Origin: an uncultured Oscillospiraceae bacterium | Lineage (GTDB): Bacteria; Bacillota; Clostridia; Oscillospirales; Oscillospiraceae | Length of the DNA stretch: 64,000 nucleotides | Direction of reading: 5' to 3' | Assembly: GCA_949841355.1 (NCBI GenBank) | Contig: CATKZP010000007.1 | Span: 62,001 to 126,000, forward strand | Notes under the pieces: generated by a model | What the model saw: the letters and a program-made list of their open reading frames with translations, nothing else | Databases searched by the model: none | What the model was told of the DNA's origin: nothing | Program-made: the position numbers and the translations under genes | Shown here: positions 1 through 64,000 of the stretch, piece after piece | How positions within the stretch are numbered: the first letter of the stretch is position 1 | Layout: each line of letters begins with the position of its first letter

Positions 1-234
1 ATCAATCCCCTGCTCCGCCAGGGCGCGGCACAGGCGGAACCGCGCTTTCGCGTCCTTGAGCCGCGCAGCGGTGGAATAGCCCGTGCGCTCAAATACTACG
101 CCGTCCATGGCGTCGCCGTCCGTACAGAACACGTTGGGTTTCCTTGCCTTGAGACGGCGGTAGAACAGCCCGCCAATGGTGGTCTTGCCCGCCCCAGCAA
201 GACCCGTAAAAAAATAAACAGTCCCTTTTTCCAT
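1..234 (-). CDS. APS-kinase-like P-loop kinase, 3' end cut by window
   Basis: Only the first 78 residues are inside the window. They begin MEKGTVYFFTGLAGAGKTT, in which GLAGAGKTT is a Walker A loop, followed by a CTDGDAMDG segment like the DGD loop of adenylylsulfate (APS) kinases, which make PAPS, the sulfate donor. The start at 234 follows a good GGAGGAATT ribosome site and lies 9 bases after the sulfotransferase-like gene, so the two are probably co-translated. That pairing is why APS kinase is preferred over other small-molecule P-loop kinases such as gluconate or nucleoside kinases. The canonical Arg after DGD is not obvious, so substrate is uncertain. Confidence 0.55.
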   Translation of the reverse strand, partial: MEKGTVYFFTGLAGAGKTTIGGLFYRRLKARKPNVFCTDGDAMDGVVFERTGYSTAARLKDAKARFRLCRALAEQGID

Positions 235-243
235 AATTCCTCC

Positions 244-2244
244 TTAATGATATAGCGGCCGGTTCAGCAGCGCCGGATCCAGCTCCAGTTTCGGCATCAT
301 CCGCAGCGGCTGGCCGTTTTTGTTGATGAAATACAGATTCCCCATCAGCCGCCTGGCCAGCTTCAGGCGCACCGTGTCATACTTCCCTTTGATTTTGGAA
401 ATGACTTCCTCCTGTGTGTCCTCATCCATCGCTTTTTTACCGCCGTCCTCTGCTACCTCGGCTTCGGAAAGGATATTGTTTTTCCAACTGAGGGAAATAA
501 ATTTGTTGATTTTGGTGAAGCCATCCACCCACTTTTCGATTTGTGCCTCATCCACCGGCCCGCCGTCGTAGTAGTGGAAGTCATAGCCGTAAAATTCATA
601 GGCGTCCCGCAGGCAGAACTCGATGAACGCCCGCTCCTCATCGGTGGCATAGTCGTCGTAGGTGCGGTAGACCGTGGCGGTGTCAAAGCCCACCACGTTG
701 CCCGCCGCCGTCTCCACGTCGTGGACGCCTTTCTCCGAGCAGTAGGTCATACTCTCGGTATAGGGGAGGTCCAGAAACGCCGCCAGGGCAGTGAAGGTGG
801 CCTTCGGGTTGGTCTTGCCGTCCTCAAAGCGTACCAGCACGCTGTCCTTATACAGCCGGTCTTCTGGGTCGATCATAAAGCTGCGGTTCAGGGCGCGATC
901 CATGGCCAAGTCACTGGCAACGGTGCGCTTCCCTCCCTCGGCATGAAGAAGGCTTCGCTTTTCGATCTGCCAGCGAAAGGTGGCGGCTTCACTGGTGGTG
1001 AAGCGGCGCAGGGGGGTAAATGTTTTGATATATTTGAACGCCTGGAATATTGGGGAACTGCGGATCCTGTCATATTGCTCGCACAGCAGAATAGTGCGGT
1101 CCCGTTCGCCGTGGGCCATGTCATAGTCGATATGGCTCAAGTGGGGTTGGAAAAACAGGGCGGGGGCAATGCGGGCAGCGTGGTCCAGTCCGCCCATAAA
1201 TGGGCCCTGGAGCATAAAAAGCATGACCAGAATATCTTTATCCGAGCGGTTCCCGTTCCAATAGCACTGCTGCGTCACTTCGTTATTAAAGTGCGGCAGG
1301 TTGCCTGCGGCGCGATACCTGTCCGCATCTTCAAACACCGCTTTGGCCTTTTGAATAGTTTCCTCCGTATAATCCAGCATGATGGAGGGGATGCAGATCA
1401 GATTTGGATGGTTGTCAAATACCTCGTTGAAGAAGTCGCCGCCGTTGTCGGAGGACAGCTGGGTGTGCCAGATCAACCGGTGAATGTCCCTCACGCCGAT
1501 GGACTTCACCGGATACTGGCTATAGTCGATGCCATACATCTCCTTGAAATCAATGGGGTAGCGGGAGATCTCCTCCCCAAACAGAAAGACAATTTTTTTG
1601 TCCTCCAACATACGGCGCATATTCAGCACCTGCAAATGGGCGCAGAACACCTCCCAGCTTGCGTAGTGAAGGTAAAGATGATTTTCCCGCCCGATATCCT
1701 CGCTGGGGCGGACGTTGTCAGCCAAGTATTCCAGCTCATACTGGGAATAAACATCCTTTGCCAGGATGGGATTGTCCAAGTTTTTGAAAAAGTTTCGGCT
1801 CACCACCGGGTGGTTGTAGTTCACATAGCTGCCAAACTCCCCCTTTTCCAGGTCAAAGGGCAGGTAGCCGTTGTCGTCAAAGGGATAAAAACGCAGGGGC
1901 AAGTCCTCAAATTTTGGGAAGTCCCGCCGGAATAAATAGGAATATTTGGCCAGCGCCGCGCAGTTTTTCTCATACCGGGACTTCATCAGCTTTACGTTGG
2001 GCTCAAAAAATGCCTGGGTCATAATGTCCAGGCACTCCTCCCGGAACTGTCCCTCATGATAGAGCTGGGTGAACTGGGTGTAGGCCACCTTGTAGTCCCC
2101 GTCCATGCGAAGCAGATAGACGGCGGCCTCCATCCGCTCCTCTGGGGTCAGCCCGCCCTGGTGAAGCGCCAGAACATAGGCGTTATTGGCGTCGTTGACA
2201 GCGTTCAGCTCCGCGCACCGGCGGGCAATGTCGATGGTCTGCAT
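244..2244 (-). CDS. Large sulfotransferase-like protein next to flagellin
   Basis: This 666-residue protein has no signal peptide or membrane segment. Residues about 258-283 (QLSSDNGGDFFNEVFDNHP) resemble the 5'-phosphosulfate loop region of sulfotransferases (SGTT..L..LLD.HP), although the usual RSGTT is degenerate. Residues about 468-492 (VLVRFEDGKTNP followed by a FLDLPY segment) match the typical V.RYEDL..DP...L..F.GLP block, and a KG motif follows near residue 506. The first 80 residues are helical and TPR-like. The neighbour downstream is an APS-kinase-like gene and the neighbour upstream is flagellin, so transfer of sulfate to a flagellin or surface glycan is a reasonable inference. 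The sequence alone does not prove the chemistry. Confidence 0.5.
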   Translation of the reverse strand: MQTIDIARRCAELNAVNDANNAYVLALHQGGLTPEERMEAAVYLLRMDGDYKVAYTQFTQLYHEGQFREECLDIMTQAFFEPNVKLMKSRYEKNCAALAKYSYLFRRDFPKFEDLPLRFYPFDDNGYLPFDLEKGEFGSYVNYNHPVVSRNFFKNLDNPILAKDVYSQYELEYLADNVRPSEDIGRENHLYLHYASWEVFCAHLQVLNMRRMLEDKKIVFLFGEEISRYPIDFKEMYGIDYSQYPVKSIGVRDIHRLIWHTQLSSDNGGDFFNEVFDNHPNLICIPSIMLDYTEETIQKAKAVFEDADRYRAAGNLPHFNNEVTQQCYWNGNRSDKDILVMLFMLQGPFMGGLDHAARIAPALFFQPHLSHIDYDMAHGERDRTILLCEQYDRIRSSPIFQAFKYIKTFTPLRRFTTSEAATFRWQIEKRSLLHAEGGKRTVASDLAMDRALNRSFMIDPEDRLYKDSVLVRFEDGKTNPKATFTALAAFLDLPYTESMTYCSEKGVHDVETAAGNVVGFDTATVYRTYDDYATDEERAFIEFCLRDAYEFYGYDFHYYDGGPVDEAQIEKWVDGFTKINKFISLSWKNNILSEAEVAEDGGKKAMDEDTQEEVISKIKGKYDTVRLKLARRLMGNLYFINKNGQPLRMMPKLELDPALLNRPLYH

Positions 2245-2276
2245 AGCGCGGTATCCTTTCCATATGTGAATTCATC

Positions 2277-2306
2277 AAAAAGGGGGCCGGGCAAAGCCCG
2301 GCCCCC
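2277..2306 (-). terminator. Rho-independent terminator after flagellin
   Basis: A perfect 11-bp stem (2282-2292 with 2296-2306, loop of 3) is followed on the minus strand by five T residues. It should end most flagellin transcripts before the sulfotransferase-like gene, which would then depend on read-through or its own promoter. The 171 bases between this hairpin and the flagellin stop hold nothing else I recognise. Confidence 0.85.
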
Positions 2307-2477
2307 GGTTGGGTCATGCGGTTTGTGCCAAAAACAACTCGCGTGGCGTTATCACGCTCCGATTGGCCGCGCGACGGGTCGCTTTCACTCCGACTCGGGC
2401 AAAACCCGCGCCGTTATGCAGCGCTGAGCTTTCGCCCTCGCTTCGCTCCAAGCTCCCCTGCGCGGCTATCGTCACGC

Positions 2478-4202
2478 TTACTGCAGCAGCTGCAGCACGC
2501 CCTGGGGAACCTGGTTGGCCTGAGCCAGCATGGCCTGAGCGGACTGGATCAGGATGTTGTTCTTGGTGTAGGCCATCATCTCCTCGGCCACGTCCACGTC
2601 GCGGATGGTAGACTCGGCGTCCTGGATGTTCTCGGTCATCACGGACAGGTTGTTGATGGTGTGGTCCAGACGGTTCTGGGTAGCGCCCAGAGTACCACGC
2701 ACGTCAGACACCTTGTTTATCGCCTTCTTAATCATATCGATGGCCTTGGTGGCGTCAGCCTGGTTGGCGACGCTCAGACCGGCGATGCCCAGGGAAGAGC
2801 AGTGCATATCGTCGATGTTCACCTGCAGCTGGTTGAAGGGGTCGGCGGTGTCGCCAATCTGCAGGGTCAGGGCCTTGCCGCCGCCTGCGGCCTTGGTGAA
2901 CTGCACCACGCTGTTGCCGGTCTTGAGGTTCTTCCAGGTGGCGTCGGTCTCATTGCCAGTGGTACCCTGGAGGTCCCAGGTCTTGTAGTCAGTCAGAGCG
3001 CCAGCCTTCTCGGTCAGGCGGACGGTGCCGTCCGTGCCGATGGTCTGGATGTGGAACTTATCGTCATTCTGCTGGGACAACACCTTGGCAGCCTCGGCGG
3101 CGATGCCCGTGGAACCCGCCTCAAACTTGCTCAGGTCAATGACGGTGCCGCCGGAGCCCTTGCCGTCGGCGCCCACCTTGAAGGTGTAGACGTTGCCGCC
3201 AATGGTGATGCTGGCGCCGTCCTTGATGTCGGCGTCGGTCAGCTTGAACTCGCCCTGGGCCAGCTTCTCTTTGCTGGCCGCGGCCACCGGCTTAGTCGCG
3301 TGGACGGCGAAGTCATGGCCGTTGTTGTGGCCCGTCGCATCGGCACCCAAATCCACATTGACGCTCAGGTCGGTGCCGTTGAAGGTCTCCACGTCGGCCG
3401 CGGTGGGATCGGCGCCGCCCTTGCCGGTACCGGTCAGGGTAAATACGCCACCAGCAAAGTTGAGGTTGAAATCAAGGCCGCCAAGGGTAACGCTGGTAGC
3501 GGCGGCGGAGAACGCGAAGGCAGCCGTCGTCAGGGTCGCGGCGGCATCGCTGGCAGTGCGGGCAGCAGCAAGTTTAATGGTGCCCAAGGTCACGCCGGCG
3601 ACAGTTATGGTCGCAAGGACAGTATTCGCGGCGATACTTCCGGCAGCCACGTCGATCTTCAGGTCGCTCATGTCGATTCCATACGTGCCCTTTTCCGCAG
3701 TCTGACCGTTGCCGCGCAGACCGTCGGCCACGGCGGTGACGGTCATGTCGGCGGGAGCGGCGGCCCCGGCGTTCGCGCTCATAGAGCCGTCCAGCAGCTT
3801 GATGCCGTTGAAGTTGGAGGAGTCAGCGATGCGGTTGATTTCGTCCCGCAGCTGCTCAACTTCCTTCTGCAGCTGGGCGCGGTCGGTGCTGTCCTCGTAG
3901 GTGCCGTTGGCGGACTGGGTGGCCAGCTCCACCATACGGTTGAGCATGTCGTGAACCTCAGTCAGAGCGCCCTCGGCGGTCTGCACCAGGGAGATGCCGT
4001 CCTTGGCGTTCTTCTGAGCGGTCTCCAGGCCGGTGATCTGAGCACGCATCTTCTCGGAAATGGCCAGACCGGCGGCGTCGTCACCGGCGCGGTTGATCCT
4101 GTAACCAGAGGAGAGCTTCTCCAGGTTCTTCTTCATGGCGGAGACGTTGTTGGTGTAGTTCCGGTAGGCATTCATAGCCATAATATTGTGCTGAATACGC
4201 AT
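2478..4202 (-). CDS. fliC: Flagellin with long variable central domain
   Basis: This 574-residue protein is the flagellar filament subunit, exported by the flagellar type III apparatus. The N-terminal 140 residues (starting MRIQHNIMAMNAYRN, with KLSSGYRINRAGDDAAGLAI) and the C-terminal 90 residues (ending AMLAQANQVPQGVLQLLQ) are the conserved D0/D1 coiled coils. Between them lie about 330 residues of Ala/Gly/Thr-rich D2/D3 surface sequence, longer than in Bacillus Hag (about 300 residues in total). The start follows an AAAAGGAG ribosome site. The gene lies 155 bases after csrA on the same strand and ends at a strong terminator. Confidence 0.97.
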   Translation of the reverse strand: MRIQHNIMAMNAYRNYTNNVSAMKKNLEKLSSGYRINRAGDDAAGLAISEKMRAQITGLETAQKNAKDGISLVQTAEGALTEVHDMLNRMVELATQSANGTYEDSTDRAQLQKEVEQLRDEINRIADSSNFNGIKLLDGSMSANAGAAAPADMTVTAVADGLRGNGQTAEKGTYGIDMSDLKIDVAAGSIAANTVLATITVAGVTLGTIKLAAARTASDAAATLTTAAFAFSAAATSVTLGGLDFNLNFAGGVFTLTGTGKGGADPTAADVETFNGTDLSVNVDLGADATGHNNGHDFAVHATKPVAAASKEKLAQGEFKLTDADIKDGASITIGGNVYTFKVGADGKGSGGTVIDLSKFEAGSTGIAAEAAKVLSQQNDDKFHIQTIGTDGTVRLTEKAGALTDYKTWDLQGTTGNETDATWKNLKTGNSVVQFTKAAGGGKALTLQIGDTADPFNQLQVNIDDMHCSSLGIAGLSVANQADATKAIDMIKKAINKVSDVRGTLGATQNRLDHTINNLSVMTENIQDAESTIRDVDVAEEMMAYTKNNILIQSAQAMLAQANQVPQGVLQLLQ

Positions 4203-4245
4203 TGAAATAAACTCCTTTTAAAAATTATTTTGTGCGCTTTGGCCT

Positions 4246-4257
4246 TCCATTGCCTCC
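4246..4257 (-). promoter_or_regulatory. GGA motifs in flagellin leader, candidate CsrA sites
   Basis: The csrA-fliC intergenic RNA carries GGA triplets at 4257-4255 and 4248-4246, and a further one in the ribosome site at 4215-4213. CsrA dimers bind paired GGA motifs, and in Bacillus the flagellin leader is a known CsrA target. The pairing and the location beside csrA suggest the same control here; this is inference. Confidence 0.35.
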
Positions 4258-4323
4258 GCGCATAGAACTTCCGGCCCGACTGAGCGGCCTTGGCCTTGGC
4301 CGCGCGGTCCGTCCGGCGCTGGG

Positions 4324-4352
4324 ATTATATTTCAACCGGCCCGGAACCGGTT
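4324..4352 (-). promoter_or_regulatory. Possible internal flagellin promoter with dyad
   Basis: On the minus strand a TATAAT hexamer (4329-4324) lies just downstream of an AACCGG/CCGGTT dyad (4334-4339 and 4347-4352). No convincing -35 element is present, so this may be a weak or activated internal promoter, or chance. Confidence 0.25.
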
Positions 4353-4357
4353 AAAAC

Positions 4358-4579
4358 CTAAATGGGGTTGTCGGTCTTGTGGCCCTTTGGGGGAACCTGG
4401 GCCAGCTTTGCCGGAGGCTTTGCGCCTTCCCGCTCCCGCACCGCGCCGCGCACGACGGGGATTTCCCTGGGCGCGTCGATGGCGAGGTAGGCCCGCCCGC
4501 TTTCCGCGCGGTACACCTGCACCACCACATTCTCCCCGATGGTAAGGTACTCGCCGGGGGCGAGGGACAGCTTCAGCAT
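4358..4579 (-). CDS. csrA: Divergent CsrA-family RNA-binding regulator
   Basis: The 73-residue protein starts MLKLSLAPGEYLTIGENVVV and continues with YLAIDAPREIPVVRGAV, which is the CsrA beta-sheet fold with the invariant IGENV and AP.E..V.R blocks. Leu4 and the Arg of VVRG, both used for RNA contact, are kept, but the usual Arg-Lys pair after residue 5 (LTRKxGE) is replaced by LAP. CsrA represses flagellin translation in Bacillus. The gene sits between the resolvase-like gene (18 bases upstream) and flagellin and has a strong GAGGAGG ribosome site. No fliW partner is in this window. Confidence 0.8.
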   Translation of the reverse strand: MLKLSLAPGEYLTIGENVVVQVYRAESGRAYLAIDAPREIPVVRGAVREREGAKPPAKLAQVPPKGHKTDNPI

Positions 4580-4597
4580 GAAAAACCTCCTCAGCGG

Positions 4598-5011
4598 TCA
4601 CACTGCGCGGCTTTCCGACTGCTGCTCCCGGCGCAGAGCGATATTATAGAACGTCCCACGAGCCATATCACAGGCTTCCGCCGCTTTTTTGAGGGAAATC
4701 CGTCCCTCACGCCACGCCTGGTGGAGCTCGTCGAAATTATCCGGCACCGGCCTGGCCGTCCGTCCGAAGCGAACGCCTCGGGCTTTGGCGGCGGCGATGC
4801 CCTCCGCCTGCTTCTGGCGGCGGTCCTCCCTGCGCTGCTGCTCCGCCAGCTCAAAGAACAGCTCAGACACAAAATCGCTGAGCAGCGCCCTGCCGCTGGC
4901 TGCGTCCACAGCGGACAGACTGGCGGCAATATCCTGCGCCAGCATTTTCAGCTCAGCCTGCAAGCGCTCCTCGTCGGGATTTTGGATTGTGCGGTTCTGC
5001 TCTGCCAGCAT
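4598..5011 (-). CDS. Resolvase-derived HTH protein lacking catalytic domain
   Basis: Residues about 66-137 (RQKQAEGIAAAKARGVRFGR, then W..GRISLKKAAEACDMARGTFY) match the C-terminal arm and helix-turn-helix of serine resolvases and invertases. The catalytic domain with its nucleophilic Ser is absent: the 137-residue frame begins with a helical region of unrelated sequence, and only 60 bases separate its start from the inverted repeat upstream. It is the first gene after the predicted invertible sigma-28 promoter and precedes csrA and fliC. It may act as a DNA-binding regulator or accessory factor at the switch. It cannot itself catalyse serine recombination as far as can be seen. Confidence 0.7.
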   Translation of the reverse strand: MLAEQNRTIQNPDEERLQAELKMLAQDIAASLSAVDAASGRALLSDFVSELFFELAEQQRREDRRQKQAEGIAAAKARGVRFGRTARPVPDNFDELHQAWREGRISLKKAAEACDMARGTFYNIALRREQQSESRAV

Positions 5012-5061
5012 GGCTGATCTCCTTCACGCTGTCCTTGATGTTTGCGCCGCGCGGCCAGGCT

Positions 5062-5100
5062 GTTCAAAAAGTATAGGTTCTGCGCACCGATTTTTTGAAC
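5062..5100. repeat. 9-bp dyad surrounding left inverted repeat
   Basis: GTTCAAAAA (5062-5070) and TTTTTGAAC (5092-5100) are a perfect dyad enclosing the left switch repeat. One arm is outside the putative invertible segment and the other inside it, so the dyad would exist only in the present orientation and would form a hairpin in the leader of the ON transcript. Confidence 0.5.
5073..5088 (+). repeat. Left inverted repeat of the switch
   Basis: ATAGGTTCTGCGCACC, matching base for base the reverse complement of 5186-5201. Confidence 0.95.
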
Positions 5101-5123
5101 CTTCCGTGTGGCCGTTCAATTAC

Positions 5124-5151
5124 TTATTCGGCAGGTTTTTAAAAAAGTTTA
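5124..5151 (-). promoter_or_regulatory. Sigma-28/sigma-D flagellar promoter
   Basis: On the minus strand TAAA (5151-5148) is followed after 15 bases by GCCGAATAA (5132-5124), close to the sigma-D consensus TAAA-N15-GCCGATAT. It would start transcription near 5115, giving a leader of about 100 bases before the resolvase-like gene, and it lies wholly inside the candidate invertible segment. Confidence 0.75.
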
Positions 5152-5185
5152 GCCCATATGAGAAAAATTTTTAACTCCGACCATG

Positions 5186-5201
5186 GGTGCGCAGAACCTA
5201 T
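5186..5201 (-). repeat. Right inverted repeat of the switch
   Basis: The exact inverted copy of 5073-5088. The flanking bases outside both repeats do not match, which sets the repeat length at 16 bp. Confidence 0.95.
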
Positions 5202-5237
5202 GGAATTTGCACATCTCTTTCATGTGAAATAGGTATT

Positions 5238-5273
5238 AAAAAGCCTGCTGAACTGGTTTCAGCAGGCTTTTTT
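5238..5273. terminator. Bidirectional terminator beside the switch
   Basis: A 10-bp GC-rich stem, GCCTGCTGAA (5243-5252) with TTCAGCAGGC (5258-5267), is flanked by A5 on one side and T6 on the other. It insulates the spore-protein gene from the switch and would stop transcripts if the promoter were inverted. Confidence 0.9.
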
Positions 5274-5328
5274 CTTCGGCGTAATGCACACCCTTGAGTC
5301 CGCCGGCAGAGGCCTTTAAAAAGGTAAA

Positions 5329-5361
5329 CGGAGGGCCGCCCGGCGGGCGGTCCTCCGTTTT
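5329..5361. terminator. Terminator after the spore protein gene
   Basis: A 13-bp stem with one mismatch (5329-5341 with 5345-5357) is followed by T4 on the plus strand and by a TTT run on the minus strand. It lies 30 bases past the stop codon of the spore-protein gene. Confidence 0.75.
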
Positions 5362-5392
5362 GTGTGAATTGTTCCGGTCTGGCCGGGAAACC

Positions 5393-5596
5393 TTACTTCA
5401 GGCCGTTCTCGTAGGCCTCGATCATCTTCTTGACCATCTGGCCGCCCACGGAGCCAGCCTGCTTGCTGGTCAGATCGCCGTTATAGCCCTGCTTCAGGTT
5501 GACGCCCACCTCGTTGGCCGCCTCCATCTTGAACTTGTCCATAGCCTCGCGGGCGCCGGGGACCACCAGACGGTTAGAATTGTTGGTGTTAGACAT
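5393..5596 (-). CDS. Alpha/beta-type small acid-soluble spore protein
   Basis: The 67-residue protein (RLVVPGAREAMDKFKMEAAN, then EVGVNL, and GGQMVKKMIEAYENGL near the end) is an alpha/beta SASP, which coats and protects spore DNA and is degraded by the GPR protease at germination. The KMEAANEVG segment corresponds to the GPR cleavage region. The gene is monocistronic, with its own terminator and a sigma-G-like promoter, and has a good AAAAGGAG ribosome site. It shows that the organism can form spores. Confidence 0.95.
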   Translation of the reverse strand: MSNTNNSNRLVVPGAREAMDKFKMEAANEVGVNLKQGYNGDLTSKQAGSVGGQMVKKMIEAYENGLK

Positions 5597-5647
5597 ATCC
5601 TTATTCTCCTTTTTGAATCTTTGTTTGTCGGATCAGGAATCCGAGCA

Positions 5648-5676
5648 TAGTTTGAGCCGTCCCGGTTTTTATATGC
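5648..5676 (-). promoter_or_regulatory. Sigma-G-like forespore promoter
   Basis: On the minus strand GCATA (5676-5672) and CAAACTA (5654-5648) are separated by 17 bases, near the sigma-G consensus GNATR-N17/18-CATNNTA. This fits forespore-specific expression of the SASP gene. Confidence 0.6.
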
Positions 5677-5714
5677 GGTCCCCCCGCTGGTAAGTTTAGG
5701 CTTGCGCCTGCCCT

Positions 5715-6188
5715 CTACTTTCCGTTCTCCTCCGCGTCGTCCAGCCGCGCCCGCCGCCGCTTATAAACCGCTCGGGCCGCCTCCAGCACCCCAAAACACA
5801 CTCCGCACGCGGCGGCCATGGCCAGCGCAATCCTCCCCGCCAGCTCGGGAGAGAGAGGCTTGTGTAGCACCGCGAACGCCCTCACCGCGAAAACGCCGCC
5901 CAGCGCCAGCCCGGCGATCACGCTGCACACGGCGTTTGTTTTCATCGACGGCCTGTAGCTGCGCGCCCACAGCCCGTTTTTCAGGCAGAGCACCATAATC
6001 CAACCGCCGGCGATGACCAGCACCGCCAGCTCTCCCACAATCTCCCGGAAGCCGGTCCCCGCCAGCGCCTGCGCCGCCACTGCGGCGCACAGCGCCCAAA
6101 AGGTGATCCAAAACCCGTGCTCCTCCAGCCGGAGCAGCTGAAGCTCCTGCATTTCGTCCATTCTATTTTCTGCTTTTTTACTGTTCAT
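5715..6188 (-). CDS. Four-helix membrane protein paired with XRE regulator
   Basis: The 157-residue protein begins MNSKKAENRMDEMQELQLLR and has four likely membrane helices (about residues 27-45, 50-70, 87-107 and 120-140). It resembles the uncharacterised DUF6773-type proteins that travel with small XRE regulators in Firmicutes. The ATG at 6188 overlaps the end of the regulator gene by 11 bases and has an AGGAGG ribosome site, so the pair is translationally coupled. Function is unknown. Confidence 0.6.
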   Translation of the reverse strand: MNSKKAENRMDEMQELQLLRLEEHGFWITFWALCAAVAAQALAGTGFREIVGELAVLVIAGGWIMVLCLKNGLWARSYRPSMKTNAVCSVIAGLALGGVFAVRAFAVLHKPLSPELAGRIALAMAAACGVCFGVLEAARAVYKRRRARLDDAEENGK

Positions 6189-6390
6189 TATAATCCTCCT
6201 CACCGAATAACTCGTCCAAAGTTTTTCCGAGCACCCTGCAAATGGCGCGGCAGAGCTTGATAGTGGGGTTATAGTTCCCCTGCTCTATGGCGTTCATGGT
6301 CTGCCTTGACACGCCGACGGCCTCCGCCAGCGCTTTTTGCGTCATGTCCAATTCCGCCCTTGCCGCTTTGATTTTGACATTTCGGCCCAT
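6178..6390 (-). CDS. Small XRE-family transcriptional regulator
   Basis: The 70-residue protein is essentially one Cro/C1-type helix-turn-helix (AARAELDMTQKALAEAVGVS, then RQTMNAIEQGNYNPTIKL) with the DELFGEED tail typical of the short regulators that precede a membrane protein gene. The start at 6390 follows a GGAGG ribosome site with seven bases of spacing. It probably represses its own two-gene operon; the AT-rich stretch 6395-6450 upstream likely holds the promoter. Confidence 0.85.
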   Translation of the reverse strand: MGRNVKIKAARAELDMTQKALAEAVGVSRQTMNAIEQGNYNPTIKLCRAICRVLGKTLDELFGEEDYNEQ

Positions 6391-6461
6391 ACCGACCACC
6401 TCCACTATCAGGTTATCATATACTTTAATTTTTGTCGAGTATATATTACATATCAAGGCAA

Positions 6462-6497
6462 ATAAAAAAGGACCCGCGCCGGTGCCGGGCGGGCCCC
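6462..6497 (-). terminator. Terminator after glutaminase
   Basis: On the minus strand GGGCCCGC (6496-6489) pairs with GCGGGTCC (6477-6470), with one G-U pair, and is followed by a T6 run. It lies just past the glutaminase stop codon. Confidence 0.75.
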
Positions 6498-6503
6498 ACC
6501 TTT

Positions 6504-7421
6504 TCAAAAGATACTCAGATACAGCTCCTGACTCAACCGCTCCAGCAGCCGGATACCCGCCACGCTGTTCCCCTTGCTGTCCAGGGCGGGGCCGAAGATG
6601 CCGATGCCCATTCGGGTGGGAGCCGCCGCCATGATGCCGCCCCCCACGCCGCTCTTGGCCGGGACGCCCACCCGCAGGGCGAACTCCCCCGACCCGTCGT
6701 ACATCCCGCAGGTCATCAAAATGGCGTTGACATACCGGGACATGGCGGCGGGAAAAATCCGTTCGTTGGACGTGGGTAGCCGTCCCCGGTTGGACAGCAC
6801 CGCCCCGATGTGGGCCAGCGCCCGGCAGTCCGCCCGGATCGAGCAGGCCCGGAAGTAGCAGTCCAGCACTTCTTCCACGTCGTCCTCCAGCAGCCCGTGG
6901 GATTTGAGCAGGTAGGCCAGCGCCCGGTTTTTGCTGCCATGGCTCTTTTCCGAGCGGTACACCGCTTCGTCCACGGCGATCTCCCCGTCTCCCGCCAGCA
7001 GCCGGGTCAGCTCCAGCAGACGCCGGAAGCGCTCGTCATAGCTGCCGCCGTGGATCAGGGTGCACATGACGATGGCGCCCATATTGACCATGGGGTTGAT
7101 GTTCCCGCTGTCCAGCGCCTGGTCGCCGGCGTTGATGGCGTCAAAGGGCTTGCCCGTGGCCTCCACCCCCACCCGGCGCATCACGTATTCCGCCCCGTTG
7201 TCCAGCAGCGCTTGGAGCAGCAAAATGGGCTTGACCACGCTCTGGATGGTAAACGGCTTCCGGCAGTCCCCGGCCCAGGCGTGTTTTCCCTCGCTGCCGA
7301 TGACGTAGATTCCCAGCGCCCCAGCGTCCCCTTTAGCCAGCTCCGGGATATAGTTCGCCACCCGTCCCTGGGCGGTAAAGGGCCGGCACTCCTCCAACAG
7401 GCGCTCCAGCAGTTCTTCCAT
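6504..7421 (-). CDS. glsA: Glutaminase
   Basis: The 305-residue protein hydrolyses glutamine to glutamate and ammonia in the cytoplasm. It has the serine-dependent beta-lactamase-like fold: FTIQSVVKP contains the S..K catalytic pair near residue 60, and NPMVNMGAI and KSGVGGGI are diagnostic. The usual SVSK is SVVK here. The start at MEELLERL gives the normal family length; an upstream GTG/ATG frame would add a basic stretch with no homology. It is a single-gene unit between the XRE pair and the divergent sugar-acid cluster. Confidence 0.92.
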   Translation of the reverse strand: MEELLERLLEECRPFTAQGRVANYIPELAKGDAGALGIYVIGSEGKHAWAGDCRKPFTIQSVVKPILLLQALLDNGAEYVMRRVGVEATGKPFDAINAGDQALDSGNINPMVNMGAIVMCTLIHGGSYDERFRRLLELTRLLAGDGEIAVDEAVYRSEKSHGSKNRALAYLLKSHGLLEDDVEEVLDCYFRACSIRADCRALAHIGAVLSNRGRLPTSNERIFPAAMSRYVNAILMTCGMYDGSGEFALRVGVPAKSGVGGGIMAAAPTRMGIGIFGPALDSKGNSVAGIRLLERLSQELYLSIF

Positions 7422-7471
7422 ACGTGATCCCCGCTTTCGCCGGCGGACTCCGCCGGTTCCAATTTGAGCCA

Positions 7472-7480
7472 ATTATACCA
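7472..7480 (-). promoter_or_regulatory. Extended -10 promoter for glutaminase
   Basis: TGGTATAAT on the minus strand is an extended -10 element (TGNTATAAT) 50 bases before the glsA start. The -35 region is weak. Confidence 0.55.
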
Positions 7481-7570
7481 TCGAGCCTGGCGAAAATCCA
7501 GACTCAGCGCAAGGATTTTTTGATCGGATAAAAATTTTCATCCCCATTCCCACTGAAACGGGAAAATTGA

Positions 7571-7599
7571 TTGTAATTTCAGCGGACAGGCATTATAAT
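7571..7599 (+). promoter_or_regulatory. Sigma-A promoter of the FadR-type regulator
   Basis: TTGTAA (7571-7576) and TATAAT (7594-7599) are separated by 17 bases, giving a strong housekeeping promoter 68 bases before the regulator start. Confidence 0.75.
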
Positions 7600-7666
7600 A
7601 AAGGAAAAACAGCTCTGCCGGCGAAGCGGGCGTGTCTCCAGCCGGCCATGGAAAGGGGTTATCCGT

Positions 7667-8365
7667 TTGTTTACTGAGGTGAGGCAGTCCAACAAACCGC
7701 TGCCGGTGCTGGTGGCGGATGAGATCACCAAGCTGGTGGTGGACGGCGTGTTCAAGCCCGGTGACCGGCTGCCCAACGAGTACGAGCTGGCCCAGCGGCT
7801 GGGCGTGGGGCGCAGCACCGTGCGGGAGGCCACCAAGCTGCTGGTGAGCCAGAACATTTTGGAGATCCACCGGGGGAACGGCACCTTTGTGTGCCAGCAG
7901 ACCGGCGTGGCCGAGGACCCGCTGGGGCTGAAGTTCATCCAGGACAAGAAAAAGCTCGGCCTGGACCTGTGCGAGATTCGCTTCATGATCGAGCCTCAAA
8001 TCGCCATGCTGGCCGCTCGCAACGCCACTCCGGAGGAGATTGACCGCATCCAGGCTCTGTGCGACCAGGTGCGGGACATGATCCACGCCGGGGAAAATTA
8101 CGGCGAGAAGGACCGGGAGCTGCACACCCTGATCGCCTCATGCACCCGCAACAGTGTGATCCCCAACCTGATCCCCATTTTGAACGAGGCCATCCCGCTG
8201 TTCATCGACATCACCCGGCAGTCGGTCAAAATGGAGACCATCCAGACCCACCAGGCAGTGGTGGACGCCATCCGCGCCCGGGACGGCCAGGCCGCCTACG
8301 ACGCCATGTGGCAGCACTTGGAGGACAATAAGCGCAGCATCGAGGCCATCCCGGACCATCTCTAG
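7667..8365 (+). CDS. FadR-subfamily GntR transcriptional regulator
   Basis: The 232-residue protein has an N-terminal winged helix (residues about 10-75, GDRLPNEYELAQRLGVGRST) and a C-terminal all-helical FCD ligand domain (about 95-220) with conserved metal-site residues such as the His of LHTLIA. It begins with a TTG at 7667, eight bases after GAAAGGGG. It stands alone upstream of the sugar-acid operon, whose promoter carries repeated TCTGA half-sites that are its likely operator. The effector is probably a hexonate or related sugar acid. Confidence 0.88.
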   Translation: MFTEVRQSNKPLPVLVADEITKLVVDGVFKPGDRLPNEYELAQRLGVGRSTVREATKLLVSQNILEIHRGNGTFVCQQTGVAEDPLGLKFIQDKKKLGLDLCEIRFMIEPQIAMLAARNATPEEIDRIQALCDQVRDMIHAGENYGEKDRELHTLIASCTRNSVIPNLIPILNEAIPLFIDITRQSVKMETIQTHQAVVDAIRARDGQAAYDAMWQHLEDNKRSIEAIPDHL

Positions 8366-8458
8366 GTCGCGGGATGGCCCTTTTCTTTTGTCTGTTTCAC
8401 ATTATTCACAAAAATTCCACAGCTATTTTGTGAATACGACTAAAAATAAATGACAGGC

Positions 8459-8487
8459 TTGACTTTTCTTGTATGTGTTGCTATACT
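8459..8487 (+). promoter_or_regulatory. Sigma-A promoter of the sugar-acid operon
   Basis: TTGACT (8459-8464), 17-base spacer and TATACT (8482-8487). Transcription should start near 8494, within the predicted operator. Confidence 0.85.
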
Positions 8488-8492
8488 CATCT

Positions 8493-8524
8493 CAGACATA
8501 AGACGTCTGATGTTGTACGTCAGA
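8493..8524. promoter_or_regulatory. Operator dyads over transcription start
   Basis: Two overlapping inverted repeats share a half-site: CAGAC/GTCTG (8493-8497, 8505-8509) and TCTGA/TCAGA (8506-8510, 8520-8524). They sit directly downstream of the -10 element, a position suited to repression by the adjacent FadR-type regulator. Confidence 0.6.
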
Positions 8525-8543
8525 TTATTTGGAGGGACTGCAA

Positions 8544-10262
8544 ATGTATCGAAGCAAAGCCGTGCGGGCGCAGGCGCCGGAGATGGACCCGCTGCGCCTG
8601 GGCATGGGCTGGCGGCTGGAGGACCTGGAAAAGCCCCAGATTCTGGTGGAGAGCACCTTTGGGGACAGCCATCCCGGCAGCGCCCACCTGCTGGAGCTGG
8701 TGGAGCTGGCCCGCCGGGGCGCGGACGAGGCGGGGGCCAAAGCCGCGCGGTATTTCGTCACCGACATCTGCGACGGCCAGGCCCAGGGGCACGACGGCAT
8801 CAACTACTCCCTGGCCAGCCGGGACATGATCGCCGGCATGGTGGAGCTGCACAACAACGCCACCCCCTTTGACGCGGGCGTGTTCATCGCCAGCTGTGAC
8901 AAGGGGCTTCCCGGGATGCTCATGGGCATCGGCCGCACCAACCTGGGCGCGGTGGTGGTGACCGGCGGCGTGATGGAGGCGGGTCCCGGCCTGCTCACCC
9001 TGGAGCAGATCGGCGCGTACAGCGCCCAGTGCCAGCGGGGCGAGATCAGCCAGGACCAGTTCACCTACTACAAGCATAACGCCTGTCCCTCCTGCGGCGC
9101 GTGCAGCTTCATGGGCACGGCGGGCACCATGCAGGTGATGAGCGAGGCGCTGGGGCTGTCTCTGCCGGGCAGCGCCCTGCTGCCCGCCACCTGCCAGGAG
9201 CTGCGGGACATGGCCTACCAGGCCGGACGCCAGGCGGCGGAGCTGGCCCAGGCGGGGATCACCGCCCGGGATATTGTCTCCAAGCAGAGCTTTGAAAACG
9301 CCATCATGGTACACGCCGCCATCTCCGGCTCCACCAACGCCATTCTGCACCTGCCGGCCGTCGCCCACGAGTTCGGCATGCGGCTGGACGCGGACGATTT
9401 CGAGCGCATCCACAAAAACGCCCGCTATATTCTGGACGTGCGCCCAGCGGGGCGCTGGCCGTCGGAATACGTGTACTACGCCGGGGGCGTGCCCGCCATC
9501 ATGGAAGAGCTGCGGGACATCCTCCACCTGGACGCCATGACTGTCACCGGCAAAACCATCGGTGAGAACCTCGATAAACTGCGCGCAGATGGGTATTATG
9601 ACAAGTGCGCGGCGCTGCTGAACAAGACCGGGCTGTCCAAGCGGGACATCATCCGCCCCTGCGGCGACCCCATCGGAAGCCAGGGCACCATCGCCATTCT
9701 GCGGGGCAATCTGGCCCCGGAGGGCGCGGTGGTCAAGCACTCGGCGGTGCCGGAGGAAATGCACCGGGCGGTTTTGCGGGCCAAACCCTTTGACTGCGAG
9801 GAGGACGCCATCGCGGCGGTGCTGGCCCGGAAAATCCAGCCTGGGGACGCGGTGTTCATCCGCTACGAGGGCCCCAAGGGCAGCGGAATGCCCGAGATGT
9901 TCTACACCACCGAGGCCATCTCCTCTGACGAGGAGCTGAGCCGGAGCATCGCCCTGATTACCGACGGCCGGTTTTCCGGCGCCTCCAAGGGCCCTGTCAT
10001 CGGCCACGTCTCCCCCGAGGCCGCGGAGGGCGGCCCCATCGCCCTGGTGGAGGAGGATGACCTCATTGAAATCGACATACCCGCCCGGGCTCTGTCCATT
10101 GTGGGCGTCAAGGGCGTGCGGCGCACGCCGGAGGAGGTGGAGTCCATTCTCCTTCAGCGGCGGACGGCCTGGATTCCCAAGCCCCGGCGGTACCCGTCCG
10201 GCGTGCTGAAGATCTACGCCCAGCACGCCGTGGGACCCATGAAGGGCGGCTACATGGAATAA
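8544..10262 (+). CDS. IlvD/Edd-family sugar-acid dehydratase
   Basis: The 572-residue protein is an iron-sulfur dehydratase that removes water from a dihydroxy acid to give a 2-keto acid. Cluster cysteines are visible in SCDKGLPGML (about residue 118) and ACPSCGACSFMGTAGTM (about residue 180), and the C-terminal ITDGRFSGASKGPVIGH block binds substrate. The ATG at 8544 lies eight bases after GGAGGG. Because the operon contains a FadR-type regulator, a GntP permease, an oxidoreductase and TIM-barrel isomerases rather than branched-chain amino-acid genes, an aldonate or related dehydratase is more likely than IlvD itself. Confidence 0.85.
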   Translation: MYRSKAVRAQAPEMDPLRLGMGWRLEDLEKPQILVESTFGDSHPGSAHLLELVELARRGADEAGAKAARYFVTDICDGQAQGHDGINYSLASRDMIAGMVELHNNATPFDAGVFIASCDKGLPGMLMGIGRTNLGAVVVTGGVMEAGPGLLTLEQIGAYSAQCQRGEISQDQFTYYKHNACPSCGACSFMGTAGTMQVMSEALGLSLPGSALLPATCQELRDMAYQAGRQAAELAQAGITARDIVSKQSFENAIMVHAAISGSTNAILHLPAVAHEFGMRLDADDFERIHKNARYILDVRPAGRWPSEYVYYAGGVPAIMEELRDILHLDAMTVTGKTIGENLDKLRADGYYDKCAALLNKTGLSKRDIIRPCGDPIGSQGTIAILRGNLAPEGAVVKHSAVPEEMHRAVLRAKPFDCEEDAIAAVLARKIQPGDAVFIRYEGPKGSGMPEMFYTTEAISSDEELSRSIALITDGRFSGASKGPVIGHVSPEAAEGGPIALVEEDDLIEIDIPARALSIVGVKGVRRTPEEVESILLQRRTAWIPKPRRYPSGVLKIYAQHAVGPMKGGYME

Positions 10263-10275
10263 GGAGGGCTGAACG

Positions 10276-11358
10276 ATGAAACAACTGAAAACCGGCGTCA
10301 TCGGCTGCGGCAAGGTGGGCAGCTTCCACGCCCGGGCATACGCCCAGCTGCCCGGCAGCCAGTTCGCCGCCGTGTGCGACGCGGACCGGGCCAGGGCGGA
10401 GGCCTTCGCCGCCCAGTGGGGCGTGCGGGCCTACACCGATGTGGAGCGGATGTGCCGGGAGGCGCAGCTGGACGTGGTGAGCGTATGCACCCCGCATCCC
10501 CTCCACGCCAACCCCGCCGTTACCGCCGCAGACTGCGGCTGCCACGTGCTGGTGGAAAAGCCGCTGGCCGCCACCCTGGCCGACTGCGACGCCATCATAG
10601 AGGCGGGTGAGCGCGGCCACGTCACCATCGGCACCATGGTACAGCGCCGGTTCTACCGCCCCTGTATGCGCATTCGTCAGGCCATTGACGACGGAAAGCT
10701 GGGCCGGCCGGTGCTGGGCATGGTGACCATGCTGGGCTGGCGGGACGAGGACTACTACCACAGCGACCCCTGGCGGGGCAGCTGGAAGGGCGAGGGCGGC
10801 GGCGTGCTGGTCAACCAGGCGCCCCACCAGCTGGACCTGCTGCTGTGGTATATGGGCGAGGTGGACGAGGTTTACGGCGTGTGGAAAAACCTGAATCACC
10901 CCTATATTGAGGTCGAGGATACCGCCGTCGCGGTGGTCAAGTTCAAAAGCGGCGGCACGGCCAGCATTGTGGTCAGCAACAGCCAGAATCCCGCTCTGTA
11001 CGGCAAGGTCCACATATTCGGGGACAACGGCGCGGCCGCCGGGGTGCAGACGGACGGGGGCGCCATGTTCATCGCGGGCATGTCCTCCATCACCGAGCCC
11101 CCGGTGAACGACCTGTGGACGGTGGCCGGCGAAGGGGAGCTTCTCCCCCGCTGGCAGGAGGAGGACCGGGCGTTTTTCAACAGCGTGGACTCCATGCACC
11201 ACTACCACGCCCAGCAGATTCAGGATTTCCTGGATGCGGTGGCCCAGGGCCGCAAGCCTCTGGTGGACGCGGCGGAGGGCCGCCGGACGGTGGAGCTGTT
11301 CACCGCCATCTACCGCAGCACGCGGGACAACGCCCCCGTCAAGTTTCCGCTGAAGTGA
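10276..11358 (+). CDS. Gfo/Idh/MocA-family oxidoreductase
   Basis: The 360-residue protein has an N-terminal NAD(P)-binding Rossmann fold (GVIGCGKVGSFHARAY at residues 7-22) with the catalytic EKP motif (VEKPLA, about residue 95), and a C-terminal substrate domain with GGGVLVNQAPHQLDLLLW. Relatives oxidise or reduce inositols, sugars and sugar acids. It lies 13 bases after the dehydratase with a GGAGGG ribosome site, so it probably acts on the same substrate family. The exact substrate cannot be read from sequence. Confidence 0.9.
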   Translation: MKQLKTGVIGCGKVGSFHARAYAQLPGSQFAAVCDADRARAEAFAAQWGVRAYTDVERMCREAQLDVVSVCTPHPLHANPAVTAADCGCHVLVEKPLAATLADCDAIIEAGERGHVTIGTMVQRRFYRPCMRIRQAIDDGKLGRPVLGMVTMLGWRDEDYYHSDPWRGSWKGEGGGVLVNQAPHQLDLLLWYMGEVDEVYGVWKNLNHPYIEVEDTAVAVVKFKSGGTASIVVSNSQNPALYGKVHIFGDNGAAAGVQTDGGAMFIAGMSSITEPPVNDLWTVAGEGELLPRWQEEDRAFFNSVDSMHHYHAQQIQDFLDAVAQGRKPLVDAAEGRRTVELFTAIYRSTRDNAPVKFPLK

Positions 11359-11370
11359 GGAGGCGCCGCC

Positions 11371-12246
11371 ATGCTGATCTCTTATAACGAGGCCTGCGCC
11401 CGGGACTGCTCCACCCTGGAGCAGGATCTGGAGCTGTGTGAGCGGGCGGGCTTTGACTGCATCGAGCTGCGGCTGGACATGCTGCGGGACTACCTCACCC
11501 GCCACACGGCGGACGAGCTGGCCGCCTTTTTCCGGACCAGCCGCCTGCGGCCCCACGCCTTCAACGCCCTCTATCTCTACCCTGAATTTCTCTCCCCGGA
11601 GGACGACCCGGTGCGGCAGGCCGCCCTGCTGGAGAATTTCAGCCTGAGCTGCCGGGTGGGCCGGGCCATCGGAAGCGAATACCTCATCGTCGTGCCGCCC
11701 CTTCAGCCGGACCTGGCGGGCGGACCCTATGCGGGCCGCTGGGAGGACACCTTCACCGCCTGCGTGCGCATACTCACCCGCCTGTCCGACCTGGCCCGGC
11801 CCTACGGCATGAAGCTGTGCTTTGAGCTGGTTGGTTTTGAGCGTTCCAGCGTGCGCAGCGCGGCCCAGGCGGACGCCATTGTCCGGGCGGTGGACCGGCC
11901 CAACGTGGGCTTTGTGTTCGACTCGTATAACATGTACCTCAATGGCGGCAGCAACGACTTCTCCGCCATCGGCGCCGTCCAGCCGGAAAAAATCTTCGCC
12001 GCCCACCTGATGAGCGCGGACGACGTTCCTCCGGACCAACGGGGGCAGGACAAGCGCCGCTTCTGCGGCGGCGGCGCGGTGGACACCGGCGCGTTCCTCC
12101 GGGCGCTGAAGGACGCAGGCTACCGGGGCATCGCCTCGGTGGAGACCTTCCGCCCCGAGTACTGGCGGCGCAGCCCGGAGTGGGTGATTGCCGAGGCCTA
12201 TCGCACCACCCGGGCGGAGCTGGAACGCGCCGGCTGCCTCTGCTAG
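11371..12246 (+). CDS. TIM-barrel sugar isomerase/epimerase (first copy)
   Basis: The 291-residue protein belongs to the xylose-isomerase-like (AP endonuclease 2) TIM-barrel family. Metal-ligand residues are visible in CFELVGFE (Glu), VFDSYNMY (Asp), AAHLMSADD (His/Asp) and ASVETFRPEYW (Glu). Family members act as IolE, IolI, hydroxypyruvate isomerases or ketose 3-epimerases. It starts 12 bases after the oxidoreductase behind GAGGAGG. A second member of the same family, only weakly alike, lies downstream at 13960. Confidence 0.8.
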   Translation: MLISYNEACARDCSTLEQDLELCERAGFDCIELRLDMLRDYLTRHTADELAAFFRTSRLRPHAFNALYLYPEFLSPEDDPVRQAALLENFSLSCRVGRAIGSEYLIVVPPLQPDLAGGPYAGRWEDTFTACVRILTRLSDLARPYGMKLCFELVGFERSSVRSAAQADAIVRAVDRPNVGFVFDSYNMYLNGGSNDFSAIGAVQPEKIFAAHLMSADDVPPDQRGQDKRRFCGGGAVDTGAFLRALKDAGYRGIASVETFRPEYWRRSPEWVIAEAYRTTRAELERAGCLC

Positions 12247-12270
12247 GGTTTTAGGCGGTTTTGACCGCTT

Positions 12271-12432
12271 AGAAGCTGTACCAATCGCCTCAGCACCCAG
12301 CTTTCCGGCCCAAATTGCCGCTGGCTGCGTTGAAAAATCTTGAAATACACCAAGTATTCCCGCGATTTTTCGCCTTGCCGCCGGCAATTTTGGCTCACGA
12401 ATCTGAATACTTCAGCTATTGGTACAGCTTCT
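12271..12432. repeat. 162-bp imperfect palindrome, MITE/REP-like
   Basis: The ends are a perfect 15-bp inverted repeat (AGAAGCTGTACCAAT at 12271-12285, complement at 12418-12432). Further nested complementary blocks inside (CCCAAATTGCCG with CGGCAATTTTGG, and GAAAAATC with GATTTTTC) make nearly the whole unit one long hairpin. There is no coding frame. It fills most of the gap before the permease gene and could be a miniature inverted-repeat element. Confidence 0.65.
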
Positions 12433-12497
12433 TAAAATAAAGCGGCGCCGCGCATACCGCGCGGCACAGGAAACATCAAGAAAGAGGAGGAAACATT

Positions 12498-13895
12498 ATG
12501 GACGTAACGCGCTTACTCATCGCCCTGGTCGTCGGCATGGCCGTGCTCATCGTGCTGATTATGAAGACCAAGCTGCACCCAGCGCTGTCGCTGGTGATCT
12601 CCGCCGCCGTGGTGGGCATCGTGGGCGGCGTGGAGCTGCCCGCCATCCCGGGCCTCATCACCTCGGGCTTTGGGAACACGCTGGCGGGCATCGGCCTGGT
12701 CATCGCCTTCGGGTGCATGATGGGCCAGATCATGGAGGAGACCAACGCCGCAAAGGTCATGGCCCACACCTTCATCAAGGCCCTGCGGGGCAGAAATGAG
12801 GACGTGGCCATGGGCATCACCGGCTTTCTGGTGTCCATCCCCATCTTCGCTGACTCCGCCCTGGTGCTGCTGGCCCCGCTGGTCAAATCCATCTCTCAGG
12901 CGAAAAAGAAGTCCCTCACCGGTCTGGCGCTGATTATGGCGTGCTGCCTGAACATCACCCACACCTCCGTGCCTCCCACACCCGGCCCCCTGGCCGTGGT
13001 GGCCCAGTTTGGCGACACCATTGATTTGGGCGCCTACATCCTGTTCGGCATCGCCATGGGCATCCCTCTGATGATCGTCATTGTCATTATGGGCCGCATC
13101 GTGGGCCGCAAGTGGTATAAGATCGTGGACGAAAACGGCGAGATCATTGACGTCTCCCCCGAGCAGGCCAGGGAATTCACCGCCCTGTCCTCTCAGCCCA
13201 CCGTCCCCGAGCTGGACCCCAATGAGACCTATCCCTCCGCCCTGATGGCCTTTGCCCCCATCCTGGTGCCCGTGGTGCTCATTCTGCTCAGCACCGTCAC
13301 CAGCATGGTCTACAAAGGCGAGGCCAACATCGCCACCCAGCTCATCGCCTTCTTCGGCAGCCCGGTCATCGCCATCGCCATCGCGCTTCTGGTGGCCATC
13401 TACGGCCTGGCGGGCAATAAATCCCGCCAGGAGGTGCTGGACTGCCTGGAGCGGGGCGTCAAGAGCTGCGGCACCATCATCCTCATCACCGGCGCGGGCG
13501 GCGCCTTCGGCAACATCATCAAGTCCAGTGGCATTGGCGACGTCATCGCCCAGGGCCTGGCGGGCAGCAATCTCCCCGTTCTGCTCCTCCCCTTCCTGGT
13601 GGCCGCCATCCTGAAGCTGGTGCTGGGCAGCGGCACCGTGGCCATGACCACCACCGCCACCATCTGCGCCCCCATCCTGATGCAGATTCCCGGCGCGAAT
13701 ATGATGTTCTGCGCCTACTCCGCCTGCATCGGCTCCCAGATGTTCTCCCTGCACAACGACAGCTTCTTCTGGGTGCTCACCCGCACCTTCAAGCTGGACA
13801 AGCTGGACGTGCAGATCTTCGGCTACGAGGCCATGCAGTTCATCTGGTCCTGGATCGGCTTCGGCATTCTCAGCGTCATCAATCTGATTTTCTGA
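12498..13895 (+). CDS. GntP-family sugar-acid permease
   Basis: The 465-residue integral membrane protein has about 12 hydrophobic helices. It carries signature stretches of the gluconate:H+ symporter family, including NITHTSVPPTPGPLAV (about residue 150), GAGGAFGNIIKSSGIG and VLGSGTVAMTTTATI. It imports a hexonate or similar sugar acid that the preceding enzymes would degrade. It has a GAGGAGG ribosome site and is separated from the upstream gene by the palindromic element, which may reduce or alter its expression. Confidence 0.93.
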   Translation: MDVTRLLIALVVGMAVLIVLIMKTKLHPALSLVISAAVVGIVGGVELPAIPGLITSGFGNTLAGIGLVIAFGCMMGQIMEETNAAKVMAHTFIKALRGRNEDVAMGITGFLVSIPIFADSALVLLAPLVKSISQAKKKSLTGLALIMACCLNITHTSVPPTPGPLAVVAQFGDTIDLGAYILFGIAMGIPLMIVIVIMGRIVGRKWYKIVDENGEIIDVSPEQAREFTALSSQPTVPELDPNETYPSALMAFAPILVPVVLILLSTVTSMVYKGEANIATQLIAFFGSPVIAIAIALLVAIYGLAGNKSRQEVLDCLERGVKSCGTIILITGAGGAFGNIIKSSGIGDVIAQGLAGSNLPVLLLPFLVAAILKLVLGSGTVAMTTTATICAPILMQIPGANMMFCAYSACIGSQMFSLHNDSFFWVLTRTFKLDKLDVQIFGYEAMQFIWSWIGFGILSVINLIF

Positions 13896-13907
13896 CCCCA
13901 ACCCGTC

Positions 13908-13936
13908 GGGAGCCCGGAGGAACGCTCCGGGCTCCC
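13908..13936 (+). terminator. Intercistronic hairpin without T tract
   Basis: A perfect 12-bp stem (13908-13919 with 13925-13936) follows the permease stop codon. No U run follows, so it may be a partial terminator or an mRNA-stabilising hairpin rather than a full stop. Confidence 0.5.
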
Positions 13937-13959
13937 GCGCCATAGAAAGGAGAATGGAC

Positions 13960-14835
13960 ATGCGTTTTGGCTGCTGCGGAAGCCTTGTGGCCTCGGCCCC
14001 CGACCGGACGGGGGTGGAAATCGTGGAGCGGCTGGCGGACTACGGCTACGACTACATCGAGCTGCCCCTGGCGGAGATGATGGAGCTGGACCGCGGCGGG
14101 TTTCACGCGCTGAGAGACCGGGTGGCGGCCAGCTCTCTGCGCTGCGAGGCCTGCAACAATTTCTTCCCCGCCCGCGTGCGCCTCACCGGCCCGGAGGCTG
14201 ATCTGGCCGCCGCCCAGGACTACTGCGTCCGCGCCCTGGACCGGGCGGCGCAGCTGGGCGCGGAGGTGGTGGTCTTTGGCAGCGCCGGGGCCAAGCGGGT
14301 GCCCGAGGGCTTCCCCATGGCGCGGGCCTGGGAGCAGGTGGCGGACATCACCCGCTTTGCCGGCGAGCAGGCCGCCCAGCGGGGCATCACCATCGCCATC
14401 GAGCCGGTGCGCCGCCCCGACTGCAATATCATCAACACCTTCGAGGAGGGGGTGGCCATGGCCGGGGAGATCGGCCTGGACAGCGTAAAGGTGCTGGCGG
14501 ACATCTACCATCTGGCGTGCGAGGAGGAAAGCCCCGGCATTCTGCGCCGGCATGGGGCGCAATACCTGCGCCACGTCCACTTCTCCCACCCCAATTTCCC
14601 CGAGATCGACGGCGAATCCGGCCCGGAGCCGCTGCGCGGCATCTTCGAGGCCGAGCTGAACCGGCGGGGCTGGTGGCGCACCTGGCCCTCCTGCCGGGAA
14701 GAGTGGGATTACGCCCCGTTCATCCAGGCCCTAAAGGCGTGCGGCTACGACGGGCGGGTCAGCATCGAGGCCCCCGTCGGGGACTTCCAGGGGCAGGCCC
14801 CGCGCACGCTCGCCTTTCTGAAGGAAGCGTTTTGA
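13960..14835 (+). CDS. TIM-barrel sugar isomerase/epimerase (second copy)
   Basis: The 291-residue protein is another xylose-isomerase-like TIM barrel, with metal-site residues in IAIEPVRRPDC (Glu), VLADIYHL (Asp/His), HVHFSHPN (His) and VSIEAPVG (Glu). The second ATG (13960) is chosen because it lies seven bases after AAAGGAG, while the ATG at 13954 is only one base away. It completes the sugar-acid cluster and could provide a 3-epimerisation or isomerisation step before or after the dehydratase. Confidence 0.8.
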   Translation: MRFGCCGSLVASAPDRTGVEIVERLADYGYDYIELPLAEMMELDRGGFHALRDRVAASSLRCEACNNFFPARVRLTGPEADLAAAQDYCVRALDRAAQLGAEVVVFGSAGAKRVPEGFPMARAWEQVADITRFAGEQAAQRGITIAIEPVRRPDCNIINTFEEGVAMAGEIGLDSVKVLADIYHLACEEESPGILRRHGAQYLRHVHFSHPNFPEIDGESGPEPLRGIFEAELNRRGWWRTWPSCREEWDYAPFIQALKACGYDGRVSIEAPVGDFQGQAPRTLAFLKEAF

Positions 14836-14836
14836 G

Positions 14837-15712
14837 ATGGAGCACACCATGCTAACCAGGCTGACCCTTCACCGCCGGGTGGTTCTGGGCGGCTGCGCCC
14901 TCACGGTGGCCGCGTATCTAGCCGCGGCGGCCTTCCTTCTGGCGGACCTAACCATCGCCGTGTGGATCGTCAACATCACCACCCTCTTCTATATCCTAGT
15001 GGTGCGCACACTGGACAAGCGGTACGACCGGGCCTTCGCCCGCGCCAGCCTGACCATGAGCTGCGCCCCGCGGCTCAGCGGCTTCCGGGTTGCGGACCGA
15101 GGCGCGCTCACCCGGGAGGATGTCCGGTCCGCCGGGCTGTTCCCCATCCGGCGGGACGGACGGGAGCTGGTGTGCGGCGTGAGCATCGAGGGCCGGGCGG
15201 AGGATATCCAAATACGGGCGTGCGAGCTCACCGCCTACTGCGAGATGACCGGGGAAAAGCGGAAGCTGGCCCTGCTCACCGGCCTGTGGATGGAGGCGCG
15301 CCTGCCCGGAGACATCGGGGTCCGACTGACGCTGGCGCAGCACGGCGCGCTGGACCCGGACACCGCCGCCTCTTTCTATGCCGCTCAGGACTTGGAGCGC
15401 CTGCCCCTTTTGGAGGACGCCCTCCGGGATCAATTCACCCTGTACGCAGACGGGGCGGGCGCGAAAATGGCGGCGCGGTTTGCCCGCCGGTGCGTGCCGC
15501 TGGCCCGTCAAGCGGCAAAAGCCCGCTGCAAGCTGCTGCTCTGCCTGCGCGGGGACGCCATCCACGTCTTTCTTCTGGGCCGCAGCCTCACCTTCCGCAC
15601 CCCCATCCGGGGCCGGCTCACGCCGGAAATCGTGGGCTGGGACCGCTTTCCGGAGCTTTCCCTCCTGCTGGAGCTGGCCAAAGAGACCGCGCGGCGAAAA
15701 TCCTCCCCGTGA
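14837..15712 (+). CDS. Membrane-anchored DUF3137-like protein
   Basis: The 291-residue protein has two N-terminal membrane helices (about residues 15-35 and 40-57) followed by a soluble domain. The soluble part, with LTREDVRSAGLFP and VCGVSIEGRAEDIQIRACEL, resembles DUF3137 proteins of unknown function. The ATG begins one base after the stop of the TIM-barrel gene, suggesting coupling, but there is no functional link visible to sugar-acid breakdown. Confidence 0.55.
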   Translation: MEHTMLTRLTLHRRVVLGGCALTVAAYLAAAAFLLADLTIAVWIVNITTLFYILVVRTLDKRYDRAFARASLTMSCAPRLSGFRVADRGALTREDVRSAGLFPIRRDGRELVCGVSIEGRAEDIQIRACELTAYCEMTGEKRKLALLTGLWMEARLPGDIGVRLTLAQHGALDPDTAASFYAAQDLERLPLLEDALRDQFTLYADGAGAKMAARFARRCVPLARQAAKARCKLLLCLRGDAIHVFLLGRSLTFRTPIRGRLTPEIVGWDRFPELSLLLELAKETARRKSSP

Positions 15713-15724
15713 TTTTCGCCGCGC
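15689..15724 (+). terminator. Hairpin terminator of the sugar-acid operon
   Basis: A perfect 14-bp stem (15689-15702 with 15711-15724, loop of 8) overlaps the last codons of the DUF3137-like gene. The following CCTTTC is a poor U tract, so efficiency is uncertain. Confidence 0.55.
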
Positions 15725-15763
15725 GGCCTTTCGCGCTCCGGCAGTGTTCCCTCCGCGTGTGTA

Positions 15764-15792
15764 TTGCCCTTTTCCCCGCGCCGTATTATAAT
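15764..15792 (+). promoter_or_regulatory. Sigma-A promoter of the M20 hydrolase
   Basis: TTGCCC (15764-15769), 17-base spacer and TATAAT (15787-15792), 58 bases before the M20 start. Confidence 0.7.
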
Positions 15793-15849
15793 AGGTACGC
15801 AATTCTATGGGACGCCCCGGCCTGCCCGGGGCGGAAGGGAGTCAGGCAC

Positions 15850-16914
15850 ATGGACATGGAAGCGGTCCGCGCCCTGCGGCACACCCTGCACAGCTGTCCC
15901 GAGCGCTCCGGCCAGGAGACGCGCACCCGGGCGGCGCTGATGGAGTTTCTATCCAAGCACACCACTTTGGAGCTGTGCCCCTGCGGGGCGGGCTTTTACG
16001 CCGCCCGCCGGGAGCCGGAGGGGACCAAGCCTCCCCTGGCCCTCCGGGCGGATTACGACGCGCTGGCCCTGCCCGGCGGCGGGGCGGCCCACCTGTGCGG
16101 GCACGACGGCCACGCCGCCGCCCTGTGCGCCGCCGCCCTGTCCGTGGAGGGGGCGCGGCTGGACCGGGACGTCTTTTTCCTCTTCCAGCCCGCCGAGGAG
16201 ACCGGCGCCGGGGCTCAGGACTGTCTGGAGCTCTTCCGCCGGGAGCGGGTGGCCCAGATCTACGGGGCCCACAACCTGCCCGGCCTCCCCTTGGGGCAGG
16301 TTTTTACCCGGCCGGGGACCTTCGCCTGCGCCTCCCGGGGGGTGACGCTGTCTTTCACCGGCCGGCCAACCCACGCCGCTTACCCGGAGCACGGCCTCTC
16401 CCCCGCCCCGGCGGTGGGGCGGCTGCTGTGCGCCCTGCCCGAGCTGGCCGACCCCGCCCGATACGGCGGCATGACGCTGTGCACTGTTATCGGCGCGGAG
16501 ATGGGAGAGCGCGCCTTCGGCGCCGCCGCCGCCCAGGCCCAGGTGTGGCTCACCCTCCGCGCGGAGCGGGACCCGGACCTGGAGCTGCTCTTCCGCAGCC
16601 TGATCCAGCTGGCCGCCGCCCTGGCCGGGGAGTACGGCCTGGAATTTGACCGCCAGGTCCAGGACGTGTTCCCCGCCACCGTCAACGACCCCGCCTGCGC
16701 CCGGCGGGTGCTGGAGCTGTGCTGCGGCCGGCTTCTGGAGTCCCCCATGCGCTGGAGCGAAGACTTCGGCCACTACCTGCGCCGCTGTCCCGGCGCCTTC
16801 TTCGGCATCGGCGCCGGGGAGGACTGCCCGCCCCTCCACACACAGGACTACCAGTACCCCGACGCCCTGCTGGAGCCCACCGCTGCCGCCTTCCGGGCCC
16901 TGCTGCTGGGCTGA
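15850..16914 (+). CDS. M20-family amidohydrolase
   Basis: The 354-residue protein is a zinc-dependent deacylase of the N-acyl-amino-acid amidohydrolase/IAA-hydrolase branch of peptidase family M20. Zinc ligands and catalytic residues are seen in CGHDGHAAAL (about residue 82), QPAEETGAG (catalytic Glu-Glu) and GAHNLPG, with the lid-domain GRPTHAAYPEHG. The ATG at 15850 follows GGAAGGGAG and begins MDMEAVRALRHTLHSCPE, the standard N-terminus. It has its own promoter and terminator. The likely substrate is an N-acyl or N-carbamoyl amino acid. Confidence 0.88.
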   Translation: MDMEAVRALRHTLHSCPERSGQETRTRAALMEFLSKHTTLELCPCGAGFYAARREPEGTKPPLALRADYDALALPGGGAAHLCGHDGHAAALCAAALSVEGARLDRDVFFLFQPAEETGAGAQDCLELFRRERVAQIYGAHNLPGLPLGQVFTRPGTFACASRGVTLSFTGRPTHAAYPEHGLSPAPAVGRLLCALPELADPARYGGMTLCTVIGAEMGERAFGAAAAQAQVWLTLRAERDPDLELLFRSLIQLAAALAGEYGLEFDRQVQDVFPATVNDPACARRVLELCCGRLLESPMRWSEDFGHYLRRCPGAFFGIGAGEDCPPLHTQDYQYPDALLEPTAAAFRALLLG

Positions 16915-16920
16915 GGGCGC

Positions 16921-16961
16921 AAAAAGCCGCCCCGGACAATTCTTCGCCCGGAGCGGTTTTT
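16921..16961. terminator. Bidirectional terminator between convergent genes
   Basis: AAAAAGCCGCCCCGG (16921-16935) pairs, with a bulge, with CCGGAGCGGTTTTT (16948-16961). It serves the M20 gene on one strand and the YesN-type regulator on the other. Confidence 0.75.
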
Positions 16962-16977
16962 CGTTATGTTCCGGCCC

Positions 16978-17730
16978 TCAGCCCTGCCGCCCGCAGTGGG
17001 CGTTGCGCCACTCCCCGGCGGACATGCCCTCCAGCTTCTTGAACACCCGGGAGAAGTGGGCGGTGTCGGCGTAGCCCACCCGCTCCGCGATCTCGCTGAT
17101 GCGCAGGGCGGGGTCCTCCAGCAGCTCCTTAGCCCGGCGGACCCGTTCGGCGTTGAGCAGGTCGTAAAACGTCTGGCCCAGGTTCTTGTTGAGCAGCTTG
17201 GACAGGTGCCACTGGCTGACAAAGCAGTGGTCGGCCACCTCCTGGAGGGACAGCTTTGACCCGCAGTTCTGGGCGATAAAAGCCCTGGCCTGCCGGACGA
17301 TAAAGCTGTTGGCGGTGTCCTCCCGCTCCTCCTCCCCGTCCTCCGGGGGCGGCAGGCGGTCCAGCACGCCGGTCATGAAGGACAGGGCCTCCTCGATCTC
17401 GTCCATTTTGGACGGCTTGAGCAGGAACCGGGCCACCCCCAGCCGGATGGCCCGCTGGGCGTATTCAAAGTCCCGGTAGCCGGTGAGCACGGCAATCTGC
17501 ATCCGGGGGAACTCCCCCTTCAGCCCCGCCAGCATGGTCAGGCCGTCCTCCCCGGGCATTTTGATGTCGGTGAACAGGATATCCGGCCGGTGCTCCCGGA
17601 TGGCCCGGGCGCCGGAGCAGGCGTCGCCGGCGGCGGCCGCCACCCGGCAGCCGTGCCCCTCCCAGTCCATCACCCGGCGCAGGCCCTCGGTGATGATTGG
17701 CTCGTCGTCCACCAGCACTACCTTATACAT
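16978..17730 (-). CDS. YesN-type AraC-family response regulator
   Basis: The 250-residue protein has an N-terminal receiver domain (VVLVDDEPIITEG, phosphoacceptor Asp in FTDIKMPGEDG near residue 56, switch Lys in LKPSKMDE) and a C-terminal pair of AraC helix-turn-helix motifs ending VGYADTAHFSRVFKKLEGMS. It is the partner of the YesM-type kinase at 21231 and should activate the adjacent sugar ABC genes. The ATG at 17730 lies eight bases after GGAGG. It is the last gene of the cluster, separated from the permeases by a parS site. Confidence 0.93.
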   Translation of the reverse strand: MYKVVLVDDEPIITEGLRRVMDWEGHGCRVAAAAGDACSGARAIREHRPDILFTDIKMPGEDGLTMLAGLKGEFPRMQIAVLTGYRDFEYAQRAIRLGVARFLLKPSKMDEIEEALSFMTGVLDRLPPPEDGEEEREDTANSFIVRQARAFIAQNCGSKLSLQEVADHCFVSQWHLSKLLNKNLGQTFYDLLNAERVRRAKELLEDPALRISEIAERVGYADTAHFSRVFKKLEGMSAGEWRNAHCGRQG

Positions 17731-17792
17731 ATCCGTCACCTCCCCGAAACCATCATACCAGGAATCGTCAGGCGGCGCAAGGCCGGTCCCAA

Positions 17793-17808
17793 TGTTTCAC
17801 GTGAAACA
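17793..17808. promoter_or_regulatory. parS: parS centromere site 1
   Basis: TGTTTCACGTGAAACA is a perfect 16-bp palindrome equal to the ParB-binding parS consensus. It lies in the 88-bp gap between a permease gene and the response regulator. Chromosomal parS sites cluster near the replication origin and load ParB and SMC. Confidence 0.93.
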
Positions 17809-17818
17809 TTCGTTTTGT

Positions 17819-18676
17819 CTACCCCTTGACGGCCCCGGCGGTGAGGCCCTTGATGATGTGCTTTTGGAGCATGACATAAACCGCCAGCACCGGAATGACG
17901 ATGAGCACCACCGACGCGGCCATCAGCCCGTAGTCCACCCCCGCCTGGGAGCTGATCTCGTTGAGCAGCAGGGTGATGGTCTTTTCCCTGGGCACCCGGA
18001 GGAAAAAGTTCTGGGTGAACAGGTCGTTGTAGCTCCACAGGAAGGAGAAGATGGCCACCGTGGCGAAGGACGACTTGGCCGCGGGCATGATGATGTGGAA
18101 GTAGACCTGGAACACGTGGCAGCCGTCCACATAGGCGCTTTCCTCCAGCTCGATGGGCACCGACTCGATGAAGCCCATGAGCACGATGATGGCAAAGCAC
18201 AGATTGCCGGCGATCTGGGGCAGGATGACCGCCAGCAGGGACAGCCAGCGGTTGCCGCTGCTGGCGATGCCCCAGGACGCCTCCATGCGGAACACCGGGA
18301 TGATGGTGGAAAACACCGGGAACATCATCCCCGCCATGATGAGGCTGTAGCACAGCCCCCGCAGCTTGAAGCGGTAGCGCACCAGCCCGTAGGCCGCCAG
18401 CCCCGCCAGAACCACCACCACGATGGTCACGGAAACGGACACAATCAGGCTGTTGAGGTAGGCGTTGGCGAAGTCGAAGCGGTCCATGGCCTTGGCGTAG
18501 TTGTCCATGGTGAAGCCGCTGCCCGGCAGGGGGATGGAAAAGGAGTCCTTGCGGATCAGCCCCTTCTCCCGGAAGGAGTTGAGGATGACCCACACGAAGG
18601 GGTACAGGGTGGTGAGGGCCCAGGCGGTGAGGCCAATATAAGTGCACGCCTTGGCGGGCGTGATGTTTTTTCTCAT
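17819..18676 (-). CDS. Sugar ABC transporter permease, MalG type
   Basis: The 285-residue protein has six predicted membrane helices and the EAA coupling loop (EESAYVDGCHVFQVYFHIIMP-like segment at about residues 178-198) of carbohydrate uptake CUT1 permeases. It forms the translocation pore with the permease encoded 12 bases upstream. No ATPase gene lies in the cluster, so a shared MsmX-type ATPase encoded elsewhere is presumably used, as for many Firmicute CUT1 systems. Confidence 0.93.
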   Translation of the reverse strand: MRKNITPAKACTYIGLTAWALTTLYPFVWVILNSFREKGLIRKDSFSIPLPGSGFTMDNYAKAMDRFDFANAYLNSLIVSVSVTIVVVVLAGLAAYGLVRYRFKLRGLCYSLIMAGMMFPVFSTIIPVFRMEASWGIASSGNRWLSLLAVILPQIAGNLCFAIIVLMGFIESVPIELEESAYVDGCHVFQVYFHIIMPAAKSSFATVAIFSFLWSYNDLFTQNFFLRVPREKTITLLLNEISSQAGVDYGLMAASVVLIVIPVLAVYVMLQKHIIKGLTAGAVKG

Positions 18677-18688
18677 GCCGCTCCCCCT

Positions 18689-19588
18689 TTACAGGTCGTT
18701 CCGGGGCTTGAACACCCGGTTGGCCACGTTGGACAGCACCACCCCCAGCACCACAATGAGCATGGCGATGGCCGAGCCGTAGTCCACATTGCCCCGGTTG
18801 AAGGTCTGGTCGTACATATAGGTGCCGGTGAGCCAGCCCTGGTCCTGGGGCATCCCCGCGTTGAACATGACCCAGGGCAGGTCGAACACCTTCAGCGCGC
18901 CGGTGACGGCCAGCACCAGGCAGGTGCACAGCACGTTGCGCAGCAGGGGCAGGGTGATATAGCGCACCTTGGCGATGCCCACGCAGCCGTCCAGCGCGGC
19001 GGCCTTGTAGAGGTCCTGGGGGATATTGTTCAGCCCCGTGACCAGAATGACAAAGTAGAAGCCCACATATTGCCACATCACCGGGGTGAACATGGTGAGC
19101 ATGAAGTGGTTTGTGTCCTTCCAGTCGATGTTCTGGGAGGTGAGCCCCAGGTTCATCAGCAGCTGGTTCAGCATACCGCCGTTATAGAGGAAAATGAGGT
19201 TGAACATCAGTCCCAGGGCGGTGGCGGAGATGACGATGGGGAAGAAGTACAGCGTGCGGAACAGCTGCGCCCCCACCCGGATGGAGTCCACCAGCAGAGC
19301 CAGAATCAGGGCGATGCCCACCTGAAACACCACCGTGCAGACGGTGAGAATCACGGTATTGCCCAGGGCGGTGCGCAGCTTGGGGTCGGTGAACAGGGCG
19401 GCATAGTTGGCCCACCAGGGGTCGTTCAGCCCCTGGGCGGGCGCCCCCAGGCCGGTGATGTTGGAAAAGCTGTTGACGATGTTCTGGACAAAGGGATAGT
19501 AGAGGTACAGCACCAGAAAGAGGAACGCCGGAACCAGGAAAACCACCAGCGGCCCCTTCTTTTTATACAGGGTGGAGCTTGAGTTCAT
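18689..19588 (-). CDS. Sugar ABC transporter permease, MalF type
   Basis: The 299-residue protein begins MNSSSTLYKKKGPLVVFLVP and has six membrane helices, with the EAA loop (DLYKAAALDGCVGIAKVRYI) near residue 205. It pairs with the MalG-type permease. The start at 19588 follows AAGGAAG; a longer upstream frame would run through the intergenic hairpin and is unlikely. Confidence 0.93.
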   Translation of the reverse strand: MNSSSTLYKKKGPLVVFLVPAFLFLVLYLYYPFVQNIVNSFSNITGLGAPAQGLNDPWWANYAALFTDPKLRTALGNTVILTVCTVVFQVGIALILALLVDSIRVGAQLFRTLYFFPIVISATALGLMFNLIFLYNGGMLNQLLMNLGLTSQNIDWKDTNHFMLTMFTPVMWQYVGFYFVILVTGLNNIPQDLYKAAALDGCVGIAKVRYITLPLLRNVLCTCLVLAVTGALKVFDLPWVMFNAGMPQDQGWLTGTYMYDQTFNRGNVDYGSAIAMLIVVLGVVLSNVANRVFKPRNDL

Positions 19589-19651
19589 TGGACAGTCACT
19601 TCCTTTACCATGGGGGTGAAGGGAACGGGCCGCAGGCCGCCCGAAAACAAT

Positions 19652-19687
19652 CCAACCCGCAACCCGGAAGAAGCGGTTGCGGGTTGG
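19652..19687 (-). terminator. Hairpin between binding-protein and permease genes
   Basis: A perfect 13-bp stem (19652-19664 with 19675-19687) follows the binding-protein gene, with an imperfect T-rich tail (ATTGTTTT) on the minus strand. Such attenuating hairpins keep binding protein in excess of permease. Confidence 0.65.
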
Positions 19688-19727
19688 AAATGAGGGCAAA
19701 GGGGAGGGATCGGGGTCCTGCGCCGGA

Positions 19728-21053
19728 TCAGTTCAGCGCGATGGCGGAGGCCACGGCCTCCTCGGCGGTCATGGCGCCGGTGACGACGTTCTGCACGTTG
19801 GCAAACAGATCGGCCTTGCACTCGGGGGAAACGGCGTCCTGCACGGGGCCGATGACGCCGGTGATGTTGGCGTTGGCGTCGGCGGCGGCCTGCTGGAGGG
19901 CGTTCAGCCCGGCGGGGGACGCGCCGTTCTTCAGGGCGGTGACCTCGGTGGTGACGAAGGTGGACATCACATCGTCGGAGGTCATGTGCTTCACAAACTG
20001 CACGGCGGCCTCACGCTTGGCGGGGTCGTCCCATGCCTTCTTGGTGATGAAGTAGCCCATGGAGATGCCGCCGATGGCCTCGCCGGCGGTGCGCTCGCCC
20101 TTGGCGGGGACGTAGGAGATGGCGTAATCGCTCAGCGTGTCGCCGTGATTATCCACGAAATAGTTCACCTTCCAGGAGCCGTCGATGAGGAAGGCGGCCT
20201 CGCCGTCACCGAAGAGCTGGACGGTCTCGGCGTCGGTGGCGGTCAGGGTGTTCACAGGGAAGAAGCCCCGCTCATACAGGTCCTTGATGTCGTTCAGACC
20301 GGCGGCCCACTTCTTGCCCACGGCGTCGTCGGCGGAGGCGGGAATGTCGAGCTGGCTGGCCAGCGTGCCGTTATTCATGATGCAGAACTCAAACCAGTAG
20401 TGGGGCACCTCAAACAGGGAGCAGGCGATGGGCGTATAGCCCTTGTCCTTGATGGTCTGGCAGTCGGCCAGGAACTGGTCCCAGGTGTAGTCCGGGCCGG
20501 GGACGGCCACGCCGCAGTCGGACAGCACCTTGGTGTTGACGAACATGTTCTCCCAGAAGCCGGAGGAGGGGATGGCATAATTCTTACCGTCGGAGGCCAC
20601 GGCCAGCATGGAGTCGCGCATGTTGGAGCCATAGTCGGGGTACTCCGCCCGGATGGTGGCCACGTCCACCACCTTGCCCGCCTGGATGATGGGCTCGGCG
20701 TCGGCACTGGTGAAGAAGAAGAGTACGTCCGGCTCGGTGCCCGTCTCAAAATCGGTGAGCACCTTGGCCTTCCACTCCTCGTTGGAGGTGCCGGAAGCGT
20801 CCTGAACCTTGTTGCCGGTGGCGTCCTCATAGCCCTTCACGGCGTTCTCGTAGCTCTTGCGGTTGCCGTCGTCGCCGCCGTAGGAGGTGACCACGTTGAG
20901 CTCCACCGAAGCGGCGGGCTTCTGGGTGTCCTGGCCGCCGGGGCCGGGGTCCTTGGTGGAGTCGTCGCCGCCGGGCTTGCCGCCGCAGCCTGCCAGCAGG
21001 CTCAGAAGCATGACGGCCGCGAGGAGCAGAGCAAACAGTCTGTTCTTTTTCAT
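19728..21053 (-). CDS. Sugar-binding lipoprotein of ABC transporter
   Basis: The 441-residue protein is an extracellular family 1 solute-binding protein. It has a lipoprotein signal (MKKNRLFALLLAAVMLLSLL then AGC, modified Cys near residue 23), a Gly/Asp-rich linker, and a ligand domain with VVTSYGGDDGNRKSYENAV and the GEAAFLIDGSWKV motif. The ATG at 21053 follows GGAGGTT. It captures the sugar for the two permeases downstream; the adjacent GH94 phosphorylase suggests a beta-linked disaccharide or oligosaccharide. Confidence 0.93.
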   Translation of the reverse strand: MKKNRLFALLLAAVMLLSLLAGCGGKPGGDDSTKDPGPGGQDTQKPAASVELNVVTSYGGDDGNRKSYENAVKGYEDATGNKVQDASGTSNEEWKAKVLTDFETGTEPDVLFFFTSADAEPIIQAGKVVDVATIRAEYPDYGSNMRDSMLAVASDGKNYAIPSSGFWENMFVNTKVLSDCGVAVPGPDYTWDQFLADCQTIKDKGYTPIACSLFEVPHYWFEFCIMNNGTLASQLDIPASADDAVGKKWAAGLNDIKDLYERGFFPVNTLTATDAETVQLFGDGEAAFLIDGSWKVNYFVDNHGDTLSDYAISYVPAKGERTAGEAIGGISMGYFITKKAWDDPAKREAAVQFVKHMTSDDVMSTFVTTEVTALKNGASPAGLNALQQAAADANANITGVIGPVQDAVSPECKADLFANVQNVVTGAMTAEEAVASAIALN

Positions 21054-21230
21054 AGTATAACCTCCATAAATTCTCCGGGGCTGATCCCCGTTTGTTTTGT
21101 GCATTCTTATCATACACCTTTTGGCAGATGAATCGAATAACCTCAATTGCCATTTATTGCACATTCTTGCCGCAGGACAGATCGGTACAAAATACCGGGA
21201 CAAACGGGGGCAAGAAACCCCAATTCCCGG

Positions 21231-22925
21231 CTAAATGCGGCCGCTGGCCACGGTGAGCCGGGCGATCACCGCGCTACCCTCCCCCCGGAAGATGGCAAGG
21301 CCGCACGCCGGACCGTAGAGGATGCGCAGGCGCAGGTTCACGTTGGCGATGCCGATATTGCCCGAGGGCTCCCCCGCCATGTCATAGTCCGGGGCGAGCA
21401 GGCGGGCGATATGCGCCTCGTCCTCCGGCGACAGCCCGCCGTCGTTCTCGATCTCCAGGATGAGGAAGTCCCCCCGCAGGCGTCCCCGCAGGGCCACCCG
21501 TCCCTCCCCGCCGGGGCGGATGCCGTGCTCCACCGCGTTCTCAATGACGGGCTGGAGGATCAGCCGGGGCACCTTGCGGTCCATCAGCGCCTGGGGCAGG
21601 TCGATGTCCACCGTCAGGCGCTCCCCAAAGCGCTGGGTGACGATGTAGAGATAGGCGTTGACATAGCTCATCTCCTCCGACAGGCGCACCTCGGGCATCC
21701 CCTTGCGGTCCAGCGCCGCGTCCAGCACCGTGGACAGCGCCTCGATCATCTTGGACGCCTTCACATCCCCGCTCATCCGCACCTGCCAGTTGATGCTCTC
21801 CAGGGTGTTGTTGAGAAAATGGGGGTTGATATGGGCCTGAAGGGCCTTGATCTGGGCGTCCCGCCGGGCCAGCTCCTCCTGGTACAGGCAGTCGAACTGG
21901 GTCCGGAGCTGGGCGGACATACGGTTGAACGAGTCGGTGAGGTATTCAAATTCCCGGCTGCCGGCGGCGCAGTCGATGTGCTGGCCCCACTCGCCCCGCT
22001 GTATGTCCGCCGCGCCGGCCATCAGCGCGTCGATGGGCCCGGAAATCTTCCGCCGGAAAAAGCGGAAGGTGAACAGCAGCAGCAAAAGCAGGGACAGCCC
22101 CATGGCCCCCAGCACCCAGCGGTAGGCCCCAAAGCCCGCCAGCAGCACGGCGTAGTCCACCGCCGCCCGCCCCCGCAGGGTGAAGTCCCGGGTCTTGACC
22201 GCGTATTCCAGCGTATCCTCCCCCGCCTCCGGCGGAGCGTCCCCCTTGACGGTGAGGGCGGTGTCCGCCCCCAGCTCCACCGACACCGACGACGCCCAGG
22301 AGAGCAGAGACAGGTCCTCAAAATAATAGGGCAGGTCCAGCGCCAGGGCCAGCACCCCCATGGGCTGGTAGTCGTGGCCCATCAGGTTGCGCACCAGATA
22401 CACCTGGCCGTCCCGCTCCAGAAAGCCCACCGCGGTGTCCAGCCCTCCGGCCAGCTCCGCCACCGCGGTCAGGTCCCCCCGCCAGCGGTCCCGCACCTGC
22501 CGCTCCGACGCGCCGGAGCTGCCGTTCACCACCGTAATGGACATCTCCTCCGGATCGCCGGGCTGAAAGACTACGGCATACCGGAAGCGGCTGTCCGACT
22601 GGTACAGACGGGTGAACAGGGTATAGCACCGGCGGTAAAGCTGGGCGTAGTTCCCGTCCCGGATATACTGGCTCCAGGCGCCGCTCAGCTCAGGGTCGTA
22701 GGAGGGCAGGCGAGACGCCTCCACCGCGCTCTCCACCCGGTCCGCCCCCATCCGGAGGTTGAGCTGGAACTGCTCCTCAATGGCCTGCCGGGACTGTCGG
22801 CCCAGCCCCAGGGTGAGATAGCCCCCCAGCGCGCCCGCCGCCAGCGCCATGGGCAGCAGCCAGCACAGCAGGATGATAAACGTCATCTGCCCCCGCAGGG
22901 AACGCTCGCCGCGTTCACGCGCCAT
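21231..22925 (-). CDS. YesM-type sensor histidine kinase
   Basis: The 564-residue protein has membrane helices near residues 14-36 and about 272-292 enclosing an extracellular sensor domain, then a HAMP linker, the His_kinase domain with phosphoacceptor His in INPHFLNNTLESINW (about residue 369), and an ATPase domain (PVIENAVEHG, GNIGIANVNLRL). It signals to the YesN-type regulator at 16978. The ATG at 22925 is chosen over an upstream GTG because of the AGGAGGG ribosome site nine bases before it. Confidence 0.92.
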   Translation of the reverse strand: MARERGERSLRGQMTFIILLCWLLPMALAAGALGGYLTLGLGRQSRQAIEEQFQLNLRMGADRVESAVEASRLPSYDPELSGAWSQYIRDGNYAQLYRRCYTLFTRLYQSDSRFRYAVVFQPGDPEEMSITVVNGSSGASERQVRDRWRGDLTAVAELAGGLDTAVGFLERDGQVYLVRNLMGHDYQPMGVLALALDLPYYFEDLSLLSWASSVSVELGADTALTVKGDAPPEAGEDTLEYAVKTRDFTLRGRAAVDYAVLLAGFGAYRWVLGAMGLSLLLLLLFTFRFFRRKISGPIDALMAGAADIQRGEWGQHIDCAAGSREFEYLTDSFNRMSAQLRTQFDCLYQEELARRDAQIKALQAHINPHFLNNTLESINWQVRMSGDVKASKMIEALSTVLDAALDRKGMPEVRLSEEMSYVNAYLYIVTQRFGERLTVDIDLPQALMDRKVPRLILQPVIENAVEHGIRPGGEGRVALRGRLRGDFLILEIENDGGLSPEDEAHIARLLAPDYDMAGEPSGNIGIANVNLRLRILYGPACGLAIFRGEGSAVIARLTVASGRI

Positions 22926-23010
22926 AGCGCGGTCCCTCCTCTCTTCCACTTACATAGAATACCACAGAGCCGATCCGCGCGAAAACGGGGGCCCTGCGGC
23001 CCCCGTCTGC

Positions 23011-24444
23011 TCACTCGATATTCCTGCCCGCAAGGCCCAGGAACTCTTCCATCCGGGCAGCCGCGCCGGCGGCCCGCTCCATGGTGTCCATCTCGCAGAA
23101 CACCCGCAGCAGCGGCTCCGTGCCGGAGAACCGGGCCACCACCCAACCCCCGCCCTGGAAATAGACCTTGCAGCCGTCGGCGTAGCTCACCCTCTCCACC
23201 TCCAGGCCGAAGTCGGGCAGCAGCTTGTCCTCCATCAGCAGCTTGTTGATGCGGGCCTTCTCCTCCACGGAGAAGCGGTAGCCCCGCTCAGCCATCTCGA
23301 AGCTGCCGTAGCGCTCCACGATCTCCTGGTAGATCTCCGACAGCGGCCGGCCGGTGGTGGCCAGCATCTCCACCAGCAGGGAGGCGGCGTAAATGCCGTC
23401 CTTGCCCTGGATGTGCCCCCGAACGGTGAGCCCGCCGGAGCTCTCCCCACCGATGACCGCCCCGGTCTCCACCATCTTGCCGGACACGTGCTTGAAGCCC
23501 ACGGGCACCTCGTAGCAGGTCTCACCGAACTCCCCCGCGATGGCGTCCAGCAGATGAGTAGTGGCGATGTTGCGCACCGCCGCCCCGTGCCAGCCCTTAT
23601 AGCGCAGCAGATAGTAGTACAGCAGCACCAGAATCTTGTTGGGGTGGAGGAACTCCCCCCGGTCGTCGATGACCCCCAGCCGGTCCGCGTCGCCGTCGGT
23701 GGCGATGCCGATGTCGCAACCGTTTTCCTCCACAAAACTCTGCAAACCGATGAGCGTTTTGCTGTTGGGGGCGGGCAGGCGGCCGCCAAACAGCGCGTCC
23801 CGCCGCTCGTGGATCACGTCCACATCGCACCGGGCGGTGATGAGGATGGTGCTCAGGGCCGTCTTGGACACGCCGTACATGGGGTCCAGCACCACCTTCA
23901 GCCCCCGGGAGCGGATGGCGTCCATGTTCACCGAACGGATCACGGAGTCAATATAGGCGTTCATGGGGTCCACAATCTGAATCTGCCCGGTGCGGATGCC
24001 CTCCTCATAGGGGACCACGGGGATTTCCCCCTCCGGCAGGGCGGCGATATACTCCTCAATGCCGGCGGTGACGGTCTCGTCCGCGTCCCGCCCGCCCTTG
24101 GTGAACACCTTCACGCCGTTGTAGAGGGCGGGATTGTGGCTGGCGGTGACCGCCATGCCGTAGGACAGCTCGTAGTAGCGCACGGCGAACATGATGAGGG
24201 GGGTGGGGGCCTCCCGCTCCACCACCATACAGGGCACGCCCGCCCCGGCCATCACCTCGGCCGCCCAGTGGGCCGCCTCCTTTGAGAGAAACCGCCGGTC
24301 GTACCCCGCCAGAAAGCCCCGCTGGGCGGCGTTTTCGTCCTTCATTTTCCGGGCCAGGGCGGCGGCCAGGCGCTGGACGTTGGCCTTGGTGAAGCCGTCC
24401 CCGATGATGGCCCGCCAGCCGCCGGTTCCAAATTCAATGCTCAT
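23011..24444 (-). CDS. Phosphoglucomutase/phosphomannomutase family protein
   Basis: The 477-residue alpha-D-phosphohexomutase has all four active-site signatures: phosphoserine loop TASHNP (about residue 100), metal loop DGDADR (about 248), sugar loop GGESSGG (about 327) and phosphate loop RFSGTEP (about 445). It should convert hexose 1-phosphate to 6-phosphate. It follows the GH94 phosphorylase gene with a gap of one base, so it most likely channels the sugar 1-phosphate released by phosphorolysis into glycolysis. Confidence 0.92.
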   Translation of the reverse strand: MSIEFGTGGWRAIIGDGFTKANVQRLAAALARKMKDENAAQRGFLAGYDRRFLSKEAAHWAAEVMAGAGVPCMVVEREAPTPLIMFAVRYYELSYGMAVTASHNPALYNGVKVFTKGGRDADETVTAGIEEYIAALPEGEIPVVPYEEGIRTGQIQIVDPMNAYIDSVIRSVNMDAIRSRGLKVVLDPMYGVSKTALSTILITARCDVDVIHERRDALFGGRLPAPNSKTLIGLQSFVEENGCDIGIATDGDADRLGVIDDRGEFLHPNKILVLLYYYLLRYKGWHGAAVRNIATTHLLDAIAGEFGETCYEVPVGFKHVSGKMVETGAVIGGESSGGLTVRGHIQGKDGIYAASLLVEMLATTGRPLSEIYQEIVERYGSFEMAERGYRFSVEEKARINKLLMEDKLLPDFGLEVERVSYADGCKVYFQGGGWVVARFSGTEPLLRVFCEMDTMERAAGAAARMEEFLGLAGRNIE

Positions 24445-24445
24445 T

Positions 24446-26839
24446 CTATTTGCTCCTTCCCATGATGACCGTGACTTCGTTGACGCTCCCCGGCGCTTGG
24501 GCGGGGATGAGGCCGTCCACGGCCTGTCCGTTGCAGGTGAGCGAGACCACGCCCTTCTCCACGCCCTCCGGGTTGCGCACCGTAATGCGGTATTCCGCCC
24601 CGCGCCACACCCGTGTGATGCGCAGCTCCCGCCAGTCCGCCGGCACGCAGGGGTCGATGAGCAGCCCGCCGAACTGGGGCCGCACCCCCAGGATATACCG
24701 GGTGGCGGCGAAGTAGCTCCACCCGCCTGAGCCGGTCATGAAGGGGTGGCGCGCCCGGCCGAAGGCGGTGTGGTCAGGGCCCATGACAAACTGGCAATAG
24801 GAGTAGGGCTCGCTCTGCCGTATCTCTATTTTATCATTTTGCGCGGCGGGACACAAGGCCCGGTAAAATTTTATTGCCCGCCCTCCCCGGCCCAGCATGG
24901 CCTCGGCGCACCACGCCCAGGGGTTGGAGTGGGAGAAAATCGCGCCGTTCTCCTTGATCCCCGGGTACACCCGGGCGATAAAGCCGATGGCGTCGTCCGG
25001 CTTTGTGTAGGAGGGCGCGTTGAGCCGCAGGCCGTACTCGGTATACAGGTGCTCATCCACCGCGTCCATGGCTTTCACCGCCCGCTCGCCCTGGGCCGCG
25101 CCGGACAGCACCGCCCACACATTGCTCTCCAGGTGGACCCGGCCCTCAACGTCGGTGTGGGCGCCGATCTTCCGGCCGCCGGCGGTGATCCCCCGGAGAT
25201 ACCACGCCCCGTCCCACAGCTCCCGCTCGCATGTGTCAATCACGGCCCGGCGCATGGCCTCATAGCGGTCCGCGTCCTCCGTCCGGCCCAGGGTCCGGGC
25301 GGCGTCCACAAAATGCCCCAGCGCCCACACGTGGAGGAAGGACACCATGGCGCTCTCCCCGCCGCCCAGATTGAGGCAGTCGTTCCAGTCCGCCCGCAGG
25401 CCCTTGCAGATGCCGTGGGGGCCCACCTGGGCGGCGGAGAAGTCCAGAATCTTCTTCAAGTGCTCATAGATGCTCCCCTCTCCCCCGTCGGCGTAGCCCG
25501 CCCGCTGGTCGAAGAAGGCCATATCCCCCGTCTCCCGGACGTACTCCGCCACCGCCGCCACCAGCCACAGGGCGTCGTCGGCACAGGCGTCGGCCAGGCC
25601 GTGGACGATGCTGGCCTTGTCCGGGGTGGGGATGACGGTGGGGGACTTGAAGGCGGGCTTTTCGGGCTGAGGCCCAAACCACGCCGGATCAAAGAGGTGC
25701 AGGCCGTAGCCCTGGGTGGTCAGCCCCTGCATCAGCTGTAAAATACGCTTTTTGCAGCCCTCGGGGTTGGAGTGGGGGATGGTCATGGCGTCCTGAGCGG
25801 TGTCCCGGTAGCCCAGCCCGGTGCGCCCCCCCACCTCGATGAAGGAGGCGAAGCGGGAGAACATCACGTTGATTTCGCTCTGGTACAGCGTCCAGGTGTT
25901 GAGCATCACGTCCATGTCCGGGTCGGGGGTGGATATCTGGAGCTTGGACAGCTTTTCCTCCCAGAAACGGCCCAGGTCCGCCAGCGCGGCGTCCACCGCG
26001 GACAAATCGCTGTACTTCTCCCGGACGCGCCGCCCCTCGTCCAGTCCGCCCTCTCCCAGCATCCACACCAGCCGGGTTTTCTCCCCCGGGGCCAGAGTGA
26101 GGCGCTTTTGGAGCACGGCGCAGTGGTTGTTCCCCTTCTCAAAGGAGGAAAAGCATTCCCCCCGCTCCACCGCCAGGGGGTTGTCCTCCGTGCGGTAGGG
26201 GCCCAGGAAGCTGTCCCGCAGGCAGTCGAAGCCGTCTGGGACAAAGGACGCCGCCATGAACTGGCGGGCCCCCTCGTAGAACAGCTCGTAGTCGATGATC
26301 CCGTCCTCGCAGCGGCTTCCCGCGCAGTACAGGGACATCTGGAAGTTCTGGTTGTCAATGGGGATCTGGTGGTAGGAGAACTCGGCGTAGGAGTACACGC
26401 TCAGCCGCCGCGCGCGGCCCGAGGCGTTTTCCAGCGACAGATCCCAAAGCTCCACGTTTTCTCCTCTGGGGATGAACAGGGTCTGGGCGGCGTTGATCCC
26501 GCCCCGGACGCACTCGTACACCGAGTAGCTCAGCCCGTGGCGGCAGCGGCAGTCCTCCAGCGGCCCGCCGCAGGGCTGCCAGGACACCGACCAGTACTCC
26601 CCCGTGTCGTCGTCCCGGAGATAGATGTAGTGCCCCGGCCGGTCCATGGGCACGCCGTTGGGCCGGAAGCGGGTGATGCGGTGGTGCTCCGGGCTTTTGT
26701 AGAACAGATAGCCCCCGGCGGTGTGGTTCACCACGGCGCATAAATCCTCCACGCCCAGGTAATTGGTCCAGGACACGGGTACGTCCACCCGCTCAATCAC
26801 GTACTCTCTCTTTTCCCGGTCAAAATGCCCATAGTTCAC
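24446..26839 (-). CDS. GH94-family disaccharide phosphorylase
   Basis: The 797-residue protein has the length and layout of glycoside hydrolase family 94: an N-terminal beta-sandwich (residues about 1-280) and an (alpha/alpha)6 barrel. The KGLRADWNDCLNLGGGESA block near residue 480 holds the catalytic Asp of DWND, and VGGRTGLGYRDTAQDAM is typical. It splits a beta-linked disaccharide with phosphate to give a sugar 1-phosphate. Cellobiose, diacetylchitobiose and other substrates cannot be told apart here. It begins with GTG, eight bases after GGAGGGG, and is cytoplasmic. Confidence 0.9.
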   Translation of the reverse strand: MNYGHFDREKREYVIERVDVPVSWTNYLGVEDLCAVVNHTAGGYLFYKSPEHHRITRFRPNGVPMDRPGHYIYLRDDDTGEYWSVSWQPCGGPLEDCRCRHGLSYSVYECVRGGINAAQTLFIPRGENVELWDLSLENASGRARRLSVYSYAEFSYHQIPIDNQNFQMSLYCAGSRCEDGIIDYELFYEGARQFMAASFVPDGFDCLRDSFLGPYRTEDNPLAVERGECFSSFEKGNNHCAVLQKRLTLAPGEKTRLVWMLGEGGLDEGRRVREKYSDLSAVDAALADLGRFWEEKLSKLQISTPDPDMDVMLNTWTLYQSEINVMFSRFASFIEVGGRTGLGYRDTAQDAMTIPHSNPEGCKKRILQLMQGLTTQGYGLHLFDPAWFGPQPEKPAFKSPTVIPTPDKASIVHGLADACADDALWLVAAVAEYVRETGDMAFFDQRAGYADGGEGSIYEHLKKILDFSAAQVGPHGICKGLRADWNDCLNLGGGESAMVSFLHVWALGHFVDAARTLGRTEDADRYEAMRRAVIDTCERELWDGAWYLRGITAGGRKIGAHTDVEGRVHLESNVWAVLSGAAQGERAVKAMDAVDEHLYTEYGLRLNAPSYTKPDDAIGFIARVYPGIKENGAIFSHSNPWAWCAEAMLGRGGRAIKFYRALCPAAQNDKIEIRQSEPYSYCQFVMGPDHTAFGRARHPFMTGSGGWSYFAATRYILGVRPQFGGLLIDPCVPADWRELRITRVWRGAEYRITVRNPEGVEKGVVSLTCNGQAVDGLIPAQAPGSVNEVTVIMGRSK

Positions 26840-26883
26840 AGCCGTCCCCTCCTGTTTTCATCTTACGCCAGCGTTTCAGCTTC

Positions 26884-26892
26884 ATTATACCA
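26884..26892 (-). promoter_or_regulatory. Extended -10 promoter of the GH94-mutase operon
   Basis: TGGTATAAT on the minus strand, 45 bases before the GH94 start. No good -35 is present, which fits dependence on an activator such as the YesN-type regulator. Confidence 0.5.
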
Positions 26893-26979
26893 GACACTGG
26901 AAAATACGCCATGGCGCTCTATGGGTTCTGTTGCCGCTGATTGTCCCACTCCGGACCGGACATGCTCCGCCGCACACTA

Positions 26980-27009
26980 TTGACACTAAAATGAAGAAAA
27001 TGGTATAAT
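26980..27009 (+). promoter_or_regulatory. Strong sigma-A promoter of the hybrid kinase operon
   Basis: TTGACA (26980-26985), 18-base spacer and TATAAT (27004-27009). Both hexamers are perfect. The GC-rich leader before the start codon is about 100 bases. Confidence 0.88.
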
Positions 27010-27119
27010 CAAACGACGGCCGCAGATGGGGTCCGGCGGAGCGCGGGCAGCGGGGTCCCTCCCCATCGCAAAGCGGCCCGAAGCCGCCCGTTCCCGGGCG
27101 CGGAATGGAGATCTTGAAC

Positions 27120-29690
27120 ATGAAAAAAATGCCGTCCCAGCGGAAACAGCGCAGGGGTCTTTTCCTGCTTCTCTCCATTTTGCTGGTCTTTTGCATGTTC
27201 GGCACCATTGTATACGCAGTGGCCCGGCGGACCTCCCGGGAGATGTCCGCCGCCGCGATTCAGAACCTGAACGAAAGCCTGGATCTGATCCAATGCACCA
27301 TTGAGGCCATTTTGAATAACGAGGCGGAGTTCCAGGGCCTGGTCGCCCGGGAGCTGGCCCGGGCAGAGGACCCGGAGGCGTTCATCCGCGCCTACGAGAG
27401 AAGCCGGACCATGGTTAAAATGTCGTTCATCCTCTCCGGGCAGACCCAGGGCGTCTCCAACACCGGAGAGGCGTTCACCGAGGATGAGCTGGACTTTTCC
27501 GCCGGGCAGACCGTGGGGGATATGCCCGTCTCCCGGTCCTACCTCAACTATATGGGCACCTGGGCCTACACCATCAAATGCCCCGTGGAGCGGGATGGGC
27601 GGGAGCTGGGCGTCCTCTACGTGGAATACGTCTACGACACCATCGACCGCGCCCTCCCCGCAGAGGGCTTTTACAACAAGCAGGCCACGCTCTATATCAT
27701 GGACGCCCAGAGCCAGCGCTTCGTCCTCAAGCCCAAGGGCATGGGCCAGCGCAGCGCCGGACACCTCAATCTGGACGACTTCTACCGGGCCAACAGCCTC
27801 CAGGACCCGGACATCCAGGCGGAGGTGTCCCAGTGCCTGACCCAGGGGAAGGACATCCTGTTCTACCACGACATCAGGGGGGTAAACGCCCTCAACTATA
27901 TGTGGTCGGTGAACGGCGGGACGATTTTCCTGGTGGGCTACGTGCCGGTACAGGCCATCCAGCAGGAGGGGCGCACGGTCAACCAAAATATCATCATGGT
28001 GGTGGCCGCCATGATGGGCGCGTTCTTCCTATGCGTCCTGCTGTACTATCTCAGCTGGCGCCAGCAGGAGCGCCTGCGCAGGGAGCAGGAGGAGGAGCGC
28101 CGGCTCCACAGCCAGCAGCTGTCCCAGGCCCTTCAGGCCGCCCAGATCGCCAGCGAGTCTAAGACCACCTTCCTGTCCAACATGTCCCACGACATCCGCA
28201 CCCCCATGAACGCCGTGCTGGGCTTCACCTCCCTGCTGGCCAGGGACTCCAACGACCCGGTCAAGGTGCGGGAGTATACCAAGAAAATCACCGCCTCCGG
28301 CCAGCACCTGCTCAGCCTCATCAACGACATCCTGGACGTGTCCAAAATTGAGAGCGGCAAAGTGGTGCTCACCTTCGACCAGTTCTCCCTCAACGACGTG
28401 GTGTCGTCGGTGGACGCCATCATCCAGCCCATGGCCCGCGCCAAGCGCCAGGAATTCCACGTGGAGGTGAGCGGCATCCGCCACGAATACCTGGTGGGGG
28501 ACGAAACCCGGATCAACCAGATCCTCCTCAACCTGCTGTCCAACGCTGTGAAATACACCCCCGAGGGCGGACATATCTGGCTGCGCATCATCGGGCTCAA
28601 GCAGCGCTCCAGCCAGTATGAGCACATCCTCATCGAGGTGGAGGACGACGGCTACGGCATGACGCCGGAGTATCTGCTCACCATTTTCGACGCCTTCACC
28701 CGCGCGGAAAACAGCACCACCAACAAGGTGCAGGGCACGGGGCTGGGCATGGCCATCACCAAGAGCATCGTGGAGCTCATGGGCGGCACCATCGACGTCG
28801 CCAGCCAGGTGGACCAGGGCTCCACCTTCCGGGTGGAGCTGGAGCTGCGCATACAGGAGGGCCACGCCGACCGGCTGTTCTGGGAGAGCCAGGGCGTTTC
28901 CCGCATCCTGGCGGTGGACGGAAGCCCCGAGGACCTGAACACCATCCAGACCCTCATGGCGGACACCGGCATTCAGGTGGACGCCGCCGCCGGGCCGGAC
29001 CAGGCCCTGGCCCTGCTGGGGGCGGGCGGCGCGTATCAGCTGGCCCTGCTGGACTGGGACGGACCCAACCTGGACGGCCCCCAGGCCGCCGCAGCGCTGC
29101 GCGGGGCGCTGCCCCCCAGCGTGCCCCTTCTGCTGCTGGCCGAGTACGATGCCCATGGGCTGGACGAGGCGCTCCGGATGGAGCGCACCGGCGTGCTCAC
29201 CAAGCCCTTCTTCGCCGCCGGCTTCCGGGAAAAGGTCGCGGAGCTGTGGGCAGATCCGTCCGCTGCGGACGGCCCGGATGCCGAGGAGGACTCCGGCCTG
29301 GAGGACCTCAATTTCCTGGCCGCGGAGGACAACGCCATCAACGCCGAAATCCTCTCCGAGCTTTTGGAGCTGGAGGGAGCTTCCTGCGAAATTGTGGAGA
29401 ACGGCCGCCTGGCGTTGGAGCGCTTCCAGAGCTCCCGGCCGGGGGAGTTCGACGCAATTTTGATGGACGTGCAGATGCCGGTGATGAACGGCCACGACGC
29501 CACCCGGGCCATCCGCGCTCTGGACCGGGAGGACGCGGGGCGCATACCCATCATCGCCATGACCGCCAACGCCTTTGCCGAGGATGAAAAGGCGGCGCTG
29601 GACGCGGGCATGAGCGCCCACGTGGCCAAGCCGCTGGACGTAGAGCTGCTGAAAAAAGCGATCAGGCATTATGTGAAAGGACAGACGTGA
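27120..29690 (+). CDS. Hybrid sensor histidine kinase with two receivers
   Basis: The 856-residue protein has a membrane helix (about 14-36), an extracellular Cache-like sensor (about 40-285), a second helix (about 290-315), a dimerisation domain with His in LSNMSHDIRTPMNAVLG (about residue 357), an ATPase domain (NLLSNAVKYTPEGG, GTGLGMAITKSIVELMGG), then two receivers. The first is degenerate (AVDG in place of the VDD acidic pair, though LLDWDGP keeps the acceptor Asp); the second is intact (LMDVQMPVMNG, AMTANAF, KPLD). No output domain is attached. The ATG at 27120 is preferred for its GGAG spacing. Confidence 0.9.
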   Translation: MKKMPSQRKQRRGLFLLLSILLVFCMFGTIVYAVARRTSREMSAAAIQNLNESLDLIQCTIEAILNNEAEFQGLVARELARAEDPEAFIRAYERSRTMVKMSFILSGQTQGVSNTGEAFTEDELDFSAGQTVGDMPVSRSYLNYMGTWAYTIKCPVERDGRELGVLYVEYVYDTIDRALPAEGFYNKQATLYIMDAQSQRFVLKPKGMGQRSAGHLNLDDFYRANSLQDPDIQAEVSQCLTQGKDILFYHDIRGVNALNYMWSVNGGTIFLVGYVPVQAIQQEGRTVNQNIIMVVAAMMGAFFLCVLLYYLSWRQQERLRREQEEERRLHSQQLSQALQAAQIASESKTTFLSNMSHDIRTPMNAVLGFTSLLARDSNDPVKVREYTKKITASGQHLLSLINDILDVSKIESGKVVLTFDQFSLNDVVSSVDAIIQPMARAKRQEFHVEVSGIRHEYLVGDETRINQILLNLLSNAVKYTPEGGHIWLRIIGLKQRSSQYEHILIEVEDDGYGMTPEYLLTIFDAFTRAENSTTNKVQGTGLGMAITKSIVELMGGTIDVASQVDQGSTFRVELELRIQEGHADRLFWESQGVSRILAVDGSPEDLNTIQTLMADTGIQVDAAAGPDQALALLGAGGAYQLALLDWDGPNLDGPQAAAALRGALPPSVPLLLLAEYDAHGLDEALRMERTGVLTKPFFAAGFREKVAELWADPSAADGPDAEEDSGLEDLNFLAAEDNAINAEILSELLELEGASCEIVENGRLALERFQSSRPGEFDAILMDVQMPVMNGHDATRAIRALDREDAGRIPIIAMTANAFAEDEKAALDAGMSAHVAKPLDVELLKKAIRHYVKGQT

Positions 29691-29693
29691 GCT

Positions 29694-31013
29694 ATGAAGC
29701 ACCACAAGCATAACTGTGTGAGCCGCTGGACGGCCGCCTGCCTGGCGGCTGCCATGCTGCTGGCGCAGGCCGGCTGCGGCTCCCATGACAACCCCCAAAA
29801 CCTCTTGCCCCAGGACGACGGGGAAGAACTGACCATCAGCCTGTTCAGCCCCATGGAAAAAACCGACCCCAATGCCGAAAATGTAGCCCGCAGCGCCACC
29901 GACCTGACAATCGCCATGGCGGAGGAGCGGCTGAACCTGACTGTGTCCTATATCACCTACACCGCCGAGAACTACCAGGACAAAACCTATGACGACGTGA
30001 CCCTGGACCGTGCCCGGAACAATATGGACGACATGTACCTGCTCAACCCCGACACCATCCTCATCCTGGGCGCGGAGGGCAAGCTCATGGACCTGTCCGG
30101 GCTGGAGAGCGCCAAAAACCTGCGGGACATCATCCGCACCGCCAACACGGTGGACGGCAAGCTGGTGGCCATCCCCCAGGAGGTGGCGGCCTACGGCCTG
30201 TTCGTCAACGTGGACCTGTTCAATCAGTACGGCCTGGCGCTGCCCAACACTCCCGAGGAATTTTTGGAGTGCTGCCGGGTGTTCCAGGAAAACGGAATCG
30301 ACACCCCCATCGGCGCCAACCGCTGGTGGCTGGAGACCTTTGTGTTCGCCCAGGCCTACGCCGACCTCTATAACGGTGGGAACACCGAGGCGGAGATCGA
30401 AGCCCTCAACACCGGCAAGGCCCGGTACAGCGATTATATGCGTCCCGGCTTCGAGTTTTTGCAGACGCTCATCGACCGCGGCTATATCGACGCGGAAACG
30501 GCTCTGGTCAGCGAGGCCATCGAGGCGGAGGGCCCCGATTTCCTGGCGGGCAGAACTCCCATCGTCATGGCCTACTGGGGGGCGGCCAACACCGAAACCG
30601 CCTACGGCAAAACCGATTTTGAGATGCAGGTCATCGGCTTCCCCAGCAGCCTGGGCCAGATGCCGGTGATGCCCATGACCGGGTGGGCCGTGGGGGCCGA
30701 AGCGGAGCACGCCGAAGCCGCCATGGACGTGCTGGACGTCATTTTGTCCGACGAGGCCCTCCAGGTCTATTCCCAGACCAACCGGGTGATCTCCCCGTCC
30801 AAAAACGTGTCGGTGGAGTGCGTCCCCGCCCTGCGGCCCCTCAACGCGCGCATTGAGGAGGGGATCTACGTCCTGGGCTCCAACGCGGGGATGAGCGTGG
30901 AGCAGTGGGGGAACACCTGCCTCATCGTGCGCCAGCTGCTGGGCGGCGCCTCAGTGGACGAGTGTATGGCCGCCTTCGACCAGCTTCAGGACGCGGCCCT
31001 CTCCCAATCCTGA
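29694..31013 (+). CDS. Orphan extracellular solute-binding lipoprotein
   Basis: The 439-residue protein has a lipoprotein signal (CLAAAMLLAQAGC, Cys near residue 28) and a family 1 type solute-binding fold (LTISLFSPMEK, AIPQEVAAYGLFVNVDLFNQ, MTGWAVGAEAEHAEAA). There is no permease or ATPase gene beside it. Instead it starts three bases after the hybrid kinase stop codon, so it is probably made with the kinase and may present ligand to its extracellular sensor. Confidence 0.88.
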   Translation: MKHHKHNCVSRWTAACLAAAMLLAQAGCGSHDNPQNLLPQDDGEELTISLFSPMEKTDPNAENVARSATDLTIAMAEERLNLTVSYITYTAENYQDKTYDDVTLDRARNNMDDMYLLNPDTILILGAEGKLMDLSGLESAKNLRDIIRTANTVDGKLVAIPQEVAAYGLFVNVDLFNQYGLALPNTPEEFLECCRVFQENGIDTPIGANRWWLETFVFAQAYADLYNGGNTEAEIEALNTGKARYSDYMRPGFEFLQTLIDRGYIDAETALVSEAIEAEGPDFLAGRTPIVMAYWGAANTETAYGKTDFEMQVIGFPSSLGQMPVMPMTGWAVGAEAEHAEAAMDVLDVILSDEALQVYSQTNRVISPSKNVSVECVPALRPLNARIEEGIYVLGSNAGMSVEQWGNTCLIVRQLLGGASVDECMAAFDQLQDAALSQS

Positions 31014-31033
31014 GCCTCTGTTTTGACCGGCTG

Positions 31034-31067
31034 AAAAACGCCCCGCATGGCTGGTGGGGCGTTTTTT
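31034..31067. terminator. Terminator of the kinase-binding protein operon
   Basis: AAAAACGCCCC (31034-31044) pairs with GGGGCGTTTTTT (31056-31067). Confidence 0.88.
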
Positions 31068-31156
31068 GCTCCCCAGCCGGGATTTCAAAAAATTTCTCTG
31101 GGGGTGCGATAAAACGCCCCTCCCCCGCGTTTCTTATGTGACAGGAGAAATGGACT

Positions 31157-31729
31157 ATGCTGGCAGTGCAGACAACACAAGAGGAGCAATCCTGCGGGAA
31201 CCGGGAGCTGGAACAGCTCCTGCTCCGGGTGGGGCAGGGCGACCGGGACGCCTTTGCCCTGCTGTACGAACGCACCCGGGGGGCAGTGTACGCCATGGCG
31301 CTGTCCCTGCTTCACGACGCCCACGAGGCCCAGGATACGGCCCAGGACACCTTCGTCCGGGTGTGGGAAAGCGCCCCCGCTTACCGCCCCCAGGGCTCGC
31401 CCATGGCCTGGCTCCTCACCATCGCCCGCAATTTGGCCCAGACCCGGCTGCGCCGGAGCGGGCGGCAGGTGGAGCTGGACGAGGAGGCCTGGAACGCCAT
31501 TCCCACCCAGGCCCCCGGCATCTCCCCCGAGGACCGGCAGCTGCTCCAAGCGGCCCTGGCTGGGCTGGGCGCGGAGGAACGGCGCATCATCCTGCTCCAT
31601 GCCGTGGCGGGGCTCAAGCACCGGGAGATCGCCCGGCTGCTGGAACGGCCGCTGTCCACTATCCTGTCCAAATACCACCGCGGGCTGGCCAAGCTGCGCG
31701 GCCTGATGAAAGGAGAGTGCGCCCAATGA
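31157..31729 (+). CDS. ECF-type RNA polymerase sigma factor
   Basis: The 190-residue protein has region 2 (FALLYERTRGAVYAMALSLL, then DAQDTFVRVW with the -10 recognition helix) and region 4 (LGAEERRIILLHAVAGLKHR, EIARLLERPLSTI) joined by a short linker, the layout of extracytoplasmic-function sigma factors. The ATG at 31157 follows AGGAG with nine bases of spacing. Its stop overlaps the start of a membrane anti-sigma factor (ATGA), so the two are coupled and the sigma factor is probably held at the membrane until a signal arrives. Confidence 0.92.
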   Translation: MLAVQTTQEEQSCGNRELEQLLLRVGQGDRDAFALLYERTRGAVYAMALSLLHDAHEAQDTAQDTFVRVWESAPAYRPQGSPMAWLLTIARNLAQTRLRRSGRQVELDEEAWNAIPTQAPGISPEDRQLLQAALAGLGAEERRIILLHAVAGLKHREIARLLERPLSTILSKYHRGLAKLRGLMKGECAQ

Positions 31730-33285
31730 CTGACCGGGAACTGGAGCAGCGTCTGGCCCAGGCCGTGTCCCGAGCGGCCCCGGACGATCTGGACGCGATT
31801 CTCTCCCGCTGCGGTGCACAAAACGGGAGCGTGATGAATATGAAGCCGCAAAACATTGTCGATCTGGCCGCGACCAGAGAAACGAAAAAGAAACGGACAG
31901 CCCGGTCGTGGGCAGCCGCCGCCTGCGCGGCGCTGGTGCTGCTGGGGGCGGGCGGCTTTCTGGGGTACTATTACCAAAACTGCACCGTGGCCTCGGTGGT
32001 GTCCCTGGACGTCAACCCCAGCATAGAGCTGAAGGTCAGCCAGAGTAAGCGGGTCATCTCCTGCGCCGCCCTCAATCAGGACGCCGCCGCCGTGCTGTTC
32101 TCCATGGACGGCGGGGCCGACCTCAAGGGCGCCAAGCTGGACGTGGCGGTGAACGCCATTGTGGGCGCGCTGGTGCAGGCGGGATATATGGACAGCATCT
32201 CCTCCGCCATTCTGATCTCGGTGGAGGACAGCGATCAGGCCCGAGCCGCCCGGCTTCAGCAGGAGCTGGTGGCCTCGGTGGACGGAGTGCTTCAGCATCA
32301 GGCCCCGGGCACCTCGGTGTTCAGCCAGGTGCTCACCCATGACGCCCAAACCTCCGCGCCGGAGTATGACGCCTTCAACACCGGCATTTCCACCGGAAAG
32401 GCGGCTCTCGTCCGCCGGGTGATGGAGATGAACGGCACGCTGGCCCTCAGCAGCACCGCCGCCTTCGACCAGCTGGCAGCCCTGTCGGTGGAGGAGCTGG
32501 AGGACCTGCTGGAAACGGGCGAGACCCGCATCCCCATCGGCAAAAGCGCCGCCGCCCTGGCCGCCGAGGAGTACGCGGGCACCCTGGAGCTCAACTCCGT
32601 GACCACCGACGTGGACCCGGAGCTGGACGAAAACCCCGCCCACTACGAGGTGGAGTTCAAAACCGCCTGGGGTGAGTTTGAGTATATTGTGGACGCCTTC
32701 ACGGGGCAGGTGCTGAGCGGGCCGAGGGATGTGCTGAGCTTGGCCCCCGGCGCCAGCACCCCAGCTCCCGCCCCCGCTCCCAGCCCCGAGCCCTCCCCTG
32801 CCGTCACAGCGCCGCCGCCCGCCGAAACCGCCGCGCAGGACGTGGGCCGGGATGCCGCCCTGGCAGCCGCCCTGACTCACGCCGGGCTCAGCGAATCCCA
32901 GATCACCGGGCTGAAGGTCGAGCAGGACTGGGACGACGGCCGGCTGGAGTACGAGGTGACATTCTGGTGCGGCGGCACGGAATACGACTACACCATTGAC
33001 GGCTATTCCTGCTCCGTCCTCAAGTACGAGCAGGAGCGTCACACCGAAGATCCTCCCGGCGGGTCCCCGCCCACTGCGGATATCGGCGCGGAGGGCGCCA
33101 AGGCCGCCGCCCTGGCCCACGCCGGGGTCTCCGAGAACCAGACCACCAAAATGGAGGTGGAGCGGGACTGGGACGACGGCCGATTGGAGTACGACGTGGA
33201 ATTTGAGGCGGGCCATATGGAATACGAATACACCATCGACGGGACTACCGGGGCGATCCTGGAGTACGAGCAGGACTGGGACTGA
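31726..33285 (+). CDS. RsgI-like membrane anti-sigma factor with PepSY repeats
   Basis: The 519-residue protein has a cytoplasmic N-terminus of about 60 residues (MTDRELEQRLAQAVSRAAPD) that should bind the sigma factor, one membrane helix (about 62-82), and an extracellular part starting with VVSLDVNPSIELKVS, the hallmark of RsgI-type anti-sigma factors. After a Pro-rich linker (about 345-370) come two clear PepSY repeats, each with WDDGRLEYEV and YDYTIDG-like strands, plus a more diverged one before the linker. RsgI proteins sense extracellular or wall signals. PepSY modules often inhibit peptidases, but their ligand here is unknown. Confidence 0.82.
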   Translation: MTDRELEQRLAQAVSRAAPDDLDAILSRCGAQNGSVMNMKPQNIVDLAATRETKKKRTARSWAAAACAALVLLGAGGFLGYYYQNCTVASVVSLDVNPSIELKVSQSKRVISCAALNQDAAAVLFSMDGGADLKGAKLDVAVNAIVGALVQAGYMDSISSAILISVEDSDQARAARLQQELVASVDGVLQHQAPGTSVFSQVLTHDAQTSAPEYDAFNTGISTGKAALVRRVMEMNGTLALSSTAAFDQLAALSVEELEDLLETGETRIPIGKSAAALAAEEYAGTLELNSVTTDVDPELDENPAHYEVEFKTAWGEFEYIVDAFTGQVLSGPRDVLSLAPGASTPAPAPAPSPEPSPAVTAPPPAETAAQDVGRDAALAAALTHAGLSESQITGLKVEQDWDDGRLEYEVTFWCGGTEYDYTIDGYSCSVLKYEQERHTEDPPGGSPPTADIGAEGAKAAALAHAGVSENQTTKMEVERDWDDGRLEYDVEFEAGHMEYEYTIDGTTGAILEYEQDWD

Positions 33286-33301
33286 TCGCGAAAAACAGCA
33301 A

Positions 33302-33333
33302 GGGAGCGGGCACATCAAGGTGTGCCCGCTCCC
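33302..33333. terminator. Hairpin between convergent genes
   Basis: A perfect 13-bp stem (33302-33314 with 33321-33333, loop of 6) lies between the anti-sigma gene and the DUF2200 gene. The T tract is poor on both strands. Confidence 0.55.
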
Positions 33334-33335
33334 GC

Positions 33336-33704
33336 TTATTGTCCTTCGTTTTCCGCCGTGCGCAGAACCTTCTCCATGGGTTTTCCCTTGGCCAGCTCAT
33401 CCACCAGCTTATCCAGATAGCGCGCCTCCCGCATCAGCGGGTCCTCCACGTTCTCCACCCGAACGCCGCACACCACGCCTTTAATCAGCGCCCGGCTGGG
33501 GTTTGGCCGGGGCGCCCGGCGGAAGAACTCGCCATAGGTGGCGTCCGACGCCAGCAGGCCGTCCAGCTCCCGCTGGGTATAGCCCGTCAGCCAGCACGCC
33601 GCCTGGTCCACCTCGGCCTTGGCGTGGCCCTTCTTCTCCGCCTTGCTCACCAGCAGGCCGTAGACCTTCGAGAAGCCCATCTGAAATACTTTGTGCTCAT
33701 CCAT
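33336..33704 (-). CDS. DUF2200 family protein
   Basis: The 122-residue soluble protein has the conserved DUF2200 sequence: [26 protein letters not shown]-like [20 protein letters not shown], and [20 protein letters not shown] followed by [21 protein letters not shown]. Members are widespread single-domain proteins of unknown function. The start at [11 protein letters not shown] is chosen because it matches the family N-terminus; an upstream ATG at 33725 would add seven residues. Confidence 0.85.
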
Positions 33705-33783
33705 TCCGTCACGCCGCCTTTCCATAGTCTGTCCCTATCATACGGCATTCCGGCCCGGAGCGCAATACCCGCTAGCCGTTCTC

Positions 33784-36159
33784 TCAGCCCTGGGGCGGCC
33801 TCTGGGACAGCATCAGCTGGATGGGGTCCTCCGGCCGCTCCCCCGCCAGCGGCAGGGTTACGATGGCCTTGAACAAATCGCCGTCAATGCTGATCTCAAA
33901 CCTTCCGTGCTGAAGCTCGGTCAGGGACTGGGCGATGGACAGCCCCAAGCCGCTGCCCGCCTGGTTGCGGGATTCGTCTCCCCGGACAAACCGCTCCATC
34001 AGCCGCTCGGCCGGCATATCCAGCGCGTCCCGGGAGATGTTTTTCACCGACAGCACCGCCCAGCTCCCGCTGCTGCGCAGATCCACATATACCCGGGTTC
34101 CCGGCAGGGCGTACTTGGCGCAGTTGGTGAGCAGGTTATCCAGCACCCGCCACAGATGCCGCCCGTCCGCCTCCACCCACAGGGGCTCGCCGGGCAGGGA
34201 GCGCACCACCGTCAGCTTTTGGGCGTCCAGCCGCTCGCCGCACTCCGCCAGGGCCTGATCGGTGAGCTGCGCCCAGTCCAGCCGCTCCCAGTTCACCGTC
34301 AGGTTGCCGGTGGACGCCTTGGACGCCTCCACCAGGTCCTCCGTCAGCTTTTTCAGCCGCTGGCTCTTGCGGTCCAGCACCTCAATATATTCCGCCGCCT
34401 TGGGATTGTCGATTTTCTCCTTTTTCAGCAGATCCACGTAGTTGATAATGGAGGTCAGCGGCGTTTTCAAATCGTGGGACACGTTGGTGATCAGCTCCGC
34501 TTTGAAGTGCTCGCTCTTCATCCGCTCGTCCACCGCGGTGGAAATGGCGTGGCCCAGGTTGTTGAGCTCGTCGGCGTGGCCCCGCAGGTCGGGGAGCATC
34601 CGGTTGGTGTTGATATGATAGTTGGGATTGCCGCCGATGATCTCCTGGGTGCCGTGGCGGATGCGCTTCCACTGGTACGCCCAGGCGCACAGGTAGAGCG
34701 ACACCACAAAGCTCACCAGCAGCCACAGCCCCGTGGCGTTGCCGTTGTCTATTGTCACAATGGTAAACAGTGTGTACGCCATACAGCCCATCACCGCCTT
34801 CCAAATCAGGGGGATGGCGGCAACCGCCCGCCCCATGGCTCCAAACAGCTCCCAGCACCAGTTCCAGACGCACACGAACAGCCTCCAGCACCAGGCGCAC
34901 AGCTTCCATGTCCAGGTGTTGCGCAGCAGGGTGCGGGCCTTACACCGGGCGCACACCGTCACCAGCGCTCCCAGCCCCACAGCGGCGCAGACCGCCATGG
35001 CCACGCCCACCACAAAAAGCTGCATAAACATGGGCGCGTTCCCATAGGCGTACATAGCCTGATCCATGCCGATGATTGCCGAACCCATGCCGACGCAGAA
35101 CAGGGTATACAAAAGCACGTCGCCGGGCGCCCGGTGGAACCAGTTGAGGTAGACGCCCTCCACGCCCCGCTTATGTCCCGCCGAACAGCACAGGTACACC
35201 GTCAGCAGGACGCCCAGCACTCCCAGTACGACGGTGGCAGACAGGTACTGGGCCCGGTTGCCCTGCCACTCCTCCAGCTTCATCGCGGCCTTGCGGTACT
35301 GATCGTCCACCCGCAAAGCGTCGTCCACCCACAGGATTAAGCTGGAGTCGGCCTGCCCCGCCTCTGCCTCCGCCTCCGGGGTCAGCCTCCAGTCCTCGCT
35401 CACTGGCTCGTAGAGGTAGCCGAACCGGTTGGCCTCCAGGCAGGCCAGGATGGTGGGAAAAAAGACGTAGGAATCCCCCTCGCTGTCCACCACCCGCAGC
35501 ACGTTGGTGTAGCCGTCGTTGTCCGTCAGGATCTGGTTTTCCATGATGGTGATGGGATCGTCCTGGGTGTCAAACAGCTGGGCGTCGGTGCCCTCCGCTC
35601 TGGCCTCCCAGACGGCTTCCGCCCAGGTGGGCAGCATGGTCCGCCAGCCCGAGTCATAGGACACGCCGTCATAGTCCCTGGTGTTGACAGCACCGTTCAC
35701 GGTGTCCTCACCGTAATACTCCCAGCCGGTATCCACGTTCCGGATACTGCCCTTCCCCCGGCGGTACTCCACCTCGTAGTCGATGTCCGTCTGGAAGCTG
35801 TCCTCCTGGGTGTTGCCGTAGATCACCCGGCCCTCCCGATCCAGCAGCTGCCAGCGCAGATTGGTGGCTCCGGCATCCAGCGCGGCCTCCAGCTGTTCCA
35901 GGCTCCGCTTTTGCGGCAGGGACAGCTCCTGCTCCGCCGCCTGGTCCTTGAGCTCCACCAGGCTTCTCACATGCCAGGAGTCTTGGCGCACCAGATAGTT
36001 CTGGGTATAACCATTGCTCTCGTCGTAGAGATAGGCGTCCCCCCACAGCGCGTCGAAGTTGGCCAGCTGATACCAGCCCATGATGGCGGTGGCGGTGAAC
36101 GCCGCCACCGCCGCTATGAAGGCCAGGGCCTTCATAGCTACATTTTCCCGCCATTTCAT
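33784..36159 (-). CDS. Large membrane sensor histidine kinase
   Basis: The 791-residue protein has an N-terminal helix (about 8-28), a long extracellular domain (about 30-300), then several membrane helices between about 308 and 520. These include an unusual Trp/Cys-rich stretch (CAWCWRLFVCVWNWCWELF). The dimerisation His lies in NVSHDLKTPLTSIINY (about residue 561), and the ATPase domain has DNLLTNCAKYALPG and GSGLGLSIAQSLTELQHG. The start overlaps the stop of the OmpR-type regulator (ATGA), so the pair is co-translated. Confidence 0.9.
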   Translation of the reverse strand: MKWRENVAMKALAFIAAVAAFTATAIMGWYQLANFDALWGDAYLYDESNGYTQNYLVRQDSWHVRSLVELKDQAAEQELSLPQKRSLEQLEAALDAGATNLRWQLLDREGRVIYGNTQEDSFQTDIDYEVEYRRGKGSIRNVDTGWEYYGEDTVNGAVNTRDYDGVSYDSGWRTMLPTWAEAVWEARAEGTDAQLFDTQDDPITIMENQILTDNDGYTNVLRVVDSEGDSYVFFPTILACLEANRFGYLYEPVSEDWRLTPEAEAEAGQADSSLILWVDDALRVDDQYRKAAMKLEEWQGNRAQYLSATVVLGVLGVLLTVYLCCSAGHKRGVEGVYLNWFHRAPGDVLLYTLFCVGMGSAIIGMDQAMYAYGNAPMFMQLFVVGVAMAVCAAVGLGALVTVCARCKARTLLRNTWTWKLCAWCWRLFVCVWNWCWELFGAMGRAVAAIPLIWKAVMGCMAYTLFTIVTIDNGNATGLWLLVSFVVSLYLCAWAYQWKRIRHGTQEIIGGNPNYHINTNRMLPDLRGHADELNNLGHAISTAVDERMKSEHFKAELITNVSHDLKTPLTSIINYVDLLKKEKIDNPKAAEYIEVLDRKSQRLKKLTEDLVEASKASTGNLTVNWERLDWAQLTDQALAECGERLDAQKLTVVRSLPGEPLWVEADGRHLWRVLDNLLTNCAKYALPGTRVYVDLRSSGSWAVLSVKNISRDALDMPAERLMERFVRGDESRNQAGSGLGLSIAQSLTELQHGRFEISIDGDLFKAIVTLPLAGERPEDPIQLMLSQRPPQG

Positions 36160-36860
36160 GCCATCTTCTCCATTTTATACCCCAGTCCCCATACCACTTT
36201 CAGATACCGGGGGTTGGCCGGGTCGATCTCCAGCTTCTCCCGCAGGTGCCGGATGTGGACTGCCACGGTGTTCTCGCTGCCCAGGGCCGGGTCGTTCCAC
36301 ACCTGCTCATAGATCTGGGCGGTGGAATACACCCGCCCCAGATTCTTCATCAGCAGGCGCAGGATATTATATTCGATGGGGGTGAGGCTCACCGTCTCGC
36401 CGTCCACCGTCACCGACTTGGCCTCATCGTCCATGACGATGGAGCCGTTGCGCAGGGTGCCCTCCGCCTCCTGGGTCACCGCCTTGCCCCCCAGGGTGGT
36501 GTAGCGCCGCAGCTGGCTTTTCACCCGGGCCAGCACCTCAATGGGATTGAAGGGCTTGGTGATGTAGTCGTCCGCGCCGATGTTCAGTCCCAGCACCTTG
36601 TCGCTGTCCTCGCTTTTTGCGGTGAGAAGGATGATGGGGATGTTCCCCCCGGACTCCCGCAGGCGGGCGGTGGCCCGGATGCCGTCCAGCTGCGGCATCA
36701 TGATATCCATTAAAATGAGGTCGATATTCTCCTCGTTCACCGCCTGGATGGCCTGCTCTCCGTTGAATGCGGACACCGTGCGGTATCCCTCGCTGGTCAG
36801 ATAAATTTCCAGCGCCGAAACGATGTCCTTATCGTCGTCGCAGATGAGCACCGTATACAT
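36156..36860 (-). CDS. OmpR/PhoB-family response regulator
   Basis: The 234-residue protein has a receiver (VLICDDDKDIV, acceptor Asp in LMDIMMPQLDG near residue 51, TAK, KPFNPIEV) and a winged-helix DNA-binding domain (LTPIEYNILRLLMKN, SENTVAVHIRHLREKLE, VVWGLGYKME). It is the partner of the kinase that follows. It is divergent from the ABC importer at 37252, and the shared intergenic region has a 20-bp-period direct repeat that could be its binding site. The start at 36860 gives the standard N-terminus. Confidence 0.94.
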   Translation of the reverse strand: MYTVLICDDDKDIVSALEIYLTSEGYRTVSAFNGEQAIQAVNEENIDLILMDIMMPQLDGIRATARLRESGGNIPIILLTAKSEDSDKVLGLNIGADDYITKPFNPIEVLARVKSQLRRYTTLGGKAVTQEAEGTLRNGSIVMDDEAKSVTVDGETVSLTPIEYNILRLLMKNLGRVYSTAQIYEQVWNDPALGSENTVAVHIRHLREKLEIDPANPRYLKVVWGLGYKMEKMA

Positions 36861-37060
36861 GGCGCACCACTCCCTTTCTTCTCCTGGGCCAGCAGGTCTG
36901 CTGGTTATTATTATCCTACCAGTATGCGCATTAAGCCGCAAGGGGGAAAATCTTTAAATTCGTTTTAAGAAACCGCCTGGTCCACCCCAAAGCGCCCCTT
37001 TTTCCCTCCGACGGCGTCCGCTCCTCCGCGCGCCGCGTGCCGCCGCTGTTTAGAGGAAAT

Positions 37061-37092
37061 TTTTGCCGCCTACAGAGATCTTTTGCCTCCTA
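37061..37092 (+). repeat. 12-bp direct repeat, candidate response-regulator site
   Basis: TTTTGCCGCCTA (37061-37072) and TTTTGCCTCCTA (37081-37092) differ at one base and are spaced 20 bp, two helical turns. They lie 78 bp upstream of the importer -35 element. Confidence 0.5.
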
Positions 37093-37169
37093 TCGCACAC
37101 TTTCTCGGCATTTTGATGATTAATTCCAGCTTTACCAGCGCTTTTTTGTCGAATTAAACAAGTTTTTTC

Positions 37170-37198
37170 TTGACAAACGCACCCTGGAGGCGTACACT
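37170..37198 (+). promoter_or_regulatory. Sigma-A promoter of the Fbp-type ABC operon
   Basis: TTGACA (37170-37175), 17-base spacer and TACACT (37193-37198). Confidence 0.82.
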
Positions 37199-37251
37199 AA
37201 TGAAAGCGGCGGTACAGGCCGCCGACACCTGCATATGGAGGAATGAAACAG

Positions 37252-38370
37252 ATGAAAATGAAAAAGTGGATCGCCCTGCTGCTGGCCTGTGTGATGGCTC
37301 TGAGCCTCATGGCCTGCACCGGCGGAAAAGACCCCGACCCCACCAAGGAGCCCGATCAGCCCAGCGCTCCCGCTGAGAGCACCCCCGCCGAGTCCCAGCC
37401 CGCCGATGACAACAGCGGCGAGAAGAAGCCCGAGGACTACTCCGGCACCCTGACCATCTACTCCCCCCACGATCAGGACCCCCTGAACGCGGGCGTCAAG
37501 ATGTTCGAGGACGCCTATCCCAACGTGAAGGTGGAATTGGTGGCCGACGGCACCGGCAACCTGCTCAACCGCATCGCCGCCGAGTCCGCCGCCCCCATGG
37601 CCGACGTGCTCTGGGGCGGCGGCGCCGACTCCCTGGCCGCCTACAAGGAGTACTTCCAGCCCTACAAGCCCTCCTGCATCGACCTGCTGGACTCTTCCCT
37701 GTACGACCCCGAATACCTTTGGATCGGTGAGTCTCCCCTGCCCATGGTGTTCCTGATTAACACCGACCTGGTGGACGAGGCCGACTTCCCCCAGACCTGG
37801 AAGGATCTGGCCGATCCCAAGTGGGCGGGCAAGATCGCCTTTGCCGACCCCGCCTCCTCCGGCTCCGCCTTCACCCAGCTGTGCACCATCCTGATGGACT
37901 ACGGCACGGCTGACGACGATTACGCCGCCGGCTGGGAGCTGGTGCAGAGCATGATCCCCAACCTGGTCATCCAGTCCGGCTCCTCCGGCGCCCACAAGAA
38001 CGTGGACTCCGGCGAGTACCCCATCGGCATCACCCTGGAGAAGGCCGCCGTGCAGTATGACACCAGCGACGCCGGCCACCTGAAAATCGTCTATCCCACC
38101 GACGGCACCTCCGCCGTGCCCGACGGCGTGGCCATCGTCAAGGACTGCCCCAACCAGGAGCTGGCTGAGCTGTTCGTGGAGTTCGTGCTGGGCGCCGAGT
38201 GCCAGACCGCCCAGAACAAGGACTTCGGCCGCCGTCCCATCCGCAGCGACGTCACCCCCGAGGGCCTGATGGGCCTGAGCGACTTCGCCATCATGTCCTA
38301 CAACTTCGACTATGCTGCCGCCAACAAGGCCGGCATCGTGGAGAAGTGGCAGGACACCCTGGTGGGCTGA
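37252..38370 (+). CDS. Fbp-type substrate-binding lipoprotein
   Basis: The 372-residue protein has a lipoprotein signal (WIALLLACVMALSLMAC) and a Pro/Glu-rich linker, then a family 1 binding domain of the ferric iron/2-aminoethylphosphonate branch (GTLTIYSPHDQDPLNAGVKM, ADVLWGGGADSL, TWKDLADPKWAGKIAFADP). Such proteins feed two-domain Fbp-type permeases. The ATG at 37252 has ten bases of spacing from GGAGG; those at 37243 and 37258 are alternatives. No Fur-like box is visible, so iron is not assured as substrate. Confidence 0.88.
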   Translation: MKMKKWIALLLACVMALSLMACTGGKDPDPTKEPDQPSAPAESTPAESQPADDNSGEKKPEDYSGTLTIYSPHDQDPLNAGVKMFEDAYPNVKVELVADGTGNLLNRIAAESAAPMADVLWGGGADSLAAYKEYFQPYKPSCIDLLDSSLYDPEYLWIGESPLPMVFLINTDLVDEADFPQTWKDLADPKWAGKIAFADPASSGSAFTQLCTILMDYGTADDDYAAGWELVQSMIPNLVIQSGSSGAHKNVDSGEYPIGITLEKAAVQYDTSDAGHLKIVYPTDGTSAVPDGVAIVKDCPNQELAELFVEFVLGAECQTAQNKDFGRRPIRSDVTPEGLMGLSDFAIMSYNFDYAAANKAGIVEKWQDTLVG

Positions 38371-38407
38371 GCTCCCCTTCAACCACACCCTTAGCGTGCT
38401 TTTACGA

Positions 38408-38435
38408 GGGCGCCCCGACTGACCTCGGGGCGCCC
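38408..38435 (+). terminator. Attenuator hairpin after binding-protein gene
   Basis: A perfect 11-bp stem (38408-38418 with 38425-38435, loop of 6) followed by TTC. It probably limits transcription into the ATPase and permease genes. Confidence 0.65.
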
Positions 38436-38465
38436 TTCAATCATTCAGAGGAGGAGACACGACTT

Positions 38466-39542
38466 ATGAGCCATGCTGTTATCATCAAGAACGCCGTCAA
38501 GAAGTACGGCGACTTCACCGCCGTCAACGGCATCAGCCTGAACATCGAGCAAGGGGAGTTCTTCACCCTCCTGGGCCCCTCCGGCTGTGGAAAAACCACC
38601 CTGCTGCGCATGATCGCCGGCTTCAACACGGTGGACGGGGGCGAGATCTGCTTTGACGAACAGGTCATCAACACCCTGCCCGCCCACAAGCGGGACATCG
38701 GCATGGTGTTCCAAAACTACGCCATTTTCCCGCACCTGAATGTGGCGGACAACGTGGCCTACGGCCTGAAGGCCCGCAAGGTGCCCAAAACCGACATCAC
38801 CCCCCGGGTGGACGAGGCTCTGAAGATGGTGCAGATCGACCAGCTCAAGGCTCGGCAGCCCAACGAGCTGTCGGGCGGCCAGCAGCAGCGGGTGGCCCTG
38901 GCCCGCGCTTTCGTCATTGAGCCGGGGGTGCTGCTGATGGACGAGCCCCTGTCCAATCTAGACGCCAAGCTGCGCGTGCAGATGCGCACCACCATCAAAA
39001 AGCTCCAGCGCCGCCTGGGCATCACCACCATCTACGTCACCCACGACCAGGAGGAGGCCCTGGCCATCTCCGACCGCATCGCCGTCATGAATCAGGGCAA
39101 TATCATGCAGATTGGCCGGCCCGAAGAGATCTACCGCAAGCCCGCCAACCCCTTCGTGGCCAACTTCATCGGAGTATCCAACTTCATCGACTGCAATCTG
39201 GACGGCCAAGACCCCAGTGCCGCCACCGTCAAGCTCCACGACGGCCACAGCTTCCAGATGCCCCTGCGCGCGCCCTACAGCGGCGAGGTCATCCTGTCCG
39301 CCCGGCCCGAGCAACTCTTCTTCACCCAGCAGGGCCTCCCGGGTAAGGTGAATATGTCCACCTTCCTGGGCGACTTCATCCAGTACGAGGTGGAGCTGTC
39401 CACCGGCCAGGTGGTGGAGCTCAACGAGTACACCAAGGACGTGGACAGCGCGAAACCAGACGGCGAGGAGGTACATATCAGCTTCAATCCCAAGCAGGTC
39501 AGCCTCTACCGTAAGGATACGCAGGAGGTGCTCTCATGCTGA
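38466..39542 (+). CDS. ABC transporter ATPase, Fbp/Pot type
   Basis: The 358-residue protein has Walker A GPSGCGKTT (about residue 37), Q-loop in VFQNYAIFPH, signature LSGGQQQRVALARA, Walker B LLMDEPLSNLDAKLR and the switch His in VTHDQEEALAISD. A C-terminal TOBE-like domain (about 280-358) is typical of iron, polyamine and phosphonate importers. It powers uptake through the permease whose gene overlaps its last codons. Confidence 0.95.
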   Translation: MSHAVIIKNAVKKYGDFTAVNGISLNIEQGEFFTLLGPSGCGKTTLLRMIAGFNTVDGGEICFDEQVINTLPAHKRDIGMVFQNYAIFPHLNVADNVAYGLKARKVPKTDITPRVDEALKMVQIDQLKARQPNELSGGQQQRVALARAFVIEPGVLLMDEPLSNLDAKLRVQMRTTIKKLQRRLGITTIYVTHDQEEALAISDRIAVMNQGNIMQIGRPEEIYRKPANPFVANFIGVSNFIDCNLDGQDPSAATVKLHDGHSFQMPLRAPYSGEVILSARPEQLFFTQQGLPGKVNMSTFLGDFIQYEVELSTGQVVELNEYTKDVDSAKPDGEEVHISFNPKQVSLYRKDTQEVLSC

Positions 39543-41233
39543 AGCACAAGAACGCCCAGCCCTTTTACAAGGACTTCTGGTTCTGGGTGAAAATTCTGAT
39601 TTTCGCGGTGTTCCTGCTGTTCCTGGTCTACCCCTTCTCCACCCTGGTCATCAACAGCTTTTTCTCCGGCAAGGAGGAGGGCTTCACCCTTTATAACTTC
39701 AACCGCTTTTTCTCCAAAAAGTATTACTACCAGGCCCTGGGCAACAGTTTGAAGGTCAGCCTGGTGCCCACCATCACCAGCATCCTCATCGGCGTGCCCA
39801 TGGCCTACCTGATGACCCGCTTCAACATCGCGGGCAAAACCTTCTGGCACGTCATCATCATCCTCTCCCTGATGTGCCCGCCCTTCCTGGGGGCGTACAG
39901 CTGGATCATCCTGTTCGGCAACGCCGGCGTGGTCACCCAGTGGCTCACCGACCTGCTGGGCTTCCAGATGCCCAGCATCTATGGCATGGGGGGCATCTGC
40001 GCGGTGTTCACCCTGAAGCTGTTCCCCTATGTCTACCTCTACGTGTCCGGAGCCATGGGCTCCATCGACCGCTCGGTGGAGGAGTGCGCGGAGAACCTGG
40101 GCTCGGGCAAGCTGCGCCGCCTGCTCACCGTCACCATCCCCGTGGTCATGCCCTCCATCGCCGCAGGCGCGCTGATGGTGTTCATGACCGCCCTGGCCGA
40201 CTTCGGCACTCCCGGCATCCTGGCCGGCGGCGATTTCCGCACCCTGCCGGTGCTCATCTTCAACGAATACCTCAGCGAGACCGGCGGCAACGCCAACCTG
40301 GCCAGCGCCATCTCCATGATTATCGTGGTCATCTCCCTCGTCATCCTGTTTTTGCAGAAGTGGTGGGTGGCCCGGAAGAACTACACCATGTCCGCCCTGC
40401 GCCCGCCTCAGATCACGGAGTACCAGGGCTGGAAGCGGTTCCTGGTGACCCTGCCGGTGGCCGTGGTCAGCCTGGTGTCCTTCCTGCCCCAGGTCATCGT
40501 CATCTTCTGCTCCTTCGTCAAGACCAACTATTCCAACTTCGTCTTTTCCGAGGGCTTCACCCTGGAGCACTACCAGGAGCTGGGCCGCAGCCTGGTCACC
40601 AACATCCGCAACTCCTTCGTGTTCTCCACCGTGGCCATCCTGTTCATTCTGGTGCTGGGCATCCTCATGTCCTACGTCATCGTCCGCCGCCGCGGCAAAA
40701 CCGGCGGCGCCCTGGACATGCTGATGATGGCTCCCTATGTCATCCCCGGCTCAGTGCTGGGCCTGTGCTACATCGTGGCCTTCAACAATCTGGGCAAAAC
40801 CGCCGACGGCACCGTCATCAAGCTCACCGGCACCGCCTCCATCATCATCATCGCCATGATTATCCGCAAGCTGCCCTACACCGTGCGCTCGGGCAGCGCC
40901 TTCCTGATGCAGATGGACCCCAGCGTGGAGGAGGCGTCCATTAATCTGGGCGTGTCCCCCATGAAAACCTTCGTGAAAATCACCGCCCGGCTGATGCTGC
41001 CCGGCGTGCTGTCGGGGGCCATCATCAGCTGGGTCACCTGTATCAACGAGCTGTCCACCTCCATCATGCTGTATACCGGCAAGACGGCCACCATGACCAT
41101 CGCCAGCTACACCAACATCGTACGCAACTCCGTGGGCACGGCGGCGGCCCTGGCCTCCATCCTGACGGTCACCAGCGGCATCCTGCTCATCGTGGTGTTC
41201 AAGGCCAGCAAGGGAAAGGTCTCCATCGTATGA
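39536..41233 (+). CDS. Fused two-domain ABC permease, FbpB type
   Basis: The 565-residue membrane protein carries two permease domains in one chain (about 12 helices), each with its own EAA loop (SVEECAENLGSGKLRRLLTV near residue 180 and SVEEASINLGVSPMKTFVKI near 463). This is the FbpB/ThiP layout. The ATG overlaps the ATPase stop by seven bases, which indicates translational coupling. Confidence 0.94.
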   Translation: MLKHKNAQPFYKDFWFWVKILIFAVFLLFLVYPFSTLVINSFFSGKEEGFTLYNFNRFFSKKYYYQALGNSLKVSLVPTITSILIGVPMAYLMTRFNIAGKTFWHVIIILSLMCPPFLGAYSWIILFGNAGVVTQWLTDLLGFQMPSIYGMGGICAVFTLKLFPYVYLYVSGAMGSIDRSVEECAENLGSGKLRRLLTVTIPVVMPSIAAGALMVFMTALADFGTPGILAGGDFRTLPVLIFNEYLSETGGNANLASAISMIIVVISLVILFLQKWWVARKNYTMSALRPPQITEYQGWKRFLVTLPVAVVSLVSFLPQVIVIFCSFVKTNYSNFVFSEGFTLEHYQELGRSLVTNIRNSFVFSTVAILFILVLGILMSYVIVRRRGKTGGALDMLMMAPYVIPGSVLGLCYIVAFNNLGKTADGTVIKLTGTASIIIIAMIIRKLPYTVRSGSAFLMQMDPSVEEASINLGVSPMKTFVKITARLMLPGVLSGAIISWVTCINELSTSIMLYTGKTATMTIASYTNIVRNSVGTAAALASILTVTSGILLIVVFKASKGKVSIV

Positions 41234-41847
41234 TTCAAAACATTGTATTTGACATGGGCGGAGTGCTCATCAATTTCGACGCCCAGCGCTACACCGCCCG
41301 GTTCGTCCCCGACCCGGCGGACTACGAGCTCATTCGGCGGGAGCTGTTCCGCTCGGTGGAGTGGATTCGTATGGACCGGGGGTCCATCACCGACGAGGAG
41401 GCGGTGGCCAGCGTCTGCCGCCGCCTGCCCCAGCGGCTGCACCAGGCGGTGCGGGACATTCTGGACAACTGGCACCGGGACATCCCCCCGCTGGACGGCG
41501 TATACGAGCTGGTGCGGGAGCTCAAGGGCAAGGGGTACGGCATCTATCTGCTGTCCAACACCTGCACCCGCTTCCACAGCTTCCGGGAGAGCATCCCCGC
41601 CCTGCAATTCTTTGACGGGGAGTTCATCTCCGCCGACTGCCACCTGGTCAAGCCGGAGCCGGGGATCTATCTGCGGTTCCTGGAGCAGTTCCGCCTCCGG
41701 CCCGAGCAGTGCGTGTTCATCGACGACGTGCCGCTCAACATCGAGGCCGCCATCCGCTGCGGCTTCCACGGCATCGTCTACCACAACGACCCCGCCCGCC
41801 TGCGGGAGGAGCTGCGGGCGCTGGGCGTGGACGCGGACAGTCTATAG
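41230..41847 (+). CDS. HAD-superfamily phosphatase (subfamily IA)
   Basis: The 205-residue protein has the HAD nucleophile motif FDMGGVLINFD (Asp9), Thr/Ser motif LLSNT (about residue 112), Lys in HLVKPEPGIY and acidic motif IDDVPLN. It is YihX-like, acting on small phosphate esters. It overlaps the permease stop by four bases and belongs to the importer operon, suggesting that a phosphorylated compound is imported or produced. Confidence 0.88.
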   Translation: MIQNIVFDMGGVLINFDAQRYTARFVPDPADYELIRRELFRSVEWIRMDRGSITDEEAVASVCRRLPQRLHQAVRDILDNWHRDIPPLDGVYELVRELKGKGYGIYLLSNTCTRFHSFRESIPALQFFDGEFISADCHLVKPEPGIYLRFLEQFRLRPEQCVFIDDVPLNIEAAIRCGFHGIVYHNDPARLREELRALGVDADSL

Positions 41848-41857
41848 CCCCCTTTTC

Positions 41858-41890
41858 GCGGAGGGCCGCTTGTGCGGCCCTCCGCTTTTT
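41858..41890 (+). terminator. Strong terminator of the ABC-HAD operon
   Basis: A perfect 12-bp stem (41858-41869 with 41874-41885, loop TTGT) followed by T5. Confidence 0.95.
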
Positions 41891-41967
41891 GCCCCGGCCC
41901 CGGACCGAGTATTAAAAGTTTTAACTTCGCCTTCCAAAAAACTTAACCATTCCCCGGCAAAAACACC

Positions 41968-41996
41968 TTGAAAAAGGGCGGCCCGCATGGTATCAT
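41968..41996 (+). promoter_or_regulatory. Sigma-A promoter of the DUF2752-DUF4234 pair
   Basis: TTGAAA (41968-41973), 17-base spacer and TATCAT (41991-41996), 70 bases before the DUF2752 start. Confidence 0.65.
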
Positions 41997-42065
41997 CAAA
42001 ACCATCACGGACTACGCCGCGCGCTCCCTCCGGGGGCGCCGCCGGCCCCTTGCGGAGGGCGCCCT

Positions 42066-42461
42066 ATGAATCGAAAAGATGTGTCCGCCCTGGCCGGCAT
42101 CGCGCTGTTCTACGTCCTCATTGAGTCGCTGGGCGTCACCTGCCCCATCCGCTTCCTCACAGGGATCTCCTGCGCGGGCTGCGGCATGAGCCGGGCGTGG
42201 CTGTCGCTGCTGCGGCTGGACCTGGCCGGCGCGCTGTACTACCACCCACTGTTCTGGCTCCCCATCCCGGCAGCGGCGCTGCTGCTGTTTCGCGGCCGCC
42301 TGCCCAAGCGGGCGTTTACGGTGGGGCTCAGCCTGTGCGGCGTGCTGTTCATCCTCGTTTATTTCATCCGCCTGGGCCTGCCCGGGGAAGTGGTCTCCTT
42401 TGCCCCGCAGCAGGGGCTTATCTGGCGGCTGCTCTCCGGCGTCTCGGGCGGTGTGGGATAA
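42066..42461 (+). CDS. DUF2752 membrane protein
   Basis: The 131-residue protein has three membrane helices and the DUF2752 signature CPIRFLTGISCAGCGMSRAW, matching the family pattern CP...TG..C.GCG.TRA. The function is unknown. The cysteine cluster lies between helix one and two. It is followed at 27 bases by a zinc-ribbon DUF4234 gene, a pairing often seen in Clostridia. The start is preceded by a GGAGGGCGCC stretch. Confidence 0.85.
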   Translation: MNRKDVSALAGIALFYVLIESLGVTCPIRFLTGISCAGCGMSRAWLSLLRLDLAGALYYHPLFWLPIPAAALLLFRGRLPKRAFTVGLSLCGVLFILVYFIRLGLPGEVVSFAPQQGLIWRLLSGVSGGVG

Positions 42462-42488
42462 AATCTAGCAAGAGAGAAGGGAATTTCT

Positions 42489-43697
42489 ATGAAGTGTTGG
42501 AATTGTGGAAATGAAACCGCTTCGGGCGCACGGTTCTGCGGCGTGTGCGGCGTGGACCTGTCCCAGGCCCCCCAGGGCCAGCCCGGCGGACCTACCCCGC
42601 CGCCTCCCCCTCCCGGTCCCCAGCGTCAGGACCCCTGGAACACCAACCCCAGCGGAAATGAGATGATCCTGAAGATCTTTGCCGCCGTGTGCGCGGTGCT
42701 CTATGGCGTGACGGCCATCCGGCGCGTATTCAACTTGCTGGGCGGCGTGCTGGACGTTCTCCGCTTCTATTTCAGCATCAGCTCGCTGCTTTACTTGATC
42801 CTCAACGGCCTCACGGTGGTCCTGTGCGTGTGGATGACAGGGGTGCTCATCATGTTCGTCATGAGGCGCACGCCCCAAAACACCGACGGGCTGCTCCTCC
42901 TCCTGGCCGGCGGCGGGGCGGGCGTCGTTGTGGTGCGGCTGCTCAACACCCTCATCACCGCCCTCTTTAACTCCTACTTCTTCGTGGACAGCCTGAAGAA
43001 CTTCTTCCTGTGGACCCTGGGCGCCGCCGTTGTCGTGGCCGGCATGTACGCCATCCTCCGCTTTGTGCTGGGGGAAAATCCCCTGGTGGGCAAGGACAGA
43101 GACGTCCTCGCTCAGGAGGTGCGCGACACGGTGAGCAGCCTCACCCAGAGCGCCGGCGAAGCCGCCCAGAGCGCCAAAGCCAGCTGGGACGCCCAGCAGC
43201 AGGCCAAACAGGAGCAGCAGGCCCAGTGGGCCCAGCAGAACGCCCAGTATCAGGCGGCTCCCGGCCAGCCCGCTCCCCCGCCCATGGGCTACGCCCCCTA
43301 CCGCCTCAAGGCGGACCGCAGCCTGGTGGCTTACATTCTGCTCAATTTCATCACCTGCGGCATCTACGGCTGGTACTTCCTCTATGCCCTGGCCCGGGAC
43401 GTGAACGCCGTGTGCGCTGGGGACGGCAAAAGCACCGCCGGCCTGGTCAAGCTGATCCTGCTCAGCTTCATCACCTGCGGCATCTACAGCTTCTTCTGGT
43501 ACTACAACCTGGGCAACCGTCTGGCCGCCAACGCCCCCCGGTACGGCCTGAACTTCCAGGAGAACGGCACCACCATTCTGCTGTGGCTGGTGCTTGGCTC
43601 CATGCTGTGCGGCATCGGCCCCTTCATCGCCATGCACATCATCATCAAGAACACTAACAGCCTGTGCGGCGCTTACAACTACCAGCACGGCATCTGA
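42489..43697 (+). CDS. Zinc-ribbon DUF4234 membrane protein
   Basis: The 402-residue protein begins with a zinc ribbon (MKCWNCGNETASGARFCGVC), then a Pro-rich linker and four membrane helices (about 55-200). A Gln/Ala-rich coiled stretch (about 225-265) leads to a C-terminal DUF4234 domain with two FITCGIY(G/S) repeats and further helices. Similar proteins are common in Clostridia, but none has a known role. Confidence 0.8.
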   Translation: MKCWNCGNETASGARFCGVCGVDLSQAPQGQPGGPTPPPPPPGPQRQDPWNTNPSGNEMILKIFAAVCAVLYGVTAIRRVFNLLGGVLDVLRFYFSISSLLYLILNGLTVVLCVWMTGVLIMFVMRRTPQNTDGLLLLLAGGGAGVVVVRLLNTLITALFNSYFFVDSLKNFFLWTLGAAVVVAGMYAILRFVLGENPLVGKDRDVLAQEVRDTVSSLTQSAGEAAQSAKASWDAQQQAKQEQQAQWAQQNAQYQAAPGQPAPPPMGYAPYRLKADRSLVAYILLNFITCGIYGWYFLYALARDVNAVCAGDGKSTAGLVKLILLSFITCGIYSFFWYYNLGNRLAANAPRYGLNFQENGTTILLWLVLGSMLCGIGPFIAMHIIIKNTNSLCGAYNYQHGI

Positions 43698-43707
43698 TCC
43701 CAACGGC

Positions 43708-43741
43708 AAAGGGCCGGGCTCTTCGGAGTCCGGCCCTTTTT
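43708..43741 (+). terminator. Terminator with TTCG tetraloop
   Basis: AAAGGGCCGGGCTC (43708-43721) and GAGTCCGGCCCTTT (43726-43739) form a stem with one mismatch around TTCG, followed by further T residues. Confidence 0.9.
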
Positions 43742-43758
43742 ATCCGCCTGCGGGCGTG

Positions 43759-43788
43759 AAAAAGCGGCGGGCTATACCGCCGCTTTTT
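43759..43788. terminator. Bidirectional terminator
   Basis: AAAAAGCGGCGG (43759-43770) pairs perfectly with CCGCCGCTTTTT (43777-43788). It serves mainly the wall hydrolase gene on the minus strand. Confidence 0.9.
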
Positions 43789-43807
43789 GCTGTGTCTGCT
43801 GTCCTGC

Positions 43808-44935
43808 TTACTCGTAGAAGGCGTGGTCTCCGATGGTGGCCACATAGGTCCGGGTCCGGGAGGCGTAGCTGCGCAGCCCCGCCGCGTTAAAGAACAGGGC
43901 GTTGGGCATTACCTGGGCCCCGTCCATCACCATCTTGGCCGCCGCCACCGATTCCTCGTTGGGCTCGCGGTAGATGGAGCCGGTGGCCGCCGGAGTGAAC
44001 TGGTTCTTCTGGAACAGCACTTCATAGATACTGTCCGGGAAGCGGGGATTGTGCAGGCGGTTCATCACCACATTGCCCACGGCGATCTTTCCCTCCAGGG
44101 ACTGATTGCCGCTCTCCGCATTGATGATGCGGGCCAGCCAATACAGGATGTCGTTGTCGTAGGTCTCCCACCCAGCGTCCAGGTAGGGCTGGGCGTCCGG
44201 CTGATGGGCCAGCAGAACCACCTCGTTCTCCGCGTCAAAGTCCACGCTGACGTTGAACACCTTGGCCAGCACGCGGATGGGGGCAGCCACACAGCCGTTT
44301 AGCTGGATCAGCCCGTCCTCCGCATAGAGGTAGCGGCCATTGGCCACTAGGTACTGCTCGCCCTCTACGGCCAGCAGGTCCAGGTCGTCCATCACCGCGT
44401 TGGCGGGCACAGGGGTCTCCGCCAGCGTTCCGGTTGCGTCCGCGCCGGCCTCGGGCTGCGCAGACTCGTCTGCCGGCTGGTCCCAGGCGTCCGCCGGGAC
44501 CTCATCGGCCCCTTCCACAGACGTCTCGAACCCATTTGCGGACTCGCCGTAAGCGTCGGGAATCTCCGCCGCCTGGCCGTCCACGGTCCCGGACTCCTCG
44601 GGGAACTGCGGGACCTCCACCACCTCCACCACTGTGGAGGCGTTGACACGGACCACGCCGTTCTCCTCCTCCACCATGGCCTCGGCGTCCATCAGGGACA
44701 CAAAGGAACTCACCGTCGCGTAGCACACGCCGCCGCGCATCTCATACTCCACTGTAAGGACCGGCTCGCCATCCAGTCGGATGGCGCTTTGCACCTCCTC
44801 GATCTCCGTGCCGGCCTCTTCTACGAAGGGCTCCTCCACAGGAGGCGGCTCCACCGCAGCGGCGGCCAGCGCGGGCAGGACAAGGCTCACGACAGCGAGG
44901 GAGGCCAGAAGGAAACTGGCTGCTCGTTTTTTCAT
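43808..44935 (-). CDS. SleB-like cell wall hydrolase (long paralogue)
   Basis: The 375-residue secreted protein has a signal peptide (about 1-25), a long acidic Pro/Glu/Ala-rich region (about 110-180), a copper-amine-oxidase-N-like repeat region (about 185-245) and a C-terminal SleB/Hydrolase_2 domain (YWLARIINAESGNQSLEGKI, then AVGNVVMNRLHNPRFPDSIY). SleB domains are lytic transglycosylases, with the Glu of NAES catalytic. A shorter paralogue lies upstream on the same strand. Both promoters carry WalR-type boxes. Confidence 0.9.
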   Translation of the reverse strand: MKKRAASFLLASLAVVSLVLPALAAAAVEPPPVEEPFVEEAGTEIEEVQSAIRLDGEPVLTVEYEMRGGVCYATVSSFVSLMDAEAMVEEENGVVRVNASTVVEVVEVPQFPEESGTVDGQAAEIPDAYGESANGFETSVEGADEVPADAWDQPADESAQPEAGADATGTLAETPVPANAVMDDLDLLAVEGEQYLVANGRYLYAEDGLIQLNGCVAAPIRVLAKVFNVSVDFDAENEVVLLAHQPDAQPYLDAGWETYDNDILYWLARIINAESGNQSLEGKIAVGNVVMNRLHNPRFPDSIYEVLFQKNQFTPAATGSIYREPNEESVAAAKMVMDGAQVMPNALFFNAAGLRSYASRTRTYVATIGDHAFYE

Positions 44936-44950
44936 GAAATCTCTCCTTAA

Positions 44951-44974
44951 TTACAATTTGTTCTCAAATTGTAA
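44951..44974. repeat. Palindrome in the wall hydrolase leader
   Basis: TTACAATTTG (44951-44960) and CAAATTGTAA (44965-44974) form a perfect 10-bp dyad around TTCT. It overlaps the WalR-type box and lies just upstream of the ribosome site. Confidence 0.6.
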
Positions 44975-44986
44975 CCACATTGTAAC
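44970..44986. promoter_or_regulatory. WalR-type box at the long hydrolase promoter
   Basis: TGTAAC-N5-TGTAAC matches the WalR (YycF) consensus TGTWAH-N5-TGTWAH. On the minus strand a promoter TTGCAA-N17-TACAAT (45009-44981) overlaps it, so the box covers the -10 and early transcribed bases, a position that suggests repression. Confidence 0.65.
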
Positions 44987-45024
44987 TTATTCAAAACCGT
45001 TTTGCAACCTTTTGAGTTCAGCAA

Positions 45025-45061
45025 AATAGCCGAACCTCTTTTCGATTGAGGCTCGGCTATT
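45025..45061 (-). terminator. Terminator of the short wall hydrolase
   Basis: A 14-bp stem with one mismatch (45025-45038 with 45048-45061) followed on the minus strand by TTTTGC. Confidence 0.65.
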
Positions 45062-45121
45062 GTGCAATCTATACAGTTTCTCTCGTTTTCCACAAAACAT
45101 GACTGGAATTTTTTGGGGCGC

Positions 45122-45925
45122 TCATAGGTAGAACCAGTGGCATCCGATGGTGGTCACATAGGTCCGGTTCTCCATGGTCCAGTGGTTGTCGGTGAGCTCG
45201 GGGGCGATAAAATACAGGCTGTCTCCCGCCGCCCGGGCCCCGTCCAGCACCAGCTTGGCCGCCAGCACGCTCTCCGCGGTGGGCTCGTTGTAGACGGTGC
45301 CGTTGGCCACCGGGGTGAACTGCACCCCCCACTCCCGGTCAAAAATCACCTCCCGGATGGTATCGGGGAACTCGTCGCTGGCCACCCGGTTGAGCACCAC
45401 CGTGCCCACCGCCAGCTTGCCCAGCAGGGGCTCTCCCCGGCTCTCAGCGGAGATGATGCGGGCCATCCAGTACAAATCCTCCTCCGTATAGGGCGTTTTC
45501 TCCGGCCGCCCCGCCCCCGGGGTGAGGGTGACGCCCTCCCGGGCGCTCCACTCCACCTGGCCTCCCAGGGCCTGGGCCAGCGCCCGGATGGGCACCAGAG
45601 TGCTGCCCTGCTCCAGCCGCACCCCGCGGGGTATGTAGAACGCCCGGCCGTTCACACTCAGCCACTGCTCTCCCGGTGTGGCGGACAGGGTGAGCCCGCT
45701 CCCCCGCACCCAAGCGGTCCCGTCCTCCCAGGTGACCACGGCATCCGGAGCCAGCAGCCCGGCCACCGACCGCAGGGACACATAAGTGGTGTCCCCCTCC
45801 ACCAGCCGGGCCCGGCTCTCGGCCCACAAATTCTGCCCGTTGACACGCAGCACCTCCGCCGCCGAAGCGGGCAGCACCAACGCCGCCGCCAGCGTCAATC
45901 CCAAAAGGGTTTGCCTGATTTTCAT
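45122..45925 (-). CDS. SleB-like cell wall hydrolase (short paralogue)
   Basis: The 267-residue protein has a signal peptide (ending PASAAEV, about residue 22), a copper-amine-oxidase-N domain (about 25-135, with RLEQGSTLVPIRALAQALGG) that probably binds the wall, and a SleB/Hydrolase_2 domain (YWMARIISAESRGEPLLGKL, AVGTVVLNRVASDEFPDTI). The catalytic Glu is in SAES. It resembles the downstream neighbour over the hydrolase domain, so the two likely arose by tandem duplication. Confidence 0.92.
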   Translation of the reverse strand: MKIRQTLLGLTLAAALVLPASAAEVLRVNGQNLWAESRARLVEGDTTYVSLRSVAGLLAPDAVVTWEDGTAWVRGSGLTLSATPGEQWLSVNGRAFYIPRGVRLEQGSTLVPIRALAQALGGQVEWSAREGVTLTPGAGRPEKTPYTEEDLYWMARIISAESRGEPLLGKLAVGTVVLNRVASDEFPDTIREVIFDREWGVQFTPVANGTVYNEPTAESVLAAKLVLDGARAAGDSLYFIAPELTDNHWTMENRTYVTTIGCHWFYL

Positions 45926-45959
45926 AGTTCTTCACTCCTTGGGGTCGATATGGTTATAT

Positions 45960-45976
45960 TGTAACCAATTTGTAAC
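45960..45976. promoter_or_regulatory. WalR-type box at the short hydrolase promoter
   Basis: TGTAAC-N5-TGTAAC, the same arrangement as at 44970. A minus-strand promoter TTGCCT-N17-TACAAT overlaps it, with the box covering the spacer and -10. Confidence 0.65.
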
Positions 45977-46029
45977 CATCAGGCAAGGCAAAATGGCTGG
46001 AAGCCCAGGGACAATCTTCCAGGGGCGCA

Positions 46030-46060
46030 AAAAAAGCTCCCCGCCGCTTGGCGGGGAGCT
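46030..46060 (-). terminator. Terminator of the TSCPD gene
   Basis: A perfect 11-bp stem (46035-46045 with 46050-46060, loop of 4) followed on the minus strand by T7. Confidence 0.92.
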
Positions 46061-46075
46061 CTTCTCCGATCCTAG

Positions 46076-46321
46076 TTACTGGGCGGACTTCAGCGCCTGG
46101 GCCAGCTGGTCCGGGCAGGAGGTGGGCTTCATGCCGCAGCGGATGCCCTCCATCCGGGCAATGGCCTCCTCCACCTTCATCCCCTTGAGCAGCGCGCTCA
46201 CACCCTGGAGATTGCCGTGGCAGCCGCCCACCACGCGCACGGCCTGAATCACGCCGCCCTCCACGTCGATCTCCATGCTCCGGGAGCACACCCCTTTGGG
46301 GGAATACTTGATGGTTTCCAT
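46076..46321 (-). CDS. TSCPD-domain protein
   Basis: The 81-residue protein matches the short TSCPD family (TIGR03905 type): YSPKGVCSRSMEIDVEGGVI, GGCHGNLQGVSALLKGM and TSCPDQLAQAL at the C-terminus. The same motif occurs in the C-terminus of some ribonucleotide reductases, where it is a metal-binding tail; the stand-alone form has no known function. Cys residues in GVCS, GGCHGN and TSCPD could bind metal. It is the last gene of a three-gene minus-strand group. Confidence 0.88.
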   Translation of the reverse strand: METIKYSPKGVCSRSMEIDVEGGVIQAVRVVGGCHGNLQGVSALLKGMKVEEAIARMEGIRCGMKPTSCPDQLAQALKSAQ

Positions 46322-46353
46322 CTATCTCTTCCTTTCCTTTTAAGATACGGCAT

Positions 46354-46740
46354 CTATTCCTGGTCTCCCGGCCAGTCCTCCCCGCGGCGCAGGGCGTCCA
46401 GCTGGGCGGAATCCTTGTATTCCAGGCTGCGCTCCCCTGCCAGCCCCTCCACATGGTGGGTCAGCTCGTGGCGCAGGGTGGTGCGCAGCTCGTCCTCCCA
46501 CACCCGCCGGGGCTCGTCAAACAGCAGCGCGGCGAAGGAGCCGTAGTAGATGTTGATATACCGCCCCATCTCGTCCCAGCAGTACTCGCCCATGATGTAG
46601 ACGTCCTCACCGGCGTCCGGGTCGGGCAGCGCCTCCTCCAGCAGCAGAATGCCGCCGTTAAGCTCCTGGAACAGCTCCTGGGGGAATTCCTCGCATACGC
46701 TGTCCAAAATCCCGCTCACTTCGTCGATGGACAGAATCAT
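46354..46740 (-). CDS. Zincin-like metallopeptidase family protein
   Basis: The 128-residue protein has an HELTHH motif (about residue 91) in the context LRTTLRHELTHHVEGLAGE, which fits HExxH zinc proteases of the small zincin-like (MTD1) family. Length is normal for that family. It has no signal peptide, so it acts in the cytoplasm; no substrate is known. It starts 12 bases after the preceding gene with a GGAGGCGG ribosome site. Confidence 0.78.
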   Translation of the reverse strand: MILSIDEVSGILDSVCEEFPQELFQELNGGILLLEEALPDPDAGEDVYIMGEYCWDEMGRYINIYYGSFAALLFDEPRRVWEDELRTTLRHELTHHVEGLAGERSLEYKDSAQLDALRRGEDWPGDQE

Positions 46741-46752
46741 TTCAGCCGCCTC

Positions 46753-47544
46753 CTATAACACGATCAGCCCGTACAGCCCGGCCAGCCGGTCCAGCTCCTC
46801 CCGGCTCAGCTCGCCGGTGCCGTCGTAGAACGCCCGGCCCTGATAGGCCCGCAGCGCCCCCTCCAGCAGCTCCGGCACGTCGGAGCACAGGCACAGGGCC
46901 TTGCCCACGGCGTACTGGTGCTGGGCGAATATCTCCACGTCGTCCTGGCTCTGGATGGCGATTTTCACCGCGCCCACCGGGTCGTCCTCGGCGGCGATGA
47001 TGTCCTCCAGCAGGGTGGGGCCGCACTCCAGCTCCTCTCCCACGTCGATGGTGCGGGTGATGAAGCAGGGGTCCGTCCCCGTGGCGCAAGGGATGGCGTC
47101 CGGGTCACGCGGGGCAGGCGTATAGGCCCAGGGCACGATCTCCCCCTCCCGCACCTGGAACAGGGGGATCTGAGCGCAGGCCGCCAGCTCGCCCAGCAGC
47201 TCCTCCGCCTCCTCCCGGGGGCAGTCGATGCCGAAGGCGGCCGCCCCCATTCCCTCGCACACGAACAGGGCGGCCAGCATGTGCACCCGGGCGGAGGATC
47301 TGCCCTCCCCGCCGCACGCCCAGCTCACCCAGGGCGCGCCGCAGCCCAGCGCCTTCGCCGCCAGCAAAGCGGCCCGGCACTCAGCCATGGTGGTCATGCC
47401 CGCCAGGTGGACGGGCCCGTCCCCCGGCCGCAGCCGCCCGCGGCAGGCCGCCGCCAGCCCCTCAAAATCCGTCTCTCCCACCGGGAGCACGTCCAGCCCC
47501 CGGGAGCCCAGCGTCTGCTGGAATATGGGCACAGAAGCGTCCAT
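46753..47544 (-). CDS. Homocysteine-methyltransferase-like barrel protein
   Basis: The 263-residue protein contains HLAGMTTMAECRAALLAAKA and, further on, GAAAFGIDCP, which resemble the TSLAEARAA and GxNC blocks of homocysteine S-methyltransferases; the Cys would be the first zinc ligand. The final Cys-Cys zinc ligands and the N-terminal barrel part are not visible, so this is a shortened or repurposed relative. The C-terminal half (about 150-263) is unrecognised. It has its own promoter and heads a group with the zincin-like gene. Confidence 0.45.
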   Translation of the reverse strand: MDASVPIFQQTLGSRGLDVLPVGETDFEGLAAACRGRLRPGDGPVHLAGMTTMAECRAALLAAKALGCGAPWVSWACGGEGRSSARVHMLAALFVCEGMGAAAFGIDCPREEAEELLGELAACAQIPLFQVREGEIVPWAYTPAPRDPDAIPCATGTDPCFITRTIDVGEELECGPTLLEDIIAAEDDPVGAVKIAIQSQDDVEIFAQHQYAVGKALCLCSDVPELLEGALRAYQGRAFYDGTGELSREELDRLAGLYGLIVL

Positions 47545-47646
47545 GATCCGGCTTCACAGCTCCTTTGTCTCATAAATTTCCGGCCTGAATGGCAGTATTG
47601 CGCCCGCCGCGCGCCGGCAAAGCCCCGCGCAGCGCAGCTTTCGGTT

Positions 47647-47675
47647 ATTATAGCAAACCTTTGCCGGAATAGCAA
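47647..47675 (-). promoter_or_regulatory. Sigma-A promoter of the methyltransferase-like gene
   Basis: On the minus strand TTGCTA (47675-47670), 17-base spacer and TATAAT (47652-47647). Confidence 0.75.
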
Positions 47676-47701
47676 GAGCCTTGTCCTCGGGCAATTGTCC
47701 A

Positions 47702-47730
47702 TTTACAAACTTCGACAGGATTGGTATAAT
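47702..47730 (+). promoter_or_regulatory. Sigma-A promoter of the DUF3048 gene
   Basis: TTTACA (47702-47707), 17-base spacer and TATAAT (47725-47730), divergent from the promoter at 47647. Confidence 0.75.
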
Positions 47731-47778
47731 AAGACTGACTTCCCCGCCTGCGGGCGGCGCATTCTAGGAGGGAACCCT

Positions 47779-48867
47779 ATGAAACGTATCGTCTGTCTGT
47801 TTTGCGCCCTGCTGCTCCTGCTGTGCGCCGGATGCGGCGCGGAGGAGGCGGAGCCGTCCGCCACGCCCACCCAGCCCCTCCCCACCTCCGCTCCTCCCGA
47901 GAGCCAGGAGCCCCTTCCCACACCCACGCCCGCGCCTGCGTTCTACCATCCCCTCACCGGTCTGCCCTGCACCGAGGACCTGTCCGGCAAAAAACCGGCG
48001 GCGGTGATGCTCAACAATTTGAAAACCGCCCTGCCCCAGCAGGGGAACGGTCAGGCGGACGTCATTTACGAGGTGCTGGCGGAGGGCGGCATCACCCGGA
48101 TGCTGGCGGTGTACCAGCAGCCCGGCCAGCTGGGCCTTGTTGGCTCGGTGCGCTCCGCCCGGCAGTATTACTGGGAGCTGGCCCAGGGCCACGACGCGGT
48201 GTATATCCACGCCGGGGGCAGCCCGGAATTTTACAACACCAAGGACCGCCTGGGCCTGTTCACCGTGGACGGAGTGCGGGGCTACTACTCCGGCAAGGAC
48301 GCCGGGATGTTCTGGCGGGACCGGGACCGGGTGGCCGGCTATCACTACGACTATGAGCACTCCCTGCTCACCTCCGGCGAGGCCATCGCGGACATGCTGG
48401 CCCAGCGGGGGCTGGAGGAGCACAGCGGCGGCTATGCCTATGAGGCTCTCTTTACCGACGACGCCGCCCCCGCCGGCGGGCAGCGCGCCACCACAGTCAC
48501 CGTCCCCTTCTCCAACTACAAAACCGGCGTGTTCCGTTACTCCCCCTCCAGCGGGCTCTACCTGGCGGAGGAGTACGGCGAGCCCTACCTGGACGGCAAC
48601 GACGGCAGCCAGATCGGGGTGACCAACCTGCTGGTGCTCCAGGCGGTGTGCACCGTGGTGGACGACGCGGGCCGGATTGATGTGGACCTGTCCTCCGGCA
48701 GCGGCTGGTTCGCCTGCGGCGGCAAGATGATCCCCATTGTCTGGGAGAAGGGCGGCGCGGACCAGCAGCTGCGCTACGCCCAGGCGGACGGCTCCCCCCT
48801 GGCCCTGGGCCGGGGCAAGAGCTACGTGTGCATCATCCCCACCAGCAAAACCCCCACCGCCGAATAA
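47779..48867 (+). CDS. DUF3048 (YerB-type) lipoprotein
   Basis: The 362-residue protein has a lipoprotein signal (VCLFCALLLLLCAGC, Cys near residue 19), a Pro/Thr-rich linker and then the DUF3048 fold: HPLTGLPC, VMLNNLKTALPQQGNGQADV, YEVLAEGGITRMLAVYQ and the C-terminal FACGGKMIPIVWEKGG. It is anchored outside the membrane. YerB relatives are widespread in Firmicutes with no firm biochemical role. The start follows TAGGAGGG. Confidence 0.9.
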   Translation: MKRIVCLFCALLLLLCAGCGAEEAEPSATPTQPLPTSAPPESQEPLPTPTPAPAFYHPLTGLPCTEDLSGKKPAAVMLNNLKTALPQQGNGQADVIYEVLAEGGITRMLAVYQQPGQLGLVGSVRSARQYYWELAQGHDAVYIHAGGSPEFYNTKDRLGLFTVDGVRGYYSGKDAGMFWRDRDRVAGYHYDYEHSLLTSGEAIADMLAQRGLEEHSGGYAYEALFTDDAAPAGGQRATTVTVPFSNYKTGVFRYSPSSGLYLAEEYGEPYLDGNDGSQIGVTNLLVLQAVCTVVDDAGRIDVDLSSGSGWFACGGKMIPIVWEKGGADQQLRYAQADGSPLALGRGKSYVCIIPTSKTPTAE

Positions 48868-48990
48868 AAAACGCAGATTTTGGCGAAAAATTTTCCAGCA
48901 TAGCGGCGCGCCCACGGCGCAAACTACCTGCGTGACCATTTTGGCGGACGGGCCGCGCAGGTCCTCCGCCCGCAAAAGGAGGTTTGTACC

Positions 48991-49209
48991 GTGTTTCTGG
49001 ATAAGATCGCCCTGGCGGTGGCCGTCGTCGGCGGGCTGAACTGGGGGGCCATCGGGCTGTTCAATTTCGACCTGGTGGCCTTCATCTCCGGCGGTTCCGG
49101 CACCTGGCTGGCCCGCATCATCTACACGGTGGTGGGTCTGGCGGCGCTGTGGTGCCTCACCCTGCTGTTCCGGACCGAGGACGGCCGGACCCGGCACTCC
49201 CACGCATAA
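48991..49209 (+). CDS. DUF378 small membrane protein
   Basis: The 72-residue protein has two membrane helices and the DUF378 signature IALAVAVVGGLNWGAIGLFN followed by ARIIYTVVGLAAL. The function is unknown. It starts with GTG behind AAAGGAGG and is a single-gene unit ending at a strong terminator. Confidence 0.9.
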   Translation: MFLDKIALAVAVVGGLNWGAIGLFNFDLVAFISGGSGTWLARIIYTVVGLAALWCLTLLFRTEDGRTRHSHA

Positions 49210-49211
49210 CC

Positions 49212-49250
49212 AAAAAAATTCCCGGCGCTTCAAAGCGCCGGGAATTTTTT
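49212..49250. terminator. Bidirectional terminator
   Basis: A long perfect stem (49213-49230 with 49233-49250) with A and T runs on the outer sides. It ends the DUF378 transcript and overlaps the stop codon of the convergent phosphodiesterase gene. Confidence 0.93.
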
Positions 49251-49707
49251 ATCTCAGCTCGGCGCGGAATTTTCCATCCTCCACCGTGACCACCCCGTAG
49301 CCCACCCGGGCGTGCACTCCCCCGGCGCTGCCCGGGTTGAGCATCCACACCCCGCAGTTGGGCATATTCAGCGCGTCGTGGGTGTGGCCGAAGCACACCA
49401 CGTCCGCCCCCTTGGCCCTGGCCGACCGGGCCAGGTGGTCCGTCCCGCTCTTCACATAGTAGCGGTGGCCGTGGGTGAGCAGAAAGCGCACCCCGCCCGT
49501 CTCCACCAGCAGCTCGTCGGGGGCCTGGTCCCAGTCGCAGTTCCCCCGCACCAGCTCCATGGGCACATCGGGGTAGGCGTCCCGCAGGGCCTCTCCGTCC
49601 CGGTAGCAGTCCCCCAGGAAGAACACCCGCCGGGGGCGCTCCCGCTCCATGGCGTCCATCATGGCCCCCAGGCGGCCGTGGGAATCCGAAAACACTAAAA
49701 TCTTCAT
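49249..49707 (-). CDS. YfcE/MJ0936-type metallophosphodiesterase
   Basis: The 152-residue protein has the calcineurin-like metal ligands D-H in VFSDSHGR (residues 7-9), GD in FFLGDC, GNCD, GHRYY and GHTH (about residue 112), in the order of YfcE-type phosphodiesterases. It acts on phosphodiesters in the cytoplasm; the true substrate is unknown. The start at 49707 is favoured for the family N-terminus MKILVFSDSHG; it is divergent from the small-protein operon. Confidence 0.92.
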   Translation of the reverse strand: MKILVFSDSHGRLGAMMDAMERERPRRVFFLGDCYRDGEALRDAYPDVPMELVRGNCDWDQAPDELLVETGGVRFLLTHGHRYYVKSGTDHLARSARAKGADVVCFGHTHDALNMPNCGVWMLNPGSAGGVHARVGYGVVTVEDGKFRAELR

Positions 49708-49714
49708 ATTGGTC

Positions 49715-49741
49715 ACCATTTCTCCCAACTCACATATACTA
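49715..49741 (+). promoter_or_regulatory. Mother-cell-like promoter (sigma-K or sigma-E)
   Basis: ACC (49715-49717), 15 bases, then CATATACTA (49733-49741), which fits the sigma-K pattern AC-N16-CATANNNTA. It lies 23 bases before the first small-protein gene, so the start point would be very close to the ribosome site. Confidence 0.4.
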
Positions 49742-49763
49742 GGCATGAACGGAGGGATCACCT

Positions 49764-50024
49764 ATGCCGAATTTTGACGAGCTGCTCAAGGGAAAAGAGG
49801 CTGCCGGCCTCATGAAGGACCCCGCTAAGCTGGAAAAGCTCCGGGACGCGCCGGAGACCCAGCAGATTTTCAATCTGCTCAGCCGGAGCACCGGCGACCT
49901 GGAGGGCGCCGCCCAGCGTGCCGCCCAGGGGGACACCGCCCAGCTGGCCGGAGCCATCCGCCAGCTGATGAGCGACCCTCAGGGGGCGAAGCTCATTCAA
50001 AAGATGAAGGAAAACCTGAAATAA
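49764..50024 (+). CDS. Small uncharacterised protein, first of three
   Basis: The 86-residue helical protein (MPNFDELLKGKEAAGLMKDP, ending LIQKMKENLK) is charged and has no signal, membrane helix or known motif. It starts behind GGAGGGATC. Its regular heptad-like pattern (KLEKLRDAPETQQIFNLLSR) resembles the helical N-terminus of the next protein. The three genes are tightly packed and probably form one operon, possibly expressed in the mother cell during sporulation. Confidence 0.75.
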   Translation: MPNFDELLKGKEAAGLMKDPAKLEKLRDAPETQQIFNLLSRSTGDLEGAAQRAAQGDTAQLAGAIRQLMSDPQGAKLIQKMKENLK

Positions 50025-50057
50025 CCACATCAAACGCTCCGGAGGGAGGGAAAAGCC

Positions 50058-50534
50058 ATGGGTGAACTGGAGGAAAAGCTGGAAAATATCCTGGGCAATC
50101 CCCAGGCCATGGCTCAGATCATGTCCCTGGCCCAGTCGCTGAACCTGGGCGGCTCCCAAAACCAGGCGCCTTCTCCGGACGCGGCCGGGGACGCTCCCCC
50201 GCCTCAGCCCCAGGATGGGGCGGCGGGAGGCTCCCCTCCGGCGCCGTCCGCCGCTCCCCCGGCCACCCCCGGCGGGAGCGGCGGACTGAGCGGGCTGCTG
50301 GGCGCTCTGGGCGGGCTGGACGGCAATACCCTGTCCGCCGCCGCCAGCCTCATCGGCCAGTTCACCGACGATGGCGACGACAAGCGCACCGCCCTGCTGG
50401 CCGCCCTGCGCCCCTATGTGCGGGAGGAGCGGTACGCCAAGCTGGACAAGGCAATCCAGATCGCCAAGCTGTCCCGGCTGATCCGCTCGGGGCTGGATCT
50501 GCTGCGCGCCCGCAAGGAGGACGGCCATGTATAA
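50058..50534 (+). CDS. Uncharacterised Pro-rich helical protein, second of three
   Basis: The 158-residue protein has a helical N-terminus (MGELEEKLENILGNPQAMAQ, then IMSLAQSLNL), a low-complexity Pro/Ala/Gly stretch (about 38-80) and a helical C-terminus (DKRTALLAALRPYVREERYA, KLDKAIQIAKLSRLIRSGLD). No membrane segment is present. It has a GGAGGGAGG ribosome site and overlaps the start of the third gene by eight bases. I do not recognise the family. Confidence 0.75.
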   Translation: MGELEEKLENILGNPQAMAQIMSLAQSLNLGGSQNQAPSPDAAGDAPPPQPQDGAAGGSPPAPSAAPPATPGGSGGLSGLLGALGGLDGNTLSAAASLIGQFTDDGDDKRTALLAALRPYVREERYAKLDKAIQIAKLSRLIRSGLDLLRARKEDGHV

Positions 50535-50913
50535 CCACTACTTAGACGGCGGCAGCTTTGTCCAGCTGGACCCGGAGCCTCAGCCCGGCTCCGGTCCCGT
50601 CCGCCAGGACCACCGCCCCGGCGAGGGCCAGCACCGGCCCGGAACTCCCAGCCCTCCCGCCTGGAGCCGCCCCGTCCAGCCGTCCCGGGCCAAAAACGAC
50701 CTGCTCAAGGAGGTCACCGGCGGGCTGGGCCAGCTGCTGGACGGCGTCAAAAAGCACTTCTCTCTGGAGCACTTCGACACCGGGGACATCCTGCTGGTGC
50801 TCATCATCCTCTTCCTCTACCTGGAGGACGGGGACAATCTGGAGCTGGTCATCACCCTGGGCCTTCTGCTCCTGCTGGGACTGGGCGGCGAACCGGACAA
50901 GGAGGAGGAATAA
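50527..50913 (+). CDS. Uncharacterised protein with hydrophobic C-terminus, third of three
   Basis: The 128-residue protein begins MYNHYLDGGSFVQLDPEPQP and continues with a Pro-rich region (about 17-57), an amphipathic helix (NDLLKEVTGGLGQLLDGVKK) and a hydrophobic stretch (about 86-118, DILLVLIILFLYLEDGDNLE and LVITLGLLLLLGLGG) that may form a membrane hairpin. The start overlaps the upstream gene, so translation is coupled. No family is recognised. Confidence 0.72.
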   Translation: MYNHYLDGGSFVQLDPEPQPGSGPVRQDHRPGEGQHRPGTPSPPAWSRPVQPSRAKNDLLKEVTGGLGQLLDGVKKHFSLEHFDTGDILLVLIILFLYLEDGDNLELVITLGLLLLLGLGGEPDKEEE

Positions 50914-51669
50914 TCATCCCGCGTGCAGCACCGTCCCGTCGGGCAGCGTGAAAATGCCCTGGAGCTCGTCCAGGGGGCTCACCACGTCCCGGGAGGTCAT
51001 GGCGTACACCACCTGGCCGTCCTTCTCCGTCTCCGCCGCCGCCAGAAGGCCGCTGTCCACCGAGATCCAATAGCGCTCCCTATAGCCCAGCTCCGTCACC
51101 GCCTCCACGTAGACGCAGGGCTGGCCCTCCCGCTCCTCGTATCCGGCGGCGGTGATGTCCCGCTGGTCCAGCAGCAGCACGTCCTCATAGGTGGGCAGGC
51201 GCTGGCTGAGGTCGGCGGTCCGCTCCTCCGCGGGGCCGGAGTACACGCCCTGGCTCTGGTCCTGCCACAGCCACAGCGTCCCCTCGCCCACGATGGCGTG
51301 CTCCACCGCCCCGGAGCTGAGGGTCAGGTCGGTGCGCTGCCAGCCGCCGTCCGCCCACACCTGGCCGGTCGCCGTCCCCGCCGGCTCGCCCTGGAAGAAG
51401 TATTCCGCCGTCACCGTCCGGCGATAGCTCTCATACCGCTCCAAATACTCCACCAAATCCTGCACCGTCTGGGGAGTGACCTCCACCGCCACCCCTCCGG
51501 CCTGGGCGCTCTGCTCCGCGCCGGGGCTCTCGCTTTGGGCGGCGTCCGGGTCGGCCAGCACCAGCTCCGGCGTGGGGGAGAGCAGATTGAAGCAGAAGCT
51601 GTAAAGCACGGCGGCCAGCACCACCACGATGATGACTGCCGCCAGCGCCGCGCGCCGTCTCTCACCCAT
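50914..51669 (-). CDS. Single-pass exported protein of unknown function
   Basis: The 251-residue protein has a short basic N-terminus and one membrane helix (MGERRRAALAAVIIVVVLAA, then VLYSFCFNLL). An acidic linker and an extracellular beta-rich domain follow, containing VTAEYFFQGEPAGTATGQVW and YWISVDSGLLAAAETEKDGQ. The repeated beta-strands recall the LolA-like fold of outer-surface lipoproteins, but there is no lipobox. It starts 25 bases after the epimerase gene and may be co-transcribed with it. Confidence 0.7.
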   Translation of the reverse strand: MGERRRAALAAVIIVVVLAAVLYSFCFNLLSPTPELVLADPDAAQSESPGAEQSAQAGGVAVEVTPQTVQDLVEYLERYESYRRTVTAEYFFQGEPAGTATGQVWADGGWQRTDLTLSSGAVEHAIVGEGTLWLWQDQSQGVYSGPAEERTADLSQRLPTYEDVLLLDQRDITAAGYEEREGQPCVYVEAVTELGYRERYWISVDSGLLAAAETEKDGQVVYAMTSRDVVSPLDELQGIFTLPDGTVLHAG

Positions 51670-51694
51670 CTGTCGTCCCCCCTTCCGTGCGGCT

Positions 51695-52843
51695 TCAGCC
51701 CTCGAAGGGCTCCGGCGGCCGGTCCAACCGGCCAAAGTGGCACAGCACCGCGTCCGCGATGCGGCGGCAGGCCCTACCATCCCCGTAGGGGTTGACGGCG
51801 TGGGCCATCCGGGCGTAGGCGGCGGGGTCTGTGAGCAGCTCCTCCGCCATCCCCACGATGTCGTCCCGGCACACACCCGCCAGCTTCACCGTCCCGGCCT
51901 GAACGGCCTCGGGCCGCTCGGTCTCCTTCCGGAGGACAAGCACCGGCTTGCCCAGGGCGGGGGCCTCCTCCTGCAAGCCGCCGGAGTCGGTCATCACCAA
52001 AAAGCTGCGGGCCATCAGGTTGTGCATCTCCTCCACGTCCAGCGGCGCGATGAGGTGGACATTGTCCAGCCCGTCCAGATTCCGGTGGGCGCACTCCTGC
52101 ACCACGGGGCTCAGGTGGACGGGGTAGACCAGCTCCACCGACCGGTGGCTCCGGGCGATGCGGGCCAGGGCGGCCATGATGTCCTCCATGGGCGCGCCGT
52201 AGTTCTCCCGGCGGTGGCAGGTGACCAGAATCACCCGTTTGCCCTGGTAATCCAGCCTGTTCAGCGCGTCCTCCCCGAAGTTGAAATTCTCCGCCACCGT
52301 GGTCTGGAGGGCGTCGATCACCGTATTGCCGGTGACGTACAGCCCCTTTGTGATGCCCTCCGCCTCCAGGTTGCGGCGGTTGGCCGCCGTGGGGCAGAAA
52401 TGGAGCTGAGCCAGCCGCCCCACCATGGCCCGGTTCATCTCCTCCGGGAAGGGGGAGTACCGGTCCCAGGTGCGCAGGCCCGCCTCCACGTGGCCCACGG
52501 CGATCTGCTGGTAGAAGGCCGCCAGCGCCCCGGCGAAGGTGGTGGAGGTGTCCCCGTGGACCAGCACCAGGTCGGGCCGCACCTGCTGGAACACCTTTTC
52601 CAGCCCCAGCAGGCACTTGGAGGTGATGGTGGACAGGGTTTGGCTCTGCTCCATGATGTCCAGGTCGAACTGGGGCCGGATGCCGAAGATATTCAGCACC
52701 GAGTCCAGCATCTGCCGGTGCTGGGCGGTGACGCAGCAAATGCTCTCCACCTCGTCCCGGCTCTCCAGCTCCTTCACCAGCGGGGCCATTTTGATGGCCT
52801 CCGGCCGTGTGCCGAACACGGTCATCACCTTCAGCTTATTCAT
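51695..52843 (-). CDS. wecB: UDP-N-acetylglucosamine 2-epimerase
   Basis: The 382-residue non-hydrolysing epimerase converts UDP-GlcNAc to UDP-ManNAc for wall polymer synthesis. Diagnostic blocks are VFGTRPEAIKMAPLV, VHGDTSTTFAGALAAFYQ, GHVEAGLRTWD, PFPEEMNR and MTDSGGLQEEAPALGKPVLV. The start overlaps the end of the TagO/WecA-type gene by eight bases. The two enzymes together suggest synthesis of a GlcNAc-ManNAc linkage unit for teichoic acid-like polymers. Confidence 0.95.
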   Translation of the reverse strand: MNKLKVMTVFGTRPEAIKMAPLVKELESRDEVESICCVTAQHRQMLDSVLNIFGIRPQFDLDIMEQSQTLSTITSKCLLGLEKVFQQVRPDLVLVHGDTSTTFAGALAAFYQQIAVGHVEAGLRTWDRYSPFPEEMNRAMVGRLAQLHFCPTAANRRNLEAEGITKGLYVTGNTVIDALQTTVAENFNFGEDALNRLDYQGKRVILVTCHRRENYGAPMEDIMAALARIARSHRSVELVYPVHLSPVVQECAHRNLDGLDNVHLIAPLDVEEMHNLMARSFLVMTDSGGLQEEAPALGKPVLVLRKETERPEAVQAGTVKLAGVCRDDIVGMAEELLTDPAAYARMAHAVNPYGDGRACRRIADAVLCHFGRLDRPPEPFEG

Positions 52844-53969
52844 CGCCGTCCTCCTCCTTCTCCTGGGCCTGCTCTGTCTGATCGCGGGGCTCCGGCTCCT
52901 CCGGCTTTTCGTGGGCGGGGCCCGTCAGGAACACCCGCCACGCGATCCCCGCCGCCGCGGCCATGGCCAGCAGGAAGATCATGGCCTTCTCCGCGCCGCC
53001 CTCGGTGAGCACCACCGCCGACAGGCCCAGGATAGCGGAAATCACGTACAGCACCCCCACCGCCTGCTTCTGGGAGAAGCCCATGTCGATGAGCCGGTGG
53101 TGGACATGCCCCCGGTCGGGCTTCATGGGGCTCTGCCCGTGGGACACCCGGCGCACCACGGCAAAGCACACGTCGAAAATGGGCAGCCCCAGCATCAGGA
53201 AGGGGACCACAAAAGAGATGATGGTGTACTGCTTGAACATCCCCTCCACCGACATGGTGGCCATGATAAAGCCCAAAAAGGTGGAGCCCGTGTCCCCCAT
53301 GAAGATTTTGGCCGGGTTGAAGTTATAGGGCAGAAAGCCTATGCACGCCCCCACCAGCGCCGCCATCATCACCGCCACGTTCCACTCTTCCACCCGCAGG
53401 GCGATGACCAGCATGGTGGCCGCGCTGATGGTGGACACGCCGCAGGCCAGCCCGTCCAGCCCGTCGATAAAATTGACGGAGTTGGTGATGGCAAGAATCC
53501 AGATCACCGTGACCGGGATGGACAGCACCCCCAGCTCCCAATAGGGGTTGGGGCTGAATATGTTGGGATTGGACAGCACCTCAATGCGGTTGCCGGCCAT
53601 CACCGCGATGAGCGCGGCGATGATCTGCACCAGGAATTTGGGCTTGGCGGGCAGGGCGTACTTGTCGTCCAGCATCCCCAGCACCACGATAATCACCGCC
53701 CCCAGCAGCATCCCCTGCTTGGGCCTGTCCAGGGGGACGAACAGCAGCATGGCCACCACAAAGCCGAAAAAGATGGCCAGCCCCCCCATCCGGGGGATGG
53801 GATGGTTGTGCATCCGGCGGCTGTCCTTCGGCACGTCCACCGCGCCCACCTTCACCGACAGCGCCTTCACCAGCGGCGTGGACGAAAAGGACACCCCCGC
53901 CGCCAGCCCCAGCGCCAGCAGCACCGTCCAGATCCCCTGCCCCGCCACGATTTTACTCAGATCGTTCAA
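52836..53969 (-). CDS. TagO/WecA-type undecaprenyl-phosphate GlcNAc-1-P transferase
   Basis: The 377-residue membrane protein with about 11 helices attaches GlcNAc 1-phosphate to undecaprenyl phosphate. Motifs include RRMHNHPIPRMGGLAIF, VLGMLDDKYALP (DDK), NSVNFIDGLDGLACG, FMGDTGSTFLGF and the HVHHRLIDMGFSQ cytoplasmic loop specific to the TagO/WecA group rather than MraY. It begins the envelope gene pair with the epimerase. A parS site lies 79 bases upstream. Confidence 0.93.
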   Translation of the reverse strand: MNDLSKIVAGQGIWTVLLALGLAAGVSFSSTPLVKALSVKVGAVDVPKDSRRMHNHPIPRMGGLAIFFGFVVAMLLFVPLDRPKQGMLLGAVIIVVLGMLDDKYALPAKPKFLVQIIAALIAVMAGNRIEVLSNPNIFSPNPYWELGVLSIPVTVIWILAITNSVNFIDGLDGLACGVSTISAATMLVIALRVEEWNVAVMMAALVGACIGFLPYNFNPAKIFMGDTGSTFLGFIMATMSVEGMFKQYTIISFVVPFLMLGLPIFDVCFAVVRRVSHGQSPMKPDRGHVHHRLIDMGFSQKQAVGVLYVISAILGLSAVVLTEGGAEKAMIFLLAMAAAAGIAWRVFLTGPAHEKPEEPEPRDQTEQAQEKEEDGDE

Positions 53970-54047
53970 CGAAATTTCGCTCCTTCTAAGGGCGGCCGGG
54001 CCAAGCCCGCCGCCCCTTCTGTCTGTCTTGTGTCCCCTCGTTTCACA

Positions 54048-54063
54048 TGTTTCACGTGAAACA
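54048..54063. promoter_or_regulatory. parS: parS centromere site 2
   Basis: TGTTTCACGTGAAACA, identical to the site at 17793 and followed by the same six bases TTCGTT. It lies between trpS and the TagO/WecA-type gene. Confidence 0.93.
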
Positions 54064-54081
54064 TTCGTTCCCAGCGCGGCC

Positions 54082-55095
54082 TCAGCGCTCCCTGGGCAGG
54101 AAGCCCACCTTCTTATACACCTTGCGCAGGGTCTTGTTGGCGATGTGCTCCGCCTTTTCCGCCCCGGCGCGGTAGACCCCTTCCAGGTACGCCTTGTCCG
54201 CCAGCAGCCGCTCGGTCTCCTCCCGGATGGGCCGCAGGGTCTCCACCACCGCCTCGCCCACGGCGGGCTTGAACCTGCCGTAACCCTGGCCGTCGAACTC
54301 CCGCTCGATCTCCTCGTAGCTCTTGCCGGTCACGGCGGAGTAAATGGTCATCAGGTTGGCCACCCCCGGCTTGTTCTCCCGGTCGTAGCGGACGCAGCGC
54401 TCGGTGTCGCTGTCGGTCACCGCCCGCTTGAACTGCTTCATGATGACGCTGGGCGCGTCCATGAGGGTCACGCGGCCCGTGTCCCCGTCCTCGCTCTTGG
54501 ACATCTTGGCGCCCGGGTTGGTCAGCGACATGATCCGCGCCCCCACCTTGGGCACCCAGGGCTCCGGCATCTTGAACACCTCGCCGTACACGCCGTTGAA
54601 GCGTTGCACGATGTTCCGGGCCAGCTCCACGTGCTGCTTCTGGTCCTCCCCCACGGGGACGAAGTCCGGCTGGTAGAGCAGGATGTCCGCCGCCATGAGG
54701 CAGGGGTAGGTAAACAGGCCGCCGTTGATGTTGTCGGCGTTCTTGGCGGACTTGTCCTTGAACTGGGTCATGCGGGACAGCTCACCGAACATGGCGTAGC
54801 AGTTGAGCACCCAGCCAAGCTCCGCGTGCTGGTGGACGTGGGACTGGATGAACAGGGTGTTCTTGTCCGGGTCCAGCCCGCAGGCGATGTACTGGGCCAG
54901 CTGCTCCAGGGTGCGCCGGCGCAGGGCGGCGGGGTCCTGGCGCACGGTGATGGCGTGCAGGTCCGCCATGAAGTAGTAGCAGTCGTACTCCTCCGCCCGC
55001 TCCGCCCAGTTGCGCACCGCCCCCAGATAGGACCCCAGGGTCAGATCCCCGCTGGGCTTGATGCCGGAGAGCATCACTTTTTTCCCGTTTTCCAT
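54082..55095 (-). CDS. trpS: Tryptophanyl-tRNA synthetase
   Basis: The 337-residue class I synthetase charges tRNA-Trp. The HIGH-like motif is in SGDLTLGSYLGAVRNW (about residue 15), the KMSKS loop is GAKMSKSEDG (about 205), and DQKQHVELARNI and the FVPVGEDQ block bind tryptophan. Length is typical. It lies 14 bases after rsfS in the housekeeping run of minus-strand genes. Confidence 0.97.
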   Translation of the reverse strand: MENGKKVMLSGIKPSGDLTLGSYLGAVRNWAERAEEYDCYYFMADLHAITVRQDPAALRRRTLEQLAQYIACGLDPDKNTLFIQSHVHQHAELGWVLNCYAMFGELSRMTQFKDKSAKNADNINGGLFTYPCLMAADILLYQPDFVPVGEDQKQHVELARNIVQRFNGVYGEVFKMPEPWVPKVGARIMSLTNPGAKMSKSEDGDTGRVTLMDAPSVIMKQFKRAVTDSDTERCVRYDRENKPGVANLMTIYSAVTGKSYEEIEREFDGQGYGRFKPAVGEAVVETLRPIREETERLLADKAYLEGVYRAGAEKAEHIANKTLRKVYKKVGFLPRER

Positions 55096-55109
55096 ATCAG
55101 CTCACCGCC

Positions 55110-55478
55110 TTACTCGGCTTCCGCCGCGAGATATTGGGAGATGTCCACCGGCTGGGCGTCCGACCACAGCCGCTCCAGGCCGTAAAACTCCCGGCCCTCC
55201 TCGGTGAAGATGTGGACCACCACGCTGGAGTAGTCCATCAGCGTCCACTGGCCGCCCCGGTGGCCCTCGATGTGGTGGGGCTCCTCTCCGGCCTTGGACA
55301 GCGCCTCCTCCACCGCCTCGGCCAGGGCGCGCACCTGGGTGTTGGAGGTTCCGTTGCAGATGATGAAGTAGTCCGCCAGGGTGGTCTGGGCCGCGGTGTG
55401 CAGCACCTTGATGTCCTTGCCCTGCTTATCGTCCAGCGCCTTGACGGCGATGGCGGTCATTTCCTTTTCGCTTAACAT
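55110..55478 (-). CDS. rsfS: Ribosome silencing factor
   Basis: The 122-residue protein (DIKVLHTAAQTTLADYFIIC, NGTSNTQVRALAEAVE, GHRGGQWTLMDYSSVVVHIF) is RsfS, which binds ribosomal protein L14 and blocks subunit joining when nutrients are short. It follows the LCP gene, as is usual in Firmicutes, where nadD, yqeK, an LCP gene and rsfS are adjacent. Confidence 0.96.
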   Translation of the reverse strand: MLSEKEMTAIAVKALDDKQGKDIKVLHTAAQTTLADYFIICNGTSNTQVRALAEAVEEALSKAGEEPHHIEGHRGGQWTLMDYSSVVVHIFTEEGREFYGLERLWSDAQPVDISQYLAAEAE

Positions 55479-55491
55479 ACGATTCTCTCCT

Positions 55492-57015
55492 TTACGATTC
55501 AGCTCCGGCGGGCGCGCCGCTGGGAGCGGGCGGGTCGCTGGCGGGGGGCTGGCTGTCCTGGGGGGGGCGCAGCCACGCCGGCATGGTCTCCACCGGATCG
55601 CTCTGCGCCGGGTCCTCCGTTTCGGGGTCCGTGGGGACGGGTTCCGTGGGTATGGGGCCGCTGACGGCGGGGTCGGGGTCGGTGGGCTGGCCGCTCTCCA
55701 CCGGATCGCTCTGCGTGGGCTGGCCGCTCTCCGCGGGATCGCTCTCCACCGGCTCCTCGGTCTCCGCCACCGGCGGGAAGCCCAGCTCCGGGGCGGCCAG
55801 CCGCCCGGTGGACGAGCGCAGCGAGCCGTCTCCCACGGGGCTCATCAGGTCCAGCTGCCGGATGGTCACCTGTTCCACAAAGGGGTTCAGCTTCTCGTTA
55901 ATCAGGGGCAGCAGCTCGCTCTGGAGGGGGTAGACGAAGCTGCGGCTCTGTTTGCCCAGGCCGTAGCTGCTCAAGCCGTAGGGCATGGTGCAGAACTCCA
56001 CGTCGTCCACCGTCAGCCCGCCGAATACCGCCGACTGGGCGAACCACAGCATCCCCGTCACGTCCAGATCGCTCTCCACCCGGCTGTTGAACAGGTCGAT
56101 GAGCTGGCCGATGCGAAGCAGGTTCTGGATCTGAAGGGTCTGCTTCAGCACCGCCTTCAAAAACTGGTGCTGGACGTTCAGCCGGTCGATGTCGCTGCCT
56201 GTGCTGTTTCCGCCGGTGGACACCCCGGGATTGTTCTTTCGCCAGCGCACCACCTGCATGGCGTCGTCGCCGCTCAGCTTGCGCCAGCCCTGGGGCTGAT
56301 AGATGTTCAAGTCCTGGTCGGGATCGTAGTACTCCATGTGGTAGGGGTTGTCGAACCACACCCCGCCGATGGCGTCCACCATCTCGCCCACCAGCTCCCA
56401 GTCGATGCGCACATAGAAGTCCGGCACAAAGCCCACCAGCTCGGACACCTCGGTTTTCAGCGCCTGAACCCCGTCCGCTCCCTGGCCGTAGACGTTATAC
56501 ACGGCGTTGAGCTTCTTGGCGTCGATGCCGGGCCGGGCGCTGGAGTTGATGAGGGTGTCCCGGGGCAGGGACATGACGGTGGCCCGCTGGTTGGTCACGT
56601 CGTAGGTGGCCACCATCATGGTGTCGGTGAGGCCGGAGGCCACGTCCGAGCCGAAGATCAGGATGGTGAAGATGTCCTTGCTCTTGCGCTCGCCGCCCAC
56701 TTTGGGCTCCACCGCCTCAAAGCCCAGGGTGGGCTCCGCGCTGGGGTCCGCCGGCCCGTCGGATTCCACCGGCGCCGGCGGGGTGGGGGCGGGGGGCAGC
56801 GACGGCTTCTTCACCCACCGGCTGTGGAGCACCACCGCCGCCGCTGCCGCCGACATCACCGCCGCCAGCAGCAGCATGACAATCATGATCCACCGCTCTC
56901 TCTTTTTTTTGGCCTGCTGGGGGCTCAGGGGCCCGCCGGTCTTTTTCTCCAGCCGCTTCCCCGGCTCCCCCATGCTGTGCCCTTCCTCATTTATCTTTTT
57001 GGACTGGTCGCTCAT
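55492..57015 (-). CDS. LytR-CpsA-Psr family wall-polymer ligase
   Basis: The 507-residue protein has a cytoplasmic N-terminus of about 40 residues, one membrane helix (about 41-63) and an extracellular LCP domain (about 110-280). The LCP motifs are RATVMSLPRDTLI, DGVQALKTEV and the Arg-rich DAMQVVRWRKNNPG. LCP enzymes attach teichoic acids or capsule to peptidoglycan. The C-terminal 110 residues are a Pro/Ser/Asp/Glu-rich tail with repeats of the type (S/G)QPT.SDP(V/A)ESG. The TagO-type and epimerase genes nearby would make its substrate. Confidence 0.92.
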   Translation of the reverse strand: MSDQSKKINEEGHSMGEPGKRLEKKTGGPLSPQQAKKKRERWIMIVMLLLAAVMSAAAAAVVLHSRWVKKPSLPPAPTPPAPVESDGPADPSAEPTLGFEAVEPKVGGERKSKDIFTILIFGSDVASGLTDTMMVATYDVTNQRATVMSLPRDTLINSSARPGIDAKKLNAVYNVYGQGADGVQALKTEVSELVGFVPDFYVRIDWELVGEMVDAIGGVWFDNPYHMEYYDPDQDLNIYQPQGWRKLSGDDAMQVVRWRKNNPGVSTGGNSTGSDIDRLNVQHQFLKAVLKQTLQIQNLLRIGQLIDLFNSRVESDLDVTGMLWFAQSAVFGGLTVDDVEFCTMPYGLSSYGLGKQSRSFVYPLQSELLPLINEKLNPFVEQVTIRQLDLMSPVGDGSLRSSTGRLAAPELGFPPVAETEEPVESDPAESGQPTQSDPVESGQPTDPDPAVSGPIPTEPVPTDPETEDPAQSDPVETMPAWLRPPQDSQPPASDPPAPSGAPAGAES

Positions 57016-57017
57016 GC

Positions 57018-58217
57018 TCAGGTTCCCTTCCTGTAATATTCGTCATAGGCGTCTTTGGTGTCGTGGTGGAGCTCCTTATCCCGCTGGGTCATCTCCTGGA
57101 CGGCCAGGGACGCGCCCAACCCCACCGCCCCGTCCAGGTCGCAGTACGCCAGGCGGCGCAGCTCGCCCACCTCGGGGAACGCCCGGTTGGGCTCCATGTA
57201 ATCGGCAATGTATAGGATTTTTTCCTCCAGGCTCATCCCCGCCCGGGCGGTGGTGTGGTAGAGGATCGCCTCGTAGACCTTCTCGTCCGCCCCGAACACG
57301 TGCCGGGCCAGGGCCGCGCCGCTCTTGGCGTGGAGCAGCTTGTCGGTGGCGCGCTCCAGCGGACACAGCGCAATGCCGTATTGTGCGCAGATGTCCAGGT
57401 GCTCCTGGAGGGTGAGGTACTTGGTGCAGTCGTGGAGGATGGCCGCCCGGCGCATCCGCTCCTCATCGGCGCCCCAGCGCTTGGCCAGCCGCGCCGCCTC
57501 CTCCTCGCAACCCCGGATATGGGCCAGCCGCTTGGCGTATACCATGGAGTAGGACACGCAGCGCAGCTCGTCCAGGCTCAGCCGCCCCAGATCGGCGCAG
57601 GTCCCATATAGTTTTTCCCGCAAAATGCAGCCGTACACCGCTTCCGGCAAAAATTCCCGGCCCTCTCCCCTGGGCAGCAGCTCCCGCAGGCGGGTGGACG
57701 ACACGTTCACCAGCCCGGGGACGGTGATGGTGGCCAGCCTGGCCCCCGGATAAGTTTTGCAAAGGAAATCCCGCTGGGGGGCGAACACCGCCTCGCCGTC
57801 GTCCTCCGTGCGGCCGAAGGCGCATACGCCGGCCAGCGCCAGAACCTTCTCCGGCGCGGCCCACCGGTGGAGGGTGAGGAACATATCCGTCCCCATCAGC
57901 AACCACAGCTCATCCCCCGGCCAGCGCGCCGCGGCCTCCTCCAGGGTGTCGGCGGTATAGCTCTTCCCCTCCCGGTGCAGCTCGGTGTCCCACACCTCGG
58001 TGCGGGCGGGCAGGAGCAGCTGGTCGGCGGCGATGCGCGTCATCTCCAAGCGCTGCGCCCGGCTGGGGCTGCCGGGGGCCAGCTCCTTGTGGGGCGGGTC
58101 GCCCGCCGGGATGAACACCAGCCTGTCCAGCTCCAGAGCCGCCATAGCCGCCCTGGCCGCCGCCAGATGCCCCAGGTGGGGCGGGTTGAAGCTGCCGCCG
58201 TAAATGCCGATTTTCAA
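57018..58217 (-). CDS. nadD: Fused NadD-YqeK (NaMN adenylyltransferase and HD phosphohydrolase)
   Basis: The 399-residue protein joins two enzymes usually encoded by neighbouring genes. Residues 1-195 are nicotinate-nucleotide adenylyltransferase (IGIYGGSFNPPHLGHLAAAR, LVFIPAGDPPHK, STRLRELLPRG). Residues about 205-399 are a YqeK-type HD domain (HD in AAILHDCTKYL, LLHAKSGAALA, ILYIADYMEPNR), which hydrolyses diadenosine tetraphosphate. The TTG at 58217 is chosen because it has a GAGGG site eight bases before it and gives the canonical N-terminus. Confidence 0.9.
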   Translation of the reverse strand: MKIGIYGGSFNPPHLGHLAAARAAMAALELDRLVFIPAGDPPHKELAPGSPSRAQRLEMTRIAADQLLLPARTEVWDTELHREGKSYTADTLEEAAARWPGDELWLLMGTDMFLTLHRWAAPEKVLALAGVCAFGRTEDDGEAVFAPQRDFLCKTYPGARLATITVPGLVNVSSTRLRELLPRGEGREFLPEAVYGCILREKLYGTCADLGRLSLDELRCVSYSMVYAKRLAHIRGCEEEAARLAKRWGADEERMRRAAILHDCTKYLTLQEHLDICAQYGIALCPLERATDKLLHAKSGAALARHVFGADEKVYEAILYHTTARAGMSLEEKILYIADYMEPNRAFPEVGELRRLAYCDLDGAVGLGASLAVQEMTQRDKELHHDTKDAYDEYYRKGT

Positions 58218-58251
58218 TGGGACCACCCTCTCATAAAAATTTAAGGGATAC

Positions 58252-58342
58252 CTATTTTACCAGCTTAATTCTCTTGTCGCGGGGCTTGCCGTGGGTCTCC
58301 CGGTACAGCACGAACTTGGTCCCGATCACCTGCGCGCCCCAT
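58252..58342 (-). pseudogene. Stranded duplicate of the yhbY 3' end
   Basis: On the minus strand this encodes AQVIGTKFVLYRETHGKPRD followed by KRIKLVK and a stop, parallel to the C-terminus of the intact yhbY gene (VQVIGTKFVLYRETHGKPKE, then KRIRLVR). It has no in-frame start. It is probably the original gene end, pushed away by an insertion. Confidence 0.75.
58283..58333 (+). repeat. 51-bp direct repeat, copy 1
   Basis: Identical in all 51 bases to 58497-58547, offset 214 bp. Confidence 0.95.
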
Positions 58343-58465
58343 GGGCCGTCCCATGGGGACCCCGGATTTTTCTCAAACCGGCAGAAATGAATTCTGCCGG
58401 TTTCAAGGTTTTGCTCCGCAAAACACTTGTACGCCGCACTTGCGGCGGCGTGGTGCAGGTGATCG
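58343..58465. repeat. Hairpin-rich insertion downstream of yhbY
   Basis: About 120 bp separate the intact gene from its stranded tail. It contains four back-to-back dyads: CCCCATGG with CCCATGGGG, AAACCGGCAGAA with TTCTGCCGGTTT, GTTTTGC with GCAAAAC, and ACGCCGC with GCGGCGGCGT. It has no coding frame and looks like a small REP/MITE-type composite element. Confidence 0.55.
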
Positions 58466-58771
58466 TCACCGCACCAACCGAATGCGTTTTTCCTTCGGCT
58501 TGCCGTGGGTCTCCCGGTACAGCACGAACTTGGTCCCGATCACCTGCACCACTTGGCTCCGGGTGACCTTTGCCAGCTCCTCCGCCCCCTCCCGAGGGGA
58601 CAGGGGGCTATTTTCCAGCACCTTGCCCTTGATGAGCTCCCGGGCCTCCAAGGCGTCGTCCGCCTGCTTGACCAGGTTTTCGCCCACGCCGTCCTTGCCG
58701 ATGTGGACGATGGTGTCGATATCGTTGGCCAGCCCTCTCAGCTGGGCCCGTTGCTTACTTGTCAGGTCCAT
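58466..58771 (-). CDS. yhbY: YhbY-family RNA-binding protein
   Basis: The 101-residue CRM-domain protein (LTSKQRAQLRGLANDIDTIV, HIGKDGVGENLVKQADDAL, KVLENSP) binds pre-50S ribosomal RNA and aids ribosome assembly. The last 30 codons are repeated 214 bp downstream, with 51 bases identical and the final 11 codons diverged. The intact protein therefore ends with a sequence possibly brought in by recombination. Position before nadD-yqeK is the standard Firmicute order. Confidence 0.93.
   Translation of the reverse strand: MDLTSKQRAQLRGLANDIDTIVHIGKDGVGENLVKQADDALEARELIKGKVLENSPLSPREGAEELAKVTRSQVVQVIGTKFVLYRETHGKPKEKRIRLVR
58497..58547 (+). repeat. 51-bp direct repeat, copy 2
   Basis: Lies within the 3' part of yhbY and is identical to 58283-58333. 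Confidence 0.95.
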
Positions 58772-58786
58772 ACTATTCTCCTAAAT

Positions 58787-59146
58787 TCAGTTGATTTTTT
58801 TCAGCAGCTCCATACCCTTCCTTCGGAAAGCCCAGTGCGCCCACACCCCGCCGGCCACAGGAAAAAACAGGTGTCTGGCGCTGCCCAAGAGGCTGGCAAA
58901 CACGGACATATCCTCCCTGACGCCATAATCAAACAGCAGGTATCCCGCCGTCCAACATACGCAGATTCCCGCCAGCGCCCAGCCCATCCGCCCGGTCTCC
59001 CGCAAAACTCCCTCGCCGTCCTGCTCTCGGATTTTTTTCGAAACCCGGGAGATCAGCACGCACTCCGTGACGATCAGTGCGAACGCCGCCAGAGCCAGCA
59101 CCAGAGAGAAAAACAGGGCCACGGTCAGCTCCTTCAGCAGGCTCAT
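58787..59146 (-). CDS. Small three-helix membrane protein
   Basis: The 119-residue protein (MSLLKELTVALFFSLVLALA, MGWALAGICVCWTAGYLLF, HLFFPVAGGVWAHWAF) has three predicted membrane helices and no known domain. Its start overlaps the end of the ITPase gene by four bases, so it is translated from the same message. Function is unknown. Confidence 0.7.
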   Translation of the reverse strand: MSLLKELTVALFFSLVLALAAFALIVTECVLISRVSKKIREQDGEGVLRETGRMGWALAGICVCWTAGYLLFDYGVREDMSVFASLLGSARHLFFPVAGGVWAHWAFRRKGMELLKKIN

Positions 59147-59733
59147 TTTTTCAAGTACTCCTCCAGCTTTCCCTGGAACTCCGCCAGCGCCAGCCCCCGG
59201 TGGGAAATAGCGTTCTTCTCCTCGGCGGACAGCTGGGCGAAGGTCTTTTTCAGCTTGGGCAGGAAAAACACCGGGTCGTAGCCGAAGCCGCCCTCCCCCA
59301 TGGGGGCGAAGGCGATGGTGCCGGGGCACTCCCCCCGGGCGGTGAGCACGTCCCCGCTGGGGAAGCAGCAGGTGATGACGGACACGAATTTCGCCGTCCT
59401 GGCCGCCCCCTTGGGCATGTTGGCCAGCAGCAGGCGGTAGCGCCCCGCGTCGTCCAGCCCCTCCCCGCCGTATCGGGCGGAGTACACGCCGGGGGCCCCG
59501 GCCAGCGCGTCCACGCACAAACCCGAGTCGTCCGCGATGGCGGGCAGGCCGGACGCCTCCATCACCGCCTGGGCCTTGAGGCGCGAGTTCTCCTCAAAGG
59601 TGGTTCCCGTCTCCTCCACGTCGATGTCCAGGCCCACGTCCGCCTGGAGACACACCTCCACCCCCATGCCGGACAGGATCTCGTTCATTTCCTTCATTTT
59701 TTTCTGGTTCTTGCTGGCCAATACCATCTTCAT
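59143..59733 (-). CDS. rdgB: RdgB/HAM1-type non-canonical purine NTP pyrophosphatase
   Basis: The 196-residue protein removes ITP and XTP from the nucleotide pool. Motifs include LASKNQKKMKEMNEIL, TFEENSRLKAQAVMEASGLP, ADDSGLCVDAL, GGFGYDPVFFLP and ISHRGLAL. Length is normal. It lies between the short zinc-ribbon frame and a small membrane protein gene. Confidence 0.95.
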   Translation of the reverse strand: MKMVLASKNQKKMKEMNEILSGMGVEVCLQADVGLDIDVEETGTTFEENSRLKAQAVMEASGLPAIADDSGLCVDALAGAPGVYSARYGGEGLDDAGRYRLLLANMPKGAARTAKFVSVITCCFPSGDVLTARGECPGTIAFAPMGEGGFGYDPVFFLPKLKKTFAQLSAEEKNAISHRGLALAEFQGKLEEYLKK

Positions 59734-59757
59734 TTTTCTACAGCTCCCACGGGTCCC

Positions 59758-59895
59758 TTAACCCAAATTCTTTCTTTTTTCTGCGTTCCTTTTCCTCGCT
59801 CCGCCGGGCCTCCCACTGCTCCCGGGCCGCGCCGAGCGGCTGCCGGACGGGATGGAGCCCGACCGCATCTCCTTCCCGCAGAACGGACAGTCCAT
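59758..59895 (-). CDS. Very short zinc-finger-like protein, possibly degraded
   Basis: A 45-codon frame begins MDCPFCGKEMRSGSIPSGS behind a near-perfect GGAGGGGAC ribosome site. The CPFCGKEM.SG start resembles the short zinc-ribbon proteins of the DUF6487 type, but the expected second half is missing and the rest is basic and Pro/Gly-rich. The overlapping minus frame reads a coherent charged tail (REQWEARRSEEKERRKKK and DPWEL), so a frameshift inside an older gene is possible. Confidence 0.45.
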   Translation of the reverse strand: MDCPFCGKEMRSGSIPSGSRSARPGSSGRPGGARKRNAEKRKNLG

Positions 59896-59916
59896 GCCGT
59901 CCCCTCCTCTCTCCGG

Positions 59917-60783
59917 TCACAGCAGCGCCTGGGTGAACTCCTCCGGGTCAAAGGGCTGAAGGTCGTCCACGCCCTCTCCCACGCCGGCGAATTTCACGGG
60001 CACCCCCAGCTCCTTGGCGATGGCGATGACGATGCCGCCCTTGGCCGTACCGTCCAGCTTAGTGAGCACGATGCCGGACACGCCCGCCGTCTTGGAGAAC
60101 TCCTTGGCCTGAATCAGGCCGTTCTGGCCGGTGGTGGCGTCCAGCACCAGCAGAGTCTCCCGGCTGGAGTCGGGGCACTCCCGGTCGATCACCCGGGAAA
60201 TTTTGTTCAGCTCGTTCATCAGGTTGGCCTTGTTTTGCAGCCGCCCGGCGGTGTCCACCAGCACCACGTCCGCCTTGCGGGCCTTGGCGGCGGACAGCGC
60301 GTCGTACACCACGGCGGCGGGGTCGGCCCCCTCGTGCTGCTTCACAATGTCCACCCCCGCCCGGTCCGCCCAGATGGTGAGCTGCTCGGCGGCGGCGGCC
60401 CGGAAGGTGTCCCCCGCGCACAGCACCACCTTGCGGCCCACCCGCTTCCAGTGGGCGGCCAGCTTGCCGATGGAGGTGGTCTTGCCCACGCCGTTGACGC
60501 CGATGAACAAAATCACCGCTGGCTTGCGGCTCATGTCCACGTAAGCGCCCCCCAGGTCCAGGTACTCCGCCAGAATCTCCCGCATACACTGCCGGGCGCC
60601 CTCGGTGTCCTTGATCCCCCGGTCCTTGCAGCGCGCCCGCAGCTCCTCCACCGCCTCCATGGTGGTCTCCGCGCCCAGGTCCGCCATCACCAGGGACTCC
60701 TCCAGCTCGTCGTAAAAGTCGTCGGTGAGCTCGGAGAAGCCGTTGAAAATACCGATCTTCTTGATCTTATCAAAAAATCCCAT
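59917..60783 (-). CDS. ftsY: Signal recognition particle receptor FtsY
   Basis: The 288-residue SRP GTPase docks ribosome-SRP complexes at the membrane. It has the short N domain (MGFFDKIKKIGIFNGFSELT) and the G domain with GVNGVGKTTSIGKLA, DTFRAAAAEQL, DTAGRLQNK, TKLDGTAKGG and GVGEGVDDLQPFD. There is no long acidic N-terminal region, as usual in Gram-positives. It follows smc and a zinc-ribbon gene; smc-ftsY is a conserved pair. Confidence 0.97.
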   Translation of the reverse strand: MGFFDKIKKIGIFNGFSELTDDFYDELEESLVMADLGAETTMEAVEELRARCKDRGIKDTEGARQCMREILAEYLDLGGAYVDMSRKPAVILFIGVNGVGKTTSIGKLAAHWKRVGRKVVLCAGDTFRAAAAEQLTIWADRAGVDIVKQHEGADPAAVVYDALSAAKARKADVVLVDTAGRLQNKANLMNELNKISRVIDRECPDSSRETLLVLDATTGQNGLIQAKEFSKTAGVSGIVLTKLDGTAKGGIVIAIAKELGVPVKFAGVGEGVDDLQPFDPEEFTQALL

Positions 60784-60803
60784 GGATGTCTCCTCACTAA
60801 TTG

Positions 60804-61121
60804 TTAAATATTCGGGTTTTTCGCCCCGCAGCGGGGGCACTTGGGGTCGTCCAGCTCGTGGACCACGCCGCAGGCGGGGCAGGTGGTCTGAGCCATGCGG
60901 TCCCCGCCGTCCCAATCCATTTCGTCCTCCCCGCCGCTCCAGTAAAAGTCCAGCTTTTGGCAGCTGGGGCAGCCCCACAGCTCCACATCCAGCGCACCAG
61001 CCCAGATGTTGGGCCACACGCCGCTCAGAACCCCGGCCTTGCCCAGCTGAACATCCTCCCGCCGGATGAACTTCATCTCGCTCCCACAGTTGGGGCAGCG
61101 CTTTTCCATCTCTTCACTCAT
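60804..61121 (-). CDS. Double zinc-ribbon protein between smc and ftsY
   Basis: The 105-residue protein has three CxxC pairs: CPNCGS (about residue 9), CPSCQ (about 51), and CPACG with CPRCGAKNPNI at the C-terminus. The N-terminal part resembles the DUF zinc ribbons that bind one zinc per two pairs. The start overlaps the smc stop (ATGA), so the gene is co-translated with smc. No function is known. Confidence 0.78.
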   Translation of the reverse strand: MSEEMEKRCPNCGSEMKFIRREDVQLGKAGVLSGVWPNIWAGALDVELWGCPSCQKLDFYWSGGEDEMDWDGGDRMAQTTCPACGVVHELDDPKCPRCGAKNPNI

Positions 61122-64000
61122 TTGATATTCAGCTCTTTCTCCACATCATTTAAGTTGATCGTCAGCATCCGGCTCACGCCCTTCTCCTGCATGGTGACGC
61201 CGTAGAGCACGTCGGCCTCCTCCATGGTCCCCCGGCGGTGGGTGATGACGATGAACTGGGTCTTGCCGCTCATACGGCGCATATAACGGGCGTAGCGCAC
61301 CACATTGGACTCGTCCAGCGCCGCCTCGATCTCGTCCATGACGCAGAAGGGGGTGGGCCGCACCTTCAAAATGGCAAAGTACAGCGCGATGGCGATGAGC
61401 GCCCGCTCCCCGCCGGACAGGGAGCTCATGTGCTGGATGGTCTTGCCCGGCGGCTGGGCCCGGATCTCGATGCCGCAGCCCAGCACGTCCTCCGGGTCGT
61501 CCAGGATGAGCTCGGCCTTGCCGCCGCCGAACAGCTCGGCAAACGCCTTGCGGAACTCCTGGTCAATGAGGGCGAACTGCTCCTTGAAAATCTCGGTCAT
61601 CTCGCCGGTGATCTGGGCAATGATGTCCTGAAGCTCCCGCTTGGCCTTGGCCACGTCGTCCCGCTGATCGGTGAAGTAGGTGTAGCGCTCGTTCACCCGG
61701 GCGAACTCCTCCACCGCGTCGGGGTTGATGCTGCCCAGGGCGGAGATGGAGCGCTTCAGCTCCCCGATGCGCCGCTGGGCCTTGGGCGCCGACTCCAGCT
61801 CCACCCGCTGAGAGCGGGCCGCCTCGTGGGACAGCTGGTAGCTCTCCCACAGCTTGTCCAGAATCTGGCTCTCCTCCATGGCGGCGGCGGCGGACTTCTG
61901 CTCTAAGACCGACACCTCCCGCTCCATGCCGATCAGCTCGTTGTTCTTCTCCCGGGCCTGGCGGTCGGCCTGGTTGCGCCGCCCCTCCAGCGCCAGCTTT
62001 TCGCCGTTCAGCCGGCGGATGGCGGCGCTCCCCTCCTGGCTGGCGGCCCGCAGGGCCTGGAGGCGCTCCTCCTCCTCCCGGATGCGCCGGGTGAGGTAGT
62101 CGTTCTGCTGCTCAAACTGGCCGATCATGGCGGTGCGGCTGGCGGTGTCGCCGCTGAGGTCGTCCCGCAGCCGCTCCAGCTCCTCGATGCTCTGGCGCAG
62201 GGCGGACTGCTCGCCCTCCAGCCCGGCCAGCCTGGCGCCGTACCCGGCGGACTGCTCGTTGAGCTGGGCCACCTTGTCCTGCAAGGCGGTGCGGCCCTGG
62301 GCCTTGGCCTCCCCCTCCGCTCGCAGCGCGGCGGCGGAGCCCTCCAGCTGCTCGATGCGGGCCTTGGCCTGGGCGGTGTGCCCGGTGTTCTCCTCCATGC
62401 GCCGGCGCAGCTGGGCCCGCTCCCCCGCCAGGGTCTGGCGGCGCTGCTCCACCTGGGCCAGCCGGAGCTGGGCGCTGTCCGCCCGCTCGGAGTACTTCAG
62501 CACCGCGTCCTCCGCCTCCCGGAGCTGAGCGGCGGCGGCGTCCAGCTCGTACTGGGCGGCGGTGAGCTCCCGCTGGGCCTTGGCCAGCTCGTCGGCGGCG
62601 GCTTTCAGGTCTGCGGCCAGGCCGTCCTTCTGCTTATTTAACCGCTCCAGCTCGTTGGCCCGGGAGAGAATGCCCGCCGAGCGGGACACCGAGCCGCCGG
62701 TCATGGACCCGCCGGCGTTGAGCACCTGCCCGTCCAGGGTGACGATGCGGAAGCGGTGGCCGAATTTCCGGGCCATGGCCATGGCCTTGTCCATGTTTTC
62801 CGCGATGACCACCCGGCCCAGCAGGTTGGAGAAGATGTTGGCGTACTCCCGCTCAAAGGAGATCAGCGCGTCCCCCATGCCCACGAAGCCGTCCTCCCGC
62901 TCCACCGCGCCGTCCCGGAAGTCGGCGGGGCGGATGGTGTTCATGGGCAGGAAGGTACACCGACCGCCGTCCCGGCGCTTCAGGTAATTGATGGCGTTTT
63001 TGCCGTCCTCGTCCCGCTCCACCACCAGGTTCTGCATGGCGCCCCCCAGGGCGATCTCGATGGCCACGGCGTACTGGTCGGGGACGTGGAGCAGCCCCGC
63101 CACCGGGCCCCGGACGCCCCGCAGGCCGCCCCGCGCACCCTCCCCCATCACCAGCTTCACCGCCTTGGAATAGCCCTCGTACAGCTTTTCCATCTCCGTG
63201 AGCATTTTGATCCGGGAGTTGAGGTTATTTTCGTCCATTTGGAGGCGGCGGTGGCGCTCCTGGGCCTGATCCAGCCTGCGCTGGCGGGATTGCAGCCGCA
63301 TCTGATAGCCGCTGATGACATTTTTGGCCGCGTCCCGGTCCTCGGTGACCTTTTCCAGCTCCTTGCGGGTGGCGTCCAGCGCCTGACGGGCCTGGGCGGC
63401 CTGGTCCTCCTGCTCCTGGAGCTCCTGGCCCAGCTTCTCCTCCCGGTCGTACAGCTCCTGGGCGGCGGCGGCCAGAGCGGAGAGCAGCTCCTTGGCCTCT
63501 CCGGCGGAGGCGGTCTCCAGCCGCTCCCGCTCCTGGAGGCGCTCCAGCTCCTCGTTGAGACTGCCCGCCGTGCCCAGCACCTCGGACATGCTTTCAGCCA
63601 GGGCGTCCAGCCTCTCCTGGGTCTGGGCCATGTCCCGCTCGATCTGGTCCAGGCGGCCCCGGCGCTCCTCAATCTGAGCGGCGATGGAGCCCGCCCGGCC
63701 CTCCTGCTGCTCCAGCTCCTGGCGGATGCGCTGGGCGTTCTCGCTGTTGTTCTTGATGTCGTTTTTCAGCAGGGCGATGCCGTTTTCACAGGCGTGGACC
63801 TGCTCGTCCGCGTCGGACTGCCTGCCCCGCAGCTCCTCAGCCTGGATGTCCTTGTCCCGCATCTCGTCGGCCAGGCGGGCGCTTTCGGCGTACAGCTGCT
63901 CCACCGCCTCGTGGGCCGCGTCCCGCTGGCGCACCGCCGCCTCGCAGTCGGCCTTCAATTTCACGCTGCTGGTCCGAAGATGCTCCAGCTGGTCCAGCCA
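61118..64000 (-). CDS. smc: Chromosome segregation protein SMC, 5' end outside window
   Basis: The 960 visible residues contain most of the first coiled coil, the hinge (about residues 290-440 of the visible part, GLLHVPDQYAVAIEIALGGA), the second coiled coil and the C-terminal head. The head has the signature SSLSGGERALIAIALYFAIL, Walker B FCVMDEIEAALDE and the D-loop and H-loop (FIVITHRRGTMEEAD). The frame is open to the window edge; the N-terminal Walker A is beyond it. SMC is loaded at parS sites by ParB, two of which are in this window. Confidence 0.96.
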   Translation of the reverse strand, partial: WLDQLEHLRTSSVKLKADCEAAVRQRDAAHEAVEQLYAESARLADEMRDKDIQAEELRGRQSDADEQVHACENGIALLKNDIKNNSENAQRIRQELEQQEGRAGSIAAQIEERRGRLDQIERDMAQTQERLDALAESMSEVLGTAGSLNEELERLQERERLETASAGEAKELLSALAAAAQELYDREEKLGQELQEQEDQAAQARQALDATRKELEKVTEDRDAAKNVISGYQMRLQSRQRRLDQAQERHRRLQMDENNLNSRIKMLTEMEKLYEGYSKAVKLVMGEGARGGLRGVRGPVAGLLHVPDQYAVAIEIALGGAMQNLVVERDEDGKNAINYLKRRDGGRCTFLPMNTIRPADFRDGAVEREDGFVGMGDALISFEREYANIFSNLLGRVVIAENMDKAMAMARKFGHRFRIVTLDGQVLNAGGSMTGGSVSRSAGILSRANELERLNKQKDGLAADLKAAADELAKAQRELTAAQYELDAAAAQLREAEDAVLKYSERADSAQLRLAQVEQRRQTLAGERAQLRRRMEENTGHTAQAKARIEQLEGSAAALRAEGEAKAQGRTALQDKVAQLNEQSAGYGARLAGLEGEQSALRQSIEELERLRDDLSGDTASRTAMIGQFEQQNDYLTRRIREEEERLQALRAASQEGSAAIRRLNGEKLALEGRRNQADRQAREKNNELIGMEREVSVLEQKSAAAAMEESQILDKLWESYQLSHEAARSQRVELESAPKAQRRIGELKRSISALGSINPDAVEEFARVNERYTYFTDQRDDVAKAKRELQDIIAQITGEMTEIFKEQFALIDQEFRKAFAELFGGGKAELILDDPEDVLGCGIEIRAQPPGKTIQHMSSLSGGERALIAIALYFAILKVRPTPFCVMDEIEAALDESNVVRYARYMRRMSGKTQFIVITHRRGTMEEADVLYGVTMQEKGVSRMLTINLNDVEKELNIK

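Follow-up and report, generated by a model that had tools for sequence, protein, structure and literature searches.

The 64-kb window analysed here, the whole 64,000-nucleotide stretch of contig C7 from an uncultured Oscillospiraceae bacterium, very probably carries a promoter inverton for flagellin, one that works or worked until recently and that stands in the ON orientation in this assembly. Two inverted recombination sites flank the promoter, a FliA-type promoter within a predicted invertible segment of 125 bp ahead of csrA and fliC (Table 1), as in loci described in passages of PMC13418256. We propose that a small serine recombinase would bind the two palindromic, AT-centred sites, and that strand exchange at their cores would flip the segment between them. 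In the present orientation the promoter would drive csrA, fliC and a gene that we call trunc (flagellin ON); in the flipped orientation it would point into a hairpin (OFF). The invertase would probably act in trans from contig C17, and the trunc product, made from the ON promoter, would probably bind recombinase-type sites as a non-catalytic dimer and compete with the invertase, so that the state of the switch is biased or held. We put the probability of this whole explanation at roughly 0.8.

Table 1. Features of the predicted switch, its operon and further genes (window positions unless another contig is named).
Feature	Position	Strand	Remarks
Left recombination site (predicted), core AT at 5073-5074	5060-5087		27.8 bits, best match in 64 kb
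Right recombination site (predicted), core AT at 5200-5201	5187-5214		25.3 bits, second best
Left arm, perfect inverted repeat	5073-5088		core + inner half-site
Right arm, perfect inverted repeat	5186-5201		core + inner half-site
Predicted invertible segment, 125 bp	5075-5199		DNA between the two cores
Sigma-28 (FliA/SigD-type) promoter, near-consensus TAAA-N15-GCCGAATAA	5151 down to 5124	-	faces trunc-csrA-fliC, ON
Hairpin, probable terminator	5238-5272		outside distal site, 15/15 pairs, loop 5
trunc ("resolvase-like" gene), serine recombinase paralogue without catalytic domain, 137 aa	4598-5011	-	long helix + HTH
csrA	4358-4579	-	Pfam CsrA 4.4e-13
fliC (flagellin)	2478-4202	-	Pfam Flagellin_N + Flagellin_C
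666-aa ORF, no family assigned	244-2244	-	downstream of fliC
C17 recombinase, candidate invertase	contig C17, matched part 31691-32257	n/a	tree grouping, motifs

Predicted recombination sites flank a flagellar promoter

The two arms (ATAGGTTCTGCGCACC) form a perfect 16-bp inverted repeat with a loop of 97 bp, as a preliminary description of this DNA had stated; the near-consensus sigma-28 promoter that it placed facing the resolvase-like gene, csrA and fliC, and the strong hairpin outside the distal repeat, were likewise found. That description had also judged a chance repeat very unlikely, and the count bears this out: dinucleotide shuffling of the window, repeated 60 times, gave a mean of 0.05 perfect inverted repeats of 14 bp with a loop of 20-150 per 64 kb, a 14-mer count to be set beside real arms of 16 bp. 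The repeat at 5073/5201 lies far beyond the shuffles. The real window holds two perfect 16-bp pairs, this one and a second at 58450-58465/58537-58552, which has a loop of 71 and overlaps mechanical ORFs.

Serine recombinases are expected to act at palindromic sites of ~28 bp with a central dinucleotide, and the repeats at six other loci (L005, L007, L033, L036, L038 and L115) are parts of such sites. We built a site matrix from the 12 sites of these six loci, with the letters of the window excluded. The two window sites ranked first and second in the 64 kb, with the third-best score at 12.9 bits (against 27.8 and 25.3), and both fall inside the range of 18.5-40.1 bits spanned by the matrix's own 12 training sites, which were placed by eye with the window's repeat already known. 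The window repeats would thus be parts of two palindromic sites of serine-recombinase type with a central AT, and comparison between loci supports both these predicted sites and the promoter between them. Their outer half-sites differ; the shared part is the core and the inner half-site. Cores, with centres placed by eye, agree in inverted orientation in 17/17 elements in which they could be placed; only L038 (AC), L034 (GT) and L116 (GT) are informative, and the AT/AT pair of the window says little because AT is self-complementary. The predicted invertible segment of the window measures 125 bp, and the 16 others whose cores could be placed range over 112-135 bp.

The folding energy of the hairpin is -22.0 kcal/mol on one strand and -22.6 kcal/mol on the other. 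Of 10 relatives inspected by eye, 8 have a hairpin at the matching place, and one also adjoins the C17 recombinase gene. A terminator pattern scan of 4950-5320 listed none, and may have missed this hairpin because its run of T lies within the stem. On the minus strand the left site is spanned by a weak sigma-70-like match (9 of 12), where 0.4 would be expected by chance; this match could yield transcription beside the switch.

A promoter pattern of the window type was present in 7 of 42 genomes. In all four of G010, G011, G022 and G040 the pattern faces fliC, with no trunc or recombinase matches there. The inverted-repeat scan covered two of these four loci: none was found round the promoter in L022 (G010), and L018 (G011) has two pairs, a GC-rich perfect one of 11 bp and an imperfect one of 14 bp.

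Homologous segments occur in both orientations

Searched as DNA in the genus, the element with its 137-aa gene gave any match in 24 of 42 genomes; the trunc protein, searched in the family, gave any match in at least 180 of 400 genomes, many of the matches being full-length recombinases by frame length; and a search of named genome contigs accounts for 9 loci. What brought a locus into the set was sequence similarity; orientation played no part. Many of the fetched loci are flagellin operons that share a common plan: a small serine recombinase, a hairpin, a site, a sigma-28 promoter and a second site, followed in varying combination by trunc, a TnpB-like gene, csrA in one or two copies and fliC.

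The preliminary description had suggested comparing orientation among sister genomes, and we ran this comparison on homologous elements from other species or paralogous loci. We aligned 17 segments, from flagellin or trunc loci whose two sites could be placed, to the window segment, with half-sites removed, genes turned to the right, and a z difference >2 required for a call. Four had the orientation of the window (L005, L007, L040 and L121), 12 were reversed (L033, L036, L038, L041, L070, L080, L081, L083, L115, L116, L117 and L119), and L034 was unclear; the weakest calls were L083, L115 and L121, with a best z of 3.2-3.6. Scoring against the promoter consensus in 19 elements, the window included, gave 5 ON, 13 OFF and 1 tie, five of these calls (L115, L117, L041, L083 and L040) resting on one point, and agreed with the alignment in 15/15 elements decided by both. 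The tie, L036, was reversed by alignment; L037, whose promoter was reversed by consensus scoring, was left out of the alignment count because its two sites could not be placed. Segments for both tests were drawn with the promoter orientation of several loci already known. The totals are not counts of independent species, because several elements come from the same genome (three from G071, two from G000, the present assembly, and two from G111, one of which, L037, enters the consensus scoring only), and they exclude L012, L016, L017, L021 and L024, where inverted repeats lie beside full-length recombinases with no flagellin matches in the fetched DNA. L070, a second flagellin module found in this assembly (contig C19), was OFF by both tests, and the window ON.

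Both orientations occur among homologous elements, a between-element comparison in which this species is represented by one genome; each flip could be old, because the comparisons run between species or paralogous loci. Homologous segments facing both ways, recombinase-type sites and recombinases beside the relatives' elements together support the invertible flagellin promoter of the preliminary description, whose present ON orientation and OFF state blocked by a terminator likewise agree with the comparative evidence. We infer that inversion would take place in this species as well.

A recombinase paralogue without the catalytic domain

The gene called resolvase-like in the preliminary description is indeed a relative of serine recombinases, but it corresponds only to their end part, a long helix and HTH, with no catalytic domain. 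Trunc also separates the element from csrA, and the switch therefore does not directly precede csrA-fliC as had been claimed. The protein has no PF00239 match, and its alignable part starts after the catalytic motifs, the catalytic Ser/Arg domain being absent. It matched no Pfam family at cut-off and no NCBIfam family; profile matches were to the C-terminal part of Sin (5.4e-08) and gamma-delta resolvase (0.0019). The predicted model consists of a long helix and an HTH (mean pLDDT 91.8, pTM 0.53), and a fold search with it found nothing at E<=0.001; its five best hits, all weak, were serine recombinases.

Comparison supports the lack of the catalytic domain in trunc. In an unrooted tree, one branch (SH-aLRT 99) separated 17/17 truncated proteins from 59 full-length recombinases, with L122, which has an internal deletion, counted in neither group and one HTH-only match of L040 dropped. 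The trees are quick ones of about 108 columns with many forks open; L042 (our genome's own C3 gene) and L121 sit on long branches and their placement is unsure. L054 (its own C1 gene) and L104 are included as well. NG86 dN/dS of trunc was 0.16-0.37 in 7 of 8 chosen pairs, with dS often >1 and the eighth pair without a usable dS. By our own reading, and L005 aside, the conserved part begins 29-47 codons after the candidate starts, most of which follow a purine-rich sequence. Matches to csrA and fliC stand beside trunc at 16 of 17 loci; at the other, L083, the contig ends 215 bases past the gene.

A candidate invertase on another contig

No hin gene lies immediately upstream of the window element, and 0 of the 23 Resolvase-domain matches in the whole genome are on contig C7. 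Four small recombinases, on C1, C3, C17 and C19, were placed in the tree. The C17 recombinase groups with six element-adjoining recombinases (SH-aLRT 98 for the shared part, 97 for full-length proteins); those on C1 and C19 fall outside this group, and the one on C3, on a long branch, resembles it only distantly. We therefore regard the C17 recombinase as the best candidate. Its identity to the G009 enzyme is 85% (83% over a longer stretch). The C17 enzyme is an intact candidate, retains the YVRVST and DRLGRNY motifs, and has Sin as its closest solved relative by sequence. The 7-kb stretch around its gene contains a hairpin resembling the one that separates enzyme and element in relatives, and holds no site of the window type (best 6.0 bits), no element and no flagellin genes. 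Since no invertase gene adjoins the window element and no such site lies in these 7 kb, the action we propose is in trans: the C17 recombinase probably serves the window element from its separate location.

Other genes and elements

The csrA of the window is a diverged copy, because it scores below NCBIfam cut-offs. No tldR is apparent in the operon, as none of the ORFs from the element to fliC has the size of one. A protein of ~670 aa follows fliC at two loci, in the window (244-2244, -) and at L073:4876-6888 (-); an ORF similar by eye to the window copy follows a fliC on contig C34. It had no Pfam match, the window copy also had no NCBIfam match, and our guess is a flagellin-modifying enzyme. 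CsrA sites are hairpins with GGA in the loop, and a small hairpin with GGA in its loop can be folded in the leaders of three of this genome's flagellin genes (4203-4290, L070:2729-2816 and L073:287-374, all on the minus strand); their folding energies are unexceptional (z -0.3 to -1.7).

On contig C19 a TnpB-like gene (L070:3298-4449, -) lies between the inverton and csrA-fliC. It is probably a TldR, because its RuvC motif residues look replaced; similar genes occur in L036, L038, L039, L040 and L041. In a search for an RNA guide, sequence downstream of the C19 gene had no exact 12-nt match to the genome's own flagellin stretches and one exact 11-nt match, to contig C34; 16-mers with 2 mismatches were rejected as guide candidates, as they occurred in a control stretch too. 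A 167-bp element in the window (12268-12434) looks like a MITE: perfect inverted repeats of 15 bp lie close to its two ends, and contig C4 has a copy (L060:3166-3332) with 95% identity.

Comparison with known switches

The predicted switch resembles the Salmonella Hin system (hixL/hixR, fljBA), in which a serine recombinase flips a promoter segment and switches flagellin with a regulator co-expressed. Salmonella hin lies within a ~1-kb segment with a Fis-bound enhancer, unlike the 125-bp segment of the window, which carries the promoter only. RecV of Clostridioides difficile is a tyrosine recombinase; the switch of that species lies upstream of the flgB operon, whereas in the window a promoter segment lies at the flagellin operon, between predicted sites of serine-recombinase type. 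The two would be alike as inversion-type control in Clostridia, passages of PMC7446863 describing DNA inversion that controls flagella in C. difficile.

The basic design is already known, since passages of PMC13418256 (Nat Microbiol 2026) describe hin genes, ~120-bp FliA-promoter inversions and csrA-tldR loci; the inversions lie downstream of hin in related loci of Flavonifractor plautii, and hin is present at "most" such loci. Our loci resemble the csrA-tldR-fliC loci of Oscillibacter and F. plautii in their small serine recombinases, ~120-bp FliA-promoter segment, csrA and flagellin, and TnpB-like genes of that type, which look nuclease-dead by their motifs, are likewise found in sister modules here, including the genome's own C19 locus. 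Unlike the published loci, as far as those passages describe them, the window module is a variant with no linked invertase or tldR, and has instead a conserved recombinase paralogue without the catalytic domain. We found no mention of such a paralogue in these passages, and their sole "resolvase" concerns a phage gin gene. The titles and abstract openings surveyed gave no other paper on one, and a gut-community inverton survey (PMC11892184), searched by term, gave no flagellar match.

Alternative explanations

The element might be a frozen inverton, flipped in the past and locked ON in this lineage since its invertase gene became separated. This would fit the missing adjoining recombinase, which L005, L007, L033, L036, L038 and L115 all have, and the C17 gene, which stands with its hairpin and without element or flagellin genes in 7 kb; we nonetheless consider it unlikely, because the scores of both sites stand well clear of background, the genome encodes an intact candidate invertase, and the perfect arms of 16 bp equal those of L041 and exceed those of L007 and L033, three loci whose element has a recombinase gene next to it. 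We find it highly improbable that the arms are instead a pair of operators, at which a DNA-binding protein loops the promoter for autoregulation with no recombination. Trunc, with its HTH and its place beside the element, would be a candidate for such a protein, but site pairs exist in L007 and L070, where no trunc was found, and looping does not explain why 12 of the 17 homologous segments are reversed relative to their genes. A working or recently working inverton remains our preferred reading.

The role of trunc within that inverton can be read in two ways. Because trunc lies behind the promoter, the ON orientation would drive it, and we infer a state-dependent, non-catalytic competitor of the invertase. 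We suggest, tentatively, that Oscillospiraceae-type gut bacteria domesticated this paralogue as a state-dependent brake on the flagellin switch, so that ON holds ON: trunc would be made when ON, would have kept the dimer helix and DNA-binding domain, and would block the invertase. A link to CsrA is seen in one genome, G034, where a CsrA domain and trunc are joined as one ORF (L005:1294-1815, +). The same fusion speaks for a different and likewise doubtful possibility, that trunc, when its module is ON, regulates other flagellin modules together with CsrA, in the manner of Salmonella FljA, and is no brake here; this concerns trunc alone and is compatible with the inverton. By our own reading the trunc HTH is at least as similar to another recombinase subgroup as to the neighbouring recombinases, which favours such a regulator and weakens the idea that trunc binds these very sites. 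Against it, the relatives of trunc are enzymes whose binding targets are recombination sites, and no target is known. Passages of PMC13418256 describe related loci whose TldR and CsrA affect other flagellins, which again would suit a regulator.

If the inverton reading is true, a gut commensal that has several flagellins would choose among them by means of separate DNA switches. With an unlinked invertase, which our proposal of trans action implies, such a switch can be missed when only neighbouring genes are examined. As to how the switch might be given a memory, the conserved recombinase paralogue that lacks the catalytic domain offers a testable candidate.
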